Assembly: GCF_023074835.1 (NCBI RefSeq)
Contig: NZ_JALLGW010000002.1
Span: 620,001-684,000, forward strand
DNA length: 64,000 bases
Direction of reading: 5' to 3'
From: Halomarina salina
GTDB lineage: Archaea; Halobacteriota; Halobacteria; Halobacteriales; Haloarculaceae
The notes below the pieces were generated by a model. That model was given only the letters and a program-made list of their open reading frames with translations. It was not told where the DNA came from and made no database searches. The position numbers were made by a program, and so were the translations under genes. This document shows, piece after piece, positions 1-64,000 of the stretch (the stretch's first letter is position 1; each line of letters begins with the position of its first letter).

Positions 1-294
1 ACCTGCTGGGAGTCCGGTGAGGAGAACGAACGCGATACTTCCCGCCGTCAGGCGGGCCCACGTGAAGATGAGGGCCGCGACGAGCAAGAACCCCAGTCCG
101 CTGGCCATGAGCACGATATCTGACCGGCTGGTGTCGTAGGTGCGGTGAATCCCGTACACACCACCGGCGAGGAGCAGTGGGAGGATGCCAACCAGCAGTT
201 CGTAGGTCGGATAGATACCGTCCAGGAGCGGAACGAGGGCCCACAACAGACCGCCGCCGATAGCGGTTATCCCAGAGAGACGGCGCAGTTCCAT
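1..294 (-). CDS. Small multi-pass membrane protein (3' end cut by window edge)
   Basis: An open frame on the minus strand starts at ATG 294 and runs off the left edge, so only the first 98 residues are present. They begin MELRRLSGITAIGGGLLW and hold three or four hydrophobic stretches (around residues 10-25, 31-48, 60-77 and 83-97) with short polar links, as expected for a multi-pass membrane protein. The start is supported by a TATA-like AGTTTACC about 27 bases upstream, which would give a leaderless transcript. I do not recognise the family. It is the first gene of an AT-richer island of small membrane proteins. Confidence 0.7.
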   Translation of the reverse strand, partial: MELRRLSGITAIGGGLLWALVPLLDGIYPTYELLVGILPLLLAGGVYGIHRTYDTSRSDIVLMASGLGFLLVAALIFTWARLTAGSIAFVLLTGLPAG

Positions 295-315
295 AGGACC
301 ACTCACATGTCGTGT

Positions 316-323
316 GGTAAACT
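316..323 (-). promoter_or_regulatory. TATA-like box for the left-edge membrane protein
   Basis: The minus strand reads AGTTTACC, centred about 26 bases before ATG 294. This is the usual haloarchaeal spacing for a leaderless transcript. Inferred from position and AT content only. Confidence 0.4.
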
Positions 324-374
324 CTTTCTGACAGGCGATTCGTGATATCTCCAGATACTGGGACCGTTCGGTTC

Positions 375-399
375 GATAGACTCACGCTCTGCGTGTATC
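375..399. repeat. 25-base palindromic intergenic repeat, copy A
   Basis: The sequence is GATAGAC-TCACGCTCT-GCGTGTATC. It differs from copy E (8251-8275) at two positions. Flanking bases extend the outer stem: GTTCGATA (371-378) pairs with TATCGAAC (396-403), and inner CACGC pairs with GCGTG around a TCT loop. It lies between divergent genes, so it cannot simply be a terminator here. Confidence 0.7.
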
Positions 400-488
400 G
401 AACGGGTCGAGTGAGCGACGTGTGTCGAGAGTCAAGCAGAGCTATCGGGGAGAGAAGGTACTTGTCAGCCGAGTTGTGACTCCCTGAT

Positions 489-680
489 ATGATAGCAATT
501 GATGTCGACGACGTCGTCACGATGGGGTTCGCGTTCTTCGGGAGCGTCGGCACTGCTGCTATCGGAGCAGCGCACGACGTCCCGTATCCGCTCGCTGTCC
601 TTCCCGGTCTGCTGATTGGAGCGGCTATCGGTACCTACCTACTCGGCCCGCTGTCGACCCCCCGCGAGGAAACTGGGTGA
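489..680 (+). CDS. Small two-span membrane protein
   Basis: The frame encodes 63 residues. Two hydrophobic glycine- and alanine-rich segments (about residues 10-27 and 33-53) are joined by the short polar link HDVPYP. The glycine spacing (GLLIGAAIG) suits tightly packed helices. The N-terminus MIAIDVDDVV is acidic and the tail RPEETG-like and charged, so both ends are probably cytoplasmic. No family was recognised. It sits between repeat copies A and B in the small-gene island. Coding status rests on a clean hydrophobicity pattern rather than on homology. Confidence 0.6.
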   Translation: MIAIDVDDVVTMGFAFFGSVGTAAIGAAHDVPYPLAVLPGLLIGAAIGTYLLGPLSTPREETG

Positions 681-709
681 CGTCGAACTGCGGTCGAGCA
701 GAGTGAAGT

Positions 710-734
710 GAGAGACCCACGCTCTGCGTGTATC
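710..734. repeat. 25-base palindromic intergenic repeat, copy B
   Basis: The sequence is GAGAGAC-CCACGCTCT-GCGTGTATC, 23 of 25 identical to copy A. The outer stem has decayed, but CACGC/GCGTG still forms a short hairpin around TCT. It lies 30 bases after the preceding gene's stop. Confidence 0.65.
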
Positions 735-816
735 GGCGGGTAGAGCGGACGACTCGTGCCGCAAGTGTAACAGTGGACGAACGCTTACCTGTCATCGGAT
801 GGTACGTTTCGATACC

Positions 817-987
817 ATGCCCAAACCCAGTCGGCGCGTCTTTGCTCTACTGTCGCTCTGTTACGCAGTTCTGGTGCTGGTGGCTATTGACGAAGGGGAC
901 CTCGCTAAAGCCACTCAATGGACAGCTATCGGTGTAACGGTGACTTTCGGGTTGTGGTGGTGGAACTCCGAGAGCCCAACCAACTGA
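817..987 (+). CDS. Small two-span membrane protein
   Basis: This 56-residue protein begins MPKPSRRVFALLSL. It has two hydrophobic segments (about residues 8-24 and 36-50) around a polar DEGDLAKATQ loop, with a tryptophan-rich exit (WWWNSE). The basic N-terminus before the first span suggests the N-terminus stays inside. I chose ATG 817 over ATG 799 because a TATA-like GCTTACC lies about 33 bases upstream of 817 and would be too close to 799. The family is not recognised. The stop codon runs directly into repeat copy C. Confidence 0.6.
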   Translation: MPKPSRRVFALLSLCYAVLVLVAIDEGDLAKATQWTAIGVTVTFGLWWWNSESPTN

Positions 988-1010
988 TACGCTCACGCTC
1001 TCAGTGTATC
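986..1010. repeat. 25-base palindromic intergenic repeat, copy C
   Basis: The sequence is GATACGC-TCACGCTCT-CAGTGTATC, 21 of 25 identical to copy A. GATACGCT pairs with AGTGTATC (one G-T pair). It starts inside the stop codon of the upstream gene and lies between two convergent genes, where a hairpin could end transcripts from both sides. Confidence 0.65.
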
Positions 1011-1081
1011 GATGCCCCTGTGCTGCAGATCTGACGAGCACTGTGCGTCAATCGTCTGTCGTAGTGGCTCCCAATCTGTGT

Positions 1082-1321
1082 TCAGATATCGCTCTGAATC
1101 GCTTGCTGAAGGCCGCTCATGAACGACGTGAACGCGACGACGACGCCGATGATGAAGAACAGTCCGTTGAACCACCACCCACCGCCCGAAACTGACCCCG
1201 TGTTCGGATTCGCTTTCATGTATCCGTACCAATGGTACGATTCGAAGGTGTAGAGCATCACGAACAGACCAAGAGCTACACCAAGACCATACTTCACGAA
1301 GGTCAGTGAATCGGTGCTCAT
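1082..1321 (-). CDS. Small two-span membrane protein
   Basis: This 79-residue protein begins MSTDSLTFVKYGLGVALG. It has two hydrophobic spans (about 9-25 and 50-67) separated by an aromatic and glycine-rich loop (YHWYGYMKANPNTGSVSGGGWW). ATG 1321 is preferred over the in-frame GTG just before it, because a TATA-like AAATATACG lies about 29 bases upstream. It converges on the preceding gene, with repeat C between them. The family is not recognised. Confidence 0.6.
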   Translation of the reverse strand: MSTDSLTFVKYGLGVALGLFVMLYTFESYHWYGYMKANPNTGSVSGGGWWFNGLFFIIGVVVAFTSFMSGLQQAIQSDI

Positions 1322-1344
1322 CACCAGTGTTCAGCTATATCCCC

Positions 1345-1352
1345 GTATATTT
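1345..1352 (-). promoter_or_regulatory. TATA-like box for the 1082-1321 gene
   Basis: The minus strand reads AATATACG about 28 bases upstream of ATG 1321. This is consistent with a leaderless transcript. Confidence 0.45.
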
Positions 1353-1375
1353 GTTCTCATTGTCTAGTTCGGAAC

Positions 1376-1400
1376 GGTAGATTCACGCACTCAGTCTAGC
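1376..1400. repeat. 25-base palindromic intergenic repeat, copy D (diverged)
   Basis: The sequence is GGTAGAT-TCACGCACT-CAGTCTAGC, 20 of 25 identical to copy E. The TAGA/TCTA arms are kept. It lies upstream of the 1082-1321 gene, between it and the PP-loop gene. Confidence 0.55.
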
Positions 1401-1538
1401 AATCTCGGCAACCGACGTAGACGGCAGTGACGGACGCTATCCACCGACATAGCCGGCCGACAAGGTGATGAAGGCGGATAGTGTCCTGTCGACAAGCGTA
1501 CCCGATGCCGCTCGTCGGCATCGACGCTGATCACACCC

Positions 1539-2486
1539 ATGACGTTCCCAGAGTACCTCTCGCTCGACTACGACGACGGCCGCGGCCAGAGCGCCGCCGA
1601 CTACCCCGCGCTGGAGGACAAACTCGGCAAGGCCGTCGAGGTCACCCGTACCGCCCTCGAACAGTACCGCGACCCGGCGGTGATGTGGACCGGCGGGAAG
1701 GACTCGACGCTCGTCCTCTACTTCGTCCGGGAGGTGGCCGAGGAGCACGGCCACGACGTGCCGCCCGTCGTCTTCATCGACCACTACCAGCACTTCGACG
1801 AGGTCGAGGCGTTCGTCGAGCGCTGGGCCGAGGAGTGGGACCTGGACCTCGTCGTCGCCCGCAACGACGACCCCGCCTTCGAGCGCCACACGCCCGGCGA
1901 GGACGTACCCGTCGACTCGCTCACCGAGGCGAACCGCCGGGAGCTCGCGCGGGCGGACCACGAGGGCGAGACGTTCCGCTTCGAGGCCGACAGCCTCGGG
2001 GGAAACCACCTGCTGAAGACCGTCGCGCTCAACGAGGTCGTCGCGGAACACGGCTTCGACGGCATCTTCTCGGGGGTCCGCTGGGACGAACAGGAGGCCC
2101 GCGCCGACGAGACGTTCTTCAGCCCCCGCCACGACTCCGAGAAGTACCCGCCTCACGACCGCGTCCACAGCATCCTCCAGTTCGACGAACGGGCGCTCTG
2201 GGACGCGATGTGGTACTACGTCGTCCCCGACGCCGTCGAGGGCTGGCCGGAGGGCCACGTCCCCCGGACCGACGACGACATGCCGGAGGGCGTCACGGCC
2301 GACGACGTCCCGGTCGGCCCAAAGTACTTCGAGGGGTTCCGGTCGCTCGGAACCGAGGAGGGGTCGGCGAAGTCCGACGACGCCCCCGCATGGTTGCAGG
2401 ACCTCGACGGGACGACGGAGCGTCAGGGCCGTGCCCAGGACAAGGAGGACCTGATGGCCCGGTTGCGCGACCTGGGGTACATGTAG
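1539..2486 (+). CDS. PP-loop phosphoadenosine-phosphosulfate reductase-family protein
   Basis: The protein is 315 residues. The ATP-pyrophosphatase P-loop is TGGKDSTLVL (about residues 51-60), followed by VVFIDHYQHFDEV, the place where CysD/CysH proteins read the nucleotide. SGVRWDEQEAR (about 179-189) matches the family's G-x-R motif region, and HSILQFDERALWD lies downstream. Length and order resemble CysD-like (sulfate adenylyltransferase subunit 2) and PAPS-reductase-type proteins of haloarchaea. The C-terminal Cys motif of true PAPS reductases is missing. No CysN, CysC or sulfite reductase gene is nearby, so the actual substrate is open; a nucleotide- or sulfur-transfer role is inferred. 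Confidence 0.8.
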   Translation: MTFPEYLSLDYDDGRGQSAADYPALEDKLGKAVEVTRTALEQYRDPAVMWTGGKDSTLVLYFVREVAEEHGHDVPPVVFIDHYQHFDEVEAFVERWAEEWDLDLVVARNDDPAFERHTPGEDVPVDSLTEANRRELARADHEGETFRFEADSLGGNHLLKTVALNEVVAEHGFDGIFSGVRWDEQEARADETFFSPRHDSEKYPPHDRVHSILQFDERALWDAMWYYVVPDAVEGWPEGHVPRTDDDMPEGVTADDVPVGPKYFEGFRSLGTEEGSAKSDDAPAWLQDLDGTTERQGRAQDKEDLMARLRDLGYM

Positions 2487-2593
2487 CGGTCGGACTCGTC
2501 GCCCGCCGGACCAGCGTCGCCCCCACGTCCGGGCGGTCGATGGCCGCGGGCTACACGCTGATACCGCTCGCGCCCGTACCGTCGGTCGTCCCG

Positions 2594-2902
2594 ATGCCGA
2601 CCACCTGCGAACTCTGTCGTCGACGGTTCCCCGACGAACTGCTCTCCGACCCGCAGGTCATCCAGCGCCACCATCTCGTCCCCGAACACCGCAAGGAGAG
2701 TCCCACCGTCACGCTCTGCCGCCCCTGTCACGAACAGGTCCACGCGACGTTCACGAACGAGGAGTTGCAGGCGGAGTACGACACGCTGGCGGCCCTCCAG
2801 AACGCGGACGCGCTACAGGGGTACCTCTCGTGGATTCGAAAGACGGCGAAACTCGACGTGCAAGTGCGGACGAGCAATCGGGTCCGTGAGCGGCGGGGAT
2901 AG
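2594..2902 (+). CDS. Small HNH-type zinc-binding protein
   Basis: The 102-residue protein begins MPTTCELCRRRFPDE. CxxC at residues 5-8 and LCRPCHEQVH at about 41-50 provide paired zinc ligands. RHHLVPEHR (about 25-33) supplies the HH of an HNH (beta-beta-alpha metal) nuclease core. A helical tail of about 50 residues follows. The reading frame stays open far upstream over the PP-loop gene in another frame, but homology-like content begins at this ATG. Small stand-alone HNH proteins are common in haloarchaea, and whether they cut DNA is generally unknown. Confidence 0.72.
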   Translation: MPTTCELCRRRFPDELLSDPQVIQRHHLVPEHRKESPTVTLCRPCHEQVHATFTNEELQAEYDTLAALQNADALQGYLSWIRKTAKLDVQVRTSNRVRERRG

Positions 2903-2940
2903 CGCCGTCACGACGGCCCCGAGGACACCTCGTGACGACC

Positions 2941-3129
2941 TCAGCGCGTCGCGCGGTACTCACCGTGTTTGACGCCGAGGAAGAGGAACACGAGTCCGCC
3001 GACGACGAGCGAGGGGAGGACCATCATGAGGATGGTCGACTGGTCCATCGGCGTAGCGAACAGTCCCAGAGTCCCGATTGCTACCAGTACGACGAAGACG
3101 GCGACGGTTCTGGTTGCGTCGAACTCCAT
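2941..3129 (-). CDS. Small two-span membrane protein
   Basis: The 62-residue protein begins MEFDATRTVAVFVVLVAIG. Two hydrophobic helices (about 8-25 and 33-51) flank the link TPMDQSTILMM, and the tail VKHGEYRATR is basic. It ends 39 bases after the convergent HNH gene and lies just downstream of, and on the same strand as, the 254-residue membrane protein. It looks like one of the short conserved haloarchaeal membrane proteins, with no known function. Confidence 0.72.
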   Translation of the reverse strand: MEFDATRTVAVFVVLVAIGTLGLFATPMDQSTILMMVLPSLVVGGLVFLFLGVKHGEYRATR

Positions 3130-3174
3130 AGACGTTCTTCGGGCGCGGGGAGAATAAGCGTTCTCGGGGTCGGG

Positions 3175-3939
3175 TTACTCGTCGCCGGACTTCGAGCCCG
3201 GTTTGGGGCGGACGACGTCCGCGAGCGTCACGACCAGTCCGAGGAACCAGCCGACGGGCAGGGCGATACCGAACCACATCGCGACGTACGCCGCGCCTTC
3301 GAGTTCGAACTGCTCGCGGATCGTCGTGTTCAGGTCACCGACGACCAGCACGTTGTCGAGCAGCCACTCCGCCAGCGTCGTGCTCTCGGTCAGCACCGTC
3401 CCGGCGAGCGCGGGCGAGTAGAGTGCCGCGACCACCGGCGGGAGGAACAGCGCGTTCATCGCCGCCGGGTAGGCGAGGACGACCGTCACCGCACGGCCGC
3501 CGAACTTCGTGAACAGTGCGGCGAGTGCGGCGCTGAGGACGGCCACGACGCTCGCCGCGGCGACGGCCACGAACGCCTCCGCGGAGAACGTCGAGCGCAA
3601 CCAGACGAACGCGGTCAGCAGTCCCCAGACGACGGCCGTGAGACCGACGACGCCGATGGTCCCGAGTCTCGTCGCGGTCGAGTCCAGCTTCCGCGTGTAG
3701 AAGCGGGTCCCGAACCCGAGGAGGAGGAACGGGTACGTGAGGAGGAGCGCGAGGGCACCGAGGAGTCCCCAGACGTAGAACGCGCCCTGTTTCAGTGCGC
3801 CGTCCGGACGCCACCGTCCGACGACGCTGTGTGTCTGTTGGACCCGGGGGAAGACGACTGCCATCCAGTGTTCGTGTAGCTGAGCGACGTCAGCCCGGAC
3901 CCCGCTGACGACGCCGTACTGCTCGCGCTCGACGACCAT
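3175..3939 (-). CDS. Multi-pass membrane protein of unknown function
   Basis: The protein is 254 residues from ATG 3939 (MVVEREQYGVVSGVRADV). A soluble N-terminus of about 50 residues precedes five or six hydrophobic helices: about 51-72, 88-108, 117-138, 145-168 and 220-242. The tail is basic (RPKPGSKSGDE). The open frame extends another 94 codons upstream, but that part is arginine/serine-rich, lies out of frame over the aldo/keto reductase region and looks like a shadow. I do not recognise a named family. The next gene downstream is the small membrane protein at 2941-3129, 45 bases away, so the two may be co-transcribed. Confidence 0.72.
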   Translation of the reverse strand: MVVEREQYGVVSGVRADVAQLHEHWMAVVFPRVQQTHSVVGRWRPDGALKQGAFYVWGLLGALALLLTYPFLLLGFGTRFYTRKLDSTATRLGTIGVVGLTAVVWGLLTAFVWLRSTFSAEAFVAVAAASVVAVLSAALAALFTKFGGRAVTVVLAYPAAMNALFLPPVVAALYSPALAGTVLTESTTLAEWLLDNVLVVGDLNTTIREQFELEGAAYVAMWFGIALPVGWFLGLVVTLADVVRPKPGSKSGDE

Positions 3940-4048
3940 GCGCCACCTGAGACTCCATCTGTTGTGAATGTTCCGTCTAGGAGTATTCGGCTGTCGAAAG
4001 AAACCGACCGTGGAGAGCCGACCGTGTGCGTCGGACCGCGCTACGCCG

Positions 4049-4894
4049 TTACGCCGACCAGTTGTCCGGGCCGAAGTCCGGGTCGACCTGTCGCTCCTCT
4101 CGGTCGATGTCGTCGATGGCGCGGATGTCCTCGGCGTCGAGGTCGAGCGCGAGCGACTGGAAGTTGTCGCGGATGTGCTCGGGACCGGTCGCCTTCGGGA
4201 TGGTCGTGACGCCCTTCTCACGGAGCCACGCGAGGCTCACCTGCGCGGGCGAGGCGTCGTGTTTCTCGCCGATGTCCTGCAGTTCCTCGACGTTCATCAC
4301 CTCGCCGCGAGCCAGCGGCGAGTACGCGACGAGTTCGATGTCCTCCTCGTCGGCGTACGAGCGCAGTTCCTCCTGCTGGAGCAGCGGGTGCATCTCGACC
4401 TGGTTGGCGAAGATGGGCGCGTCGGCGACCTCCTGTGCCGTCTCGAGGTGGTGCGGTTCGAAGTTGCTCATCCCGATGCGGTCGACCGCCCCGTCCTCGA
4501 CGAGTTCGTCGAGCGCGCCAAGCGTCTCCTCGGGGTCGTACTCGCCCGCCGGCCAGTGGACGTACAGCAGGTCGAGCGTGTCCACGCCGAGTTTGTTCAT
4601 CGACTCCTTCGTCGTCCGGAGCACGTCGTCGTGGCCGAGGTTGGGTTTCCACACCTTCGTCGCGAGGAAGACGTCCTCACGGTCGACGTGCGCGTTCTCC
4701 AGCCCGCGACCGACGGCCTCCTCGTTGCCGTACGCCTGGGCCGTGTCGACGTGTCGGTAGCCCTGTCCCAGCGCCGTCTCGACGGACTCGGCACACTGGT
4801 CGAGGTCGTCGTTCTGCCACGTCCCGAGGCCGAGCATGGGCATCTCCTTCGCACGCGGTACGTCGTCCGGAGACAGCGACGGCTGTTGACTCAT
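4049..4894 (-). CDS. Aldo/keto reductase
   Basis: An NAD(P)H-dependent carbonyl reductase of the AKR fold, 281 residues. MLGLGTWQ begins the TIM barrel. The catalytic tetrad can be read: Asp and Tyr in HVDTAQAYGNE, Lys in LATKVWK and His in LLYVHWP. SNFEPHHLE and the cofactor-binding region TTIPKATGPEHIRDNF follow in the family order. ATG 4894 (MSQQPSLSP) is preferred to the codon two positions earlier. The substrate cannot be told from sequence; 2,5-diketogluconate reductase-like annotation is usual for this group. It stands alone between a membrane protein and a lipid reductase. Confidence 0.93.
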   Translation of the reverse strand: MSQQPSLSPDDVPRAKEMPMLGLGTWQNDDLDQCAESVETALGQGYRHVDTAQAYGNEEAVGRGLENAHVDREDVFLATKVWKPNLGHDDVLRTTKESMNKLGVDTLDLLYVHWPAGEYDPEETLGALDELVEDGAVDRIGMSNFEPHHLETAQEVADAPIFANQVEMHPLLQQEELRSYADEEDIELVAYSPLARGEVMNVEELQDIGEKHDASPAQVSLAWLREKGVTTIPKATGPEHIRDNFQSLALDLDAEDIRAIDDIDREERQVDPDFGPDNWSA

Positions 4895-5124
4895 ACACAC
4901 GGAACGAGGGGCGTGTCCCGATTAGGGGTTGTGGAAGGCCCCTCGCGTTTCCGGCACCGATACCCAGTACTTCGGCCCGGCACCGGTCGTCACGTCGGGG
5001 CCGTCGAGCACCTGGTCGCGCAGTAACTATCGGTCGTACGTCTCGACAGAGCGACAGTAGCCTTCGTCGCACCGGTCCACTCGACAGGCCCCGTGGCGAG
5101 CGCCCGGCGACGACGCCCGAACGC

Positions 5125-6429
5125 TCAGGAGAGCGGGTTCCAGCGGTTGTACGGGTCCGTGAGTCGGTTTTTCGCCAGCGTCGCGAGGTACCGGAGGTCA
5201 CCGGGTTCGAGCAGGCGAGCGAGCGAGCGGAAGCTTCCAGCGTTCGCCTTCCCGAGCGTCTCCGAGGAGAGGGCGTTGAGGTCGCGGATGAACCCGTCGT
5301 AGCGCTCGTTCGGGACGAGGTAGAGCAGCTCCGTCATCAGCAGCCGCGTCTGCATGTTCGGCGCGACGCGCTCGTGCCAGAGGTCCTCGTACACCGACAT
5401 CCGCTCGGCGGACGTGTCGGGCGTGTCGAGCGTGAGGCAGTGGTCGGCGGTGGTAGCGGCCGCGCGTCCGGACTTCATCCCCTGGTGGATGCCCTCGCCC
5501 CAGAGCGGGTCGATGGTCGGGACGGTGTCGCCGACGGCCATGAAGCCGTCCGTGCTCAGGCGACCCGGCATCTGGATGTGGGCCGACCCCCGGAGGATGT
5601 GCGCGCCCTCGACGGGTTCGGCGTCCGCGAACCGCGGGTCGGTGTCCATCCAGTACTCCAGGTAGTCGTCGATGCGCATCCCGTCGCGGGCGAGTTCCTC
5701 GTGGCGTTCGTTCTGGATGTAACAGACGCCGACCTTCGCGGTGTCGCCGCCCGTGTGGAAGATCCACGAGTAGCCGCCCGGTGCGATGTCGTGGTCGAGG
5801 CGGAGCATCATCGCGCCGTTCAGGTCGGCGTACTCCTCGTGGTCGAGGTCGATGCCCTCTATCTTGTAGTCGATGCCGATGGCCTGGTTCGTGCGGTGGA
5901 GCGAACTCACGTCGAGCGCCTTCGCTAGCGGCGCGCTCGGACCGGTGGCGTCGACGACGATGTCGGCGTACACCTCCTCACCACCGGCGTACCGCACGCC
6001 GACGATGCGGCCGTCCTCCATGATGGGCGAGTTGACGCGCGACTCGAAGCGGAACTCCGCGCCCTTCTCGCGGGCGTCCGCGACGAGCCACTGCTTGAAC
6101 GCGACGAAGTCGAGGACCGCCCCCGGCTGGCTCTGCTTGTAGTGACTGGTCGGCGACTCGACGACGACGCTGTCGGTGAACTTCTCGACGAGACGGTCGG
6201 GCACGCCGAACGCCGTCATCATCGACGGGAACGTCCCCGCGGTGGACTTGTTGCTCTGTCGCGGGAACTCGGCTTCGGCCTCGGTCTCGAGGACGAGGAC
6301 GTCGTACCCACGTGCAGCGAGGTCACGAGCGCACTGCCCTCCGGCGGGACCCGCCCCGGCGATGACGACATCGAAGTGGTCGCTCTCGTCTTCGGTCATA
6401 CTACTAGATGCCGTCGTCTCCCCTGTCAT
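5125..6429 (-). CDS. Geranylgeranyl reductase-family FAD enzyme (archaeal lipid saturation)
   Basis: The protein is 434 residues from ATG 6429 (MTGETTASSS). The FAD dinucleotide-binding loop VVIAGAGPAGGQCARDLA (about residues 21-38) opens the protein. VVVDATGPSAPLAKAL is the second FAD contact and GFMAVGDTVPTIDPLWGEG the third, with the 'GD' motif typical of the digeranylgeranylglycerophospholipid reductase family. These enzymes saturate the isoprenoid chains of archaeal ether lipids at the membrane. A second possible start is ATG 6399. The TATA-like CTGTTATCAC at 6451-6460 favours 6429. Haloarchaea carry several paralogues, so the exact step (archaeol versus quinone or other isoprenoid) is uncertain. 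Confidence 0.85.
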   Translation of the reverse strand: MTGETTASSSMTEDESDHFDVVIAGAGPAGGQCARDLAARGYDVLVLETEAEAEFPRQSNKSTAGTFPSMMTAFGVPDRLVEKFTDSVVVESPTSHYKQSQPGAVLDFVAFKQWLVADAREKGAEFRFESRVNSPIMEDGRIVGVRYAGGEEVYADIVVDATGPSAPLAKALDVSSLHRTNQAIGIDYKIEGIDLDHEEYADLNGAMMLRLDHDIAPGGYSWIFHTGGDTAKVGVCYIQNERHEELARDGMRIDDYLEYWMDTDPRFADAEPVEGAHILRGSAHIQMPGRLSTDGFMAVGDTVPTIDPLWGEGIHQGMKSGRAAATTADHCLTLDTPDTSAERMSVYEDLWHERVAPNMQTRLLMTELLYLVPNERYDGFIRDLNALSSETLGKANAGSFRSLARLLEPGDLRYLATLAKNRLTDPYNRWNPLS

Positions 6430-6450
6430 GAGTTTCGGTTGGACGACCAC

Positions 6451-6460
6451 GTGATAACAG
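6451..6460 (-). promoter_or_regulatory. TATA-like box for the geranylgeranyl reductase gene
   Basis: The minus strand reads CTGTTATCAC with TTAT about 28 bases before ATG 6429. This fits a leaderless transcript and decides between the two in-frame ATGs. Confidence 0.45.
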
Positions 6461-6529
6461 TATCCCGTTTCGGTACGACTTGGCTCCAATAGTGTCTTTT
6501 CGGCGGAGATATCTTCGATTGCCGGTGTT

Positions 6530-6554
6530 GATAGACCTGTGCCGCGAGTGTATC
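6530..6554. repeat. 25-base palindromic intergenic repeat, copy F (core changed)
   Basis: The sequence is GATAGAC-CTGTGCCGC-GAGTGTATC. The arms match the family exactly in length and sequence, while the nine-base core differs. It lies in the divergent region between the lipid reductase and the Bat-type regulator. A weaker relative, GACTCGTGCCGCAAGTGT, sits at 751-768. Confidence 0.5.
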
Positions 6555-6648
6555 ATAGAAATTGCCGGAGTAGGCCACTACACTTATTGTCTTTTAATCG
6601 TCATACTTGATAGGCCAAGCCACTCATGCTCCCCATACTCTTTCGCCG

Positions 6649-7320
6649 ATGATTGTCAAGTTCGTCTTCCAGCAACCGACGCTGCTCGACGCACTTCGAC
6701 AGATGCCATCGACGCGGGTCCGGTGGGAAGAATCTCATACGACACCGAACGGCGAGATGCTCATGCTGTTCTGGGCCGAATCCGACGACTTCGAGGCGTT
6801 CGAAGCGGCGATGCACGACGACCCGACCGTCACCGCCCCCCGATTGCTCACCGAGTTCACCGACCGCAGGCTCTATCAAGTCGAACAGATTGGTGAGGGG
6901 CGCGCCCAGAGCGTCTACGACTCCCTGACGACCGCAGGGGGTATCATCGAGGAGTGTATCGGAACCCACGATGGCTGGACGGTCGAAATCGAATTCCCCG
7001 ACAACGACACACTCCAGCACTTCCACTCGGTCTGCGAGGACCACGGCCTTGAGTTCGACCTGCTCCAGAAGTACGAAGCCTCGGAGAATACTGAGCAGTC
7101 GAACCACTACGGACTATCGAAGAAACAACGCGAGACGCTGATTCGCGCCGCCGAGAAGGGGTATTTCCACGTTCCGCGTGGGACGGACCTCGACACTATC
7201 GCCGCGGAACTGGACATCTCCCATCAGGCCGCCTCCGAACGAGTGCGCCGGGCGATGGACATCCTCATCGACCACACCCTCGCTCCGGCCCGAGAGGACC
7301 CGCCTACGGAACGACACTGA
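6649..7320 (+). CDS. Bat-type helix-turn-helix transcription regulator
   Basis: The protein is 223 residues from ATG 6649 (MIVKFVFQQPTLLDAL). The N-terminal two thirds form an alpha/beta sensor-like region common to haloarchaeal bacterio-opsin-activator-like regulators. The last 65 residues carry the HTH_10 domain: LSKKQRETLIRAAEKGYF then TDLDTIAAELDISHQAASERVRRAM, the recognition helix being ISHQAASERVRR. It is likely a DNA-binding regulator in the cytoplasm, with an unknown ligand. It resembles the regulator at 42872-43528 in layout and in segments such as LFW/F-AxxxDDFEAF-AA. It is divergent from the lipid reductase gene, which it could control. Confidence 0.85.
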   Translation: MIVKFVFQQPTLLDALRQMPSTRVRWEESHTTPNGEMLMLFWAESDDFEAFEAAMHDDPTVTAPRLLTEFTDRRLYQVEQIGEGRAQSVYDSLTTAGGIIEECIGTHDGWTVEIEFPDNDTLQHFHSVCEDHGLEFDLLQKYEASENTEQSNHYGLSKKQRETLIRAAEKGYFHVPRGTDLDTIAAELDISHQAASERVRRAMDILIDHTLAPAREDPPTERH

Positions 7321-7361
7321 CTGGTCTCAGAACAGGCAGGCAACGCAGCTCGATGTGACGA

Positions 7362-7538
7362 TTACTGTGGTGGTGTGACCGCCGAGACGAGTACTTCGTA
7401 GTCGAACCGGCCCTGTGTTTGGGTGCAGGGCCACGCCCCACGAATCTCGAACTCGTTGCGGCGACCGACTTCCAACAACTGGTTGAGTCGCTGATTGAAC
7501 TCTGTTTCCGTCATGACCGAGTCAGTGTGTAGACTCAT
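7362..7538 (-). CDS. Small conserved-looking acidic/basic protein of unknown function
   Basis: The frame from ATG 7538 gives 58 residues (MSLHTDSVMTETEFNQRLNQLL...). ATG 7514 would give 50. It reads like a small soluble alpha/beta protein: an amphipathic helix (TEFNQRLNQLLEVGRRNEFE) followed by a strand-rich half (IRGAWPCTQTQGRFDYEVLVSAVTPP). The arrangement resembles small amphitropic haloarchaeal orphan proteins. No motif identifies a role. It converges on the Bat-type regulator with a 41-base gap. The start is uncertain. Confidence 0.55.
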   Translation of the reverse strand: MSLHTDSVMTETEFNQRLNQLLEVGRRNEFEIRGAWPCTQTQGRFDYEVLVSAVTPPQ

Positions 7539-7781
7539 CTGGGTGTAGTGCCGTGAGCGGAGAACGACCCGCTTGAACTGTATGTTTAAGCTACAGACCA
7601 ATAGTCATGCGGCCTGCCAACTACTGAAACGGTTCATAGAAGCCCTAAAATCGCTCCTGTCCTACCCATTCATGATACAGCAGCACTGAGACGCCCGCAC
7701 TCTGGAACTCCCGTATTGGCTAAGTGAGTGACGTGTATCCGTTGGTTAATTACTCAATGTGAGGATTCGAATTGATTGCCA

Positions 7782-7991
7782 ATGACTAACACGGAAGGTG
7801 TCCCATTCTGGTTAATGAAGTCCAGTGAACCGATACTCGTACGCTGTGACGCCTGTGGGAGAGTCTTGACAGGACGCAATGAAACAGGTGACGTGCGCCG
7901 ACCGGGGGAACGCGCGTGTCCCTCGTGTGAGAGCGAATCGTTCACTGAAGTGAACGAAGACGTTGACGACATCGACGCGTCAGCAGAATAG
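7782..7991 (+). CDS. Small zinc-finger protein (paired CxxC)
   Basis: The 69-residue protein begins MTNTEGVPFWLMKSSEP. The two knuckles RCDACGRV and ACPSCESES (about residues 23-30 and 47-55) make a four-cysteine zinc site, a common form of haloarchaeal micro-protein. The tail is acidic (NEDVDDIDASAE). TTAATTA at 7746-7752 is a candidate TATA element about 33 bases upstream. Function is unknown; small two-CPxCG-type proteins of this kind often act in regulation, but nothing here says which process. Confidence 0.65.
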   Translation: MTNTEGVPFWLMKSSEPILVRCDACGRVLTGRNETGDVRRPGERACPSCESESFTEVNEDVDDIDASAE

Positions 7992-8250
7992 AGTGCAGAG
8001 GCGTCAGAGACAGCCATCGGCTAACGGACCAACGACAACTTCCGAGAACGCTGTTCCCCCACATTCAGAGTACTATACTAAACAGGAAGGTGGGGACGGG
8101 AAAGTGCAGGAGCCTCTGACAGAACGTTTCCTGCATCTGGTCCCTGTAGTGCCACTTATGTAAGGTTTTTGTAATCACCAAATACTTGAGATTGTTGTTG
8201 TCCCCGGCGAGCGACGGTCGTCAGTCCCTCTATAACTCCCCGAGCTGACT

Positions 8251-8275
8251 GATAGACTCACGCTCTGAGTCTATC
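8251..8275. repeat. 25-base palindromic intergenic repeat, copy E (perfect palindrome)
   Basis: The arms GATAGACTCA and TGAGTCTATC are perfect complements around the five-base loop CGCTC. One more C-T/A-G pair on each side (8249-8277) makes a 12-bp stem. It lies between convergent genes, so it may also act as a terminator. It is the least decayed member of the family and defines its consensus. Confidence 0.75.
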
Positions 8276-8420
8276 AGCTGAATCATGGGAATTGCTGTTG
8301 AAACGAGTTCAATCCCTGAGAACTAAACATCCGCGCGAGCAACGCGAGCGCGGTTCACCGGCCGCGAACGAGCATCAGCGAGTGAGCGAACGAATTATCC
8401 ATCGACGGTTTTCAAGGAGT

Positions 8421-8454
8421 GGTGCCCGCAGCGAGCGAAGCGAGTGAGGGCACC
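8421..8454 (-). terminator. Hairpin downstream of korB
   Basis: GGTGCCC (8421-8427) pairs with GGGCACC (8448-8454), 20 bases after the korB stop. No clear T tract follows, so its role as a terminator is uncertain. Confidence 0.4.
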
Positions 8455-8473
8455 CGACGCAGAAAATGGTCGT

Positions 8474-9340
8474 TTAGTAGAACTCGCGGACGAGGTCCAT
8501 CGCGTTCTCGGGCGCGCTGTCGGGGATGTCGGACATGTCCTCGGTGAAGCCCATGCGCTCGCCGTAAGGGACGGAGTCCTCGTCCTGGTAGATGACGCCC
8601 TGGTACTCCTTTTCGCCGTCCATGATGACCTCGGTCGCCTGTTCGATGTCCGTCGGGTCGTAGTCCTCGTCCTCGCCGACGTCCACGAGCGAGTCGCGGA
8701 AGTAGTCGTACGTGTCCACGTCGTTGAACGTGACACACGGCGAGTAGACGTTGACGAAGCCGAACCCGTCGTGTTCGATGGCCTTCTGGACGATCTCCGC
8801 GTGACGCTGGGCGTCCGAGGAGAACGACTGCGCGATGAACGTGCCGCCGGCCGAGAGCGCCAGCGCGAGCGGGTTGACCGGCTGCTGGTGCGTCCCGTCG
8901 GGGCTGGTCGAGGTCTCGAAGTCCTCGCGGCTGGTCGGCGAGAACTGCCCCTTCGTCAGCCCGTAGATGCGGTTGTCCATGACGCAGTACGACATGTCCA
9001 CGTTCCGCCGGACGGCGTGGACGAAGTGGCCCGCGCCGATGGAGTAGCCGTCGCCGTCGCCGCCGGCGACCATCACTTCGAGGTTCGGGTTGGCCGTCTT
9101 CACGCCGATGCCCACCGGCAGGGCGCGGCCGTGGACGCCGTGCAGCGCGTAGCTGTGCATGTACGTCCCGATCTTCCCCGAACAGCCGATACCGGCGACG
9201 ACGAACGTGTTGTCGGGGTCGTTGCCCGTGTTCGCCAGCGCCTTCATCATGCCGTTCATCGTCCCGAAGTCACCGCAGCCGGGACACCACGTCGGTTGCT
9301 TGTCGGATTTGAAATCCGTGAATCGTACGTCTGAGCTCAT
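8474..9340 (-). CDS. korB: 2-oxoacid:ferredoxin oxidoreductase, beta subunit
   Basis: The protein is 288 residues. It is the thiamine-diphosphate subunit of a CoA-dependent 2-oxoacid decarboxylase that reduces ferredoxin. TWCPGCGDFG (about 17-26) opens the domain. GDGDGYSIGAGHFVHAVRRN with the later MDNRIYGLTKGQ forms the GDG...N thiamine-diphosphate/Mg site. FSPTSRED and PVNPLALALSAGG follow in family order. Lengths 288 (beta) and 587 (alpha) fit the haloarchaeal 2-oxoglutarate (Kor) enzyme better than the longer pyruvate enzyme; this choice is inferred. The start codon overlaps the korA stop by four bases, so the two are translationally coupled. Confidence 0.92.
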   Translation of the reverse strand: MSSDVRFTDFKSDKQPTWCPGCGDFGTMNGMMKALANTGNDPDNTFVVAGIGCSGKIGTYMHSYALHGVHGRALPVGIGVKTANPNLEVMVAGGDGDGYSIGAGHFVHAVRRNVDMSYCVMDNRIYGLTKGQFSPTSREDFETSTSPDGTHQQPVNPLALALSAGGTFIAQSFSSDAQRHAEIVQKAIEHDGFGFVNVYSPCVTFNDVDTYDYFRDSLVDVGEDEDYDPTDIEQATEVIMDGEKEYQGVIYQDEDSVPYGERMGFTEDMSDIPDSAPENAMDLVREFY

Positions 9341-11100
9341 GCTGTCACCTCCGTGCCCTCGGAGAGGGCCTGTTTGATCTCGTCGGCCAGTTCGTCGGCC
9401 TTGAACCGGACGCCGTTGTACTTGTTGATGCGATTCACGCGGGTGAGCGTGTCGTGCTCGACGACGTCCGCGAACTGCCCGGTCGCGTTACACTCGACGA
9501 CGATGACCTCGTCTGCGGCCTCGACGTCCTCGCTGAGGTCCGGTCGCGGGAACATGTACGGCACCGAGATGAACCGCACGTCGATGTCGTCCTCCTCGAG
9601 GAAGTCGATAGCCTCGCGCATCGGCCCCTCGTTCGACCCCCACGAGATGATGAGCGTGTCCGAGTCGGCGTCGCCGAACTCCCGGTAGCTCCAGTCTTCC
9701 TGCTCCTCGGCCGTCTCGACCTTCCGGTTGCGCTTGTCGACCTGTTCGAGGCGGACCTCCTCCTCCTCGGTCCGACGCCCGAGCGCGTCGTGTTCGAGGC
9801 CGGTCGTCATGTGCGCGCCGCCGGACTGGCCGGGGAACGAGCGCGGCGAGATGCCGTCCTCGGTGGCGAGGTGGGGCTGGAACTGCCCCTTCTCGTTCTG
9901 CCACTCGTCGATGGCGTCGTCGCCGACGACGTTGCCGCGGTCCACCTCGACGGCGTCCATGTCGAACGTCTCCGGCGGGAACGTCTGCTCGGTGACCGCC
10001 ATCGCGAGGTCCGCGACGAGGTACACCGGCGTCTGGTACTTCTCGGCGTAGTTGAACGCCTCGACGGTCTTCCAGAAGCACTCCGCGACGTTCGTCGGGG
10101 CGACGACGAACCGCGGAATCTCGCCGTGACCCCCGTACAGGAGCATGTTCAGGTCGCCCTGCTCCTGTTTCGTCGGCATCCCCGTCGAGGGACCCGAGCG
10201 CATCACGTCGACGATGACCAGCGGCGTCTCCGTCGTCGCCACCAGCCCGAACGTCTCGGTCATCAGGTCGATGCCCGGTCCGGACGTGGCGGTCATCGAG
10301 CGCGCGCCGGCGCGCGCTGCACCGAGCGCCATGTTGATGGCCGACAGTTCGTCCTCGGCCTGCACGACGCCCCCGCCGTAGTCCTCGATGCGGCCCGTGA
10401 GGTACTCCATCACGTTCGTCGCGGGCGTGATGGGGTAGCCGGCGTAGAACCGGCAGCCTGCGGCGAGCGCGCCCATCCCGATGGCCTCGTCGCCGTTGAG
10501 GAGGACGTAGTCCTCGTCGGTCGTGTCGAGGTCGTAGTCGAAGTCGTGGTCGAAGTTCTCTTCGACGTACTCCTGGCCGAGGCGAGCGGCCTCCTTGTTG
10601 TTCTCGACGATGGACTCGCCCTTGTTCCCGAAGCGTTTCTCCAGTGACTCGTCGAGGTACTCGACGTCGAAGTTCGTCGCCTCACACGCCGCGCCGAGCG
10701 CGACGATGTTGCGCATGATGGCGCCGCCCGCGTCCTCCGCGAGCGACTTCAGCGGGACGTCGAGCCCGACCATCCCGTCGGGAATCTCGAGGTCCTGCAT
10801 CGTGGTGCGCTCGCCGTCGTAGATGATGACCGAGCCCTCGTGGAGCTCGTCCATGTTCTCGTCGACGGTGCGCTGTGTCAGCGCGATGAGGATGTCCAGT
10901 CGGTCGACGACGCTCTCCACACGGTCGACGCTCGTCCGGATCTTGTAGGCGGTGTATCCGCCCCGAATCCGGGAGGCGAAGTCCTTCGACGTGAAGACGT
11001 GGCGACCGGCACGCGACAACGCCTGGGCGAAGATCTTCCCAGTCGAGTCGATACCATCGCCAGCTTCCCCGCCGATGGCCCAATTGAGGTCCGCAGGCAT
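9337..11100 (-). CDS. korA: 2-oxoacid:ferredoxin oxidoreductase, alpha (gamma-alpha fused) subunit
   Basis: The protein is 587 residues. The N-terminal third is the gamma domain: IGGEAGDGIDSTGKIFAQAL, then RIRGGYTAYKIR, which contacts CoA/ferredoxin in this family. The middle is the pyrimidine-binding alpha domain: GCRFYAGYPITPATNVMEYL, QAEDELSAINMALGAARAG and TSGPGIDLMTE. YPITP(S/A)T is the diagnostic motif. A C-terminal transketolase-like domain contains IISWGSNEGPMREAI. Together with KorB it would oxidise 2-oxoglutarate (or another 2-oxoacid) to the acyl-CoA in place of the NAD-linked dehydrogenase complex that haloarchaea lack. ATG 11100 is first in the operon. Confidence 0.92.
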   Translation of the reverse strand: MPADLNWAIGGEAGDGIDSTGKIFAQALSRAGRHVFTSKDFASRIRGGYTAYKIRTSVDRVESVVDRLDILIALTQRTVDENMDELHEGSVIIYDGERTTMQDLEIPDGMVGLDVPLKSLAEDAGGAIMRNIVALGAACEATNFDVEYLDESLEKRFGNKGESIVENNKEAARLGQEYVEENFDHDFDYDLDTTDEDYVLLNGDEAIGMGALAAGCRFYAGYPITPATNVMEYLTGRIEDYGGGVVQAEDELSAINMALGAARAGARSMTATSGPGIDLMTETFGLVATTETPLVIVDVMRSGPSTGMPTKQEQGDLNMLLYGGHGEIPRFVVAPTNVAECFWKTVEAFNYAEKYQTPVYLVADLAMAVTEQTFPPETFDMDAVEVDRGNVVGDDAIDEWQNEKGQFQPHLATEDGISPRSFPGQSGGAHMTTGLEHDALGRRTEEEEVRLEQVDKRNRKVETAEEQEDWSYREFGDADSDTLIISWGSNEGPMREAIDFLEEDDIDVRFISVPYMFPRPDLSEDVEAADEVIVVECNATGQFADVVEHDTLTRVNRINKYNGVRFKADELADEIKQALSEGTEVTA

Positions 11101-11210
11101 ACGTACCGCGGGCTACCCTTCGACACTGCAAAAGACTTCTGAATACAGCATAGTTCTCTCCACTTCTCGGGACCGAAAGCACCTTCGAAGCGGGGGAACG
11201 CACAGTCCGT

Positions 11211-11855
11211 ATGGACCAGACCGAAACGTCAGTCACCACCGTCACCAGCGTCGGCCCCGACGCGGTCGCACTCGAACTCGAGACGCCAGACGGATTCGTC
11301 GCCCAGCCCGGCCAGTTCGTCCGTCTCGGCGTCGAGATAGACGGCGACGTCGAGTCGCGTTTCTACACCCTCTCGTCGCCCGACACCGACGAGACGCTCG
11401 AAGTGACGCTCACCTACGACCCCGAGAGCGTCGTCGGCGCGCGCCTCGCTGACCTCTCGGCCGGCGACACCGTCACCGTCGCCGGGCCGTTCGGCGACGC
11501 GCACTACGACGGCGAGGCGCACGCACTCGTCCTCGCGGGCGGGCCGGGCGTCGGCGCGGCGGTCGGCATCGCCGAGCGCGCCCTCGCGGAGGACAACGAC
11601 GCCACCGTCGTCTACCTCGACGACGAACCCCTCCACGAGGACCGTCTCTCGACGCTGTCGGGCGCGGGGGCGACGGTCACGCTCGTCTCGGACGCGGACG
11701 GTCTCGAAGCCGCCGTCGAGGAGGCGGCCGGCGACGAGTCCGTGTTCGTCTACGGCTTCGACGACTTCGTCGGACTGGCGAGCGACGCGCTGGTCGAGAA
11801 CGACTTCGACGTCGACGCGGCGGCCGTCGAGTCGTTCGGCGCGCCTCCCGAGTGA
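11211..11855 (+). CDS. Ferredoxin reductase-like FAD/NAD(P)-binding protein
   Basis: The protein is 214 residues and all soluble. It has a FAD-binding beta barrel: QPGQFVRLGVEIDGDVESRFYTLSSPDTDE, where RFYTLSS is the RxYSxxS flavin motif. The nucleotide fold begins ALVLAGGPGVGAAVGIAERAL, the GGxGxxP-type pyridine-nucleotide loop. It ends VESFGAPPE without an added iron-sulfur domain. The short length and missing [2Fe-2S] tail suggest a stand-alone reductase passing electrons between NAD(P)H and a ferredoxin or another partner. It is divergent from korA by 110 bases, so a link with ferredoxin produced or used by KorAB is plausible but only inferred from position. Confidence 0.85.
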   Translation: MDQTETSVTTVTSVGPDAVALELETPDGFVAQPGQFVRLGVEIDGDVESRFYTLSSPDTDETLEVTLTYDPESVVGARLADLSAGDTVTVAGPFGDAHYDGEAHALVLAGGPGVGAAVGIAERALAEDNDATVVYLDDEPLHEDRLSTLSGAGATVTLVSDADGLEAAVEEAAGDESVFVYGFDDFVGLASDALVENDFDVDAAAVESFGAPPE

Positions 11856-11910
11856 CGACCAGCGGTCGACCCGAGGACACGCTTTTCTCGGCGGTTCGAG
11901 AACACCAGCT

Positions 11911-12927
11911 ATGTCGCTGACGACCCGGTTCACCGACACCGTCGGCGTCGCTCACCCCGTCGCACAGGCCCCGGTCGGGAGCGTCACCTGTCCCGAACTC
12001 GCCGCGGCCGTCTCCTCGGCGGGCGGTCTGGGGAGTCTCGCCGTGACGTGGCGCTCGCCCGACGCGACGAGGGACGCCATCGCCGAGGCGCGGTCGCTGA
12101 CCGACGCCCCGTTCGCCGTCAACCTCGTACTGGACGACGCGACGCGACGGTACCCGACCGACGACCACCTCGACGCCTGCCTCGACGCTGGCGCGCGGGT
12201 CGTCGCGTTCTCGTTCGGCGACCCCGCGCCGTACGTCGAGCGTGTCCACGATGCCGACGCGCTCGCCGTGGCGATGGTCGGGAGCGCCGCCGACGCTCGC
12301 TCCGTCGCGGACGCTGGCGTCGACGTGGTCGTCGCGCAGGGTGCCGAAGCGGGCGGTCACCTCGACGGCGACGTCTCCACCGTGGCCCTCGTCCCGGAGG
12401 TGGTCGACGCGGTGGACGTGCCGGTCCTCGCGGCCGGCGGCATCGTCGACGGTCGGGGTCTCGCCGCGGCACTCTCGCTGGGAGCCGACGGCGCGTTCCT
12501 CGGCACGCGGTTCGTCGCGACCGAGGAGGCGCAGAGCCACCCGACGTACCGCCAGCACCTCCTCGACGCGGCGGGCACCGACACCCGTCGAACCGACCTG
12601 TTCGACGGTGGCTGGCCGGGGCGCGACCATCGCGTCCTCCGGAACTCGACGGTCGAGTCGTGGACGGCCGCCGGTCGGCCGGTCTCAGGCGAGCGACCGA
12701 ACGAGGGCGAGCGCGTCGCCTCTCTCGGCGACGACGACGTCGAACGGTACGACGACGACCCGCCGACGCCCGCCGTCGAGGGTGACGCCGAGGCGATGGC
12801 GCTCTACGCGGGGCAGGGCGTCGGGAGCATCGAGGACGTGCCGCCCGCGGGTGAGGTGGTCGAGCGACTCGTGGCGGGAGCCGAGTCGACCGTCGGCCGC
12901 CTCGCCGGGAGCCGTCGTGACCGGTGA
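11911..12927 (+). CDS. Nitronate monooxygenase-family FMN protein
   Basis: The protein is 338 residues with a TIM barrel. VAHPVAQAPVGSVTCPELAAAVSSAGGLGSLA matches the N-terminal flavin-binding strand of nitronate monooxygenases (2-nitropropane dioxygenase). DVVVAQGAEAGGHLDGD contains the AQGxEAGGH motif with the catalytic His (about residue 150). VPVLAAGGIVDGRGLAAALSLGADGAFLGTRF supplies the phosphate-binding loop for FMN. Members oxidise alkyl nitronates to aldehydes plus nitrite, but many only share the fold. It follows the FAD reductase by 55 bases on the same strand and may be co-transcribed with it. Confidence 0.9.
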   Translation: MSLTTRFTDTVGVAHPVAQAPVGSVTCPELAAAVSSAGGLGSLAVTWRSPDATRDAIAEARSLTDAPFAVNLVLDDATRRYPTDDHLDACLDAGARVVAFSFGDPAPYVERVHDADALAVAMVGSAADARSVADAGVDVVVAQGAEAGGHLDGDVSTVALVPEVVDAVDVPVLAAGGIVDGRGLAAALSLGADGAFLGTRFVATEEAQSHPTYRQHLLDAAGTDTRRTDLFDGGWPGRDHRVLRNSTVESWTAAGRPVSGERPNEGERVASLGDDDVERYDDDPPTPAVEGDAEAMALYAGQGVGSIEDVPPAGEVVERLVAGAESTVGRLAGSRRDR

Positions 12928-12989
12928 CCGCGAACGGCGACCCGAGTTCGAGCGACTGATGACTCCGTGACGAGTTCGCTCGGACCACA

Positions 12990-13595
12990 GTGACCCCCAT
13001 CAACCGAGCGGAGGTCGAGCGGCGTCGCGAGCGACTGCTGGAGGAGTACGGCCGCGAGGGCGTCGACCTGGTCGAGACGCGCTGGGAGTCGCCGCCCGAC
13101 GAGTTCGAGGAGTTCGTCGCCGGGTCGCGGGCGGGCTACGTCGGCGGCGCGTACTGCTGGGTCACCCGGACGGGAGAGCAGTTCGCCGACCTCACCGAGT
13201 CGATGCCGGAGAGCGCGCTCCCCGGCCGGAACGAGGAGCGCGCGTTGCTCGTCCTCGGTCGTGACGACTCGGGATGGGGCGTCCCCGGCGGCGGACAGGA
13301 GGACGACGAGACGTACGAGCAGGCGGCCGTTCGGGAGGTCCGCGAGGAGACCGGCGTCGACTGCGAGGTGACCGACCTCTTCCGCCTCGAACGCGTCGAG
13401 CGCCACTGCACGGACCCGGACGACGACCGGGTGAACCACATGCTGTACGGCTTCTTCGACGCGGACTACGCTGGCGGCGAGATACGCATCCAGCCCGGCG
13501 AACTCCACGGCGCGGCGTGGTTCCGCGAGCCACCGGCCCGAATCCACCCAGCGACCGAGACGAAGGCGGCGGAGTGGTTCGGTGAACGGCAGTGA
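12990..13595 (+). CDS. Nudix hydrolase
   Basis: The protein is 201 residues from GTG 12990. A complete Nudix box spans about residues 98-120: GGGQEDDE, then REVREETGVD, giving the G-x5-E-x7-REVxEExGx pattern with all metal-binding glutamates. The N-terminal 80 residues are helical and of unknown role. The C-terminal part (VNHMLYGFFDADYAGGEIRIQPGELHGAAWF) is the usual Nudix beta-sheet end. Substrate (nucleoside diphosphate derivative) is unknown. It lies 62 bases after the nitronate monooxygenase gene on the same strand. ATG is missing near the start, so GTG is the best choice but is not certain. Confidence 0.88.
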   Translation: MTPINRAEVERRRERLLEEYGREGVDLVETRWESPPDEFEEFVAGSRAGYVGGAYCWVTRTGEQFADLTESMPESALPGRNEERALLVLGRDDSGWGVPGGGQEDDETYEQAAVREVREETGVDCEVTDLFRLERVERHCTDPDDDRVNHMLYGFFDADYAGGEIRIQPGELHGAAWFREPPARIHPATETKAAEWFGERQ

Positions 13596-13696
13596 CGTGA
13601 GCCAGTCGGGTCGCGGCCGTAGAGCGCGGCGCGGCGTGGTGCGGCGAGCGTCGCCGAGGAGACGGAGAACGCGAGCGGGGCGCTACAGCGCGCCGC

Positions 13697-16600
13697 TCAC
13701 TCGACCGTGACGGTGACGGTGTCGGTGGTCGTCGCGCCGGTGTTGTCCGTGGCCCTCAGCGTCACGGTGTAGCTGCCAGCGGAACCGTAGCTGTGCGCGT
13801 TCCACCAGCCACTCCCGCTGGTCCCGTCGCCGAACGTCCAGTCGAGCGAGTCGACCCAGCGCTCGTCGCCCGAGGTGTCCCGCACGCTGAACGTGACTCG
13901 CTCACCGACCGAGGCGTCGGTCGTGCTCGGGACGACGCGCGCGATGGGGTCGCTCAGGTCGGAGACGGCGACGGTGACGGTGTCGGTGGTCGTCGCGCCG
14001 GTGTTGTCCGTGGCCGTCAGCGTCACCGTGTACTCGCCCGCCTCGTCGTAGCGGTGGGCGCTGTACCAGCCCTCGTCGGCGGAGCCGTCGCCGAACGTCC
14101 AGTCGAGCGCCGTTATCCACCGGCCGCTGCCGGAGGTGTCGTCGACGCGGAACGCGAGTCGCTCGCCGACGGTGGCCTCGGTCGTCGCGAGGTCGATGGT
14201 CGCGACCGGCGGCCGCTCGGGTGCCGGGTCCGTGTCGACCTCCGAGAGGTTCGACGTGACCGGAATCGAGGGGTCGCCGTTCAGGTTCGACTCCTCGTCG
14301 GTGACGCTCCCGCTCCCCAACCGGAGGTCGGAGTCGAGGGCGGTCGCCACCTCGTCGAGGTAGCCGCGCTGGTCGGCAGGGGCGGCGGCACTCCCCATGA
14401 GGACGACCGCACCGCCCGAGTCGGCGAACGACGCGACGGCAGCGAGTTCCGCGTCCGAGAAGGCGCTCGCCGGCGTCGTGACGACGAGCGCGCGGGCCGA
14501 CGCGAGGCGCTCGGCAGACGCCTCGGTCGTCAGGTCGTTCACCTGTTCGAACAGCGTGTCCCGCCCTTCGAGGTAGCGCTGGTAGTACGCGGCGTCCTCG
14601 TTCGACAGCGAGTAGGAGAGGCCGAACTGTCCGTGGCCGCCCTCGATGAGGACCGTGTCGTCGTCGCGTGCGCTCAGGTCGTCGAGTAGCTCCGTGACGA
14701 ACGCAAAGTTCTCGTAGCCGGACGTGTCGACCGGGTACCCCTCGGCTTCCTCGTAGGTCTCGCTGATGAGAGGAGCACCGAACACGGCGACTCGACTGTC
14801 GAGGTCGACCGCCGCCAGCGGGAGGTCACCGTCGGTGGAGACGTCTCCCCCACTCCGGGTCGCGCTCGGCGCGGCGAACACCGGGACGCGGTCGTCGTCG
14901 ACCGGCCCGGAGTCGGTGACGACGCTCGTCGGGGTCGGGAAGAACAGGTCCTCGACGGGACGGTCACGGATGGGCGAGGAGTCGAACGGGTCGCTCTCCG
15001 ACCAGACCTCGCGGCCGGCGTCGCGGGCCGCGAACTCCGCCGCGAGGAACTCGTCGTGGCGAGCGAACCCCGACCCGTAGACGCGGGCGTGGCCCGCCTC
15101 GACGACGCGCCGGTTGTACAGCGTGTCGCGGCTCCCCGAACCGTCGGCGTCGTACGTGAGGTAGCCGAGGACACGGCCGAACTCGTCCCGGACGGGTTCG
15201 GTCGCGTCGAACGAGAGCCCGACCGTATCGCCGGGGGAGAGCTGCTCCCGAGCGAACGCCGTCGCCGCCTCACCGGCGGTTTCGAGGTAGTCGTACGAGT
15301 CGATGCCCTCCCACTCCTCGGCTCGCTCGGTGCTGGTCGCGCTTCCCGTCTCGGGCGTGTCGAACCCGAGCGTCCGGATAGCCTGCTCCTGGCCCTCCTC
15401 GAACCGGACGTCGACCGTGTCACCGTCGGTGACCGAGACGACCTCGACGAGGTACGTCTCGTCGCGGTCGAGTTCGAGGCTGAGGCCCTCTCGCTCGTCG
15501 AAGTACTCGAAGTCGGCGTTGAACTCGGAGGTCGTCGGGACGAACGGGGCACCGGCGTTGTTCTCCGGGTCGTAGACCTGGTCGTCGTTGAACCGGAACG
15601 GCGCGCCGACCGCCGTCGCGACCTCGTTCAGGTTGGCGGTCTCGTCGAAGTCGTTGTAGTCCGACTGGTCGAACAGGAAGAGCGACCCCCCCGACTCGAC
15701 GAACGTCGCGAGCGCGTCGCGTTCGGCCGCGGAGAACGCGGCGGACGGCGAGGTGACGACGAGGCCGTCTGCATCGGAAAGCCCGGCCGACCCGAGCCCG
15801 TCGAAGACGTCGAACGCATCGTTGAAGTTCGACGTCGTCGGGACGTACGGCGCACCCGCGTTGCTCTCGGTGTCTTCGACCTGGTCGGCGTTGAACCGGA
15901 AGGAGAGGTCGAGGCTCGACGCCAGTTCGTCGAGGTTCGCGGTCTCCTCGTTGGTGAACTCCGACTCGTCGAACAGGAACAGGCTCCCGCCGTCGGCGAC
16001 GTGCTCGGCGACCGCCGCGAGCTCCGCGTCCGGGTACGGCTCTGCGGGTGAGGGGATCACGAGGAGGTCCGCGCCGTCGAGCGCCGAGTCGCCGCCGTCC
16101 GACCCATCGCCGACGGTCAGGTCGGCCTCGACCGAGACCGGGTCGGCGTCGCCTTCGAGCGTGATCGTCGCGACCTCGCTCGTCGGCGGGTTCTGGACGC
16201 CGTCGATCTCGACGACGACGGGACCCGCGACGTCGGTCTGGTAGCGCCCGGAGAGGTCGAACGTCGCCGCCGACCCGCTGTAGCTCCCCTGGTTGACCCT
16301 GATCTCGCTCGTGTCGGTCCCGTCCGAGAGCGTCCGGGTCATCGTCACCGTGACGTCGTCCTGGTCGAGCCCGTCGAGACTCGCCGCGTCGTACTCGACG
16401 GTGATCGTGTCGACCTCGTCGCCGTCGGCGCCCGCCTCCCCGAAGGTGAGGTCCTCGAGCGTCCAGGTGTGCGTCGAGGGCTCGCCAGGCGTTCCCGGGT
16501 CGGCCACGAGCACGTCGTCGCCCGCTTCGCCGCCGTCGGAACCTCCCGCGAGCGACTCCGTGGTCGCCTCGAACGCGTAGCCCTCGCTCTCGACGGTCTC

Positions 16601-17461
16601 CGCGAACGACCCGAAGTTCGAGGAGTCGTAGTAGGTGTCGTGGGCGTCGTCCCAGAGTATCGTTCCGCCGTCCCCGACCGTCGACGAGAGGAGTGCGAGC
16701 ACGAACTGCTCGTTCGCACCGTCGAACTCGCCGTCCGCTATCAGTTCCGGGGTCCCGAACCCGACGACGTCACCGTCTCGTGAGACGAGCGGTATCTCCT
16801 CGTCGGCAGCGTAGATGTGAGAGGCCTCGTCGCCGGCGTCGTCGACGTTCTGGGCCGTCGGTTCGGCCCAGACCATCACCGTCGAGGCGTCGGTCAGTGC
16901 CCCGCCATCGGGGGCGACCTGGCTCGCCGTGGACGGGAACGTGAGCGACGCGCCGCCGAGCACGTCCGTCGTCGCCCGGAGGTCGTACCCCGCGTCCTCC
17001 GCGTACTGCTCGAACGAACCGTGACTCGAGAGCGTGTAGAACTGGTCGTGGCCCTCGTCCCAGAGGACGGTCCCGTCGCCGCCCAGCTTCACGTCGAAGA
17101 CGTTGAGCAGGAACTCCTCGTTGCCGTAGCTGAAGTCCGTGTCGTCCTGACCGATGGGGGCACCGACGCCGACGACGGTGCCCGCGCTCGCGACGAGCGG
17201 AATCGGTGTCCCGTCGGGGTAGATGGTGGCGTTCTCTTCCCCGTCGTCGTCGCCGTTGTACGCCGTCGGCTCGGCCCAGACCGCGACGAGCGAGTCGTCG
17301 GTCAGCGGCTCGCCGTTCGCGTTCAGCAGACTCGCCGTCGAGTCGAACACGAGCGAGTCGATGGTGTCGCTCGACTGGAGCAGGTCCGCGCTCGCCGCCC
17401 CCGTCACGCCGAGCGATGCCGCGCCCGCACCGAGTGCCGTCAGGAATGTGCGTCGTCGCAT
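13697..17461 (-). CDS. Large Tat-exported multidomain protein with thermonuclease and PKD domains
   Basis: The protein is 1,254 residues from ATG 17461. MRRRTFLTALGAGAASLG is a twin-arginine signal. Visible order: two similar repeats with DDSLVAVWAEPTA / DASTVMVWAEPTA (about 30-165, 170-310); a beta-rich part (about 330-440); two DUF4350/GATase-like units (LLVIPSPAEPY...GGSLFLFD, about 462-560; GLVVTSPSAAF...GGSLFLFD, about 565-660); a staphylococcal-nuclease-type domain (about 665-825) with DGDTVD, IRTLGFDTPET and EFGR, so the Asp, Arg, Asp, Glu and Arg active-site positions are all present; a third GATase-like unit (about 885-1070); two PKD domains (WTFGDGS, WTFGDGT; about 1085-1254). It should act outside the cell, probably cutting nucleic acid while bound to a surface or matrix through its repeat domains. 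Function of the other units is unknown. Confidence 0.85.
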   Translation of the reverse strand: MRRRTFLTALGAGAASLGVTGAASADLLQSSDTIDSLVFDSTASLLNANGEPLTDDSLVAVWAEPTAYNGDDDGEENATIYPDGTPIPLVASAGTVVGVGAPIGQDDTDFSYGNEEFLLNVFDVKLGGDGTVLWDEGHDQFYTLSSHGSFEQYAEDAGYDLRATTDVLGGASLTFPSTASQVAPDGGALTDASTVMVWAEPTAQNVDDAGDEASHIYAADEEIPLVSRDGDVVGFGTPELIADGEFDGANEQFVLALLSSTVGDGGTILWDDAHDTYYDSSNFGSFAETVESEGYAFEATTESLAGGSDGGEAGDDVLVADPGTPGEPSTHTWTLEDLTFGEAGADGDEVDTITVEYDAASLDGLDQDDVTVTMTRTLSDGTDTSEIRVNQGSYSGSAATFDLSGRYQTDVAGPVVVEIDGVQNPPTSEVATITLEGDADPVSVEADLTVGDGSDGGDSALDGADLLVIPSPAEPYPDAELAAVAEHVADGGSLFLFDESEFTNEETANLDELASSLDLSFRFNADQVEDTESNAGAPYVPTTSNFNDAFDVFDGLGSAGLSDADGLVVTSPSAAFSAAERDALATFVESGGSLFLFDQSDYNDFDETANLNEVATAVGAPFRFNDDQVYDPENNAGAPFVPTTSEFNADFEYFDEREGLSLELDRDETYLVEVVSVTDGDTVDVRFEEGQEQAIRTLGFDTPETGSATSTERAEEWEGIDSYDYLETAGEAATAFAREQLSPGDTVGLSFDATEPVRDEFGRVLGYLTYDADGSGSRDTLYNRRVVEAGHARVYGSGFARHDEFLAAEFAARDAGREVWSESDPFDSSPIRDRPVEDLFFPTPTSVVTDSGPVDDDRVPVFAAPSATRSGGDVSTDGDLPLAAVDLDSRVAVFGAPLISETYEEAEGYPVDTSGYENFAFVTELLDDLSARDDDTVLIEGGHGQFGLSYSLSNEDAAYYQRYLEGRDTLFEQVNDLTTEASAERLASARALVVTTPASAFSDAELAAVASFADSGGAVVLMGSAAAPADQRGYLDEVATALDSDLRLGSGSVTDEESNLNGDPSIPVTSNLSEVDTDPAPERPPVATIDLATTEATVGERLAFRVDDTSGSGRWITALDWTFGDGSADEGWYSAHRYDEAGEYTVTLTATDNTGATTTDTVTVAVSDLSDPIARVVPSTTDASVGERVTFSVRDTSGDERWVDSLDWTFGDGTSGSGWWNAHSYGSAGSYTVTLRATDNTGATTTDTVTVTVE
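13709..13754. repeat. Direct DNA repeat within the PKD region, copy 1
   Basis: 46 bases are identical to 13970-14015. They encode the same DNTGATTTDTVTVT end of each PKD domain. The repeat unit is 261 bp (87 residues). Confidence 0.8.
13970..14015. repeat. Direct DNA repeat within the PKD region, copy 2
   Basis: Identical to 13709-13754 over 46 bases. Identity at DNA level points to recent duplication or gene conversion between the two PKD units. Confidence 0.8.
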
Positions 17462-17600
17462 TGACACGCGGCAGTCCACACATCCGCCGTTAATGTTTTT
17501 CGTTTGAATTTTCGTTCGGGTACGGAGAACTATGTCGTCTCCCGAGGCGTACCGACGCGGACGAAGACGCTGCTCCCGAGCCGCCGCGACGGTCGAGCGG

Positions 17601-17987
17601 TCAGTGCTCGCTCACGAACTCGACGAGGATGCCGGCGGTCGAGTCCGGGTGGCAGAACGCGACCTCGTGACCCCACGCGCCGGGCCGTGGCTCCTCGTCG
17701 ATGAGGCGGACGCCGTTGTCCTGGGCACGCTGGAGCGTCGCGGGCATGTTCTGGGTCGCCATCGCCAGGTGGTGGATGCCCGGCCCGTTCTTGTCGAGGT
17801 AGCGCTGGACCGTCCCCTCCTCGGTCGGTTCGAGGAGTTCGAAGTAGCCGTCACCGACGTCGAGGAACTGGACGTAGAGGTCGTCGAGCATCTCCTCGTG
17901 GACGACGCGCGTCTCGAACAGCGTCGAGAACAGCGACGCCATCGCGTCCGAGTCCGTGGTGGCGATTCCCGCGTGATGGAACTGCAT
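17601..17987 (-). CDS. mce: Methylmalonyl-CoA epimerase
   Basis: The protein is 128 residues with two paired beta-alpha-beta-beta-beta (glyoxalase/VOC) modules. FHHAGIATTDSDAMASLF gives the first metal-binding His. FELLEPTEEGTVQRYLDKNGPGIHHLAMAT gives the Glu and second His. LVEFVSEH gives the last Glu. It interconverts (2R)- and (2S)-methylmalonyl-CoA so that the mutase downstream in propionate metabolism can act. The mutase large subunit is encoded next to it, upstream on the same strand. It has its own TATA-like GCTTATTG at 18011-18018, 26 bases before the start. Confidence 0.93.
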   Translation of the reverse strand: MQFHHAGIATTDSDAMASLFSTLFETRVVHEEMLDDLYVQFLDVGDGYFELLEPTEEGTVQRYLDKNGPGIHHLAMATQNMPATLQRAQDNGVRLIDEEPRPGAWGHEVAFCHPDSTAGILVEFVSEH

Positions 17988-18010
17988 GGCCCGACGTGCG
18001 TCCGTCGGTG

Positions 18011-18018
18011 CAATAAGC
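18011..18018 (-). promoter_or_regulatory. TATA-like box for mce
   Basis: The minus strand reads CTTATTG about 26 bases upstream of ATG 17987. It suggests a leaderless transcript separate from the mutase gene. Confidence 0.5.
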
Positions 18019-18246
18019 GTCCTGCTGGCAGTGAGACGACGAGGATGCGGACGTGCGGGGAACTACTGCGCCCGGCCGGGCCGTGGGTCCAGCCACAGGT
18101 CGAGCGCGAAGGCGACCACGGTGCCCAGAGCCACCGAAACGTCAGCGAGCATGCGTGGGGTCACGGTCGGGGTGCGGAGATCGATGCCGCCGGCGACTGC
18201 GCACGGCGATGTGGCCGACCGCGAACCGCACGTCGTCGCGTCGCGC

Positions 18247-19923
18247 TCACGCCCCGGTGTGCTTGCCGAACACGTCGCGCATCGCGTCGCATATCTCGCC
18301 GGTCGTCGCGTACGCCTTCACCGCGTCGACGATGTACGGCATGACGTTGGCGTCGCTCGCGCAGGCGTCGCGGAGTGCGTCGAGCGACTCCTCGACGTCC
18401 TCCTCGTCGCGGTCGTCGCGCATCGCGTCGAGGCGTTCGATCTGGCGCTGTTCGTCCTCCTCGTCGACCTCCGCGAGGTCGTCCTCGTCCACCTCGTCGT
18501 CGCTCTGGAACTCGTTGACGCCGACGATGACGCGTTCGCCCTCCTCGATCTCCTCCTGGCGCTCGAAGGCGACGTCCTGTATCTGGCGCTGGACCCACTG
18601 GTCCTCGATGGACTGGCGCATCCCGCCGCGCTCGTCGATGTCCTCGATGAGCTGCGTCGCCTCCGCCTCCAGGTCGTCCGTGAGCGATTCGACGTAGTAG
18701 CTCCCCGCGAGCGGGTCGATGGTGTCGGCCGCGCCGGACTCGTGGGCGAGAATCTGCTGGGTGCGCAGCGCGGTCCGGACCGACTCCTCCGTCGGGAGGC
18801 TCAGCGCCTCGTCCTTCCCGTTGGTGTGGAGGCTCTGCGTCCCGCCGAGGACGGCCGCCAGCGCCTGGTACGCGACGCGGACGACGTTGTTCTCTATCTG
18901 CTGGGCGGTCAGCGTGGACCCGGCGGTCTGGGTGTGGAACTTCAGCTTCATCGAGTTCGGGTCCTCCGCGCCGAAGCGCTCCTCCATGATGCGCGCCCAC
19001 ATCCGGCGGGCGGCACGGAACTTCGCAACCTCCTCCAGGATGTTGTTGTACGACGCGAAGAAGAAGGAGAGCTGTGGGGCGAACTCGTCGACGTCCTGCC
19101 CGGCCTCGATGGCCCGCTCGACGTACTCGATACCGTCGGCGAGCGTGAACGCGATCTCCTGGGCGGCGGTCGAACCGGCCTCGCGGATGTGGTACCCCGA
19201 GATGGAGATGGTGTTGAAGCTCGGCACCTCGTCCGCGCAGAACTCGAAGATGTCCGTGATGATGCGCATCGACGGCTCCGGCGGGAAGATGAACGTGTTG
19301 CGCGCGGCGTACTCCTTCAGGATGTCGTTCTGGATGGTCCCCCGAAGCTCGGACCGGTCGACGCCCTGCTTGTCGCCGACCGCGACGTACATCGCCAGCA
19401 GGACGCTCGCGGGGGCGTTGATGGTCATGCTCGTCGACACCTCGTCGAGCGGGATGCCGTCGAACACCGTCTCCATGTCGTCGAGCGAGTCGATGGCGAC
19501 GCCCGACTTCCCCACCTCGCCCGCCGCCATCGCGTCGTCGGAGTCGTAGCCCATCTGCGTCGGCAGGTCGAACGCCATCGACAGCCCCGACGACCCGTTG
19601 TCGATGAGGTACCGGAACCGCTCGTTGGTCTCCTCGGCCGTCCCGAACCCGGCGTACTGACGCATCGTCCACAGTCGCCCCCGATACATCGTCGGGTACG
19701 GCCCGCGCGTGAACGGCTTCTCGCCGGGGAAGCCGAGGTCCTCGTCGTACTCCTGTTCGGCGACGTCGTCGGGCGTGTAGAGGCGGTCGACCTCGTGACC
19801 CTCGGTGTCGGTCGTGAACTGCTTCTTGCGCTCCCCGAACCGGTCGAGCGTGGGACCGAGCGTCTCCTCCTCCCACTCTTCGTGGCCCTCGCGGATGGCT
19901 CGCAGGTCCTCCTCGTCGTACAT
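18247..19923 (-). CDS. Methylmalonyl-CoA mutase, large (catalytic) subunit
   Basis: The protein is 558 residues. It holds the TIM-barrel substrate domain: [36 protein letters not shown] (with the Tyr and Arg that contact the CoA ester), [18 protein letters not shown] and [19 protein letters not shown] and [11 protein letters not shown] are further signature motifs, and [15 protein letters not shown] contains the substrate-contacting His. The C-terminal cobalamin-binding domain with DxHxxG is not here, so a separate small B12-binding subunit must be supplied elsewhere, as is usual in archaea. The acidic stretch at about 470-520 ([17 protein letters not shown]) is a haloarchaeal insertion. It converts methylmalonyl-CoA to succinyl-CoA. 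Confidence 0.95.
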
Positions 19924-20117
19924 ACTCTAGCCGACTCCCGCCCGGTTACTAACCGTTGTCCTCGTGGGCGGTCTACTTCCCGCGGGTCGCGGCGCTCCCC
20001 GCTCGGACTTCGTGGTTCTCCTTCGCTTACGTAGTTCGCTCAGTCCGAGCCACGCTACTCACAGCTCACTGCGTTCACCGTTCGCGTACCCGAGACGCTC
20101 ACCGTGTTCGCGTCTCG

Positions 20118-20600
20118 CTACTCGTCCACGAGCGCATCGAGCAGCGTCTCCACCTCGTAGGACCCCAGCGCTCGCGAATCCTCTCGAATCGAGTCGATGA
20201 CGAACGTCGAGTTCGTCCGTTCGACCTCGTCGACGTGTTCGAAGTCGTCGATGAGGCGGCCGACCTGGTCGGCGTCCGGCAGGCGCGCGATGGCGATGAA
20301 GTCGGTCTCACCCATCGTCGAGAACAGGTGGGTGACACCCTCGATGGCGAGTATCTCGTCTTCGACCGCGGGGCGGTCGTCGAGGTCCGCGAGGATCTCG
20401 ACGACGACGGTGACATCCAGTCCGACCGCGTCGAGGTCGATGTCGTACAGGTCGTTCGTGATGACGCCCTCGTCGCGGAGGTTGTTCAGCCGGTAGTGGA
20501 TGGTCGACACCGGGATGTCCGTCTCCTCGTGGAGCGCCTCGGGACTGCCCGTACCGAGGTCCGTGATTGCCCGCAACAGGCGCACGTCGCGCTCGTCCAT
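20118..20600 (-). CDS. Lrp/AsnC-family transcription regulator
   Basis: The protein is 160 residues. An N-terminal winged helix-turn-helix (residues 1-55: ERDVRLLRAITDLGTGSPEALHEETDIPVSTIHYRLNNLRDEG) is followed by a connecting strand and an alpha/beta RAM ligand domain (about 65-145: VTVVVEILADLDD, EGVTHLFSTMGETDFIAIARLPD). The STMGETDFI part is typical of the effector-binding turn. It would bind DNA as a dimer or octamer and respond to an amino acid or another small molecule. The divergently transcribed EamA transporter at 20804 is the nearest likely target. Which ligand it senses cannot be read from the sequence. Confidence 0.9.
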   Translation of the reverse strand: MDERDVRLLRAITDLGTGSPEALHEETDIPVSTIHYRLNNLRDEGVITNDLYDIDLDAVGLDVTVVVEILADLDDRPAVEDEILAIEGVTHLFSTMGETDFIAIARLPDADQVGRLIDDFEHVDEVERTNSTFVIDSIREDSRALGSYEVETLLDALVDE

Positions 20601-20763
20601 GCGTCTCGCTCGTCACGAAGCACCAACTATCCACCGAGTGCAATGTGTGGCTCGAAGAGCGACCAACTGATATTCCGTTTATCCCGGTTATATCCGAATT
20701 AGCAACAGTTATCAACTCGAACATCACACTATCGTTCTACTCTATCCTGAATCGTTGTAGAAG

Positions 20764-20772
20764 GGTTTAAAC
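20764..20772 (+). promoter_or_regulatory. TATA-like box for the EamA transporter gene
   Basis: GGTTTAAAC lies about 32-40 bases upstream of ATG 20804. It would give a short leader of roughly 10 bases. Confidence 0.4.
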
Positions 20773-20803
20773 GTATCAGGCTTCGAGCTTGTAGTAGACA
20801 CCA

Positions 20804-21751
20804 ATGGTCCGCAGCTATCTTTGGAAAATCCTCCCAAGTACACCCTTCATGTTCGCACTGCTCGCAACGTTCTGGGGCACCTCCTTCGTCGCCATCGAGG
20901 TCGGCCTCCACCACGTCCCGCCGATGCTGTTCGCGGCGCTCCGCTACGACGTGGCGGGGCTGGTCGTCCTCGGCTACGCGGCGGTCACGACCGACCGCTG
21001 GCGACCGCGCGGACGCGACGAGTGGCTCGTCACGCTCGTCGCTGGCGCGTTCATCATCGCCGGCTACCACGGCCTGCTCTACATGGGCGAACAGTACGTC
21101 TCGGGCGCTATCGCGGCCGTAATCGTCTCGCTGTCGCCCGTGATGACCGTCGCGTTCGCGGCGCTCGTCCTCCGCGAGGGTCGCATCGAGGGCCTCGGCG
21201 TGCTGGGACTGGCGTTCGGCTTCGTCGGCGTCGTCCTCGTCGCGAACCCGGACCCGGGTGCGCTCGGCGCGGACGCGGTGGGCATCGCGCTGGTCTTCTT
21301 CAGCGGCGCGAGCTTCGCGCTCGGCGGCGTCCTCACGCGCCCGTTCGACACCGACCTCCCCGTCGCGACGATGGAGGGCTGGGCGATGCTCCTCGGGTCG
21401 GCGATGCTCCACGGCGCGAGCGTCGCGCGCGGCGAACGACTCGTCGACGTCAGCCTGACCGTACCCGCCGTCGCGTCGTTCGTCTACCTGACGGTGATCT
21501 CGGGCGTCGTGGCGTTCCTGCTGTACTTCGAACTGCTCGACCGCGTCGGCCCGACGGAACTGAACCTCGTCGGCTACCTCGAACCGGTCGTCGCGGCGCT
21601 GATGAGCTGGCTCGTCCTCGGCGAGTTCGTCGACGTGGCGACGGCGACGGGGTTCGCCGTCATCTTCCTCGGGTTCGCGCTCCTGAAGCGGGAGTCGCTC
21701 GCGGCGCTCGGGGAACGCATCGTCGGTCGGGGCTCGCCCTCCTACTCGTAA
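20804..21751 (+). CDS. EamA/DMT-family membrane transporter
   Basis: The protein is 315 residues with about ten transmembrane helices in two EamA repeats. The first repeat begins FALLATFWGTSFVAIEVGLHHVPPMLFAALRYDVAG, the WG(T/S)xF...R motif of the family. The second begins GIALVFFSGASFALGGVLTR. ELNLVGYLEPVVAALMSWLVLGE near residue 255 is the matching end motif. It probably exports or exchanges a small metabolite such as an amino acid. The Lrp-type gene lies divergently 203 bases away, which fits with amino acid control but is not proof. Confidence 0.92.
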   Translation: MVRSYLWKILPSTPFMFALLATFWGTSFVAIEVGLHHVPPMLFAALRYDVAGLVVLGYAAVTTDRWRPRGRDEWLVTLVAGAFIIAGYHGLLYMGEQYVSGAIAAVIVSLSPVMTVAFAALVLREGRIEGLGVLGLAFGFVGVVLVANPDPGALGADAVGIALVFFSGASFALGGVLTRPFDTDLPVATMEGWAMLLGSAMLHGASVARGERLVDVSLTVPAVASFVYLTVISGVVAFLLYFELLDRVGPTELNLVGYLEPVVAALMSWLVLGEFVDVATATGFAVIFLGFALLKRESLAALGERIVGRGSPSYS

Positions 21752-21815
21752 CGTCGACCGGGCGGCGCCGCGAGTACCGCGCTGGTCGGGGGCTGGACGG
21801 TCAGTGCCCGAACGG

Positions 21816-22421
21816 TCAGCGCCCCGTGTCGTACTTGTAGGTCGCCTGGTCCGGGTCGATACCGAACTCCTCGGCGTCCGGGTCGGGTTCCGGTTCGTGG
21901 GCCTCGGCGGCCGTCTTGAACCGCTCGCGCAGTCGCTCGGGCATCCGGAACCGGCGCACGTCGAGGTGCATCCCGATGGCGTCGGGCGCGATGTCCTCCC
22001 GTTTCCGCTCCAGTCGTTCGCGCAGCGTCGCGGGCAGGTTCTCCGTGTCGACCGCTCGGAACCCGAACTGCGAGAGGTAGTTCGGCTCGTCGGTCAGCGC
22101 GTAGACGTCCTCGAACCCGTCGTCGATGGCGGTCTTGACGAGTCGCTCGACGACGTGCGCAGCGACGCCCTGGCCCCGCCAGCCGTCGAGGACGCCGATG
22201 CTCGTCAGTTCACAGACCTCCGCGGACCCCCCGTCGTCGGCCGTCTCCTCGGGGTCGACGGTGTGGATGCGAACGCGGCCGAACCCGGCCTTGACGTTCG
22301 ACTCCTCGTCGACGGCGACGACGTAGTCACGGGACCGAAACGACTGCTCGTCGAGGCCCATCGCCTCGATGTGGTCGAGCAGCCACACCTCTTCTCGGTT
22401 TTTCGCGTCCCTCACGTACAT
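21816..22421 (-). CDS. GNAT-family N-acetyltransferase
   Basis: The protein is 201 residues. The acetyl-CoA motif A is SIGVLDGWRGQGVAAHVVERLVKTA (about residues 73-97), with the R/Q-x-x-G-x-G/A core RGQGVA. The preceding strands DYVVAVDEESNVKAGFGRVR and the later YLSQFGFRAVD complete the GNAT fold. It would move an acetyl group from acetyl-CoA to an amine, but the acceptor is not known. The C-terminal 60 residues are acidic and helical, longer than the minimal domain. It is convergent with the EamA gene and divergent from the acs-like gene. Confidence 0.85.
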   Translation of the reverse strand: MYVRDAKNREEVWLLDHIEAMGLDEQSFRSRDYVVAVDEESNVKAGFGRVRIHTVDPEETADDGGSAEVCELTSIGVLDGWRGQGVAAHVVERLVKTAIDDGFEDVYALTDEPNYLSQFGFRAVDTENLPATLRERLERKREDIAPDAIGMHLDVRRFRMPERLRERFKTAAEAHEPEPDPDAEEFGIDPDQATYKYDTGR

Positions 22422-22543
22422 GGAGTCGGGTTGTCACGGCAACGGCAAAAACGTTCTCCGGGACGGAATCGCGCGGAGGAGCGGGGAGCGACCGCCGCGC
22501 GGGGGAGCCAACTTACTTGGCGTCTCCCGGAGCACACCGGGGC

Positions 22544-24532
22544 ATGAGCAGCCTGCCGGACCTCGACGAAGTGGTGTACGAGCCCGACCGGGAGACGGTC
22601 GAGGCGACCAACGTCCACGCGTTCATGGAGGAGTTCGACGTCGACGGCTACGACGAACTCGTCGAGCGCTCGCAGGACGTCGACTGGTTCTGGGACCTCC
22701 TCCCGGAGTACCTGGGCATCGAGTTCTACGAGGAGTACGACCAGGTCCGAGACACGAGCGATGGACCCCAGTTCACCGACTGGTACGTCGGCGGCAAACT
22801 CAACGTCGCGCACAACACCGTCGACCGGCACGCGGCCCGCGACAGCGAGACGCGCAACAAGGTCGCCACCATCTGGGAGGGTGAGGACGGCGAGGTGCGC
22901 GAGGTCACCTACCACGAACTCCGACGACAGACCGACGAGGTGGCGAACTACCTCGAATCGGTCGGCATCGGGACGGGCGACACGGTCGGCCTCTACATGC
23001 CGATGGTGCCGGAGGTCGTCTCCATCCTCTACGGCTGTTTCAAGGTCGGCGCCATCGCCGTCCCCATCTTCTCCGGGTTCGGCGTCGACGCCACCGCCAC
23101 CCGCATCGCCGACGCCGAGTGTTCGGTCCTGTTCACCGGCGACGGCTTCCTCCGGCGCGGGTCGCACGTCACCCTGAAGGACGCCGCCGACGAGGCAATC
23201 GAGGAGGCGGGCCACGTCGAGCACACCGTGGTGTTCGACCGGCTCGGGGCGAGTGACGAGGACACCGACCTCACCGTCCCGTTCGACGACTCGCGGGACG
23301 CGTGGTGGGCCGACGCAGTCGAGACACAGGACGACCACTACGAGACGAAGTCCCTGCCGTCGGGCCAGGAGTCGATGCTGCTCTACTCCTCGGGGACCAC
23401 GGGAAAGCCGAAGGGCATCGTCCACACCCACGCGGGCGTCGGGGTGCAGTGTCCCAAGGAGATCTACTTCAGCTTCGACCACCGCCCCGAGGACCGGTTC
23501 TTCTGGGTGAGCGACATCGGCTGGATGATGGGGCCGTGGACGCTCATCGGCAATCACACGCTCGGCGGGACGGTGTTCATGTACGAGGGTGCGCCGGACC
23601 ACCCCGAACCGGACCGCTTCTGGGAGATGATCGACCGCCACGACCTGTCGGTGTTCGGCATCTCGCCGACGGCAATCCGGGCGCTCCGGAAACGAGGCGA
23701 CGAGTGGCTGGAGGGTCACGACCTCTCCTCGCTCCGCCTGCTGGGGTCGACGGGCGAACCGTGGGACCCCGAGTCCTGGATGTGGTTCTACGAGCACGTC
23801 GGGAACGGCGAGATACCCATCATCAACATCTCCGGCGGGACCGAGATATGCGGCTGTTTCCTCATGCCGCTCCCGGGGATGCCCCTGAAACCGTGTACCC
23901 TCGGCAAGCCCGGGCTCGGGATGAGCGTCGACATCGTCGACTCGCAGGGCGAGAGCGTCGCCGACGACCACGAACGCGGGTTCCTCGTCGCCCGCGACTC
24001 CTGTCCGTCGATGACGAAGTCGCTCTGGGAGGGCGACGAGCGCTACCTCGACACCTACTGGAGTTCCTTCGAGGACCCGCCGCTGTGGGACCACGGCGAC
24101 TGGGCACAGCAGGACGAGGACGGCTTCTGGTTCCTCCACGGCCGCGCGGACGACGCGCTCAACGTGGCCGGGCGGAAGGTCGGTCCCGCCGAGGTGGAGG
24201 GCGCGCTCATCGACCACCCGGCGGTGAACCAGGCCGCCGCCGTCGGCGCGCCCGACGACACGACGGGCACCGCCGTCGTCGCCTACGTCATCCTCGACGC
24301 GGGCTACGAGGAGTCGGACGACCTGCGCGGGGAACTACGCGAGCAGGTCGGTGAGGAACTCGGCAAGCCGTTCCGCCCGCGCGAGGTGCTGTTCGTCGAC
24401 GAGTTCCCGAAGACGCAGTCGGGGAAGATAATTCGCCGCGCCATCCAGGCCGCCTACACGGGCGAGGACCTCGGCGACATGAGCAGCATCGAGAACCCGG
24501 ACGCGCTGGACGAGGTCGAAGACGCCCGCTAG
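22544..24532 (+). CDS. AMP-forming acetyl-CoA synthetase-like enzyme
   Basis: The protein is 662 residues from ATG 22544 (MSSLPDLDEVVYEP). The ATP-binding signature LLYSSGTTGKPKGIVHTHAG lies at about residues 280-299. WVSDIGWMMGPWTLIG and the adenylate motif INISGGTEICGCF follow, then YWSSFEDPPLWDHGDWA..HGRADDALNVAGRKVGPAEVE, and the catalytic Lys near the end in PKTQSGKIIRR. It activates acetate or another short carboxylate to an acyl-CoA. A truncated homologue lies at 28389-29108. The MFS transporter gene is convergent and the short-chain fatty acid permease is next, so the substrate may be a short-chain fatty acid. Substrate is inferred. Confidence 0.9.
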   Translation: MSSLPDLDEVVYEPDRETVEATNVHAFMEEFDVDGYDELVERSQDVDWFWDLLPEYLGIEFYEEYDQVRDTSDGPQFTDWYVGGKLNVAHNTVDRHAARDSETRNKVATIWEGEDGEVREVTYHELRRQTDEVANYLESVGIGTGDTVGLYMPMVPEVVSILYGCFKVGAIAVPIFSGFGVDATATRIADAECSVLFTGDGFLRRGSHVTLKDAADEAIEEAGHVEHTVVFDRLGASDEDTDLTVPFDDSRDAWWADAVETQDDHYETKSLPSGQESMLLYSSGTTGKPKGIVHTHAGVGVQCPKEIYFSFDHRPEDRFFWVSDIGWMMGPWTLIGNHTLGGTVFMYEGAPDHPEPDRFWEMIDRHDLSVFGISPTAIRALRKRGDEWLEGHDLSSLRLLGSTGEPWDPESWMWFYEHVGNGEIPIINISGGTEICGCFLMPLPGMPLKPCTLGKPGLGMSVDIVDSQGESVADDHERGFLVARDSCPSMTKSLWEGDERYLDTYWSSFEDPPLWDHGDWAQQDEDGFWFLHGRADDALNVAGRKVGPAEVEGALIDHPAVNQAAAVGAPDDTTGTAVVAYVILDAGYEESDDLRGELREQVGEELGKPFRPREVLFVDEFPKTQSGKIIRRAIQAAYTGEDLGDMSSIENPDALDEVEDAR

Positions 24533-24550
24533 TCGGACGCGGACCCGGAT

Positions 24551-25831
24551 TCAGAGGACGCCCCTGAGTCGGCCCGCCCCTTCGACGCAGGCCGCGCCGA
24601 CGAGGCCGACCGCACCGGCGGCGAGGAACACCGGAACGTACGTTCCGAACGCTTCGTGCCCGGCGCTCGCCAGTGGCGACGCGAACAGACCCGCGAACGC
24701 GAATGCGACCGAGACGATGCCGTACAGCGTCCCCAGGTTCTCGGCCCCGAACAGTTCGGCGACGAGTGGCGAGAGCAACGCACCGTTTCCACCGTAGCCG
24801 ACGCCGAAGCAGGCGGTGAGACCGAGCAGGACGAACGGCCCTTCGGCGAACGAGAGCGCCAACACCGAGAGCCCCATCAGCGACGAGGAGCACACGAACA
24901 CCCGGACGCGGCCGATGCGGTCGGAGCCGACGCCGATGCCGAGCCGCGCGAGGCTGGTCGTGACGCCGAGGACGCTGAGCGCGAGGACGCCCGCCCACTC
25001 CGACCCGGTGTCGGCGGCGAACGGGACGACGTGGTTGACGAGGACGTACAGCGGCGCGTAGATGAGGGTCCAGCCGACGACGACGAGGGCGAACGGGAGC
25101 GAGAACACCGTCTCACCGACGCCGCGTCGGTCCGAGTCGTGGACGTCGTCCCCGCCGTCCGACTGGGTGGCGGCGTCGCGTTCCCCGCCAGCGGTGCCGC
25201 TTCCTCCGGGGAACTCCGAGGAGCGGTCGGCACCGACCGACCGTGGGGAGTCGACGAGGAACCACGCCGCGACCAGCAGGACGGCGGTGAGGCCCACCGC
25301 GAGTACCTGGAACGTCGCGCGCCACCCGTAGCGGGCGACGAGTTCGGCGGACGTCGGCGCGATGACGAGCATCCCGACGCCGAGGCCCGCGCTGGCGAGG
25401 CCGGTGGCCGCCCCACGACGGCGGTAGAACCAGTGTGGCACGACGGCGTATGCGATCAGGTAGAGACACCCCATCCCGACGCCGGTGACGAGGCCGTAGG
25501 TGACCACGAGAGCGACGAAGGAGTGGCTCAGGGAGGTGGCGTAGAGGCCGCCACCCAGTAACGACGTACCGGCCAGGAGCGTCGGTCTGGGACCGAACCG
25601 GTCGAGCGTACCGCCGAGGAGTGCTGCCCCGACGTAGATGGCGAACGTCTGGACGCCGAACACCAGCGAGACGCGCGCCGGCGAGACGGCGAACGTCGAC
25701 AGCAGCGGGTCGAAGAACACGCTGAACGAGTACGTCATCCCGAACATGACGGCCGCGGCGACCGAACAGCAGGCGGCGACGACCCACCCGTAGTAGACGG
25801 AGCTCGCGAGACGGGAACGCACGACGTACAC
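24551..25831 (-). CDS. MFS transporter, oxalate/formate antiporter-like
   Basis: The protein is about 426 residues with 12 transmembrane helices. VVAACCSVAAAVMFGMTYSFSVFFDPLL opens the first repeat, as in the OFA/monocarboxylate MFS group. LGGTLDRFGPRPTLLAG is the GxLxDRFGxR cytoplasmic loop. A soluble acidic linker (about 215-250) separates the halves, and LARLGIGVGSDRIGR repeats the loop motif in the second half. The frame is open 49 codons further upstream to 25978 but overlaps the divergent permease. I took GTG 25831; GTG 25822 is also possible. It likely moves a small carboxylate, given its neighbours. Confidence 0.85.
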   Translation of the reverse strand: MYVVRSRLASSVYYGWVVAACCSVAAAVMFGMTYSFSVFFDPLLSTFAVSPARVSLVFGVQTFAIYVGAALLGGTLDRFGPRPTLLAGTSLLGGGLYATSLSHSFVALVVTYGLVTGVGMGCLYLIAYAVVPHWFYRRRGAATGLASAGLGVGMLVIAPTSAELVARYGWRATFQVLAVGLTAVLLVAAWFLVDSPRSVGADRSSEFPGGSGTAGGERDAATQSDGGDDVHDSDRRGVGETVFSLPFALVVVGWTLIYAPLYVLVNHVVPFAADTGSEWAGVLALSVLGVTTSLARLGIGVGSDRIGRVRVFVCSSSLMGLSVLALSFAEGPFVLLGLTACFGVGYGGNGALLSPLVAELFGAENLGTLYGIVSVAFAFAGLFASPLASAGHEAFGTYVPVFLAAGAVGLVGAACVEGAGRLRGVL

Positions 25832-25971
25832 CGCCGGGGAGGGTGACCAAAAGTGGCCGGGTACCGGTGAACGGTCGTCGCCGGTGGCTCGTCCGTCCTG
25901 TTCAACTTCAGTGAACGTCCCGGTAGTTCTTTCACCCGGTGACCAGTCTCCCCCGAGAGGCACGACAGTTA

Positions 25972-27429
25972 ATGTCACTCACGACACCGATACGACGGCT
26001 CGGAGAGAAGTTCGCGGACTGGGCGATGCGGTACATGCCGGACCCGTACGTGTTCGTCATCGTCCTGACCGTCCTCGCGTCCCTCGCTGCGTTCCCCCTG
26101 GAACTCCAGGAGACCGGGGGGTTGGTTCCCGCGGTGAGCGGCATCTTCGACGCGTGGTACGGGGGCGTCTGGACGTTCCTGACGTTCATGGCCCAGTTCG
26201 CCGTCATCCTGATGACCGGTGACGCCATCGCGAAGTCGCCGGCGGTGACGCGACTGCTCGAACGGATCGCGAAGCTACCGAAGTCGCAGGCGTCGGCCGT
26301 CGCGTTCACGTCGTTCGTGGCGATGGTCGCCGCGCTCATCTCCTGGGGACTGGGGCTCATCGTCGGCGCGGTGATGGCGCGACAGGTGACCTACCAGGCC
26401 CAGAAGAAGGGGCTGAACCTGCACTACCCGCTCGTGGCCGCGGCGGGGTACACGGCGCTGATGATCTGGCACTCGGGGTTGACGAGTTCCTCGGGGCTGT
26501 TCATGGCCTCGCTGACCGAGGACCAGACGGAGTTCCTCGAGTACGCGCCGAACGGCATCCCGGTCACCGAGACCATCGGTAGTCTGGCGAACCTCTCGAC
26601 GGTTGTCCTGTTGCTCCTCGTGATACCCCTCGTGATGGCCTCGCTGCACCCGCGCGACGAGGACGACATCCGGGGACTACCGGACTCGGTGATGGACGAG
26701 ATGACGCCGGACGACCCCACGCCCGACGGGGGAGAGACCGCGTCCGCCGACCCCGTCGAACCGACGGCCACCGAACGGCTCACTCCCGCCGACCGACTGA
26801 ACACCTCGGTGGTACTCACCCTCCTCATCGCCGTCTTCCCGGCGTACTACTTCGTCAACTCCTGGTTCTTCAGCGGCGATGGACTGGCGGGCCTCTCGCT
26901 CAACAGCATCAACGCCTTCTTCCTGTTCTCAGCCATCCTCCTCTGGAAGACCCCCGAGGGCATCGTCGAGCAGATGGAGGACTCCGTGAAGAACGTCTCC
27001 GGCATCATCTTCCAGTTCCCGTTCTACGCCGGAATCTCCGGCATCGTCACCGGGACGGCGCTCGGACTCGCAGTCGCCGACTTCTTCGCGAGCGTGTCGA
27101 CGCCGCTGACGTGGCCGGTCCTCGGGCTGATGAGCACCGGTCTCGTCAACTTCTTCGTCCCCTCGGGCGGTGGCCAGTGGGCCGCACAGGGGCCCATCCT
27201 CCTCGAAACGACCCAACAGCTCGGGATGCCGGTCTCGACGGCGGTCATCCTCGAGATGATGGGCGACCAGCTCACGAACATGATCCAGCCGTTCTGGGCG
27301 CTGCCGCTGCTTGCGCTCGCTGATCTCCGGGCACGCGACATCATCGGCTACTCGACCGTGGCGATGCTCGTCGGCTTCGTCATCATGGCGACGACGCTGA
27401 CCGTCTTCCTCGGACTCCCCCACGCCTGA
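25972..27429 (+). CDS. Short-chain fatty acid permease (AtoE family)
   Basis: The protein is 485 residues from ATG 25972 (MSLTTPIRRLGEKF). It has about twelve hydrophobic helices. FADWAMRYMPDPYVFVIVLTVLA is the family's N-terminal motif. FTSFVAMVAALISWGLGLIVGAVMAR, YTALMIWHSGLTSSSG and FVPSGGGQWAAQGPILLETTQQLG are further conserved parts; the PSGGGQW loop is diagnostic. An acidic cytoplasmic loop is found at about 225-275. It imports butyrate, acetoacetate or similar acids, which fits the acyl-CoA synthetase upstream. GTG 25939 is in frame but ATG is more natural. Confidence 0.92.
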   Translation: MSLTTPIRRLGEKFADWAMRYMPDPYVFVIVLTVLASLAAFPLELQETGGLVPAVSGIFDAWYGGVWTFLTFMAQFAVILMTGDAIAKSPAVTRLLERIAKLPKSQASAVAFTSFVAMVAALISWGLGLIVGAVMARQVTYQAQKKGLNLHYPLVAAAGYTALMIWHSGLTSSSGLFMASLTEDQTEFLEYAPNGIPVTETIGSLANLSTVVLLLLVIPLVMASLHPRDEDDIRGLPDSVMDEMTPDDPTPDGGETASADPVEPTATERLTPADRLNTSVVLTLLIAVFPAYYFVNSWFFSGDGLAGLSLNSINAFFLFSAILLWKTPEGIVEQMEDSVKNVSGIIFQFPFYAGISGIVTGTALGLAVADFFASVSTPLTWPVLGLMSTGLVNFFVPSGGGQWAAQGPILLETTQQLGMPVSTAVILEMMGDQLTNMIQPFWALPLLALADLRARDIIGYSTVAMLVGFVIMATTLTVFLGLPHA

Positions 27430-27682
27430 GAGCCGGACCCGCTCGCGCTCCCCACTCTACCTCCCAACTCGGCCGACGGACCCAGTCCATGTGCCGAGCC
27501 TCCCGACACACCACCAGGACGAGGACGCCGTCGTGCGGCCCGATTCCCCGTTAATCGGCAGATAACGTGGTTTAACGACGGATACAGTCCTGAGGAGGAG
27601 TGTCACAAAATCGTGTAAGTCGTGGAATAGCAAATGGGAGGCGTCTCGTGCTGTCGAGTAACCCCGCAAGGGGGGGATTCAG

Positions 27683-28333
27683 ATGACCGACGGAAACGAC
27701 GCAACCGACGAGAGTACAGGAATCGACCGACGCGGCGTGCTGAAGGGGATGGGGGTGGCCGGCGGAGCGGCGCTGGTCGGCGGTGCGGGCGTCACGGCGT
27801 TCTCCGGGGCGGCGGCCGCGGAGGCGTCCGCGACGTTCACCGTGAGCAGTACCAGCCTCGCGACCCACGACGGGACGGTCCAGCGCGTCTACATCACGCC
27901 CTCGGGCGGCATCGACTGGGCGAACTTCGACGAAGAGGTCGACGGCGTCCGCGTGCGCTTCTCCGCGAAGGTGGAAGGGTCGACGAGTTACGAGACCGTC
28001 TGGGACCGGACGTACGACGGACTCGGGGGGCACGGCGGTTACTCCGGGTCGTTCGACAACGTCAGCGCGGGCGACGTGACCCTCTACTCGGGGGACCGCG
28101 CGGACGACCTGTTCGGCGAACCCGAGGACGGCACCTCGCGCACCCGGACGGTCCACGTGAAACTCCAGGTGGACCTCCTCAACGCGAGTGGCGCGCTCGC
28201 GGATCCGAACGAGCACGCCAGCGTCTCCGACAGTGACACCTTCAGCGCGACATCGACGAACAGGGAGGGCGAGGTCTCCATCACCGCCTCGGCCGACTCC
28301 GGGATGGAAGGCGGTTCCACGACGACCGAGTAA
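27683..28333 (+). CDS. Tat-exported beta-rich protein, paralogue of the 29357 gene product
   Basis: The protein is 216 residues. IDRRGVLKGMGVAGGAALVGGAG (about residues 14-36) is a twin-arginine signal followed by AAAAEA. The mature part (about 50-195) is strand-rich with no cysteine. It aligns with the protein at 29357-29923: W-x-x-FDE, then R(F)S/L..KVEGSTSYETV against RVDGETCFDPV, then TRTVHVKLQVDLLNASG against TRTLTLRLVVDLLDDDG. The other copy lacks a signal and so is cytosolic. Function of this family is not known to me. A ribosome-binding-like GGGGGGG lies 7-13 bases before ATG. Confidence 0.75.
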   Translation: MTDGNDATDESTGIDRRGVLKGMGVAGGAALVGGAGVTAFSGAAAAEASATFTVSSTSLATHDGTVQRVYITPSGGIDWANFDEEVDGVRVRFSAKVEGSTSYETVWDRTYDGLGGHGGYSGSFDNVSAGDVTLYSGDRADDLFGEPEDGTSRTRTVHVKLQVDLLNASGALADPNEHASVSDSDTFSATSTNREGEVSITASADSGMEGGSTTTE

Positions 28334-28388
28334 CGCCACAGATTCCGTTCTACGAGCGTCTCACTCTTTCAGGTTCGTCCGACTCGAA

Positions 28389-29108
28389 TCACTCCAGCAC
28401 CGTCGCCGGGTCGAGGACACCCGATTCCGGAGCCTCACCGCCGCCGACCGCGAGGTCTCCGACCGCGTCCCCGTCCGGGAGGAGTATCGCGCCACCGGCG
28501 AGAACCGGAGCCACGAGCCCCGCGACGACGGCACCCGGACGCGCGAGCGGTGCGCGAACCGCGACGCGGTCGCCCGGTTCGAGGCCCCACTCCTCGACGA
28601 CTCGCCGGGCCGCGTCGAGGACCGCAGCGTGCGTGTACGACTCCCCATCGAGGTCATGTAGGAGAACGTCGTCCGGCGAGACGCGGTCCGGCGGTTCGGT
28701 CGGGTTCTCGCTCCACACGTCGCGCTCGAAGTACGCGACTCCGGGGTCGCTCGGGGCGTCGCCGTACGCCACGCGCTGGGTCCCCGGTTCGACGTCGAAG
28801 GCGTCGACTCGGTCGCTCGGGGCCAGCAGCACCCGGCTATCGACCACTTCTTCGGTCGGCGGGTCGAACGAGACGGTCGCGCCGAGCAGTGCCGCGCCGT
28901 AGAGCGAGAGCACCACCTCGGGACGGTCGTCGCCGACGAGTGCGACACTGCGGCCGGTGCGCACGCCGAGGTGGCGCAGGAAGTGGCCGACCTTCCACGC
29001 GGTTGTGCAGAACCGTCGGTAGTCGTAGGTCCGGCCGACCGCCGGTGCGAGGAGGGCCGGGTCGTCGCTCCGACGGGACCGCGCGACCAGGTCGCCGAGC
29101 ACGTCCAT
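28389..29108 (-). CDS. Truncated AMP-binding (acyl-CoA synthetase-like) protein
   Basis: The protein is 239 residues from ATG 29108 (MDVLGDLVARSRRSDDPAL). AMP-binding enzyme features are clear: TYDYRRFCTTAWKVGHFLRHLGVRTGRSVALVGDDRPEVVLSLYGAALLGATVSFD. But the ATP signature (SSGTTGKPKG) is missing and the sequence jumps to YTHAAVLDAARRVVEEWGLEPGDRVAV...PGAVVAGLVAPVLAGGAILLP, then stops where a full enzyme has 250 or more residues left. So it keeps only part of the N-terminal domain and cannot form the adenylate by itself. It may be a regulator or binding protein, or a decayed synthetase. Its frame is clean. Confidence 0.75.
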   Translation of the reverse strand: MDVLGDLVARSRRSDDPALLAPAVGRTYDYRRFCTTAWKVGHFLRHLGVRTGRSVALVGDDRPEVVLSLYGAALLGATVSFDPPTEEVVDSRVLLAPSDRVDAFDVEPGTQRVAYGDAPSDPGVAYFERDVWSENPTEPPDRVSPDDVLLHDLDGESYTHAAVLDAARRVVEEWGLEPGDRVAVRAPLARPGAVVAGLVAPVLAGGAILLPDGDAVGDLAVGGGEAPESGVLDPATVLE

Positions 29109-29326
29109 GGAACCGGTTCGCGTCACACCCCTAAATCGTCGATGAAGCCCGAAGTAGCCACCGCATACCGGGCCTACCGGCTGCAACAGTCCTCCGAGAA
29201 GCCACGTCGTGACCGTCCGCAGTAACGGGCTTTTCCCCCGACACCATCCACGAGAATTAATCAGTCGGATAGGTGGCGACGAGTCCCTCGGTGAACGGTT
29301 CGAACGGTTTTGAAACGTGATATTAA

Positions 29327-29332
29327 TTTATA
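29327..29332 (+). promoter_or_regulatory. TATA box for the 29357 gene
   Basis: TTTATA within an AT-rich run (TATTAATTTATACC) lies 30 bases before ATG 29357. A purine-rich GGGAG also sits 8-12 bases before that ATG. Together these favour ATG 29357 over GTG 29351. Confidence 0.55.
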
Positions 29333-29356
29333 CCTGTATGTCCTAAGGGAGTGAGT

Positions 29357-29923
29357 ATGAGTTCACAGGAACAGTTCCAAACGCCACTCGACCGGGAGCC
29401 CCGCGCAGCACACGACGCGGACACGGAGACCGAACAGCAGTCTCCTGACGCGGCGGGGCGCGTGGTCGCGGTCGACGACGAGTCGCTCGCCGAGAGCGAG
29501 GTGACGGTCACGCAGGGTGACGGCTGGCTGGCGTCGCTGACCGTCCGCCCCCGCGTGGAGTGTGCGTGGTCCGGGTTCGACGAAGCACCGTCGGAGGTCG
29601 GTGCGACGCTGCTCGTCCGCGTCGACGGCGAGACGTGTTTCGACCCGGTCGCGACCGAACTGCTCCCCCTCGACGAGGGGATCGAGGGAACGACCGCACT
29701 CGAGTTCGACGACGCCCACGACGTGGTGGAGAACACGACGCTGGACGCGGTCGACTTCGAACCGCCCTGGCGCACCGACCGACCCCGCACGCGGACGCTC
29801 ACGCTCCGACTCGTCGTCGACCTGCTCGACGACGACGGGATACCGCTCTGTGGCGACGTCGCCACGGTCGAACGCGACGTCGTCGTCGAGGCTGGCGACG
29901 ACGCCGTCCCGCACCGAGACTGA
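29357..29923 (+). CDS. Cytosolic paralogue of the exported 27683 protein, function unknown
   Basis: The protein is 188 residues from ATG 29357. No signal peptide is present and the N-terminus (MSSQEQFQTPLDREPRAAH) is polar, so it should stay inside. The remainder is strongly acidic and strand-rich (ARVVAV...DGWLASLTVRPRVECAWSGFDE). Its centre and C-terminal half align with the Tat-exported protein at 27683 (see that entry). The best-conserved region ends VVDLLDDDGIP. Two cysteines occur (ECAW, GETCFDP) that the exported copy lacks. It may bind the same ligand in a different place. The role is unknown. Confidence 0.72.
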   Translation: MSSQEQFQTPLDREPRAAHDADTETEQQSPDAAGRVVAVDDESLAESEVTVTQGDGWLASLTVRPRVECAWSGFDEAPSEVGATLLVRVDGETCFDPVATELLPLDEGIEGTTALEFDDAHDVVENTTLDAVDFEPPWRTDRPRTRTLTLRLVVDLLDDDGIPLCGDVATVERDVVVEAGDDAVPHRD

Positions 29924-29972
29924 CCGCCGAGACTCCGATAGCTTCACGCCGACCGCTTCCTCGCCCAGTCAC

Positions 29973-30278
29973 GTGGACACCCAGCGACGCGTCGCCGAGT
30001 TCCTCGACGACAACGACCTGCACGCCCCGCCAGCTTACCGCGTCCTCGACCTCGCCTCGGAGGTCGGCGAACTCGCCAAGGAGGTGAACACCGCGACCGA
30101 CTACGGCGACTCGCCCGACTCGGTCGCCGTCGCGGCGGACGAACTCGGCGACGCGCTGTTCTGCCTGCTCGCGCTCTGTGACGAGACGGACACGGACGCC
30201 GAGCGCGCGCTGGAAACGGCGCTGGCGAAGTACGAGTCGCGACTGGACGACACTGGCGACGCCGGGAGCGGGGAGTAG
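29973..30278 (+). CDS. MazG-like nucleotide pyrophosphohydrolase
   Basis: The protein is 101 residues from GTG 29973 (VDTQRRVAEFLDDNDLHAPP). SEVGELAKEV (about residues 31-40) is the first metal-binding helix with the ExxE motif. ADELGDALFCLLALCDE (about 57-73) is the second, holding ExxD. This is the MazG all-alpha NTP-PPase core; such enzymes clean up non-standard nucleoside triphosphates. A short serine/acidic tail follows. A frame that reads through from the neighbour gene is in another frame, so GTG is the only sensible start. It lies 50 bases downstream of the paralogue gene. Confidence 0.85.
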   Translation: MDTQRRVAEFLDDNDLHAPPAYRVLDLASEVGELAKEVNTATDYGDSPDSVAVAADELGDALFCLLALCDETDTDAERALETALAKYESRLDDTGDAGSGE

Positions 30279-30295
30279 GGCAGACGGCAGGCAAG

Positions 30296-30303
30296 ACTTA
30301 TTC
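30296..30303 (+). promoter_or_regulatory. TATA-like box for the lipoprotein gene
   Basis: ACTTATTC lies 30-23 bases upstream of ATG 30326. It supports that start over the earlier in-frame TTG/ATG-like codon at 30308. Confidence 0.45.
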
Positions 30304-30325
30304 TCGATTGCTCGACACGCTGTGT

Positions 30326-30823
30326 ATGCAGCCCTCCACCAGTCGCCGCCACCTGCTCGCGACGAGCACTGGCGCTCTCGTTGCGCTCGCAGGGTGTTCT
30401 GCGCTCGGTGACGACGTTGGCGACGACGGTCCCGAACCGTTCCGTCTCGGTCGAGTCCAGTTGGATAACAGGCTCGAAACGCCACAGGAGGTCGGTCTGC
30501 GCGTCGAGCGGGACGGTGAGCGCGTCCACGACGAGACCTATCGCCTCGACGCGGCTCCCGCCGAGGACCGCGTCTCGACCCGATACGCACCCGTCAAGAG
30601 GTTCGGCTGCGTTCGGGGCGTCTACCGGTTGGAGGCACGTCTCGGGGACGGCGACTGGTCGGGAAGGGCGCTCTCGTCGGAGTACGCCGGGCACCTGATA
30701 GAACTGGAGGTACGAGAGGGCGACACTGGTCCAGAGGTGGGTATCCTCGTCGAGGCCAAAGCACCCCGGCGGTCGTGCCCAGGAGCGACGAAGGGCGGAG
30801 AGACCGCGGAATCGGCCGACTGA
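30326..30823 (+). CDS. Tat lipoprotein of unknown function
   Basis: The protein is 165 residues from ATG 30326 (MQPSTSRRHLLATSTGALVALAGCSAL). SRRHLLATS is a twin-arginine signal and LVALAGC the lipobox, so the Cys at about residue 24 should be lipidated and the protein anchored outside the membrane. The mature part has an acidic start (GDDVGDDGPE), then beta-strands (RLGRVQLDNRLETPQEVGLRVERDGERVHDETYRLD), resembling extracellular binding domains. No catalytic motif is seen. It is convergent with dnaJ, their stops meeting at 30823/30824. Confidence 0.75.
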   Translation: MQPSTSRRHLLATSTGALVALAGCSALGDDVGDDGPEPFRLGRVQLDNRLETPQEVGLRVERDGERVHDETYRLDAAPAEDRVSTRYAPVKRFGCVRGVYRLEARLGDGDWSGRALSSEYAGHLIELEVREGDTGPEVGILVEAKAPRRSCPGATKGGETAESAD

Positions 30824-31981
30824 CTACAGCGAGTTCTTGATCTTCTCGAAGAACCCTTCCTTCACGTCGATGTCCTCGCCGCCAGCCTCGGCGAACGCTT
30901 CGAGCGCGTCGCGTTGCTCGTCGTTCATCTGCTCGGGCGTGACGACCTGGACGCGGACGAACAGGTCGCCCTGTCCACGACGCTGGAGGCGTGGCATCCC
31001 CTTGTTGCGCAGGCGGAACGTCTCGCCGCTCTGCGTACCTCTGGGGAGGTCCATCGAGACGGTGCCGTCGAGCGTCTCGACCTCCAGCTCGTCGCCGAAG
31101 ACGGCCTGCGGGAACGAGACGGGGTGGGTGACGTAGAGGTCGTCGCCGTCGCGTTCGAAGCGCTCGTCGGACTCGACGGATATCTCGACGAGCAGGTCGC
31201 CGTCGCGAGCGCCCGGTTCGCCCGGCGCGCCCTCGGCCTCCATCCGGAGCGTCTGGCCGTCGCGGATGCCCTCGGGGACGTCGACGGTGAGCGTCGACTC
31301 CTCCATCACCAGCCCCTCGCCGTCGCAGGTGTCGCAGGTCTCGCTGTAGATGGTCCCCTCGCCCTCGCACTGCGGGCAGGTCGTCGTCTGCTGGACCCGG
31401 CCGAGCGGCGTCTGCTGGACGCGGACCTGCTGGCCGCGACCCTCACACGCCGGACACGTCTGGGCCTCGGCGTCCTCGGGGTGGCCGTGACCGTCGCAGT
31501 CCGGACAGTGCTCGGGGCGGGTGACCGTCATCTCCTTCGCCGTACCGAAGTAGGCGTCCTCCAGGTCGACGGTCAGCCCGGTTCGGAGGTCACGGCCCGG
31601 GCGCGGGCCGCCCCTGCCGCGGCCACCGCCGCCACCGCCGCCGAAGAACTGCTCGAAGATGTCGTCGAACGGGCTCCCCTGTCCGCCGCCACCCATGCCG
31701 CCCATCCCGCCGAACGGGTCCTGGCCGCCCTGGCTGGCGTCGTAGCCGCGTTTCTCGGCCTGTTCGTACTGCTCGTGCCCCATCCGGTCGTACGCCGAGC
31801 GGGCGTCCTCGTCGGTGAGGACCTCCTTCGCCTTCTTGACCTGTTTGAACTTCTCCTCGGCGTCGGGGTCGTCGCTCACGTCCGGGTGGTACTCGGCGGC
31901 CTTCTTCCGGTAGGCCTGCTTGATAGCGTCCTCGTCCGCGTCGCGAGAGACGCCGAGCACCTCGTAGAAGTCCCTGCTCAT
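30824..31981 (-). CDS. dnaJ: Molecular chaperone DnaJ
   Basis: The protein is 385 residues from ATG 31981. The J domain (1-70) has the HPD motif in AAEYHPDVSDD. A Gly-rich stretch (about 88-130) follows. The zinc-binding domain holds four CxxCxGxG repeats: CPDCDGHGH, CPACEGRGQ, CPQCEGEGT and CDTCDGEGL. Two C-terminal peptide-binding beta domains follow (ESTLTVDVPEGIRDGQ..., LPRGTQSGETFRLRNKGMP). It works with DnaK and GrpE, encoded about 6.3 kb and 8.6 kb further along on the same strand. Ten codons upstream of the ATG are open and were left out because MSRDFYEVLG is the family N-terminus. Confidence 0.97.
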   Translation of the reverse strand: MSRDFYEVLGVSRDADEDAIKQAYRKKAAEYHPDVSDDPDAEEKFKQVKKAKEVLTDEDARSAYDRMGHEQYEQAEKRGYDASQGGQDPFGGMGGMGGGGQGSPFDDIFEQFFGGGGGGGRGRGGPRPGRDLRTGLTVDLEDAYFGTAKEMTVTRPEHCPDCDGHGHPEDAEAQTCPACEGRGQQVRVQQTPLGRVQQTTTCPQCEGEGTIYSETCDTCDGEGLVMEESTLTVDVPEGIRDGQTLRMEAEGAPGEPGARDGDLLVEISVESDERFERDGDDLYVTHPVSFPQAVFGDELEVETLDGTVSMDLPRGTQSGETFRLRNKGMPRLQRRGQGDLFVRVQVVTPEQMNDEQRDALEAFAEAGGEDIDVKEGFFEKIKNSL

Positions 31982-32200
31982 TCGTTGAGCATTCGTTGTT
32001 TGTTGAGCCACTTGAACAGACCGGCTTCCGATGCCAGTCGCACCGGTCGCACCGCTACTCGCTCGACGCTACCGGACCGTCGTCGGACTGCGTTCGTTCG
32101 TGTGACGGTCGACGACACTCGCCCCACGGCTACTACGATACTCCTCACACATTGTCTCAATCACAGGATTAATTTGTATCAATTACGTTACTCGTGAAGT

Positions 32201-33829
32201 ATGGATGAACACAGCCGTCGGAGGTTCCTTCGACTCGTCGGCGCCGCCGGGGCAGGCGTCGCACTCGGTACCGTTCCAGTGGCCGCGGCGGGCGAGAGAG
32301 AGCGCTTCCTCATCGACCTGCAGGAGGTCGACCGGTCGGCGGTGCCCGGAGACGTCGACATCGTCCACGACCTGTCCGCCATCGACGTGCTGGTCGCCGC
32401 CGGTGACCCGGAGAGCGTCGGAGGGGCGGCCGCGACGGCACCGGACGTGGCGCTGAACCGCCACGACGACCGCTGGGAGGGCGACTGGGACGGCGACGAC
32501 GACGACCACGGGCACGGCGGACCGGCCAGAGAGCATCACGACGACGATGACGACGAGGAAGAAGAGCCGAAACTGCCCGACTACCGGTCGCTCCAGTGGG
32601 ACAAGCACTCGCAGGAACTCGAAGAGGAGGTCCACGAGGAGACCCGCGGTCGTGGCAGTCGACTCGCGGTCATCGACTCCGGCGTCGCGGACCACCCGGA
32701 CCTGAGACGCCCGTTGAACGAACGGCTCTCGAAGAACTTCACCGACGACGGCGAGAACTTCCGACCGAACGGGGCGGGCGACCACGGCACCCACGTCGCC
32801 GGTATCGTCGCCGGGACGGACGACTACCGCGGTCCCCGCGGCGGTATCCTCGGCACCGCGCCGAAGACGGACCTGCTCGCCCTCCGCGTGTTCTCGTCGG
32901 AGGGCGGCGCGGCGACGGGCGACGTCATGGCGGCGCTGATGTACGCGGCCGACAAGCGGTGTGACGCCGCGAACGTCAGCCTCGGGTTCCCGCTCCCGTT
33001 CGTCTACCCCGACGAGTACCCCGAACTGCTCACCATCAAGACGCTGTACGAACGCGCCGTCTCGTACGCGAACGAACGCGGGACGGTCGTCGTCAACTCC
33101 GCCGGTAACGACGCCCTCGACATGGACCCCGAGAGCGTGCTCAGCCTCCCGACGGAGGCCGAAGGCGTGTTCGCCGTCTCGGCGACCGGCCCCATCGGCT
33201 ACCTCTGGGACGACGAGGAGGAGGGAGACGGCGAGTGGGACCACGACGAGGACGACCACTGGGACCGCGACGACGACGATCACTGGGACGACGACGGTGT
33301 CGACGTGGAGGAGGCGCTCGAACACCTCCGTCAGCCGACCACCCAGCCCGCCATCTACACCAACTACGGCGGCGACGTCCTCGACGTGAGCGCCGAGGGC
33401 GGGAACTACGACCCCGAGGCGTACGCCGAGGCCAACGACGGCGATGACGACAATCCGAAGTGGTACTACGACCTCGTCGTCTCGACGGTCACGCCGAACG
33501 ACGACGGCACGCCCGGCTACGGCTGGAAGGCGGGGACGTCGATGGCGGCCCCACAGGTCACCGGCGCGGTGGGGCTGGTCCGCTCGCTCGCCCCCCGGAT
33601 GGGCGTCCGCGAGGTCGAGGAACTCGTCCGCTCGACGGCGAGCGACCTCGGCGACCCCGACTACCACGGCGACGGCCACCTCGACCTGACCGCTCTGGTC
33701 GACGCAGCGGAGGACCGCGACTGGCACGACGACGGTTGGGACGACGATGACGACGACCACGACGGCGACCGTGGCGACGACTGGGACGACGACTGGGACG
33801 ACGACGACCGAGACGACGACCACTGGTAG
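32201..33829 (+). CDS. Tat-exported subtilisin-like serine protease with Asp/His/Trp-rich segments
   Basis: The protein is 542 residues. HSRRRFLRLVGAAGAGVALG is a twin-arginine signal. The catalytic triad of an S8 protease is complete: Asp159 in LAVIDSGVADHP, His195 in GDHGTHVAGIVAG and Ser447 in AGTSMAAPQVTGA; Asn303 in NSAGND is the oxyanion residue. A propeptide-like region (about 30-125) precedes the domain and ends in HDDDDDEEEEP. An insert at about 336-366 (repeated HDE-DDHW-DRDDDD) and the last 35 residues (D, W and H) are unusual. It probably acts on secreted or surface proteins; the D/H-rich runs could bind divalent metal. A TATA-like stretch (TTAATTTGTATC) lies about 30 bases upstream. 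Confidence 0.92.
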   Translation: MDEHSRRRFLRLVGAAGAGVALGTVPVAAAGERERFLIDLQEVDRSAVPGDVDIVHDLSAIDVLVAAGDPESVGGAAATAPDVALNRHDDRWEGDWDGDDDDHGHGGPAREHHDDDDDEEEEPKLPDYRSLQWDKHSQELEEEVHEETRGRGSRLAVIDSGVADHPDLRRPLNERLSKNFTDDGENFRPNGAGDHGTHVAGIVAGTDDYRGPRGGILGTAPKTDLLALRVFSSEGGAATGDVMAALMYAADKRCDAANVSLGFPLPFVYPDEYPELLTIKTLYERAVSYANERGTVVVNSAGNDALDMDPESVLSLPTEAEGVFAVSATGPIGYLWDDEEEGDGEWDHDEDDHWDRDDDDHWDDDGVDVEEALEHLRQPTTQPAIYTNYGGDVLDVSAEGGNYDPEAYAEANDGDDDNPKWYYDLVVSTVTPNDDGTPGYGWKAGTSMAAPQVTGAVGLVRSLAPRMGVREVEELVRSTASDLGDPDYHGDGHLDLTALVDAAEDRDWHDDGWDDDDDDHDGDRGDDWDDDWDDDDRDDDHW

Positions 33830-33981
33830 TCGGACTCGACCGCGACACCGACACGACTGTTTTTCCGTGACACCGGACGAGGAGCGCCGCGACCGGGCAC
33901 CGCCCTCGCCGTTCGTATCGGTTCTCGTACAAAAACCCGGTTCAGGGAACGTTCTTGTGAGTCGCTGGCACACGTTCGAGT

Positions 33982-35817
33982 ATGGCAACGGACCCCGACA
34001 CCGCCGCCTCAGACGACCGGTTCGTCCGCGTCGCCGACCGCGAGACGCTCGAAGCCGACGGGCAGGCAGTCGTCAGCGAGGACGGCCAGGCCATCGCGCT
34101 GTTCCACCACGAGGGCGAGGTGTTCGCCGTCGACAACCGCTGTCCGCACATGGGCTTCCCGCTCTCGCGGGGGTCCATCGAGGACGGCATCCTCACCTGT
34201 CACTGGCATCACGCCCGGTTCGAACTGGAGGAGGGCGACACGTTCGACATCTGGGCCGACGACGTCCAGACGTTCCCCGTCGAACTGCGCGACGACGGGG
34301 TCTACCTCGACCCGGACCCGCCCACGGACGTCGACCCGGCGACCCACTGGCGCAATCGCCTCGCCGACGGCCTCCACGAGAACCTCTCGCTCGTCATGGC
34401 GAAGGCCATCATCGGACTCGACGGAGAGGGCCGCGATGCCGGAACGGTCTCGGACAGTGCGAGCGGAGAGCGGAGCGAGCCGCGAGCAGACGGGTTCCAC
34501 ACGCCCGTCGAGACGGCCGTCAACTTCGGGACGCGCTACCGCGAGATGGGGTGGGGTCGCGGCCTCACGACGCTCGGCTGCATGGCGAACCTCTACGACG
34601 ACGTCGGCGGGCGCGACAAGCGCCGCGCGATGTTCATGGGCGTCCGCGAGGTAGCCGACGAGACGGCCGGGTCGGCTCCGCGCTTCCAGCAGTACGCGTT
34701 CGACAACCGCGAGGTCTCCAAGGAGCGACTCAAGGAGTGGTTCCGCGACTGCGTCGAGGTGCGTGACCGCGACGGCGCGGAGCGCGTCCTCCTCACCGCC
34801 ATCGGGAACCTCCCACGGGAGGACGTCGCCGACATCCTGTTCACCGCCGCGACGGACCACCTCTACCTCAACAACGGCCACTCGCTCGACTTCGTCAACA
34901 CGGCGTTCGAGACCGTGGACCACATCGGCTGGGAGGACCACGCCGACGCCGCCCTCGCCTCGACGCTCGAACAGCTCACGGGCGCGACGCGCTCGGAGGA
35001 ACTCTCCTCGTGGCGCCAACCCGTCGACATCGCCGAACTCGTCTTCGACGCCCACGACCTGCTCCCGGACCTCGTCGCTGCCGGCGCCGGGAAAGAGTGG
35101 AAACGACCCGAGTGGTTCGTCGAGACGCTCCTCGAAGACGACCCCGAACTCGTTATCGACACGCTCACCGACGCGATTCGGGAGGGGGCGACGACGGAGC
35201 AGCTCGCAGACGCCGTCGCCCGCGCCGCGACTCGCCGGGTGGCGTACTTCGCGACGAACAACGAGTTCAACGACTGGAACACAGTCCATCACACGTTCAC
35301 CTACGCGAACGCGGTCCACCGCGCGACGGCGAAGACCGACGCCACCGAACTGTACCGCGGCTGTCTCGACGCCGCGATGTCGGTGTACCTCGACCGGTTC
35401 CTCAACCAGCCCCGAGCGCCCGTCCCGTCACCGGGCGAGAGCGACCGCGACCCGCTCGACGTCAGGGAGGAACTGCTCGACTGCTTCGACGAGCAAGGGC
35501 AGGTCAACCGGGCGGCCACGCTCGTCAGCGAACACTTCGACGCCGGCGGGGACCCCGCGGACCTGAAGCGGACGCTCGGCCGCGGCCTGCTCCGGGAGGA
35601 CGCTGGCTTCCACACGCTCCAGAACGTCGAGGCGGGGTTCCAGCGGTTCGACGCGCTGGCCGACGACCCGGCGACAGACGAACTGGAGGCGCGACTCGCG
35701 CTCGTCGCCCCGGCGCGCTACATGGCCGCGCACTTCCCGACCCGTCGCTCCGCGGAACAGACGTTCTCCATCGCCACGAGACTCCATCAAGGGGAACGAC
35801 TCCACGAGGTCGAGTGA
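33982..35817 (+). CDS. Rieske [2Fe-2S] protein fused to a large helical domain
   Basis: The protein is 611 residues. Residues about 10-110 form a Rieske domain: CPHMGFPLSRGSIEDGILTCHWHHARFELEEG, where CxH and CxxH (C-P-H, C-H-W-H) bind the [2Fe-2S] cluster. No TM anchor or signal is present, so it is cytosolic. The remaining 480 residues are alpha-helical with several conserved-looking His residues (DHLYLNNGHSLDF, WNTVHHTFTYANAVH). A related arrangement is seen in questin-oxidase-like and other Rieske-linked proteins, but I cannot assign a reaction. It could be an oxygenase-like protein with its electron carrier built in. Confidence 0.8.
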   Translation: MATDPDTAASDDRFVRVADRETLEADGQAVVSEDGQAIALFHHEGEVFAVDNRCPHMGFPLSRGSIEDGILTCHWHHARFELEEGDTFDIWADDVQTFPVELRDDGVYLDPDPPTDVDPATHWRNRLADGLHENLSLVMAKAIIGLDGEGRDAGTVSDSASGERSEPRADGFHTPVETAVNFGTRYREMGWGRGLTTLGCMANLYDDVGGRDKRRAMFMGVREVADETAGSAPRFQQYAFDNREVSKERLKEWFRDCVEVRDRDGAERVLLTAIGNLPREDVADILFTAATDHLYLNNGHSLDFVNTAFETVDHIGWEDHADAALASTLEQLTGATRSEELSSWRQPVDIAELVFDAHDLLPDLVAAGAGKEWKRPEWFVETLLEDDPELVIDTLTDAIREGATTEQLADAVARAATRRVAYFATNNEFNDWNTVHHTFTYANAVHRATAKTDATELYRGCLDAAMSVYLDRFLNQPRAPVPSPGESDRDPLDVREELLDCFDEQGQVNRAATLVSEHFDAGGDPADLKRTLGRGLLREDAGFHTLQNVEAGFQRFDALADDPATDELEARLALVAPARYMAAHFPTRRSAEQTFSIATRLHQGERLHEVE

Positions 35818-35823
35818 GGGGCC

Positions 35824-36474
35824 TCAGAGCGAGTGACGGTTCCGGTCGGCCGAGGGCCTCCGGTCGCTCGCCGGTTCGTACACCAGCATCTCGTCGACGC
35901 TGACGTCGTAGAACAGGCTCCCCCGAGGGACCCGCAGGAGGTAGTACAGCAGGTACAGGTCGCCAGCGACGCCGCTCGTGTTGACGATCAGGGCGACGAC
36001 GAACGGCACGACCAGCCAGTCCGGCACGACGGCGAGCGCGAGCGCACAGCCGAGCGTGATGACCACGAGCGGTGCGACGGCGGTGAGCGCGAGGTCACGA
36101 CGCGTGACGCGCTGTTCGAACGTCCCGGCGTAGGCGGCGTACAGCAGCGTCCCGAGATGGGCGACGCCGAACGTGACCCGGTAGCCAAGCGCCCGCGCGA
36201 CGACGCCGTGGACGGCCTCGTGGACGACGAGCGTCCCGACGAAGGCGACGACCAGACCGAGCAGCCCGAGGGCGACCCCGCCCCAGACCCCGAGCCCCGC
36301 TATCGACTGACCGAACGTGACGGTGACCTCGCCGCCGCGGAGCCACGCCGCGAGGACCAGCGCACCGACGCCCCCGACGACGAAGCCGACGAGACTCACC
36401 ACCTGCAGAAGCGTCTGCGGGTAGGTGAACTCGTACGGCACGGCGAAGCCACTGAACACTGGTCGGGTGGGCAC
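35824..36474 (-). CDS. Membrane zincin (DUF3267-like)
   Basis: The protein is 216 residues from GTG 36474. Its second half is convergent with the Rieske gene, seven bases apart. It has five or six hydrophobic helices. HEAVHGVVARALGY (about residues 86-99) is the HExxH zinc motif of DUF3267 proteins, placed at the start of a helix (as in membrane metalloproteases), followed by VAHLGTLLYAAYAG, then TAVAPLVVITLGCAL. The N-terminus begins MPTRPVFSGFAVPYEF. It may be an intramembrane or membrane-linked protease, but activity has not been shown for most of this family, so substrate is unknown. Confidence 0.78.
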   Translation of the reverse strand: MPTRPVFSGFAVPYEFTYPQTLLQVVSLVGFVVGGVGALVLAAWLRGGEVTVTFGQSIAGLGVWGGVALGLLGLVVAFVGTLVVHEAVHGVVARALGYRVTFGVAHLGTLLYAAYAGTFEQRVTRRDLALTAVAPLVVITLGCALALAVVPDWLVVPFVVALIVNTSGVAGDLYLLYYLLRVPRGSLFYDVSVDEMLVYEPASDRRPSADRNRHSL

Positions 36475-36570
36475 GCTCTCAGTTCGTCGGCCGAGGAGAT
36501 AACAGTAGCGTGAGTCGTGTCAGCCGTCGTTCGGGGGACGCCGTGGACGCGTCGGCGTTCGACCGCGGCG

Positions 36571-37299
36571 TCAGCGGTAGTTCTTGAACAGCACCGCTCG
36601 CACGTCGTCGCGGGTCTGGACCGTCTCCGTCGACCCGTCGGGGAGGTCGATCTCGTAGCGCGCCTCGCCGTCGTCCTCGCGCCACTTGTCGTCGTGGGTC
36701 TCCAGCAGGTTCATCATCGCCTGGAGACGGTCGTTCCCACCCGTGTCCGAATCGAAGGACGAACCGCTCTCGCTGTCCTCGCCAGCGTTCTCCTCCTCGG
36801 CGCTGTCGTCTCCTTCGTCCCCCGCCTCCGTCTCGTCGCCGTCCTCGTCCGTATCGGCCGTCTCCGTCTCCGCGTCGTCGGCGTCCGCTGCGTCCTCGTC
36901 GCCGGCCGCGTCACTGTCGGCCTCCGCATCTCCATCGGCTTCCTCGTCGTCCGCCGCTGCTTCCGTCGCTTCCTCGTCCGCTTCTGCCTCCGCTTCGTCC
37001 GCGTCGTCCGTCGACGTTGGCGTGAAGAGCTCCTCCGACGCCTCTGACTCGACCTCCGCGCTGGTCGTCGCGTCGGCACCGTTCGTCTGCGTCGCCGTCG
37101 TTCCGGGCGTGCTGGTGTCGAGAGCGTCCACGTCGACGCTCGGCAGGTCGGGGTCCGTCGAGTCGTGAACGTCGATGAGGAACTGGAGGGCGTCCTGCGT
37201 CGTCACGTGGCCGTAGGGCCCGAGATACTCGGATTCGAGCGTGACCCGCACGCTCTCCAGGTAGGCGAGTTGGTCGTCGGTGACGTCGAGTTGTTGCAT
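36571..37299 (-). CDS. Haloarchaeal protein with conserved ends and a long acidic linker
   Basis: The protein is 242 residues. The N-terminal part (residues 1-60, MQQLDVTDDQLAYLESVRVTLESEYLGPYGHVTTQDALQFLIDVHDSTD) is a helical domain with a DNA- or protein-binding look. The middle (about 65-185) is a low-complexity Asp/Glu/Ala/Thr linker. The C-terminal part (NDRLQAMMNLLETHDDKWREDDGEARYEIDLPDGSTETVQTRDDVRAVLFKNYR) is a second small domain. Charge and composition fit a soluble cytosolic protein. I recognise no family. The TATA at 37324 gives a leaderless start. Confidence 0.7.
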   Translation of the reverse strand: MQQLDVTDDQLAYLESVRVTLESEYLGPYGHVTTQDALQFLIDVHDSTDPDLPSVDVDALDTSTPGTTATQTNGADATTSAEVESEASEELFTPTSTDDADEAEAEADEEATEAAADDEEADGDAEADSDAAGDEDAADADDAETETADTDEDGDETEAGDEGDDSAEEENAGEDSESGSSFDSDTGGNDRLQAMMNLLETHDDKWREDDGEARYEIDLPDGSTETVQTRDDVRAVLFKNYR

Positions 37300-37323
37300 A
37301 TGAACGGCCTTCGGGAGTCCTCG

Positions 37324-37330
37324 TATAAAG
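37324..37330 (-). promoter_or_regulatory. TATA box for the 36571-37299 gene
   Basis: The minus strand reads TTTATAC with its 3' end 25 bases from ATG 37299. This is one half of a compact divergent promoter pair with 37372-37378. Confidence 0.55.
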
Positions 37331-37371
37331 TTCCGTGCGTGTCGTTGTCGAACGTTCGCTCCATCCCAGTT

Positions 37372-37378
37372 GTTTTAT
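37372..37378 (+). promoter_or_regulatory. TATA box for the enoyl-CoA hydratase gene
   Basis: GTTTTAT lies 32-26 bases upstream of ATG 37404. It supports a leaderless start at 37404 and makes the upstream 23 in-frame codons unlikely to be coding. Confidence 0.55.
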
Positions 37379-37403
37379 CTCAACTGCGTTGGAACCAGGG
37401 GGC

Positions 37404-38222
37404 ATGTCCGACACCGACTACGGCTCCGACGGCGACGCCGACTACGAGAACCTCGCGCTCAGCGTGGAGGGCGGCGTCGCCCACCTGACGCTCGACTCGA
37501 CGAGCAACTTCAACTCGCTCAACCCGACGATGGCCGACGAACTCGTCGACGCGACGACCCGTCTCGCGGACGACGACGCGGTGCGATGTATCACGCTCCG
37601 CGGGACGGACGGCGTGTTCTGCGCCGGCGCGGACCTCGCCCAGTTCGACGGCGACGAGACGGACGCGCCCGAACTGCGGAGTCTCGCGTCGACACTCCAC
37701 GACAGCATGCTCGCGCTCCACCAGGCCCCGAAACCGGTCGTCACCGGCGTCAACGGCGTCGCCGCGGGTGCGGGGTTCTCGATGGCACTCTCGGGCGACG
37801 CGGTCGTGATGGCCGACGACGCTCGCCTGGAGTTCGCGTACGGGCGTGTCGGCCTCACCGGCGACGGCGGGTCGACGTTCTGGCTCCCGCGACTCGTGGG
37901 CCTCCGCCGCGCGAAGGAACTCGTCCTGATGGACGAACCCGTCGACGCCGACTACGCAGTCTCGCTCGGCCTCGTCACCGAGTCCGTCCCGAGCGACGAG
38001 TTCGACGAGCGCCTCGAATCCATGGCCGAGCGACTCGCCGACGGCCCGACGAAGGCGTTCGGCGCGACCAAGCGCCTGCTCGACGAGAGCTTCGGCCGCG
38101 AGTTCGCCGGACAGCTGGCCGAGGAGGCCGACACTATCGCGAACGCGACCCGGACCGAGGACTACCAGCGCGGACACGCCGCGTTCTTCGGGAAGGAGGA
38201 CCCGGAGTTCGTCGGTCGGTAG
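37404..38222 (+). CDS. Enoyl-CoA hydratase/isomerase
   Basis: The protein is 272 residues from ATG 37404. The crotonase fold is clear: VAHLTLDSTSNFNSLNPTMADELVDATTRL, then RGTDGVFCAGADLAQFDG (the oxyanion-hole loop GxxFxxGxD), APKPVVTGVNGVAAGAGFSMALSGD (the second oxyanion loop) and GLTGDGGSTFWLPRLVGLRRAKELVLM. A Glu or Asp at the usual catalytic places is partly changed (second acid not obvious: GDGGSTF), so hydratase or isomerase cannot be decided. It would act in beta-oxidation or a related acyl-CoA path. It ends 82 bases before the convergent dnaK stop. Confidence 0.9.
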   Translation: MSDTDYGSDGDADYENLALSVEGGVAHLTLDSTSNFNSLNPTMADELVDATTRLADDDAVRCITLRGTDGVFCAGADLAQFDGDETDAPELRSLASTLHDSMLALHQAPKPVVTGVNGVAAGAGFSMALSGDAVVMADDARLEFAYGRVGLTGDGGSTFWLPRLVGLRRAKELVLMDEPVDADYAVSLGLVTESVPSDEFDERLESMAERLADGPTKAFGATKRLLDESFGREFAGQLAEEADTIANATRTEDYQRGHAAFFGKEDPEFVGR

Positions 38223-38303
38223 ACATCTCGTCGGTTCGGCCGCGACAGCCGGCGCTCGTCGCGTCGAGAGAGACCGCAGAAGAACCGTCGCGAGTCGGCG
38301 CGA

Positions 38304-40226
38304 TTACGAGTCGTCGGTCGTCTCGTCTTCCTCGTCGTCGACGTCTTCGAAGTCGGCGTCGACGTACTCCGACTCCTGTCCCGCGCCGGGACCGGCACCG
38401 GCTTCGCCGGGGCCAGCGCCCGCGGCACCTGCGCCCGCACCGGGACCGGCACCGCCCGGCCCCGCGCCGCCCGCGGCGGCCTGCTGCTGGTCGTACATCT
38501 GCTTGCCGATCTCCTGGAGTTCGGAGGCCAGCGCCTCGGTGGCGTCTTCCAGCTCCTCCGTGGTGGCGTCCTCGTCTTCGAGCGTCGCCTCCACGTCGTC
38601 GATGGCGGCCTCGATGTCCTCCTGCAGGTCGTCGGAGACGTTCTCCTCGTTCTCCTCCAGCAGGGTCTCCGCACGCTGGACCGAACTCTCGGCGTCGTTG
38701 CGTGCCTCGATACGCTCGCGCCGTTCCTTGTCCTCCTCGGCGTGCTCCTCGGCCTCCTGCTGCATGCGGTCGATCTCCTCGTCGGAGAGGCCCGCGCCGC
38801 CCTCGATGGTGATGGACTCGGCGTTGCCCGATCCCTTGTCCTCGGCTTCGACGTTGACGATGCCGTTCTCGTCGATGTTGAACGTCACCTCGATCTGCGG
38901 CGTCCCCGCGGGCGCGGGCGGGATGCCCGCGAGCTGGAACTCGCCGAGCAGTTCGTTCTGCTCGGCCATCTCGCGTTCGCCCTGGAACACGCGGACCTGG
39001 ACGTTGGTCTGGTTGGCCGCGGCCGTGGTGAATATCTTCGACTCCTCGGTCGGGATGGTCGTGTTCTTCTCGATGAGGCGCTCGAACAGACCACCCTTCA
39101 CCTCGATTCCCAGCGAAAGCGGCGTCACGTCGAGCAGGACGATGTCGTCGACCTCGCCGCCCAGGACGCCACCCTGAATCGCGGCACCGAGCGCGACGAC
39201 TTCGTCCGGGTTGACGTTCTTCTTCGGCTCCTGGCCCGTCAGCTCCTCGACCTGCTCCTGGACCTGCGGCATCCGGGTCGACCCGCCGACGAGGATGACC
39301 TCGTCGATGTCGGACTTCGAGTAGCCCGCGTCCGAGAGCGCCTGCTCGGTCGGTTCGACCGTGCGCTCGACGAGGTCGCTGGTGAGCGACTCGAACTTCG
39401 CGCGGGTCATCTTCGTCTCCAGGTTGAGCGGGCCGGAGTCGGTGGCCGCGATGAACGGGAGGTTGATGGTCGTCTCCTTCCGGCTGGAGAGCTCGATCTT
39501 CGCCTCCTCGGCGGCGTCCTTCAGGCGCTGGAGCGCCTGCCGGTCGTCGCGGAGGTCGACGCCGTGTTCGGCCTCGAACTCGTCGGCGAGGTGGTCGATG
39601 ATGGCCTGGTCCCAGTCGTCGCCCCCGAGGTCGTTGTCGCCGTTCGTGGCGACGACCTCGTAGACGCCGCCACCCAGGTCGAGGATGGAGACGTCGAACG
39701 TGCCGCCCCCGAGGTCGTAGACGAGGACCGTCTGGTCGGAGTCGTCGTCGAGACCGTACGCCATCGACGCGGCGGTCGGCTCGTTGACGATGCGCTCGAC
39801 CTCGAACCCGGCGACCTCACCGGCGTCCTTGGTCGCCTGTCGCTGCTTGTCGTTGAAGTACGCCGGGACCGTGATGACGGCCTTCTCCACCTCGTCGCCG
39901 AGGTACTCCTCGGCGTCGCGCTTGATCTTCTGGAGGATCATCGCCGATATCTCCTCGGGCGTGTAGTCCTCGCCGTCGATGTCGACGGTGTACCCCTGCT
40001 CGCCCATGTGGCGCTTGATGGAGGAGATGGTGCGCTCGGGGTTCTGGATGGCCTGGTTCTTCGCTGGTTTGCCGACGAGGCGCTCTTCGTCCGTGAACGC
40101 GACGACGGAGGGTGTCGTCCGCTCGCCTTCACCGTTGACGATGATCTCCGGGTCGCCACCCTCCATCACCGCGAACGCGGAGTTGGTGGTACCGAGGTCG
40201 ATACCGAGAATCTTGTTGCTCGCCAT
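38304..40226 (-). CDS. dnaK: Molecular chaperone DnaK (Hsp70)
   Basis: The protein is 640 residues from ATG 40226. [20 protein letters not shown] opens the ATPase domain. [25 protein letters not shown] and [21 protein letters not shown] are the phosphate and adenosine motifs. [17 protein letters not shown] follows. The substrate-binding domain starts at about [12 protein letters not shown] and a helical lid ends with a Gly/Ala/Pro-rich tail (about 575-615) and acidic [11 protein letters not shown]. It is an ATP-driven folding chaperone with DnaJ and GrpE. Same strand as grpE, but separated by 312 bases and with a strong TATA box of its own. Confidence 0.97.
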
Positions 40227-40343
40227 TACCGTCCCATACCGTTCTCGCACTGGTAAAGCTTGCTGAATAGGCCGTCACACACGTTCTATCGAATCGACCG
40301 CAGTAGTGCGGTTTCGAAAACCAACGACAGCTACCGCTGGGAA

Positions 40344-40352
40344 GTTTTATAC
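40344..40352 (-). promoter_or_regulatory. TATA box of the dnaK promoter
   Basis: The minus strand reads GTATAAAAC, the best TATA box in the window. It would start transcription near 40318, giving a leader of about 90 bases. A leader of this length is unusual next to the many leaderless genes here and may bear a heat-shock control element. Confidence 0.6.
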
Positions 40353-40502
40353 AGAAGTTCCGGGACAGTCGGTCACGACGTCAACTGAGTGACGAGAGCG
40401 GCGAGTCGTGACGACCCGTGTTCGCCCGACCGTCGGTCGAGGTTGCTCCGTACGGCTCGCTTCCGGACGCCCGGAAGACTCGCTGTACCCGTCTTCCGTG
40501 CT

Positions 40503-40524
40503 CCCGCTCGCTAGCGCTCGCGGG
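40503..40524 (-). terminator. Hairpin downstream of grpE
   Basis: CCCGC (40503-40507) pairs with GCGGG (40520-40524) around a 12-base loop containing CTAGC. It lies 15 bases past the grpE stop. There is no T tract, so this is tentative. Confidence 0.35.
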
Positions 40525-40538
40525 AACTCCGAACCGTG

Positions 40539-41243
40539 CTACTCCTCGTTCTCGTCGTCCCCGTCACTGACCGTCACCTGCGCGGACCGGACGACCTTCT
40601 CGGCCATCTCGTAACCGGGGCGGTGGACCTGCGCGACGGTGCCCTCGGGGCGGTCGCTGGCGACGCGCATCAGCACCTCGTGGCGCTGTGGGTCCACCTC
40701 GTCGCCGGGGTCCGGCGATATCTCCTCGACGTTCTCGGCGTCGAGCACGTCGTCGAACTGGCGCAGCGTGGACTCGACGCCCTCCCGGATGTCGCCCTCC
40801 TGTTCCAGTCCTCGCTGGAGGTTGTCGCGGACGTCGACCATCCGGGTGACGAGGTCCTCCGTCGCGCGCTTCTTCTCCTGCTCGCGGCGCTTCTCCATCC
40901 GCTTCTTGTAGTTCTGGAAGTCCGCCTGCGTGCGGGCGAGTTTCGATTCGAGGTCTTCGGCCGTCCGGTCGGCCTCCTCGGCGCGAGCGCGGAGGTCCGC
41001 GATCTCGCGGGCGACCGCCTCGGGGTCGCTCTCCCGGACCCGTTCGACCAGGTCCTCGGCAGCGGTCTCCGCTTCAGCCTCGACGGCCGTGTCGGCCTCC
41101 CCGTCGTCGGCCGACTGGGCGTCGCTCGTCGTCCCCGGTTCCGTCGCGTGGCGGTCGGGCCCGTCGTCGGCCCCACCGTTCGCTGCGTCCGAGCGTCGGT
41201 CGTCGGTCGCCTCGTGGTCGGCGTCCGGCGTCTCCTCGGTCAT
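40539..41243 (-). CDS. grpE: Nucleotide exchange factor GrpE
   Basis: The protein is 234 residues from ATG 41243. The first 75 residues are acidic and disordered-looking (TEETPDADHEATDDRR...). The long helix (about 80-150, ADLRARAEEADRTAEDLESKLARTQADFQNYKKRMEKRREQEKK) is the GrpE dimer coiled coil. The beta head is the C-terminal part: DEVDPQRHEVLMRVASDRPEGTVAQVHRPGYEMAEKVVRSAQVTVSDG with the typical EMAEKVVRSAQV end. It drives ADP release from DnaK. It lies upstream of dnaK on the same strand. The first GrpE codons in the longer open frame (41288) are a shadow. Confidence 0.95.
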   Translation of the reverse strand: MTEETPDADHEATDDRRSDAANGGADDGPDRHATEPGTTSDAQSADDGEADTAVEAEAETAAEDLVERVRESDPEAVAREIADLRARAEEADRTAEDLESKLARTQADFQNYKKRMEKRREQEKKRATEDLVTRMVDVRDNLQRGLEQEGDIREGVESTLRQFDDVLDAENVEEISPDPGDEVDPQRHEVLMRVASDRPEGTVAQVHRPGYEMAEKVVRSAQVTVSDGDDENEE

Positions 41244-41314
41244 ACCCGAAGGGACGACCGGCGGGCGTTTAACCCGACCGGAATCCACTTGCTCGGGGAC
41301 TCGCTACTCGCGGT

Positions 41315-42754
41315 GTGACACGGCTCTCGTTCGAGGAGGGGACGGTCCGACTGACGGACCCACCCGCCGACCTCGACCTGGCGTGGGTCGAACGCGACCC
41401 GCGGACGAAGACGGCCCGCGCGCCGGGCCACCGCTACGCCGACCTGCGGGACGCTCTCGACGCGGCGGGCGTCGAGTACGAGGATGGGGTCCTCGACGCA
41501 CCCGCTCTCGACCTGACGACGAGCTACGAACTGCGCGACTACCAGCAGGCCGCGCTGGACGCGTGGCGCGAGAACGGCGACCGCGGCGTCCTCGAACTGC
41601 CGACCGGGAGCGGGAAGACGGTCGTCGCTATCGCGGCCATCGCCGCCCTCGACACGCCGACGCTCGTCGTCGTCCCGACCATCGACCTGCTCGACCAGTG
41701 GCGACGGGAACTCGAAGCCGAGTTCGACTGCGACCTGGGGCAGTTCGGCGGCGGCGTCCAGGAGTTCGGCCCGCTGACCGTCTCGACGTACGACTCGGCG
41801 TACCTCAGAGCCGACGAGGTCGGCGACCGGTTCGGTCTGGTCGTCTTCGACGAGGTCCACCACCTCGGCGGCGAGGGCTACCGCGACATCGCCCGCCTGC
41901 TGGCCGCACCCGCCCGGATGGGCCTGACGGCGACGTTCGAGCGACCCGACGGCGCTCACGAGGTCGTCGCGGACCTCGTCGGACCGCTGGTCTACGACGT
42001 GAGCGTCGACGACCTCGCGGGCGAGCACCTCGCGGCCTACGACATCAAACGCGTCACCGTCTCGCTGACCGACGAAGAGCGCGAGGAGTACGAGGCGGCA
42101 CAGGGCACGTTCACCGACTACCTCGCCAGCTCGAACCTCCAGTTGCGCTCGGGCAGCGACTACCAGAAACTCGTGATGCGGTCGGGGAACGACCCGAGAG
42201 CCCGCGAAGCGCTGCTGGCGAAACAGCGCGCTCGCGACGTGATGATGCACGCCGACGCGAAGGTCGACGAACTCGAAGCCATCCTCGACCGGCACCGCGA
42301 GGACCGCGTCATCGTGTTCACCGCGTCGACGGACCTCGTCTACCGTCTCTCCGAGCGGTTCCTGATTCCGGCCATCACACACGAGACCGGCGCGAGCGAA
42401 CGACGGACGATACTCCGACGGTTCCGCGACGGGACGTACTCGCGGGTCGTCGCCGCGAACGTCCTCGACGAGGGCGTCGACGTTCCAGACGCCAACGTCG
42501 GCGTCGTCCTCTCGGGGTCGGGCAGCGAACGTGAGTTCACCCAGCGCCTCGGCCGCGTCCTCCGACCCAAGGGAACGACGGCGGACGAGGATACGCCACC
42601 CGAGGACGTGGCGGCGACGGGAGGTGCGACGGCGCGCGCGGACGTGACGCCGACCCAGGACGACCTGCCCGCGACGCGTGCGGGTCGGGCCGTCCTCTAC
42701 GAGGTCGTCACCGAGGAGACGGCGGAGGAACGCGTCGCCGCACGGCGGCGGTGA
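41315..42754 (+). CDS. XPB/Rad25-like DNA repair helicase
   Basis: The protein is 479 residues from GTG 41315. A N-terminal DRD-like part (LSFEEGTVRLTDPPADLDLAWVERDPRTK) precedes the helicase core. Walker A is LPTGSGKTVVAIAA (about 94-107), motif II DEVHH (about 179-183), motif III LTATFERPDG, motif V ANVLDEGVDVPDA and motif VI FTQRLGRVLRPKG. This is the SF2 XPB family, which in archaea acts with the nuclease Bax1 in repair. The partner Bax1 lies downstream (43780), with only a Bat-type regulator between. The GTG start is chosen because no ATG precedes the domain. Confidence 0.92.
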   Translation: MTRLSFEEGTVRLTDPPADLDLAWVERDPRTKTARAPGHRYADLRDALDAAGVEYEDGVLDAPALDLTTSYELRDYQQAALDAWRENGDRGVLELPTGSGKTVVAIAAIAALDTPTLVVVPTIDLLDQWRRELEAEFDCDLGQFGGGVQEFGPLTVSTYDSAYLRADEVGDRFGLVVFDEVHHLGGEGYRDIARLLAAPARMGLTATFERPDGAHEVVADLVGPLVYDVSVDDLAGEHLAAYDIKRVTVSLTDEEREEYEAAQGTFTDYLASSNLQLRSGSDYQKLVMRSGNDPRAREALLAKQRARDVMMHADAKVDELEAILDRHREDRVIVFTASTDLVYRLSERFLIPAITHETGASERRTILRRFRDGTYSRVVAANVLDEGVDVPDANVGVVLSGSGSEREFTQRLGRVLRPKGTTADEDTPPEDVAATGGATARADVTPTQDDLPATRAGRAVLYEVVTEETAEERVAARRR

Positions 42755-42871
42755 GACGGTATCCCGTACCGGACACTGCGGCGGTCGAGTGGCGCTCTAC
42801 GGGCCGATATTTATTTCAGCGCTCACGTCTGAGTGCCGCGAACAGGCGGGCAGACGTCCGCAGTTCAACGC

Positions 42872-43528
42872 ATGGCCGACGACAGTCTCATCGCAGAGAT
42901 ACGAAAGGCAAGCCCGAAACAGATATTCTACTCGACGAGCAGTGCGGTCCCCGACGCCATCATCGAGACCCGCTACCACGCAGCGACGGACAACGACATC
43001 CCCTACCTGTTCTACGCGGTGCAGTGTGGCGACTTCGCCGCCTTCGACGCCGCACTGACGGAGGACACGTCCGTCGCCAACCCCGTCGTCGTCGCGGAGG
43101 GCGACGGCGACCGACTCTACCGCGTCGAACCGACGCCGGAACTGCTCGTCGTCCCCGAACTGACGAAACGCGGCGGCGCGATGCTCAGCGCGTACTGTCA
43201 GGACGGCGCGTGGCACGGTCGGTACCAGTTCCCGAACCGTGAGGTGCTCGTGGCGATGCGAGAGTTCTGTACCGACAACGGCGTGACGTTCGACGTCCAG
43301 CAGTTGTACTGCGCCGACGGACCGAGCGACTGGGGGGGCGCCGGCATCACCGACCGCCAGCGCGAGGCGCTGGTCGCGGCGTACGACGCGGGCTACTTCG
43401 ACGACCCCCGGTCGGCCACGCTGGAGGACGTCGCGGGCGTCCTCGACATCTCCTCGACCGCCGTCGGGCGACGGCTCAGGCGAGGAACGGCGGGTCTCGT
43501 CGAAGCAGTGTTCGGGACGAGTCGCTGA
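42872..43528 (+). CDS. Bat-type helix-turn-helix regulator
   Basis: The protein is 218 residues from ATG 42872 (MADDSLIAEIRKASPK). The layout is that of the regulator at 6649: an alpha/beta sensor-like part (YLFYAVQCGDFAAFDAALTED, PNREVLVAMREFCTDNGVTFDVQQLY) and a C-terminal HTH_10 (TDRQREALVAAYDAGYFDDPRSATLEDVAGVLDISSTAVGRRLRRGTAGLVEAVFG). It lies between XPB and Bax1, on the same strand, 117 bases after XPB and 251 bases before Bax1. ATATTTATT at 42808 is a possible TATA. It may regulate those repair genes, but this is inferred from position. Confidence 0.85.
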   Translation: MADDSLIAEIRKASPKQIFYSTSSAVPDAIIETRYHAATDNDIPYLFYAVQCGDFAAFDAALTEDTSVANPVVVAEGDGDRLYRVEPTPELLVVPELTKRGGAMLSAYCQDGAWHGRYQFPNREVLVAMREFCTDNGVTFDVQQLYCADGPSDWGGAGITDRQREALVAAYDAGYFDDPRSATLEDVAGVLDISSTAVGRRLRRGTAGLVEAVFGTSR

Positions 43529-43532
43529 CCCC

Positions 43533-43542
43533 CTTATAAAAC
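43533..43542 (+). promoter_or_regulatory. TATA box between the Bat-type regulator and bax1
   Basis: CTTATAAAAC lies 5 bases after the Bat-type gene's stop. It would start a transcript with a leader of roughly 200 bases before Bax1, an unusual length here. Confidence 0.5.
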
Positions 43543-43767
43543 AACAGCTGAGAAACGTGACAGTATATCTACCTCCATTGGCTACCTACGTCTGCGCGAC
43601 CAGCGCGCGAAGCGTCACACCTGTCTGGGACCAATCCGGGCATGTCAGAGGCACACGTTCTCTCGTCTGCGATCTCCCTTCGTTCCATCTTCCACCTTCC
43701 AACCTCCTCCGATCAGTCCCGACATCGAATCCCTCGAGCGACCGAAGTCGCTTTCGGCGTCCTCGTC

Positions 43768-43774
43768 GGAGGAG
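43768..43774 (+). promoter_or_regulatory. Ribosome-binding site deciding the bax1 GTG start
   Basis: GGAGGAG lies five bases upstream of GTG 43780. It supports this start over the 46 extra upstream in-frame codons. Confidence 0.6.
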
Positions 43775-43779
43775 TCGAC

Positions 43780-45279
43780 GTGCTGACGAAGGACCTCCTG
43801 CGGGTCACCCGACGCGGCGGCGGCTACCGACCGCAGTTCACCGACGAGGGCGATAACCGCCTCGCCGCCCGTGTACTGGGCGTCTATCAGGGCCACGTCG
43901 ATGAGACGCGGGCCGACCTGCAGGCGGCGCTGACGTCGCTCGAACGAGAGGCCGACGACTTCAAACTCGTCCGTGGGTTCGCGAGCCTACTCGACCGGGA
44001 GGCCACGTTCGAGACGCGGGCCGCCGTCGACCCCGAGCGGACCCGCGAGACGGTGTTCGGTGTCGCCGCCGAGCGGAACGTCGTCACCGCCGACGAGCGG
44101 GACGCGGCGCTGGCGGCGGCCGCGGAGCGACTGGGCGTCGACGCGGCGTCAGTCGACGAGTCGCTGTACGCCGACCGCGAGCAGCGACAGGTGCTGGTCG
44201 CGTTCGACTCGCGGTGGACGCCCGACGAACTGCGCCGCCAGTACGACCTCTCGCTGGCGCAGACGGCGTTGTTCGACGCCACCGAGGTCCGAGTACTCAC
44301 GAACGACCCGAAGGCGTTCGTCTCGGCGGTCAAGCGCCTCAGGCTGATGTACGAGATTCGGAAGACGCCGGACGGTCGTGAGGTGGTGGTCACGGGTCCC
44401 GACGCGCTCTTCCGGACCTCGCGACGCTACGGGACGCGCTTCGCGCGCCTGCTACGGACGCTGGTGAAGACCAGCGACTGGCGACTGGAGGCGACCGTCG
44501 ACGACCGGGGGACCGAGCGGACGCTCGAACTCGACGCGAGCGACCTCTCGGTGCCGGGGACCGACCCGCTCGCCGAACCCGCGTTCGACAGCGGCGTCGA
44601 GGCCGACTTCGCGACCCGGTTCCGGTCGCTGGACCTCGACTGGACGCTCGTCCGCGAACCCGAACCCCTGGAGTCGGGCGCACACGTCGTCATCCCCGAC
44701 TTCTCGTTCGACTACGACCACGCGCCGTTCCGCGTCTTCTTCGAGATAATGGGCTTCTGGACGCCCGAGTACGTCGAGAAGAAGCTCTCGCGACTCGCCG
44801 ACCTGGAAGACGTGGAACTGCTCGTCGCCGTCGACGAGTCGCTCGGCGTCGGCGAGGACCTCGAAGCCCTCGACTATCGGGCGATTCCCTACACCGGTAC
44901 CGTCCGCCTCAAGGACGTCAGGGACGCGCTCCGGCGCTACGAGGACGACCTGGTCGCCGAGAGCGCGGCGTCGCTCCCCGAAGACCTGCGCCCCGGGGCG
45001 GACGTGACGACGTTCGCGGCGCTGGCCGAGGAGTACGGCGTCAGCGAGGACGCCGTCGAAGGGAAGTCGTTCCCCGAGCACGAGCGGGTCGGGCGGACAC
45101 TCGTGCGGCCCACGGTGCTCGACGCGCTGGAGGGGCGGGTCGAAGCCGAGATGCCGCTCTCGGAGGCTGAGGAGGTGCTGGCCGAGGAGGGCATCACGGA
45201 GGCGAGCGCGCTCCTCTCGCGACTCGGCTACCGGGTGGAGTGGGACGGACTCTCCGGCGGCGTCCTCCGGACGAAGTGA
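43780..45279 (+). CDS. Bax1 (DUF790) nuclease, XPB partner
   Basis: The protein is 499 residues from GTG 43780 (VLTKDLLRVTRRGGGYRPQFT). It has the DUF790 layout: an N-terminal domain with KLVRGFASLLDREATFE, then RQVLVAFDSRWTPDELRRQYDLSLAQTALFDATEVRV, KTSDWRLEATVDD, and a PD-(D/E)xK-like C-terminal part: HVVIPDFSFDYDHAPFRVFFEIMGFWTPEYVEKKLSRL, in which PDF, FEIMGFW and KK can give the acidic/lysine nuclease residues. Bax1 cuts bubble DNA beside the XPB helicase in archaeal repair. Its gene follows XPB but with a regulator between, which is not the usual tight pair. Confidence 0.9.
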   Translation: MLTKDLLRVTRRGGGYRPQFTDEGDNRLAARVLGVYQGHVDETRADLQAALTSLEREADDFKLVRGFASLLDREATFETRAAVDPERTRETVFGVAAERNVVTADERDAALAAAAERLGVDAASVDESLYADREQRQVLVAFDSRWTPDELRRQYDLSLAQTALFDATEVRVLTNDPKAFVSAVKRLRLMYEIRKTPDGREVVVTGPDALFRTSRRYGTRFARLLRTLVKTSDWRLEATVDDRGTERTLELDASDLSVPGTDPLAEPAFDSGVEADFATRFRSLDLDWTLVREPEPLESGAHVVIPDFSFDYDHAPFRVFFEIMGFWTPEYVEKKLSRLADLEDVELLVAVDESLGVGEDLEALDYRAIPYTGTVRLKDVRDALRRYEDDLVAESAASLPEDLRPGADVTTFAALAEEYGVSEDAVEGKSFPEHERVGRTLVRPTVLDALEGRVEAEMPLSEAEEVLAEEGITEASALLSRLGYRVEWDGLSGGVLRTK

Positions 45280-45506
45280 GCGAGCAGGCGACGCGTGCCT
45301 CCGCCGCCGGTCGGTGCGTCGCACGCCGCGCGTCCGGTACGCGGTCCGAGGCGAAGCCTCGCAGACGACCGACGGTCCCGTTCAGACCACGGCACCGCTG
45401 GTCTCCGTCCCCGTTCAAGAACTCTCGTGCGACGACCCACCTGGCGGCTCTCGCCACCGTCGTCGACGACCCGTGCGTTCATATCGCTGGACGGTAACGG
45501 GCGTGT

Positions 45507-46466
45507 ATGCCCGCGCTCGGCCGCTTCGACCTCTCGTGGGTCGGCGCTCTCGGACTCCTCGGTCTCCTGCCGCTCGTCTCGGTCGGCCCCTCGTGGCTCG
45601 TCTGGTTCCTGCTGTGCTTCGGCTTCCTCACGCTGCCGGTGCTCCGCTCGGCGAACAGTACGCGCTACGTCGTCTCGCGGCTCCTCTACACGCTAACACC
45701 GTGGGGGTTCGCGAGCGTAGTGGCCCGGTTCGGCGGTCAGTTCGTCGTGGTCGCCCGGTACCGTGGCAGGCCGCCGACGCCGGAGTCGGTCGACCAGACC
45801 GTCGCGCTCCGGCCACCGTTCGACGACCAGTGGACCGTCGCCAGAGGCGGCGTGACGGCGGGGAACACGCACTCGCCGGGCCTCCTCGCCCAGCGCTACG
45901 CCTACGACTTCACCTACACCGACGACCGGGGGCGGACCTACTCCGCCGACGGCATCTGGCTGGACGACTACTACGCCTTCGGCGAACCGGTCGTCGCCCC
46001 CGCCGGTGGCACCGTCGTCGCGACGAAGGACGGCCTGCGGGACCACCCGAGGCCCGGAACCGGGTGGACCGACTGGCGGACCTGGGACGGTCGGGGGAAT
46101 CACGTCGTCGTCGACCACGGCGGGGAGTACAGCCTGCTCGCGCACTTGCAGGAGGGGAGCGTCGCCGTCGAACCGGGCGACCAGGTCGACGTCGGCCAGG
46201 AGGTCGGGCGCTGTGGCAACTCCGGGAACTCGACGGAGCCACACCTCCACTACCAGTTGCAGGACACGCCCGGCCGCTTCACCGCGGCGAGTCTCCCGCC
46301 CGCGTTCTCGGGCGTCGAACTCGTCCGCGGGGACGAGAGCGACCGGCGACGGTGGGCGTACCTCTCTCGCGGCGAGGACGTTCGCTACGTCGTCGACGAG
46401 GACGAGGGTCCGCCCGAACCCCACTGGACGGTGCGACGGGCCGAGATGATGCAGGAAGGGGACTGA
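45507..46466 (+). CDS. M23-family metallopeptidase with membrane anchor
   Basis: The protein is 319 residues. Two hydrophobic helices (about residues 10-28 and 28-45) anchor it at the membrane, followed by the peptidase domain at about 115-260. The M23 zinc site is NTHSPGLLAQRYAYDFTYTD for the first His/Asp (H about 122, D about 134), then HLHYQL (about 249-254) for the distal His pair, with GCGNSGNSTEPHLHYQ as signature and VAPAGGTVVATKDG as the central sheet. Archaea have no peptidoglycan, so it may cut another glycopeptide or protein. Tail RRAEMMQEGD is short and basic/acidic. Confidence 0.85.
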   Translation: MPALGRFDLSWVGALGLLGLLPLVSVGPSWLVWFLLCFGFLTLPVLRSANSTRYVVSRLLYTLTPWGFASVVARFGGQFVVVARYRGRPPTPESVDQTVALRPPFDDQWTVARGGVTAGNTHSPGLLAQRYAYDFTYTDDRGRTYSADGIWLDDYYAFGEPVVAPAGGTVVATKDGLRDHPRPGTGWTDWRTWDGRGNHVVVDHGGEYSLLAHLQEGSVAVEPGDQVDVGQEVGRCGNSGNSTEPHLHYQLQDTPGRFTAASLPPAFSGVELVRGDESDRRRWAYLSRGEDVRYVVDEDEGPPEPHWTVRRAEMMQEGD

Positions 46467-46506
46467 GTCGGGAGAAGGGCGAGGTGGGACGTGGTTCCGC
46501 GGTCGG

Positions 46507-47064
46507 TCAATCGATGTCGCGACGACGCCCCTTCGGCACCTGCGAGCGCAACTCGCCGTGGAGGTAGAGGCCGACGCCGATAGGTTCGACGTCGCCGGCG
46601 AGGTCGTGGCTGACTATCAGGTAGCCCCAGTCGCCGTCCCAGTCGAGGGACTGGTCCTCGCCCGCGACGAACCGGCGGGCCTGCTCGTCGTCGAGGTGGA
46701 CGACGTTCTCGGTGGCCGCGCGACCGAACCGCTGGACGGCGTCGGTCGTCGGCTTCCAGTGTTCCTGCCTGACGCGGAGGAACACCATCCCGAGGGCCTC
46801 CACGTCGATGCCGTCGGGCGCGTCGCCCGCGTACGCCCAGAGCTTCCCCGACCCCTTCTCCCAGAACGTGTACCCGTCGAACGTCTCGCGGGGGACGCCG
46901 AACCGCTCCGCCCAGTAGTCGAGAATCGCCTCGCGGGAGGGACGACCCTCGACCACCCGGTCGGCAGCCGTCTCCGGGAGGCGTTCGAAGACGTGGCTGC
47001 GGTTCTCCCGGAGGCCCGCGTCCTCGCTCGGCTCGTCGTAGGTCGCGAAGTCCTCGCGGCTCAT
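46507..47064 (-). CDS. RNA-methyltransferase-linked protein (NSUN operon partner)
   Basis: The protein is 185 residues from ATG 47064 (MSREDFATYDEPSEDAGL). It reads as a soluble alpha/beta protein: REAILDYWAERFGVPRETFDGYTFWEKGSGKLWAYAG, then EALGMVFLRVRQEHWKPTTDAVQRFGRAATENVVHLDDEQARRFVAGEDQ and DWGYLIVSHDLAGDVEPIGVGLYLHGELRSQVPKGRRRDID. The end (LYLHGELRSQVPKGRR) resembles a PUA-like RNA-binding end, as in tRNA/rRNA-modification partners. ATG overlaps the upstream methyltransferase stop by four bases. It is likely a helper subunit, with function inferred from context. Confidence 0.72.
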   Translation of the reverse strand: MSREDFATYDEPSEDAGLRENRSHVFERLPETAADRVVEGRPSREAILDYWAERFGVPRETFDGYTFWEKGSGKLWAYAGDAPDGIDVEALGMVFLRVRQEHWKPTTDAVQRFGRAATENVVHLDDEQARRFVAGEDQSLDWDGDWGYLIVSHDLAGDVEPIGVGLYLHGELRSQVPKGRRRDID

Positions 47065-48020
47065 CCGGTCACCTCCAGTTTCGCACAGAAGAACCCGCCA
47101 GTGTCGTTCAGGTGCGGCCAGACGCGTTTCGCGCGCTCGACCGACGGGTCGTACTCGTCGCCCTTCCACTCGGTGACGCCCGGCCGAGTGTCGAGCGGTA
47201 CGTCGAACTCGACCAGTTCGCACGGCTCCTCGCCGAGGACGTGGTCGAGGACGGCCTCGTTCTCCTCGGGGGCGAACGTGCACGTCGAGTAGACGACGGT
47301 GCCGCCGGGACGGGTGGTCTGGATGGCACGCCGGAGGATGTCTCGCTGGACCGACGCTATCTGTCGGATGCGGCCGAGCGACCACTCGTCGAGCGCGTCG
47401 GGGTTCTTCCGAATCGTCCCCTCGCAGGAGCAGGGCACGTCGACGAGCGCCCGGTCGAACAGCGGTTCCTCCTGGCCGTCGTGGCTGTCGTCGCCCCCAT
47501 CGCCGCCGTCCCCCTCGTCGGGCGTGAACGGGCCGAGCGAGAGGTTGCGCGCGTCCTGGTTGGTGACGACGAGGTTCGTCACGCCGCAGCGCTCGGCGTT
47601 CGAACGCAGCGCCGAGAGGCGGCCGAGGTTGTTGTCGTTGGCGACGAGCGTCCCGGTGTCGTCCATCATCGCCGCGAGCTGGGTCGTCTTGCTCCCCGGC
47701 GCGGCACACGGGTCGAGGACGCGTTCGTCCGGTTCGGGGGCACAGACGAGCGCCGGGAGGGCGCTCACCTCCTCCTGACCGTAGAGCCAGCCGTGGAAGT
47801 ACGGCCACGAGGTGCCCGGCGAGTCCGAGTCGAGGCGGAGGAGTTCGGGGTACCAGTCGGCCTGCTCGTAGTCGTGCCCGTCGTCGTCGAGGGCGCGTCT
47901 CGCCCGGTCGACGGAGGTCTTGACGGTGTTGACGCGGACCACCGAGGGGAGCCGCCGCTCGCAGGCCGCCCGGAAGGCGGCCACGTCGTCGACGAGCGGG
48001 TCGTAGCGCTCCAGTACCAT
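47061..48020 (-). CDS. NOL1/NOP2/Sun-family RNA m5C methyltransferase
   Basis: The protein is 319 residues from ATG 48020 (MVLERYDPLVDDVAAF). RRLPSVVRVNTVKTSVDRARRAL begins the PUA-like entry. The AdoMet site is VLDPCAAPGSKTTQLAAMM (about residues 121-139). VDVPCSCEGTIRKNP and YSTCTFAPEENEAVLDHVL hold the two catalytic cysteines of m5C enzymes (PCSCEGT; STCTF). This group methylates cytosine in tRNA or rRNA. It is followed, with four-base overlap, by the partner at 46507. The longer open frame upstream is a shadow (GRDSDDRG...), since family content starts at this Met. Confidence 0.92.
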   Translation of the reverse strand: MVLERYDPLVDDVAAFRAACERRLPSVVRVNTVKTSVDRARRALDDDGHDYEQADWYPELLRLDSDSPGTSWPYFHGWLYGQEEVSALPALVCAPEPDERVLDPCAAPGSKTTQLAAMMDDTGTLVANDNNLGRLSALRSNAERCGVTNLVVTNQDARNLSLGPFTPDEGDGGDGGDDSHDGQEEPLFDRALVDVPCSCEGTIRKNPDALDEWSLGRIRQIASVQRDILRRAIQTTRPGGTVVYSTCTFAPEENEAVLDHVLGEEPCELVEFDVPLDTRPGVTEWKGDEYDPSVERAKRVWPHLNDTGGFFCAKLEVTG

Positions 48021-48144
48021 ACGCGGCGTACCCGGCGGCCGCGTTTGTGCGTTTCCATCCGACCGACGGACACCACGGTCGTCCGAGTCACGGCCTCCCT
48101 CCGGCACACATAGCGTTAACCCACCACCGACCCTCTGTCGAACT

Positions 48145-48885
48145 ATGGCACGCATCGACGTCCAGAGCGACACCGAACTCGACTCGCCGACGCTCGTCGA
48201 GGGGTTGCCGGGCCTCGGCCTCGTGGGGAAGATCGCCGGGGACCACCTCGTCTCCTCCCTGGACCTCGACTACTACGCGGGGGTCCACTGCGAGGGCATC
48301 CCGCAGGTCAGCGTCTACCGGGCGAACTCCTCGGACCTCATGCCGCCCGTCCGCCTGTACGCGAACGACGACGGCACGTTTCTCGTCCTCCAGAGCGACA
48401 TCCCCGTCTCACCGCAGGCCGCGGGAGGGTTCGCCGAGTGCATCACCTCCTGGATCGCCGAGAACGACGTGACGCCGCTCTACGTCTCCGGGCTCCCGAG
48501 CGAGAAGGAGGCGGACGTCCCGGACGTCTACGGCATCGCGACGGGCGAGGGGTCCGACCTGCTCGACGACGCGGGCATCGTCCCGCCACCTGAGGGGGGT
48601 CTCGTGAGCGGCCCGACCGGCGCGCTGCTCGCCGAAGCGAGTGAACAGGGCGTCACGGGCGTCGGCCTCATCGCCGAGGCGAGCAGCCAGTTCCCGGACC
48701 CGGAGGCCGCGCGGTCGGTGCTGGAGTACGGCGTCGAACCGCTCGCCGACGTCGAAGTGGACACCGACGACCTGGTCGAACAGGCCGAGGACATCCGGGA
48801 GGCCCGCGAACGCCTCGCCGAACGGATGCAGCAGGCGGAGGCCGACGAGAGCTCCCAGGCCCAGCCGCTGCGGATGTTCCAGTAG
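48145..48885 (+). CDS. PAC2-family proteasome assembly chaperone-like protein
   Basis: The protein is 246 residues. PTLVEGLPGLGLVGKIAGDHLVSSLDLDYYA (about 15-45) is the PAC2 family start. VYRANSSDLMPPVRLYANDDGTFLVLQSDIPVSP follows, then LYVSGLPSEKEADVPDVYGIATGEGSDLLDDAGI and LVSGPTGALLAEASEQGVTGVGLIAEASSQFPDPEAARSVL. In archaea such proteins interact with 20S proteasome subunits and help assembly or act as activators. A coiled end (QAEDIREARERLAERMQQAEADE) follows. It is divergent from the RNA methyltransferase gene. Confidence 0.88.
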   Translation: MARIDVQSDTELDSPTLVEGLPGLGLVGKIAGDHLVSSLDLDYYAGVHCEGIPQVSVYRANSSDLMPPVRLYANDDGTFLVLQSDIPVSPQAAGGFAECITSWIAENDVTPLYVSGLPSEKEADVPDVYGIATGEGSDLLDDAGIVPPPEGGLVSGPTGALLAEASEQGVTGVGLIAEASSQFPDPEAARSVLEYGVEPLADVEVDTDDLVEQAEDIREARERLAERMQQAEADESSQAQPLRMFQ

Positions 48886-48930
48886 CGTAGCGGGCGGTCG
48901 CGACGAGGTACGGACCGGTCTCCCCAGCGC

Positions 48931-49347
48931 TCAGCGCTCGGCCGCACACCACGGGCAGAAGTCGTAATCGTCCTCGATTCGGCGGCGGCAGTTCGGACAG
49001 CGGTCGGTCGATTCGGCGTCAGCATCGGCGTCGGTGGCCCCGCCGGCCGTCTCGCGTGCGGTGGGGACGTTCTGGCCGCGGGAGGCGAGCCAGTAGGCGT
49101 CGACGATGCAGAAGACGGTGACGGCGAACAGCGCCCCCGCCGCCCACAGCGGGAGGTTGCCCCACGCCTGGACGACGGCGTCGATGCCGCCGTCCTCGAT
49201 GGCCGTGTCCTCGAACACCCAGAGCGCCGTCGACACCCACAGGAGGAACCAGAGCAGCGCCCGGAGCCACTCCCGCAGGTAGACGTGCCCGAGCCCGGGG
49301 TAGACGAAGGCGAGCACCGCGGCGAGCCACGGACGACGGCGCCTCAT
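48931..49347 (-). CDS. Membrane protein with C-terminal zinc ribbon
   Basis: The protein is 138 residues from ATG 49347 (MRRRRPWLAAVLAFVYPGLGHVYL). PGLGHVYLREWLRALLWFLLWV is the TM2-type helix pair (PGxGxxYxGxxxxG) found in haloarchaeal small membrane proteins. A third helix follows (WAAGALFAVTVFCIVDAYWLA). The tail RCPNCRRRIEDDYDFCPWCAAE has CxxC...CxxC zinc ligands. The soluble ribbon is on the side opposite to the basic N-terminus, so it may contact another protein. Function is unknown. It lies next to aroD on the same strand with a 100-base gap. Confidence 0.75.
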   Translation of the reverse strand: MRRRRPWLAAVLAFVYPGLGHVYLREWLRALLWFLLWVSTALWVFEDTAIEDGGIDAVVQAWGNLPLWAAGALFAVTVFCIVDAYWLASRGQNVPTARETAGGATDADADAESTDRCPNCRRRIEDDYDFCPWCAAER

Positions 49348-49447
49348 CGGTGGGATTCGATGCTGAACACACAAGAGCGTTGTGCAGTTTCACCGTCGTG
49401 AACGGGCGCTGTCGGGCGGAATAGGTCACGACGAGTCCGGCAGGCGG

Positions 49448-50128
49448 TCACCGGAGCGCGTCGACCAGTTCGCGGAGCGTCGCCAGGTCGTACTGACCGG
49501 GGGCCGTCGCCCGTTCCGGGTCGACCGGCGCGTAGCCGATACGGGACCCGTACAGCGGGGCGACGGCGCGAGAGTGACGGCCCGTCTCGCCCATCGCCAT
49601 CGTCGCCACCCGTTCGCCCGCCTCGGTCTTGGCGTGGGTCACCCCGAGCAGGTGGAGCACGTCGGCTCGCGACTCGGCCATCACGGCGAGTTTGGCTACG
49701 TCGCCGAACTCCAGCGCCTGGTCGAGCAGGCGACCGCACTCCTCGCGCGCCGGGGTCTCCTCGAAGTCGTGAATCGACACGACCACCGACGCGTCCCGCT
49801 CGCGGGCGTGCGCGATGGTCCACAGCGCGTCGTCGTTGCGCGCGCCGACGATGGCGGCGAGTTCGACGTCGATGGCCTCGACCGCGGGGTGTTCGGTGGC
49901 CGCCGCCAGCGCGACGAGTCGGTCCTCGTCGTCCGGTGCGTCGCCACCCTCCCACTCGACGCGGTTGGTCGCCAGAATCGGAAGGTCGCCGTCGTAGTCG
50001 TCGAGCGCGGCCAGCGGGTCGCTCGCCTGGTCCATCCGGAACTCGATGATGTCGGCGTGGTCGCGGGCGTCGGGTTCCTCGTCGAGGTCGGCGGTGGATG
50101 CGGCGAGGACGAACCCGTCGAAGTTCAT
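49448..50128 (-). CDS. aroD: 3-Dehydroquinate dehydratase, type I
   Basis: The protein is 226 residues, the usual archaeal length. It is a TIM barrel for the third step of the shikimate pathway (3-dehydroquinate to 3-dehydroshikimate). HADIIEFRMDQA (about 24-35) has the ExRxD motif. SVVVSIHDFEETP holds the catalytic His (about 119) and VAKLAVMAESRADVL the Schiff-base Lys (about 143-144). MGETGRHSRAVAPLYGSRIGYAPVD is the closing loop with the substrate-contacting Arg. No other aromatic-pathway gene is in the window. Confidence 0.95.
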   Translation of the reverse strand: MNFDGFVLAASTADLDEEPDARDHADIIEFRMDQASDPLAALDDYDGDLPILATNRVEWEGGDAPDDEDRLVALAAATEHPAVEAIDVELAAIVGARNDDALWTIAHARERDASVVVSIHDFEETPAREECGRLLDQALEFGDVAKLAVMAESRADVLHLLGVTHAKTEAGERVATMAMGETGRHSRAVAPLYGSRIGYAPVDPERATAPGQYDLATLRELVDALR

Positions 50129-50150
50129 GCGAGCGCTTCCGGTCGAAGCC

Positions 50151-51224
50151 TCAAAACTCGACCGGGGTGTGCTCGCAGGTCCACCCGGTCGTCGCGCCGT
50201 CGGCCGCCAGCGGCCCGTCCGTCGCGCCCGTCGTCTCCAGGTCCGCGGGGTCGGTCGCGTCGACGGCCTCGACGGCGTAGAGACGGATTCGCTGCTCCTG
50301 TCCCGTGACGACGCCGAAGTCGTAGTGGTCGGCCCGGTAGTTCGTCTCCCGGTCGGCGGCGAACGTCGCGTGTCGGTCGAGGCGGTCCGCGGCGAGTTCG
50401 CTGGAGCGGTCCTCGATGTCGACGAGTCGGTCGGTGAACGCCTCGACGAGGCCCCGGTCGAGTTCGACGCCCAGCGAGTCCCGGCCGGAGAGCATCGCCG
50501 CGAGCGTCGTCGTCCCCGTACCCCAGAACGGGTCGAAGACGCAGTCGCCGTACGTCGAGAACATCCGGATGAGTCGCAGGGGGAGTTCGAGCGGGTACGC
50601 CGCCGAGCGCTCGCGGGCCTGTTCGTCGAGGCGCTGGTCGGTGCCGGTGAACGTCCAGAGGTCCGAGAACCACTCGTTGCGCTCCTCCCAGAAGTACGCC
50701 GCCTCGTAGCGCTCGTCGGCCTTCGGTTCGAGTTGCCGGGGACTGCCGTTGCGGACGACGAGTATCTGCTCGTGTTCGAGCGTCGGGTAGGCGTTCGGCG
50801 GGAGCATCCCCGACCCCATGAACTTCGTGCCGCTGTTGGTCGGTTTGCGCCACTGGATGCCCGGCAACTGGGTCAGGCCGTGGTCACGGAGTCGGGTCGC
50901 CAGTTCCGCGCCGTTGGGGTAGAGCGCGAACTCGTCGAGCGTGCGCGTCGCGTCCCCCACGTTGAGACAGGCGATGCCGCCCGGAACGAGGACGCGTTCG
51001 AGTTCCGCCCACACCGGGTCGAGCGCCTCGTGCATCAGGTCGAAGGCGCGTTCGCCGTCGTCGGCGTCGAGGGCGTCGCCGACGGCGGGGTCGAGGTCGC
51101 AGAACAGGTCGTCCCACATCTCGATCATCGGGTACGGCGGCGAGGTGACCACGAGGTCCACGCTGTCGTCGGGGAGCGCGAGGTTCCGAGCGTCGTCGAC
51201 GTGGACCGCGTGTTCGGTCTGCAT
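50151..51224 (-). CDS. zim: Site-specific DNA methyltransferase (probable CTAG-specific, Zim-like)
   Basis: The protein is 357 residues, soluble. The amino-methyltransferase motif TSPPYPMIEMWDDLF (motif IV, SPPY) comes first at about residue 29, and the AdoMet motif DCVFDPFWGTGTTTLAAML (motif I) comes much later (about 220-235). This order is that of beta-type enzymes, and SPPY favours N4-cytosine over N6-adenine. KPTNSGTKFMGSGMLPPNAYPTLEHEQILVV is the target-recognition stretch. Haloarchaea commonly have one stand-alone Zim enzyme for CTAG, and neighbours here (TFB, AglD) match where it is often found; I infer that identity. No restriction nuclease is nearby. Confidence 0.8.
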   Translation of the reverse strand: MQTEHAVHVDDARNLALPDDSVDLVVTSPPYPMIEMWDDLFCDLDPAVGDALDADDGERAFDLMHEALDPVWAELERVLVPGGIACLNVGDATRTLDEFALYPNGAELATRLRDHGLTQLPGIQWRKPTNSGTKFMGSGMLPPNAYPTLEHEQILVVRNGSPRQLEPKADERYEAAYFWEERNEWFSDLWTFTGTDQRLDEQARERSAAYPLELPLRLIRMFSTYGDCVFDPFWGTGTTTLAAMLSGRDSLGVELDRGLVEAFTDRLVDIEDRSSELAADRLDRHATFAADRETNYRADHYDFGVVTGQEQRIRLYAVEAVDATDPADLETTGATDGPLAADGATTGWTCEHTPVEF

Positions 51225-51349
51225 GGTCGTGAGTCCACGCCGACTACCTAGTGTCTTGTGGTGACAGTATCACTCGTGAGAACTCGTTTTCGACGGCGAT
51301 TCACCAGCAGAAAAGCACGGTCACGAGACGGTGGCGGTCCGTCCGGTTG

Positions 51350-51772
51350 TCACCCCGCGCTCCGTCGCCGCGCTCGCTCCTCGGGGACGAACGTCGGTCG
51401 CCGGAGCATCGTCCCGACGCCCATGGCGAACAGGAACAGCCCCGAGGCGACCGTCGCCAGTCCGAACAGGTCGCCGTCGAGCGCCCACGCCGCACCGTTC
51501 ACCGACATCGCGAGTGCGAGCCAGGTGGTCGCGAGGCCGCGGAACGTGAGATAGTCCACGCGTCGCCCGGCGACGCTCTCGTCGGGTCGCGTGGCCGCGA
51601 TGAGTCCCATCACGCCACCGACGGCCATCAGGCAGAGACTGACGGCCGGCCACAGGACGTCGGGGTCGGCGGCCCACGCCGTCGGGGCGAGCGGGACGTC
51701 GAACAGGACGACCATCGCGGTCGGTAGCGCGAGCAACAACAGCCCGTACCCGGCGTCGTAGCGTGGACCCAT
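51350..51772 (-). CDS. Four-helix membrane protein of unknown function
   Basis: The protein is 140 residues from ATG 51772 (MGPRYDAGYGLLLLALPTAM). Four hydrophobic helices are visible (about 9-28, 45-65, 80-98 and 105-122) with a charged loop ATRPDESVAGRRVDYLTFRG after the second. The tail LRRPTFVPEERARRRSAG is basic. No known family is recognised. It lies just downstream of TFB (64 bases) on the same strand and may be in that operon. The first nine codons of the longer open frame (from 51799) are a shadow. Confidence 0.72.
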   Translation of the reverse strand: MGPRYDAGYGLLLLALPTAMVVLFDVPLAPTAWAADPDVLWPAVSLCLMAVGGVMGLIAATRPDESVAGRRVDYLTFRGLATTWLALAMSVNGAAWALDGDLFGLATVASGLFLFAMGVGTMLRRPTFVPEERARRRSAG

Positions 51773-51836
51773 GGCTCCGCGTTGGGTGTGTCGGTACAAA
51801 AAGCGACAGGGGCGTCGTCTCGTCGCGAGAACCCGA

Positions 51837-52805
51837 CTACAGCGGGATGTCCTGCTCGGCTTCGAGCAGTTCGTGGTAGCGGTTCCGGATGGTGACCTCG
51901 GAGATGTCGGCGACCTCGCTGACGGCGGCCTGCGTCGTCTTCTCGTTCGTCAGCAGCGCGGCCGCGTAGACGGCGGCGGCGGCGAGGCCGACCGGCGACT
52001 TCCCGGAGTGGACGCCCTTCTCCTTCGCGTTGCGGAGGAGCTGTCGGGCGCGGTTCTCCGCCTCGTCGGAGAGGCCCAGGGCGCTGGCGAACCGCGGCAC
52101 GTAGCTCTCGGGGTCGGCCGGCTTCACTTCGAGACCGAGTTCGCGGACGACGTAGCGGTAGGTGCGGGCGATCTCGCTCTTCTCGACCCGGCTGACGTCG
52201 GCGATCTCGTCGAGCGAGCGCGGGACGCCCGCCTGCCGTGCCGCGGCGTACACCGACGAGGTGGCGACGCCCTCGATGGAGCGCCCCGGCAGGAGGTTCT
52301 CGTCGAGCGCGCGGCGGTAGATGACGCTCGCGGTCTCCCGGACGTTCTCGGGGAGGCCGAGGGCGCTCGCCATGCGGTCGATCTCGCCGAGCGCCTGCTT
52401 GAGGTTGCGCTCCTTGGAGTCGCGGGTGCGGAACCGCTCGTTCCACTTCCGGAGGCGCTGCATCTTCGCGCGCTGGCGACTCCCGAGCGAGTTGCCGTAC
52501 GCGTCCTTGTCGCGCCAGTCGATGTTGGTCGAGAGCCCCTTGTCGTGCATCATGTTCGTCGTCGGCGCGCCGACGCGGGACTTCTGGTCTTTCTCCGCGG
52601 AGTCGAACGCGCGCCACTCGGGGCCGCGGTCGACGGCGTCCTCCTCGACGACGAGACCGCAGTCCTGACAGACCGTCTCGCCGTGCTCGCTGTCGTCGAT
52701 TAGCTGACCGCCGCACTCGGGACAGTCGAGTCCCTCTCGCTCGTCGGTCTGCTCGCTCTCCGCCTCGGTCGTTCTCTCTCGGGTTCGTGTGTTCGAATCA
52801 CTCAT
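51837..52805 (-). CDS. tfb: Transcription initiation factor TFB
   Basis: The protein is 322 residues from ATG 52805. The N-terminal zinc ribbon is CPECGGQLIDDSEHGETVCQDCGLVVEEDAVDRGPEW (about residues 28-65), with CxxC pairs. The B-finger region is EWRAFDSAEKDQKSRVGAPTTNMMHDKGLSTNIDW. Two cyclin-like repeats follow, beginning RNLKQALGEIDRMASALGLPENVRETASVIYRRA and PESYVPRFASALGLSDEAENRARQLLRNA, the second ending EVADISEVTIRNRYHELLEA, which reads the BRE. TFB recruits RNA polymerase with TBP. Haloarchaea have several TFB copies with different promoter preference. Which one this is cannot be said. Confidence 0.96.
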   Translation of the reverse strand: MSDSNTRTRERTTEAESEQTDEREGLDCPECGGQLIDDSEHGETVCQDCGLVVEEDAVDRGPEWRAFDSAEKDQKSRVGAPTTNMMHDKGLSTNIDWRDKDAYGNSLGSRQRAKMQRLRKWNERFRTRDSKERNLKQALGEIDRMASALGLPENVRETASVIYRRALDENLLPGRSIEGVATSSVYAAARQAGVPRSLDEIADVSRVEKSEIARTYRYVVRELGLEVKPADPESYVPRFASALGLSDEAENRARQLLRNAKEKGVHSGKSPVGLAAAAVYAAALLTNEKTTQAAVSEVADISEVTIRNRYHELLEAEQDIPL

Positions 52806-53016
52806 TGGTCGAGGGCGCACGCTATCCGGGCAGGTATCCCCCGAAAATCCCGGACAACTGGTTAGTACAGTAGCTTCGCCCAAAACCTTCTTAACCATTC
52901 CGATACTCCGACGTAGGGAAACCAGTCTCGTCGGCACTGTCCCTCCGGGGCGAAAATACAACTGAGAGACACTTCAGTTCGCAAGAGCGAACTTCTCCTC
53001 GCGCGCACCGTCACTC

Positions 53017-53553
53017 ATGCACGTCGCAGTCGGGAGTGCGAACCCGGTGAAACGCCGGGCCGTCGCCTCGGTCGTCGCGGGGGAGTGGACCGTCGAGAGC
53101 GTCGCCGTCCCCTCGGACGTCGCCGAACAGCCACGGGGTCACGTCGAGACGCGGACCGGCGCGGAGAACCGGGCGCGAGCGGCGTTCGACGCGACGGCAG
53201 AGACGTCGCCGTCGTCGCCGAGGCTGGGTGTCGGTATCGAGGGCGGCGTCGCAGACGTCGAGGGCTGTGACGCGCTGTTCCTCGTCAACTGGGCGGCCGC
53301 TACCGACGGAGAGCGCCTCACCCGTGCGACCGGTCCGTCGTTTCCCCTCCCCGACCACGTCGCCCGTCGCATCCGCGACGGCGAGGAGCTCGGCCCGGTG
53401 ATGGACGACGAACTCGGCGAGTCGGACGTGAAGAAGAGGCAGGGCGCGGCGGGCGTGTTCACCGCCGGGATGGTCGACCGCGAGGCGAGTCTCGCGACCG
53501 GTGTGGCCGCGGCGCTCGGCCCGTTCGTCTCCGAGCAGTACGAGTCGCGCTGA
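53017..53553 (+). CDS. Inosine/xanthosine triphosphatase (YjjX/DUF84 family)
   Basis: The protein is 178 residues. MHVAVGSANPVKRRAVASVV (the SxNPxK start motif of the family) opens the substrate pocket. EQPRGHVETRTGAENRARAAFD and LGVGIEGGVADVEG match the conserved central part, where Glu and Asp hold Mg2+. ALFLVNWAAATDGERL and MDDELGESDVKKRQGAAGVFTAGMVDR follow. It removes phosphate from ITP and XTP, preventing their use in RNA and DNA. It lies divergently from TFB and convergently with aglD. MazG at 29973 has a related cleanup role. Confidence 0.93.
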   Translation: MHVAVGSANPVKRRAVASVVAGEWTVESVAVPSDVAEQPRGHVETRTGAENRARAAFDATAETSPSSPRLGVGIEGGVADVEGCDALFLVNWAAATDGERLTRATGPSFPLPDHVARRIRDGEELGPVMDDELGESDVKKRQGAAGVFTAGMVDREASLATGVAAALGPFVSEQYESR

Positions 53554-53579
53554 GGGAGTCGCCGTCGTTTCCGAATCGC

Positions 53580-55385
53580 TCAGTCGTTGGTCTTCGCGGC
53601 GTCGGGCGAGACGTCGCGGGACTCCTCGACGGCCGTCGTCAGCGAGACGTTCAGCAGGAGCGTCGAGGCGACGCCGCCGACGAGGGTGACGACGTTCTTC
53701 ACCGCGTGGTCGACGACGGCCGCGCCGATGACCACCGTCGACGGGACGGGCGTGAACGCGACGACGATGAGCGTGAACGCCCCCTCGTAGAGGCCGACGC
53801 CGCCCGGCGTCAGCGGTAGCACCTTCGCCAGGTTCCCGACGCTCACCGCGAAGAAGCCGACCGAGACGAGGACGACCGGCGAGAGGCCGACGTCGAACGC
53901 GGCGAACACGAGGAGCGCGGTCACCACGTCGAGCGTCCAGATGGCGACGCTCGACGTGCCGACTCGGACGAACGCCGCCCGGTTCCCGGCGACCGTCTGG
54001 ACGTCGCCCACGAAGCGTTCGATGACGCCCGCGACGTAGTCGGCGTAGGAGTCAGAACTCAGCCGTCGGACGCCGCGCCGGACGAGGTTCGTCTCGGCGC
54101 GTGCGCTGGCGAGGATGAGCGACACCGCGCAGAGCGTGGCGACGCCGACGAACGCGGCGACGTACAGCGCCGTCTGTCCGCTGTCGGCGTACTGGTCCGG
54201 TGCGGCCCCGAGACCCGACGGGTCGGCCAACCCCGACACGGCCAGTCCGACGAGCACCGTCCCGGCGAGCACCGTGATGGTGAGCAGGTCGAACACGCGC
54301 TCGACGGCCAGCGACGCGAACCCCGACGGGTAGGGGATGTTCCGGCGTGCCTTCACGATGTACGCCCGGACGGCGTCGCCGGCCCGTGCGGGGAACACGA
54401 GGTTCCCGGTCTGGGAGATGAACACCGCGCCGGTGAGGAACTTCACGTTCTCGTGGTAGCCGAGTTCCGCGAGGATGTCGCGGTAGCGCGCCCCGCGGAG
54501 CGGCCACGAGAGGAGGTAGACGACGGCCGCACCCGCGACGTACCGCGGGTCGGCCGTCGCCATCTCGTCGAGGACCTGCCCGAAGTCGATGTAGAACGTC
54601 ATCAGCAGCACCGCGACGGCGACCAGGAGGGACCCGGCCGCCATCGTCGCCCGCGGCGTCGCCCGCGGTTTGACGGAGAACTCGTACCAGCACCGCAGAA
54701 TCTGGCTCCCCATCCCGAACACGTCGCGGACGAGGTCCACCTTCGTGTCGCCCTTCGGCGTCCAGCGTACGGGGAACTCGTTGATGCGGTAGCCCTGGCG
54801 CTGGGCGCGGACGAGCACCTCGGTGTCCCAGAACCAGTGCTGGTCGGCCACGTCGTCGAGCAGGTCGAACAGCGCCTCGCGGTCGAACGCCTTGAACCCG
54901 CACTGGTGGTCGCGCAGGTCGGAGCCGAGCATCGTCCGCGTCAGCGTGTTGAACCCGCGGGAGGGGACGCCGCGCTTGCGGGGGCGTTCGGCCACCTCGC
55001 CGGGGATCCAGCGCGAGCCGGTGGCGACGTCGTACTCGCCCGAGCGCACCGACTCGACCAGTTCTTCGAGGTGGCCCATGTCGGTGGCGAGGTCGGTGTC
55101 GAAGTAGACGAGGGTCTCGCCGTCGGCCTCCCGGAACGCCCGGACGAGCGCACCGCCCCGCCCCAGTCGCTCGTCGGAGTGGACGTGTCTGACTCGCGGG
55201 TCCCGCCCGGCGAACCGCGCGGCTATCTCCGGGGTCCGGTCGTCACAGCCGTCCTCGGCGACGATGACTTCGAACGAGTCCTCGGGGAGGAACGAACCGA
55301 GCGTGTCGAGGGTCGTCTCGATGGTGCCCTCGATGGTCGCCTCCTCGTTGTACGCGGGGAGGACGACGCTCACCTCGACGGTCAT
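53580..55385 (-). CDS. aglD: Dolichyl-phosphate glycosyltransferase with flippase-like membrane domain (AglD-like)
   Basis: The protein is 601 residues from ATG 55385 (MTVEVSVVLPAYNEEATIEG). The GT2 domain (about 1-240) has VVLPAYNEE, AEDGCDDRTPEI, the DxD-type LVYFDTDLATDM, and DLRDHQCGFKAFDREAL and QHWFWDTEVLVRAQR (the acceptor loop with DTE). A C-terminal part of seven or more TM helices (about 260-600) is of the UPF0104/lysylphosphatidylglycerol-synthase type: FYIDFGQVLDEMATADPRYVA, RAGDAVRAYIVK and LPLTPGGVGLYEGAFTLI. AglD of Haloferax adds the last sugar of the S-layer N-glycan, and it is a good match in layout. It shares a border with a Zim-like gene as in other haloarchaea. Confidence 0.9.
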   Translation of the reverse strand: MTVEVSVVLPAYNEEATIEGTIETTLDTLGSFLPEDSFEVIVAEDGCDDRTPEIAARFAGRDPRVRHVHSDERLGRGGALVRAFREADGETLVYFDTDLATDMGHLEELVESVRSGEYDVATGSRWIPGEVAERPRKRGVPSRGFNTLTRTMLGSDLRDHQCGFKAFDREALFDLLDDVADQHWFWDTEVLVRAQRQGYRINEFPVRWTPKGDTKVDLVRDVFGMGSQILRCWYEFSVKPRATPRATMAAGSLLVAVAVLLMTFYIDFGQVLDEMATADPRYVAGAAVVYLLSWPLRGARYRDILAELGYHENVKFLTGAVFISQTGNLVFPARAGDAVRAYIVKARRNIPYPSGFASLAVERVFDLLTITVLAGTVLVGLAVSGLADPSGLGAAPDQYADSGQTALYVAAFVGVATLCAVSLILASARAETNLVRRGVRRLSSDSYADYVAGVIERFVGDVQTVAGNRAAFVRVGTSSVAIWTLDVVTALLVFAAFDVGLSPVVLVSVGFFAVSVGNLAKVLPLTPGGVGLYEGAFTLIVVAFTPVPSTVVIGAAVVDHAVKNVVTLVGGVASTLLLNVSLTTAVEESRDVSPDAAKTND

Positions 55386-55436
55386 TGCGCCGGAGTTGCG
55401 CACTGTGACGTATCAACCTTCTGGGTGCGTAGCGTG

Positions 55437-55946
55437 TCACGTTCGAATCGCTGTCCCGTCGACGCGCCGTATCGCCTCCGTGCTGACGAAGTACGTGGCT
55501 TCGGCGGTGAGGTCTGCGTTGGACTGCTCGGCGACCTGCGTCCCGTCGACCGTCGACCGAACCGTCCGGGTCCACGAGTAGCCACGTCGCACCCGGACGT
55601 AGACCCCGCCGTCCGCACGGTCGAGGACGGTCGTCTCAGCACCGAAGACGCCGCCGAGGCCGTAGCTGTCGACGTCGCTCGCCGCGAGCGCGTTCAGGAC
55701 GAACGTCTCCTCGTACTGCAGTGCCGCCTGCGTCGCGGACTGGTTCGTCAGGGTCGAGGGCGGGTCCGGGTAGCCGTTCGGACCGGCCTGTTCGGTCCAG
55801 CGTGCGGTCGGGGGGGTGGGGTCCGGGCGTGTGGTCTCGACCGTCGTCTCGTCCGTGGCGCTCGGCGGAGCGCCAGAACTCCCACCGAGACAGCCGGCAG
55901 TGAGGAGGACCGCGACGAGGAGCAGTGAGTGGATGCGGAGGGCCAT
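55437..55946 (-). CDS. Sec-type lipoprotein of unknown function
   Basis: The protein is 169 residues. MALRIHSLLLVAVLLTAGCLGGSSG has a Sec-type lipobox (LTAGC), lacking twin arginine, followed by a Thr/Pro-rich spacer (ATDETTVETTRPDPTPPT) that probably lifts the domain off the membrane. The mature part (about 50-169) is soluble and strand-rich with VYVRVRRGYSWTRTVRSTVDGTQVAEQSNADLTAEATYFVSTEAIRRVDG. No catalytic motif is visible. It probably belongs to haloarchaeal surface lipoproteins. It precedes aglD (51-base gap) on the same strand, which might link it with glycan work at the envelope. Confidence 0.72.
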   Translation of the reverse strand: MALRIHSLLLVAVLLTAGCLGGSSGAPPSATDETTVETTRPDPTPPTARWTEQAGPNGYPDPPSTLTNQSATQAALQYEETFVLNALAASDVDSYGLGGVFGAETTVLDRADGGVYVRVRRGYSWTRTVRSTVDGTQVAEQSNADLTAEATYFVSTEAIRRVDGTAIRT

Positions 55947-55968
55947 ACCGGGGGTAGTCCCATCAACC

Positions 55969-55976
55969 GATAAGTA
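55969..55976 (-). promoter_or_regulatory. TATA-like box for the 55437-55946 lipoprotein
   Basis: The minus strand reads ATACTTAT, starting about 30 bases before ATG 55946. It gives a leaderless transcript. Confidence 0.5.
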
Positions 55977-55985
55977 TCTTCAGGT

Positions 55986-55995
55986 GGAACGTTCC
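55986..55995. promoter_or_regulatory. Palindrome GGAACGTTCC, candidate operator
   Basis: A perfect ten-base palindrome lies ten bases upstream of the lipoprotein's TATA-like element. Position suits an activator or BRE-proximal regulator, but ten-base palindromes occur by chance in 64 kb. Confidence 0.25.
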
Positions 55996-56366
55996 CGCTG
56001 TTCAGCTGTCCGACACGACGCCGTCGGGTTGCTTTCGACAGCCAGCAACCGAACGCAACGAACGGAGCGGTGTCGCCGACCCGTCTCGTCGAGCGAGGTG
56101 TTCGACCGGGCACGAGAGCGTCGTCACCTGGTGGAGCGGCGTCGGTCCGGCGAACCGCCGCCACGACCAGCGAACTATCGACGGCAGTCACCGACGCGAC
56201 GGTGCCATGCACTGGCAACCCACACATCTACTCGACTCACGCTGGTAGCGCCGGACGAGTTGCCGACCGGGGCGAAGGCCGGTCCGGGCGGTCCACCCCG
56301 ATTCGTGCGTCGCGCGCGACGGCCTTCGGTACTGGCGTGACCGGTCGACAACGGCGGGTCAACACC

Positions 56367-56978
56367 ATGCCTAAGGAAACCAAACTCGCGAATCCGGCAC
56401 CGCTCGGCCTCATGGGTTTCGCACTGACGACGATGATCCTGAGCCTCATCAACGCCGGGCTGTTGCCGGACGAAGGCGGTATCGCCGTCGTCATCCCCCT
56501 CGCGATGGCCTACGGGGGGACGATGCAGATAGTCGCCGGTATCCTCGCGTTCCGGAAGGGCGACACGTTCGAGACGATGGCGTTCAACACCTACGGCGCG
56601 TTCTGGTGGTGGTTCGGACTGGCCGAACTGTTCGCCGTGAACGGTCTCCTCTCGCCGAGCACGACGGCCATCGGCGTCACCCTCGTCGGGTTCGGCGTCA
56701 TCACCACCATCCTGCTCGTCGGGACGCTGAGACTCAACTGGGCGCTGTTCGCCGTGTTCGCGACGCTGGCGGCGACGTTCTACCTCGTCGGCGTCGGCGA
56801 CTGGCTGGGCATCGACGTCCTGGTCACCGCCGGGGGCTACGTCGGCATGGTGACGGCCGTGCTCGCCGCGTACACCGCCGCTGCCGAGGTGCTCAACTGG
56901 ACATTCGGCGAGGACCGCATCCCGCTCGGAGGCAGTCCGACGAGCGGCCGGCGAACCACCGCGCAGACCGCGGACTGA
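56367..56978 (+). CDS. Acetate/succinate-type transporter (GPR1/FUN34/YaaH)
   Basis: The protein is 203 residues from ATG 56367 (MPKETKLANPAPLGLMGFALTTMIL). NPAPLGLMGFALTT is the NPAPLGL signature of the AceTr family. Six hydrophobic helices follow. AMAYGGTMQIVAGILAFRKGDTFETMAFNTYGAFWWWFGL carries the FxxxYGxFW motif. Members carry acetate or succinate with protons. The tail (GGSPTSGRRTTAQTAD) is short and polar. It fits with the acetyl-CoA synthetase-like and short-chain fatty acid genes at 22-27 kb, but there is no local partner. Confidence 0.9.
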   Translation: MPKETKLANPAPLGLMGFALTTMILSLINAGLLPDEGGIAVVIPLAMAYGGTMQIVAGILAFRKGDTFETMAFNTYGAFWWWFGLAELFAVNGLLSPSTTAIGVTLVGFGVITTILLVGTLRLNWALFAVFATLAATFYLVGVGDWLGIDVLVTAGGYVGMVTAVLAAYTAAAEVLNWTFGEDRIPLGGSPTSGRRTTAQTAD

Positions 56979-57040
56979 CGGGTCGCTGTCGACCCGAGGT
57001 TCCGCTTTCCGGAGAACTGCGACCGTCCCGAGCGCCTCGC

Positions 57041-58768
57041 TCAGTCGGCTCCCTCGGGCGACCGGACCTCAGCGAAGTCGGCCAGCGCCACCTCGACGCG
57101 CTCCTCGGCGTCCGAGAGCGACGCGAACGGCCGGTCGACGACGAGGTTGCCCGCCCGCTGCTTCCCGAGGCCCGGAATCGCGGTGAGTTCGTCCATCGAC
57201 GCCGCGTTCACGTCGAGGGGGTACGGGACGCCCGACACGGACCGGAACCCGTGGTCCGTGACCGCGACGTCGACCGTCCGACCGAGTTCGAGTTCGCCGG
57301 GAATCCCCACCAGCAGCGGGTAGGTCCCCAGCTGTCGGCCGAACGTCTTCCCGTCCTGGTGGTACTCCAGGTGGACGTCCGGCAGGCGCGTCCCGGCGGG
57401 CGCGACCCGTCGGAGCATCGGCCGGTCGATCTCCTCCCGAACGCGCGTCTTGTACTGCTTGAACAGCTTCTTGTGGTCCTTCGCTATCTGCGACCCCGTC
57501 TCGGACATCTCGGTGCCGTCGAACGCCATCACCTGCCGGATGTTGACCCGTCGGAGCATCAGGCCCGCGTCGTACACCCGGTGGAGGAACTGCTCGTTCA
57601 GGTCGTACGTCTCGCGGGTCTCGCCCTTCAGTCCGTGGAGCAGGTTGATGCCCGGCAGGAGTTTCGGGAGGCGATTCACCGCCTCGTCGCCGTGGGTCGG
57701 TGCCGTCGAAGAGTCCTCGCCGGGTCGCCACCCGGCCGCCTCGTTGACGATGCGGACCGCCTCGAAACACTCGTCGGCGGTGACGTTGAGGTTGTTCTCC
57801 TCCTGGACGACGGGGTCCGCGCTCTCCAGACCGAACGCCGCGGTGTCGCCGGGCGTGTTGTGCTTCGCGATGACCTCGATGCCCTCCCGCGAGCGCTCGG
57901 GGTACTCGACGACGGTGATGGGGTTCATGTTGTCGAGGTGGAGCGTCCCGAGGTCCGGGGCCACCTCGCGGATACCGCCGTAGAGGTCTCGCAGCGCGTC
58001 GGGGTTGGGGGCCTCGCCGTCGCCGCCGTAGGCGAGGATGTCGGCCTGCCGGCCGAGCCGGAAGTGCCGGACGCCGCGTTCGTACAGCGCCTCGACCTCG
58101 GCGACGACGGTCTCTGGCGGTCTGAACGTCGGGTTGCCGTACAGCGGTTCCGTGCAGAACGAGCAGCGGTACGGACAGCCCCGTCCAGTTTCGAGTTCGG
58201 CGATGAGGTAGTCCGGGTGGTTCGGGTGGTTCTCGACGACGAACGCGCCCTTGCGCGCCCAGCGCGTCACCTCTTCGACGTCGCGCATCCGGTTGTTGAA
58301 CCCCTCCAGCCCGCTCTCGACGAGGTCGTAGGCGGCGGCCTCGACATCGCCCTTGGCGACGAAGTCGTAGTCGAGGTCCTTGCGCTCCATGTCGCTCGCG
58401 CCCTCGTTCTGGTCGCCGACGCCGAAGCGGACGGGACCGCCCATCAGCGTCGTGCCGTCGGCGGTCCACGCCATTCGACGCACCTCGTCGGGTTCGGCGG
58501 GCGTCCCTCCGACGTACTTGCCGGGGACGGTCATGCCGCCGATGTATATCAGCAGGTCCGCCTCCTCCACGTCCTGCCACTTCGCGGGCGTCTCCCGCAG
58601 GGCGTCGATGGTGTGGTACGTGATTCGTTCGTCGGGGACCCCGGCGTCGACGAGCGCACCGGCGGTGTACCGGGGGTACGTCGAGACGTACGGCGGCACC
58701 CCGAAGTGGGCGGGCTCGTCGACGTAGCCGTCCACGAGGGTGACGTCGAGCGTCGCCGGGTCGGTCAT
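57041..58768 (-). CDS. Radical SAM protein with C-terminal helix-hairpin-helix
   Basis: The protein is 575 residues from ATG 58768 (MTDPATLDVTLVDGYVDEP). A Rossmann-like N-terminus (about 1-180: ADLLIYIGGMTVPGKYVGG, MGGPVRFGVGDQNEG) is followed by the radical SAM cluster motif GRGCPYRCSFC (Cys 198, 202 and 205) and a TIM-barrel-like half (LHLDNMNPITVVEYPE, NNLNVTADECFEAVRIVNEAAGW). The end has LDVNAASMDELTAIPGLGKQRAGNLVVDRPFASL (about 520-555), a HhH DNA/RNA-binding fold as in ComEA. This combination suggests chemistry on, or guided by, nucleic acid; substrate is unknown to me. Only archaeal-type sequences are known to me with this order. Confidence 0.85.
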   Translation of the reverse strand: MTDPATLDVTLVDGYVDEPAHFGVPPYVSTYPRYTAGALVDAGVPDERITYHTIDALRETPAKWQDVEEADLLIYIGGMTVPGKYVGGTPAEPDEVRRMAWTADGTTLMGGPVRFGVGDQNEGASDMERKDLDYDFVAKGDVEAAAYDLVESGLEGFNNRMRDVEEVTRWARKGAFVVENHPNHPDYLIAELETGRGCPYRCSFCTEPLYGNPTFRPPETVVAEVEALYERGVRHFRLGRQADILAYGGDGEAPNPDALRDLYGGIREVAPDLGTLHLDNMNPITVVEYPERSREGIEVIAKHNTPGDTAAFGLESADPVVQEENNLNVTADECFEAVRIVNEAAGWRPGEDSSTAPTHGDEAVNRLPKLLPGINLLHGLKGETRETYDLNEQFLHRVYDAGLMLRRVNIRQVMAFDGTEMSETGSQIAKDHKKLFKQYKTRVREEIDRPMLRRVAPAGTRLPDVHLEYHQDGKTFGRQLGTYPLLVGIPGELELGRTVDVAVTDHGFRSVSGVPYPLDVNAASMDELTAIPGLGKQRAGNLVVDRPFASLSDAEERVEVALADFAEVRSPEGAD

Positions 58769-58895
58769 GGCCGTTCCTACCGGTCGGACGGGTAAATCGG
58801 TGACGACACGCCGGGTCGAGGCCGAACGGGCCGTGTCACCGTCGTCCACGAGGCCGCAAGATACACGGTCGGACGGCGTACAGTGTCCACTCGCA

Positions 58896-59792
58896 ATGCC
58901 CTCCCGACGAGCCGTCCTCGGTGGCTGTGCTGGCCTCCTCGCCTCCCTGGCCGGCTGCAGCCTCCCCGCCCTCCCCGGCGAGGAGCCACACCCCACACGC
59001 GAGTGGCTCTACGCCCCCGGCCGCTTCGCCGACGACTGGCGGCGGTATCGCGTCGTCAACCGGACGCCCGTGCTGTGGGACGACCACCGCGAGTGGCTGG
59101 ACGACCAGCGGGTCGCAGACGCCATCGGTACGCACCGGCCGTACTACGGGCCGTTCGGCGTCGAGACGCGCGACGTCGACTGGCAACTGCGCGTCGGGGG
59201 CGTCGACCGGTCGCTCCCACGGCTCTGCGTCTCCGCCGCCGCGTTCAACCGAGGACGCCTCGAAGACGCCATGAACGCCACGACCGAGGAACGCGTCGAC
59301 GACTACCAGACGATGGCGATGTACCGGACCCCCGACCACGACAGGGCGTTCGCCGCTGGCGGGGACTACCTCGTCGACTGCCAGTACGACGGTCCCGACG
59401 ACCCGGCCACCGCGCTCCGGACGTGCATCGACACGCAGACCGGGTCGGTGGACCGCTTCACCACCACGAGCGAGCACTGTCGGCTCCTCGCCGACGCGCT
59501 GGCCGACGACGCCGAGTTCGCCTTCGACGTGTTCGACGCCCCCTCGAACGGTGTCGTCGGCCGCGGCTGGCGACGGCTGTTCGACGAGGAGACGACCCAC
59601 CTCACGGCCGTCGTGCTGTTCGCTGACGAGGCGAGCGCCGCCGAGGCGAGCGTCCGCGACTCCGTCTCGCTGCCCTCGTGGCGACCCGACAGGGAGACGT
59701 CGGTCGACGTGGACGGGCGACTCGGCGTCGTCATCGCCAGCAGGCCGACCGAGACGGTCCGACTCGACGCGCCACCGTTCCAGTTCGCCTAG
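58896..59792 (+). CDS. Tat lipoprotein of unknown function
   Basis: The protein is 298 residues from ATG 58896 (MPSRRAVLGGCAGLLASLAGCSLPAL). SRRAVLGG is the twin-arginine part and LLASLAGC the lipobox, so it should be lipid-anchored on the outer face. The mature part is soluble: WLYAPGRFADDWRRYRVVNRTPVLWDDHREWLDD, then YQTMAMYRTPDHDRAFAAGGDYLVDCQYDGPDD, RTCIDTQTGSVDRFTTTSEHCRLLADAL and beta strands at the end. Cys in LVDC, RTC, EHC and RLC may form disulfides. The frame has an open 52-codon upstream extension, a shadow. No known function. Confidence 0.75.
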   Translation: MPSRRAVLGGCAGLLASLAGCSLPALPGEEPHPTREWLYAPGRFADDWRRYRVVNRTPVLWDDHREWLDDQRVADAIGTHRPYYGPFGVETRDVDWQLRVGGVDRSLPRLCVSAAAFNRGRLEDAMNATTEERVDDYQTMAMYRTPDHDRAFAAGGDYLVDCQYDGPDDPATALRTCIDTQTGSVDRFTTTSEHCRLLADALADDAEFAFDVFDAPSNGVVGRGWRRLFDEETTHLTAVVLFADEASAAEASVRDSVSLPSWRPDRETSVDVDGRLGVVIASRPTETVRLDAPPFQFA

Positions 59793-59802
59793 TGTAGTCC
59801 GA

Positions 59803-60987
59803 CTAGTCCAGTTCCATCCCCTCGACGACGGCGAACTCCTCGTCGCCATCGAAGCGCTGCGGGTCGAACGCGTCGATACCGGGGCCGGCCCCGACCACCT
59901 GCGCCGCGAGTCGTTCCGCCAGCGCCGGGGCGCGCATGAACCCGTGGCCCTGCCAGCCGGTGGCGACGAACACGCCCGGCGCGCGTTCGCCACAGAGCGG
60001 GTGGCCGTCGGGCGTCGCCGTGCAGAGGCCCGCCCACGCGCGAGCGACGGGGTAGGACCGCCCGAGCGTGGTCTCCTGGTAGCCGGCACAGTCGGCGAGG
60101 AACCAGTCGTCGGCCTCCCGGTTCCAGTCGTCCGGGTCGCGCTCGACCGGTTCGGTCCCGTCACCGACGAGCAGACCACCGTCCCGCGGTCTGAGGTAGT
60201 ACCCGCCGGTCGCGTCGAAGCACATCGGCACGCGGTCCGTGACCGGGTCGGGGTCGGTCACGAGCGCCTGTACCCGATAGGGTTTCAGCGGTATCGGTAG
60301 CCCCGCCTCGGCCAGTACCCGTCCCGAGTGCGCACCAGCGGCGACGACGACGGCGTCGTACACCTCGCTCCCGTCTTCGGTATCGACGACCGGGTCGTCC
60401 TCGCCGTCGTCCCGGTGCAGACCGACGGGCGTCTCCTCTCGAATCTCCACGCCCTCCGAGCGCGCAGCGTCGGCCATCGCGGCGGTGTACGCGCCGGGGT
60501 CGGCGTACCCGGCGTTGCGCGCGACGGCCGCGAGAGCGACGTCGTCGGTCCGGAGGGACGGGAACTCCCCGGCGAGTTCGGCGGGGGCGACCAGCGACAC
60601 GTCCCGGTCGTGGTCGCGCATCCGACCGACGCCCTCGCGGATGGCGTCGGCGCGGCGCTCGTCCCCCTCGCGGACGAGGATAACGTACGGACAGTCGGTG
60701 AACTCGAAGCCGCCGGTCCCGGAGAACTCGCGGAACCGCGCCATCGCGCGGTCGCCGAGTTCGGCGTCGATTCGGTCCGCGTAGGCGTCGTAGCAGACGC
60801 CCGCCGCGCGGCCGCTCGCGCCGTCCGCGACCGACCCGCGCTCGTACAGCGTCGCGTGGGCTCCGCGCTGGGCGAGGTCGTGAGCGGTCGTGACGCCGAC
60901 CGCGCCGCCACCGACGACGGCCACCGTCGGGGCGCGGTCGGTGTCGGCCGACGCGACGCTCGTCGGGGTGTCCGCCGCTTCGCTCAT
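59803..60987 (-). CDS. FAD-dependent amine/amino-acid oxidase-like enzyme (DAO family)
   Basis: The protein is 394 residues from ATG 60987 (MSEAADTPTSVASADTDRAP). The FAD loop VAVVGGGAVGVTTAHDLAQRGAHATLYERG (about residues 22-51) opens. ASGRAAGVCYDAY is the second part (FAD-pyrophosphate). YDAVVVAAGAHSGRVL follows, and the end LCTATPDGHPLCGERAPGVFVATGWQGHGFMRAPALAERLAAQ is the sarcosine/glycine-oxidase type C-terminus. It would oxidise an N-methyl or primary amine. It overlaps the creatininase-family gene by four bases. A combined route with the creatininase homologue is plausible but the substrate is unknown. Confidence 0.88.
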   Translation of the reverse strand: MSEAADTPTSVASADTDRAPTVAVVGGGAVGVTTAHDLAQRGAHATLYERGSVADGASGRAAGVCYDAYADRIDAELGDRAMARFREFSGTGGFEFTDCPYVILVREGDERRADAIREGVGRMRDHDRDVSLVAPAELAGEFPSLRTDDVALAAVARNAGYADPGAYTAAMADAARSEGVEIREETPVGLHRDDGEDDPVVDTEDGSEVYDAVVVAAGAHSGRVLAEAGLPIPLKPYRVQALVTDPDPVTDRVPMCFDATGGYYLRPRDGGLLVGDGTEPVERDPDDWNREADDWFLADCAGYQETTLGRSYPVARAWAGLCTATPDGHPLCGERAPGVFVATGWQGHGFMRAPALAERLAAQVVGAGPGIDAFDPQRFDGDEEFAVVEGMELD

Positions 60988-61718
60988 CGGTGCGGTTCGG
61001 CCAGCAGGTCCTCGAACGGGCGCTCGGTCAGCCAGTCGACGAACGCGTCGAGTTCCGCGACGCTCTCCTCCAGGAGGTCCTCCCCGAGCATCGCCGTCCC
61101 CTCTGTCGGGTGGCCGACCGCGCCGCTCTCGGAGAAGTCGGCCGTGTCGAAGCCGATGGACGCGCCGTGGACCGTCTTGCCCCAGGAGGTCGCCCCCTCC
61201 GCCTCCGCCTCTGCGGCGTGTTCCTCGTCGACCAGGTCCTCGGCGAGGTGGAGCACCAGACTCGTCTCGTGCTGGTCGGCGTGGCCGATGACGTAGTTGG
61301 CCGCGTCCCACCAGTGCCACGGTGCGAGGAACGCCGTCTCCTCGGCGCGGAGCGTGCGGGCCGCTCGCTCCAGCGCCCCGATGTTCCCTCCATGCCCGTT
61401 GACGACGACGACCTTCCGGACGCCGTGGTCCGCGAGGCTCTCGACCGTCTCGCGGACGAACCGCTCGAACGTCTCCTCGCTCACCGACAGCGTCCCGTGG
61501 AACTGGCGGTGGTGGCCGCTGACGCCGATAGCGAGCGTCGGCAGGACGGTGGCGGCGTCGTGGTCGAGGTCGGCGGCGACGGCCTCGGCGACGAGGTGGT
61601 CGGTCGAGAGGGGGAGATGCGGGCCGTGCTGCTCGGTCGAACCGACCGGCAGGACGCCCACCTCCACGTCGTCCAGTGCGGCGGCGAACGACCGCGTGGT
61701 GTGGTCCGCGAGGTGCAT
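60984..61718 (-). CDS. Creatininase-family amidohydrolase
   Basis: The protein is 244 residues. GVLPVGSTEQHGPHLPLSTDH (about residues 21-41) has E and H for the metals. VVVNGHGGNIGALERAARTL (about 105-124) has the NGHGGN motif, with the Glu in ...ER... ; HADQHETSLVLHLAED (about 148-163) gives the last metal-binding groups, here 'HE' in HETS. This fold includes creatinine amidohydrolase, mycofactocin MftE and archaeal FAPy deformylase ArfB. The specific reaction cannot be told from motifs. It is translated together with the FAD oxidase. Confidence 0.9.
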   Translation of the reverse strand: MHLADHTTRSFAAALDDVEVGVLPVGSTEQHGPHLPLSTDHLVAEAVAADLDHDAATVLPTLAIGVSGHHRQFHGTLSVSEETFERFVRETVESLADHGVRKVVVVNGHGGNIGALERAARTLRAEETAFLAPWHWWDAANYVIGHADQHETSLVLHLAEDLVDEEHAAEAEAEGATSWGKTVHGASIGFDTADFSESGAVGHPTEGTAMLGEDLLEESVAELDAFVDWLTERPFEDLLAEPHR

Positions 61719-61805
61719 ACGGTCTTGCTGACCGCCGAGGGGCTTAACTCTCGGCGGACGGCGACCGCTGGCCCAGTCCGCCGACAGTCGGCAGCGCTTC
61801 CCGTC

Positions 61806-62636
61806 TCAGACGTAGATGTAGCCCTCGGCGGGGTGGAACTCCCGGTCGGTGGCGAACCCCTCCCGGACCGCCCGGTACGTGGCGTAGGCCGCCAGCACCG
61901 CGTCGAGGGCGTCCCCGCCGGTGTCGTCGAGCGCCGCCGTCCGGACCGACGGGGTCAGCGTGCAGTCGTCGGGTATCCCCGCGACGATGCGCTCGCGACG
62001 CTCGGCGTACGCCTCGCGGTCGGCCGCGTCGGCGCCCTTGTAGCGCTCGTCGGGCAGGTCCAGCGAGCGGAGCGTCGCGGCGGGGTAGACTTCACAGAGC
62101 GTCGGCCGGTCGTCGGCGTCGCTCTCGCGCTCCTGCATCGGCGCGACGGTGACCGCGCCGTCGGTCACCAGCGGTCCGAGGACGTCGCGGACGCCGTAGA
62201 ACGTCTGGTGAGCGACCAGCCAGTGGTACGGCGAGGACGCACCCACCTGCTCGTCGGTCGCTCGGCCGACGTACGACCGTTCGCCGTCGGTGCGGTACTC
62301 GACGCGCTCTCGACAGCGCGCCCGCAGGTCATCGGGGCCGTCGAACTCGCCGGGGAACCAGCGCAGGAACTCCGGCCACGAGTCGCAGTCGTGGACCCCG
62401 AACGGCAGCCCGAACGAGAAGTCCAGTCCCGCGGCCGTCGGTTCCTGCAGGCGCTCGCGGAGTTCGGCGAGTGCTGGGGCGCGGTCGGCGGTACCCGCGA
62501 GGTCGGTCAGCGAGCGAACGGTCTCGACGCGGAGGTGGCCGTCGCCCTGCTCTGTGCCCTCGACCGTGGCTGACGCGAGCCACGTCGTCCGGCCCGCGTC
62601 GGCCGCGCCGCTGAAGTCGACGCCGTAGACGTCCAT
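61806..62636 (-). CDS. DUF429 protein (RNase H-like fold)
   Basis: The protein is 276 residues. MDVYGVDFSGAADAGRTTW has the GVDFSG start typical of DUF429. LDFSFGLPFGV, EYRTDGERSYVGRATDEQVGASSPYHWLVAHQTFYGVRDVLG, LCEVYPAATLRSLDLPDERYKG and GDALDAVLAAYATYRAV follow in the family order, the last with Asp in the RNase H-like active site (DAVLAA). Function of the family is not known, possibly nuclease-like or sugar-kinase-like. It is on the same strand as the creatininase-FAD operon, 87 bases upstream. Confidence 0.85.
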   Translation of the reverse strand: MDVYGVDFSGAADAGRTTWLASATVEGTEQGDGHLRVETVRSLTDLAGTADRAPALAELRERLQEPTAAGLDFSFGLPFGVHDCDSWPEFLRWFPGEFDGPDDLRARCRERVEYRTDGERSYVGRATDEQVGASSPYHWLVAHQTFYGVRDVLGPLVTDGAVTVAPMQERESDADDRPTLCEVYPAATLRSLDLPDERYKGADAADREAYAERRERIVAGIPDDCTLTPSVRTAALDDTGGDALDAVLAAYATYRAVREGFATDREFHPAEGYIYV

Positions 62637-62692
62637 ACCCTTCCCACGGGGTCGCCGTCGAATTGATTAACGGGCGCGGCGTACGTCGGTTC

Positions 62693-62851
62693 ATGCCGAA
62701 GACGATGGAGGTCAAGTGTACCGAGTCGGACTGCGAACTCGACATGTTCGAACTCCACTACACATACGACATGCCAGACGAGACCGGTGTCGAGGACTTC
62801 AGCTGCCCGTACTGCGGCACGGGGGACGGCCTCGAAGAGATAGTGCTGTGA
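62693..62851 (+). CDS. Small zinc-ribbon protein
   Basis: The protein is 52 residues from ATG 62693 (MPKTMEVKCTESDCELDMFELH). KCTESDCELD and FSCPYCGTGDG give the four zinc ligands (CxxxxC and CxxC). Between is a strand pair and a DETG turn. The protein is about as short as conserved haloarchaeal ribbon proteins. An in-frame TTG lies ten codons upstream. Divergent from DUF429 and 33 bases upstream of hsp20 on the same strand. Function unknown. Confidence 0.75.
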   Translation: MPKTMEVKCTESDCELDMFELHYTYDMPDETGVEDFSCPYCGTGDGLEEIVL

Positions 62852-62884
62852 GTCCCGTGCACACCGCGGGGAACGACTAAGACC

Positions 62885-63565
62885 ATGACGAGCGAATCCA
62901 CGAACATGTTCAAGGAGTTGGGCGAGCGCGTCGAGAGCGCCGTTCTCGAAGGCATCGGGCGCTCGTCGGCCCGCTGGCAGGAGAAGACGCCGCTGAAGGT
63001 CGACCTGCTGGAGAGCGAGGACGCCTTCCTCGCCGTCTTCGACGCCCCCGGCGTCCACCGCGAGGACGTCGAGGTCAGGTTCGACGAGAACACCGTCTTC
63101 GTCCGCATCGACCGCTTCCGTGACTTCCACGACGAGTTCGACATGCGCCTGCCCGGTCGCGGCCTCTCGCTCGACGGGTCCGTCGACCTCCCGGCCGACG
63201 CCGAGGTGGACGCCCGCGAGGCCGACGCCACCGTCACGCAGAACGGCACGCTCCGCGTCCACGTCCCGAAGACGGAGTCGGGGCGCTCCGTGACCGTCGG
63301 CGACGAACCGGGCGACGGCCCCCTCGACGGGGGCGCACCGGGCAGCGGCGGTGACGCGACCGGCGCGGACGACGGACCCGTCGAGGTCTCCACCGGCGAC
63401 GCCGGGGTCGACACCGACGAGTCGGACGACACGGACCTCGGCAGCGACAGTACCGACCTCGGCAGCGACGACGCCGACCCCGAGACCGGGCTGAGCGAGG
63501 ACGAGGTCCCCGACGGACCCGAGGACGACGAGTTCGACGGCCTCGACGGCGACGACGAGAAGTGA
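62885..63565 (+). CDS. Hsp20/alpha-crystallin-type small heat-shock protein
   Basis: The protein is 226 residues. The alpha-crystallin domain spans about residues 34-140: PLKVDLLESEDAFLAVFDAPGVHREDVEVRFDENTVFVRID, then LPGRGLSLDGSVDLPADAEVDAREADATVTQNGTLRVHVPK, the last part being the A-x-x-x-G-x-L motif. The remaining 85 residues are a low-complexity acidic tail (GDEPGDGPLDGGAPG...DDEFDGLDGDDEK), longer than in most Hsp20, with two DLGSD repeats. A holdase chaperone for stress, with the tail a salt adaptation or solubility part. Start is ATG 62885, 33 bases after the small ribbon gene. Confidence 0.9.
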   Translation: MTSESTNMFKELGERVESAVLEGIGRSSARWQEKTPLKVDLLESEDAFLAVFDAPGVHREDVEVRFDENTVFVRIDRFRDFHDEFDMRLPGRGLSLDGSVDLPADAEVDAREADATVTQNGTLRVHVPKTESGRSVTVGDEPGDGPLDGGAPGSGGDATGADDGPVEVSTGDAGVDTDESDDTDLGSDSTDLGSDDADPETGLSEDEVPDGPEDDEFDGLDGDDEK

Positions 63566-63631
63566 GGTAACTGGTCGCCGAGGAGCGACCGTCGACGCGA
63601 CGGGTCGCCGAAGCACGACGTTCCGGCGACG

Positions 63632-64000
63632 CTATCGGAACGCGTCGAGACCGCGAGCGGGGTAGCCGACGACGGTGTCGACGCCCGCCTCGTGGAGCGA
63701 CGCGACCTGTTCTCCGACCGCCTCCGGCGTCCCGGCGAGCGCGTAGTCGCGACACGCCGCCACCAGCACCTCGCGGGCGCGACCCGTCGCTCCGCCGTCC
63801 GTAGCCGCCCCGTCGGGCAGTGCCGCCCGGACCGGCCCCCGTCGGGCGACGTAGCCACCCAGCGCGTCCAGTAGCACGTCCTCGTCGTCGGTGAGGAGCG
63901 TCGGCGCGTAGACGGCGACGTCGCCCTCGTACCCCATCCGGCGCATCGCGCGGACCTCGCCCGCCGTGGAGCGGTCGAGCAGGTCGTACTGGACCGCGTC
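63632..64000 (-). CDS. Luciferase-like monooxygenase/F420-dependent reductase, C-terminal part (5' end beyond window)
   Basis: The frame enters from the right edge and ends at 63632, giving the last 122 residues. It has no Met at the edge, so the start lies outside. MRRMGYEGDVAVYAPTLLTDDEDVLLDALGGYVARR and RDYALAGTPEAVGEQVASLHEAGVDTVVGYPARGLDAFR match the C-terminal part of bacterial-luciferase-like (LLM) flavin or F420 enzymes, where ALxGTPEEVxEQ is typical. Haloarchaeal F420 reductases such as Mer are members, and that is a possible identity. The 66-base gap to hsp20 holds nothing. Confidence 0.75.
   Translation of the reverse strand, partial: DAVQYDLLDRSTAGEVRAMRRMGYEGDVAVYAPTLLTDDEDVLLDALGGYVARRGPVRAALPDGAATDGGATGRAREVLVAACRDYALAGTPEAVGEQVASLHEAGVDTVVGYPARGLDAFR

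Follow-up and report, generated by a model that had tools for sequence, protein, structure and literature searches.

HVO_1477 of Haloferax volcanii is a 327-aa lipoprotein composed of a staphylococcal nuclease (SNase) domain and a lamin tail, and is required for growth on DNA (PMC3929857). Other known systems are the DUF4350 proteins of arCOG01314, the GldG-type ABC transporter subunits and the GIFT-domain proteins IFT52 and Wbp1/OST48, which are anchored in membranes or form part of complexes and are not nucleases (PMC5898192, PMC7226087, PMC10191852). Published work relates them to a flavodoxin-like, beta-galactosidase-trimerisation-like fold (PMC5898192, PMC7226087), and a ligand-binding role has been proposed for GIFT/DUF4350 units. 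Domain insertion is common, but a domain is rarely inserted into its own kind to a depth of several levels; the example found in the literature is SI3 of cyanobacterial RNA polymerase, in which hybrid-motif domains are inserted recursively (PMC13114784).

The window analysed here, a stretch of 64,000 nucleotides of Halomarina salina (NZ_JALLGW010000002.1, positions 620,001 to 684,000), contains a gene encoding a 1,254-aa protein that can be compared with each of these systems. Like HVO_1477, it comes from a haloarchaeon, is predicted to be exported and carries a surface module C-terminal to the SNase domain. However, HVO_1477 is small, a lipoprotein for which no DUF4350/GIFT unit is listed, whereas the present protein is a predicted Tat substrate with three such units (two of them nested), a beta domain and PKD domains; it has neither a lipobox (it contains no Cys) nor a lamin tail (PKD domains being found instead), a tail that ends many of its relatives, including a second copy in the H. 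salina genome. Its units are matched by the same Pfam families as the DUF4350, GldG and GIFT proteins, the match crossing the N/C junction where a unit is contiguous, but it differs from them in being a nuclease with a unit interrupted by its own further copy. With SI3 it has in common one kind of domain inserted in itself, several levels deep; fold and protein are different, units have a further host in the SNase domain, and the nuclease cassette has apparently moved between lineages.

A predicted exported protein with an intact nuclease domain

The gene, defined by its open frame and translation (13697..17461, 1,254 aa and stop), lies on the minus strand, as do all the features below, a point omitted by the preliminary description. 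The frame is uninterrupted from the ATG at 17461 to the stop at 13697-13699, residue r being encoded at 17461-3(r-1) downwards. This single open frame rules out a frameshift or assembly artefact, as do the nested halves, which are 53-81% identical in two independent genomes (L031, L081). Residues 1-26 (MRRRTFLTALGAGAASLGVTGAASAD; 17384..17461) form, judging from their sequence, a Tat-type signal peptide with the twin-arginine motif MRRRTFL, and an RR motif precedes the first domain in 86/99 relatives. The exported, 1,254-residue protein initially described is upheld at the level of prediction. Its domain order, read from the sequence, is N1-[N2-[beta]-C2]-C1-SNase-unit3-PKD-PKD.

The SNase domain (residues 665-828, 14978..15469) is identified by Pfam, NCBIfam EcnA/NucI and PDB matches, by conservation, and by an AF2 model (pLDDT 79.6, pTM 0.45) examined with VIA. 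Pfam SNase (PF00565) matches residues 695-822 with 34.4 bits, for a cut-off of 21. The catalytic residues D679, D681, R696, D701, E704 and R763, corresponding to D19, D21, R35, D40, E43 and R87 of S. aureus thermonuclease (Nuc), are all present and 100% conserved (40-64 relatives). Residues 641-795 of the AF2 model superimpose on the OB-fold of Nuc (Z 18.6, rmsd 2.1 A, 132/135 residues aligned). These results agree with the complete thermonuclease active site previously proposed, and sequence and model also support its linkage to surface-type beta domains. The protein has fold and catalytic residues in common with Nuc and EcnA/NucI, but it is 22-29% identical to them, the haloarchaeal family bears an EWEG signature after the catalytic Glu, and the NCBIfam equivalog cut-offs are missed for both EcnA (83.8 vs 180) and NucI (36.9 vs 250).

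The protein ends, without any C-terminal anchor, with the two PKD domains already recognised, each matched by Pfam PKD_4. PKD domain 1 (residues 1084-1166, 13964..14212) resembles collagenase PKD chains, and PKD domain 2 (residues 1170-1254, 13700..13954) is 65% identical to it.

DUF4350/GIFT-type units probably nested in one another

The whole protein scores above the Pfam cut-offs for DUF4350 (PF14258; 46.3 vs 30.4 bits), ABC_transp_aux (PF09822; 62.4 vs 34.7 bits) and IFT52_GIFT (PF23355; 48.2 vs 27.2 bits), with three matches at about residues 460-555, 562-655 and 985-1075, which cover the C-halves of the units only. Unit 3, a contiguous unit detected by HMMs (residues 835-1075, 14237..14959; N-half, residues 835-985) and adjoining the SNase domain, is by itself below the cut-offs (DUF4350, 23.0 bits; IFT52_GIFT, 21.4 bits), and the family is therefore named from the whole protein and from the rejoined unit described below. 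The units had been called GATase-like: the match to DUF4350/GldG/GIFT is retained, whereas an active class I glutamine amidotransferase is ruled out, as the absence of Cys excludes glutaminase chemistry. Strands and helices alternate in the corresponding parts of the AF2 model. Foldseek and VIA searches with the 1,052-residue model listed no GIFT or GATase structure, a silence that is uninformative, since each unit is either split or accounts for little of a long model, and the VIA list is filled by SNase.

The region preceding the SNase domain is composed of five blocks. N1 (residues 34-167, 16961..17362; HMM, 202 bits), with the motif W-D-E-G-H-D-Q, is 54-72% identical to the N-half of one-unit relatives and 47% identical to N2 (residues 172-306, 16544..16948; HMM, 170 bits). 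The latter, with the motif WDDAHDTY, is 80% identical to N2 of L081, its nearest other relatives being the middle units of nested proteins. The beta domain that follows (residues 312-456, 16094..16528; 145 aa) is all-beta in the AF2 model and 81% identical in L081. A Pfam search gave no match for it; Foldseek, queried with the whole model, repeatedly returned bacterial adhesin folds, and the domain is probably Ig/adhesin-like. C2 (residues 457-557, 15791..16093) and C1 (residues 558-662, 15476..15790) are 54% identical to each other; C2 is 81% identical to the middle C-half of L081, and C1 shares 58-63% identity with the corresponding half of one-unit relatives.

Our alignments indicate that unit 2 (N2-C2) is inside unit 1 (N1-C1), and that the beta domain is itself inside unit 2. 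The preliminary description, which counted three diverged copies and a further N-terminal tandem repeat (34-167, 172-306), has to be revised: the repeat consists of N-halves, those of units 1 and 2, which insertion has separated from their C-halves, and the protein contains two interleaved units and one contiguous unit. By alignment and synteny, the insert (residues 168-557, 15791..16960) is missing from the syntenic one-unit orthologues L002 and L003. One-unit relatives align through about q1-165/167 and then directly from q558-561, and empty insertion sites are found in L002/L003, in L082/L083 and in others. In the sister genomes G007 and G002, it is the one-unit form that occupies the locus, between methylmalonyl-CoA epimerase-like and NUDIX-like genes. 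MAFFT alignments A5 and A8 were used, as the inner units of nested relatives are misplaced in A1, A2 and A4.

An N N beta C C arrangement, taken alone, would also be expected if N-halves and C-halves were separate small domains, duplicated in tandem independently and equal in number by coincidence. We regard this explanation as very improbable, as several lines of evidence speak against it. In one-unit relatives, and in the outer unit once its halves are rejoined, matches to the DUF4350 and ABC_transp_aux profiles run across the N/C junction. Rejoining N1 and C1 gives a DUF4350 score above the cut-off (35.9 bits), when C1 alone gives 27.6 bits and N1 alone none; the rejoined inner unit (30.1 bits) is below the cut-off of 30.4. 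The numbers of N- and C-halves are equal in intact relatives (93/99, of which 86 have at least one unit), the six exceptions being frameshifted, truncated, internally deleted, diverged, beta-split or mis-scored. Relatives with empty sites are found at each nesting level, and L081 differs from the present protein by exactly one extra innermost, contiguous N3-C3 unit, located between beta and C2. Whole N-C units are also found elsewhere, including within the SNase domain of other relatives, singly or in tandem. Finally, the halves co-diverge in a mirrored manner: among 12 pairing schemes, the mirrored one gives the best distance correlation (0.79), against 0.51 for parallel pairing and 0.46 for the best of 5,000 random pairings. 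In the nested arrangement that we favour, each N-half would fold with its mirrored C-half. A dedicated AF2 model of residues 27-665, built with 12 nested sequences, reached a pLDDT of 48 and was discarded.

Distribution of the family and probable exchange of cassettes

The combination of domains had been considered unusual. This holds for the nesting and for the PKD tail, PKD tails being rare among the 99 relatives, but not for the core of SNase and unit 3, which is present in 112/392 haloarchaeal genomes of the order. The proposed search for the same domain order in other genomes shows that the exact order is unique to the present protein among the 99 distinct relatives surveyed. These were selected by SNase + unit 3, and the presence of unit 3 in 99/99 is therefore no sign of its importance. 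The tails of relatives are surface modules, LTD being found in 25/41. In a phylum-wide sample, only the SNase part was matched outside the halobacterial order, with no SNase + unit 3 protein.

Nested proteins occupy two well-supported places in the SNase + unit 3 tree. The present protein and L031 share 66-80% identity in the inner cassette, whereas SNase and unit 3 are only 50-52% identical; L031 and L037, by comparison, are 64-80% identical in every block. As the nested cassette is common to two branches of the core tree, it has probably been transferred. The nest probably evolves as haloarchaeal nucleases gain, lose and exchange entire cassettes, and the gene would be a mosaic, its sister genomes carrying the one-unit form at the locus. 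We consider it likely that, in this exported archaeal nuclease family, copies of an accessory module, which probably binds a ligand, have inserted repeatedly into the module itself, to a depth of up to three levels, as well as into the neighbouring catalytic domain, the cassettes moving between lineages by recombination.

Possible role and implications

By analogy with HVO_1477, the protein is most likely an exported, matrix-anchored Ca2+-type nuclease, which may plausibly act on extracellular DNA. The DUF4350/GIFT modules, with their conserved D-x-x-H-x-Q motif, could together with the PKD and beta domains bind an extracellular polymer or a surface partner and so keep the nuclease in place. 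The SNase domain, presumably with Ca2+, would cut extracellular DNA into oligonucleotides, which may serve phosphate or nucleotide scavenging, or matrix turnover. The complete proposal, that of a Tat-exported, matrix-anchored SNase-type nuclease with three DUF4350/GIFT-type modules (two nested) and two PKD domains, evolved by cassettes and cutting extracellular DNA, appears reasonably probable.

The nuclease could alternatively act mainly against foreign DNA or in competition, degrading at the cell surface the DNA of lysed rivals, of incoming viruses or of transformation, instead of serving in feeding or matrix remodelling. Being secreted, modular, patchy and apparently horizontally exchanged, it has the features that interaction genes would have. 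We nevertheless find this unlikely, as growth on DNA requires the haloarchaeal SNase that has been studied best (PMC3929857), a pattern search for close relatives detected none in viral contigs, and the neighbourhood of 69 loci points to neither defence nor toxin systems. No partner recurs at these loci except a few, mostly spurious antisense ORFs, and they provide therefore no general operon evidence. As for the modules, they might be mainly structural spacers or oligomerisation domains, the nesting being a neutral elaboration without any binding role. The number of units differs widely between relatives, some of the inner units and of those inserted in SNase have a degraded D-x-x-H-x-Q, and homomeric or heteromeric complexes have been proposed for arCOG01314 DUF4350 proteins (PMC5898192). 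Almost every outer, middle or inner unit however retains the D and H, and we hold this possibility to be somewhat doubtful.

If the insertion of the module into itself is confirmed, a single gene family would offer natural empty, one-, two- and three-level states to compare. It supplies close relatives with zero, one or two extra levels, even at one locus in sister genomes, and its second insertion site is within staphylococcal nuclease, an enzyme long used as a model; how nested domains fold and evolve can therefore be tested directly. The exported haloarchaeal nuclease set, which is common and, like the SNase + DUF4350 architecture, undescribed in the literature searched, may drive extracellular DNA turnover in brines.

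A putative exported thermonuclease at an old locus

The nuclease gene runs on the minus strand from 17461 down to 13697, and its translation gives a protein of 1,254 residues (the window protein), none of which is a cysteine and whose N-terminus, MRRRTFLTALGAG, is a Tat-type signal by sequence. It is flanked on one side by a gene that we take to be methylmalonyl-CoA epimerase-like (17601-17987) and on the other by a presumably NUDIX-like gene (12990-13595), both named by sequence reading and not by family search. As the order of these neighbours around the nuclease gene is preserved in two further genomes, G002 and G007, the locus is old, although its resident gene is probably a mosaic.

The preliminary description had recognized a complete thermonuclease with intact active-site residues, which our results bear out. 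An SNase match over the Pfam cut-off is found at residues 695-822, together with matches to S. aureus nuclease chains and to the NCBIfam models EcnA and NucI, the latter two with scores under their equivalog cut-offs. D679, D681, R696, D701, E704 and R763 align with known catalytic positions and are invariant across 40-64 relatives, in which the family-specific segment E716-W717-E718-G719 is also nearly invariant. In the AlphaFold2 model of residues 27-1078 (pLDDT 79.6, pTM 0.45), the SNase fold is predicted with a Z of 18.6 (rmsd 2.1 A, 132/135 residues). Neither the predicted nuclease nor its predicted export is out of the ordinary.

Probable insertion of units within units

Three GATase-like units had also been described. 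Three DUF4350, ABC_transp_aux and IFT52_GIFT matches are indeed present, but each Pfam match spans the C-half of a unit only. Relatives with one unit have the C-half directly after an N-half of about 135 residues (query residues 1-167, then 559/560 onwards), and this junction lies within the DUF4350 and ABC_transp_aux profile matches. In-silico rejoining of the outer halves of the window protein (31-168 and 559-662) restores a DUF4350 match of 35.9 bits, over the cut-off of 30.4; the outer C-half by itself scores 27.6 bits and the N-half gives no match. As the rejoined unit regains its match, the N-terminal tandem repeat noted previously, although present, is not a further element but the N-halves of two split units. 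The domain order, as read from the sequence, is N1-[N2-[beta]-C2]-C1-SNase-unit 3-PKD-PKD, where N1/C1 and N2/C2 are taken as the halves of the outer and inner units and unit 3 is contiguous.

Sequence comparisons indicate that these units are nested rather than scrambled. L002 and L003, which in two congeneric genomes lie at the same locus and between the same two neighbours, have a single uninterrupted unit; a single unit is likewise found in L082/L083, with 87% identity in SNase. The closest nested relative, L081 (N1-N2-beta-N3-C3-C2-C1), carries one whole unit more, contiguous and placed between beta and C2; its other halves all have the expected counterparts in the window protein, at 71-81% identity. 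N- and C-halves are equal in number in 93/99 distinct relatives (7 of the 93 having zero of both). Of the six exceptions, L035 is frameshifted, L132 is truncated and L103 has an internal deletion; in L093 a beta domain splits an N-half, L096 is diverged, and in L137 half of a unit 3 was counted as a C-half. Across 15 non-redundant nested proteins, mirrored pairing gives the best correlation of N and C distance matrices among 12 class-consistent schemes (0.79, against 0.51 for parallel pairing and 0.46 for the best of 5,000 random pairings), values that are inflated by shared ancestry; this mirrored co-divergence supports nesting without proving it.

Insertion is also seen elsewhere in the family. 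Whole units lie inside SNase in 14 relatives, at query position 721/722, between the catalytic-Glu segment and the next helix, with two in tandem in one case (L095), which also favours nesting; such DUF4350/GIFT units just past the catalytic-Glu segment are seen in L041, L043, L044, L045, L091, L095 and L123. In L093 and L094, the beta domain interrupts the N-half of the innermost (third) unit instead of lying between N2 and C2, and it thus has more than one insertion point.

Probable exchange of the inner cassette and distribution of the core

In the tree of SNase and unit 3, nested proteins are found at two well-supported positions that lie apart from each other. One is a clade with 22 members, for the most part from family f7 (taken as Natrialbaceae); the other is a small PKD clade, which includes the window protein and L081/L084, all nested, as well as L082/L083, which have one unit. 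The inner cassette of the window protein is 73% (N2), 80% (beta) and 66% (C2) identical to that of L031, from the big clade, and outside it identity is 52% for SNase and 50% for unit 3. L031 and L037, both of the big clade, are 64-80% identical in every block. If the inner cassette had simply evolved more slowly, values this flat would not arise; cassette transfer, with putative breakpoints near residues 120 and 613, best explains the identity pattern. As the first 120 residues are nearest to the sister-genome orthologue L002 and the remainder to L081-L083, the window copy looks like a mosaic assembled at the old locus. Within the PKD clade, the nest may have been either gained or lost. The nuclease gene is apparently split by a frameshift in L084 (G332), L035 (Natrialba asiatica) and L099, through either sequencing error or gene decay.

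The combination had been called unusual; this holds for the nesting and the PKD tail but not for the core of SNase and unit 3, which is present in 112/392 genomes of the order and of which no description was found in the literature searched. Recursive domain insertion, as proposed for these nested units, has a precedent in RNA polymerase SI3 (PMC13114784). The genome of the window encodes another member of the family (contig C1, 1028920-1030116; L092:3819-5504), which combines SNase, unit 3 and a lamin tail without N-terminal units and whose open frame, as read, shows no clear signal peptide. Nuclease-free ORFs with a single N-C unit also stand beside full nuclease genes (L042:5296-6729, L135:6473-7891, L011:3942-4484), that at L135 additionally matching DUF1102.

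A putative role at the cell surface

At five nested loci, the nuclease has no beta domain inside it, and the gene that comes next on its strand codes for a protein of roughly 870-975 aa that is probably secreted and contains this beta domain twice (L033:9675-12482, L046:9798-12722, and beside the nuclease in L103, L107 and L111). Two of the five were scanned, and both combine CarboxypepD_reg domains with a repetitive C-terminal region; one of the two has a weak bactofilin-like match. This pattern, with the beta domain part of the nuclease in one lineage and encoded beside it in another, hints that the domain ties the enzyme to a surface polymer. The D and H of the D-x-x-H-x-Q motif are retained in nearly all units, which suggests that these bind a ligand; sugar binding has been proposed for GIFT domains (PMC7226087) and extracellular complexes for DUF4350 proteins (PMC5898192).

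Lamin tails are found in 25/41 scanned tails of relatives, along with PKD, dockerin and Ig-like tails. Together with the export signal and the intact nuclease residues, these surface tails make extracellular DNA the putative target. H. volcanii requires HVO_1477, a lipoprotein that combines SNase with a lamin tail, for growth on DNA (PMC3929857), and structural DNA is present in a haloarchaeal biofilm (PMC5118699). By sequence and analogy, the window protein would most likely be an anchored extracellular nuclease, acting either in phosphate or nucleotide scavenging or in matrix turnover. The real point of interest lies in the nested units and their exchange, rather than in the nuclease or its export.
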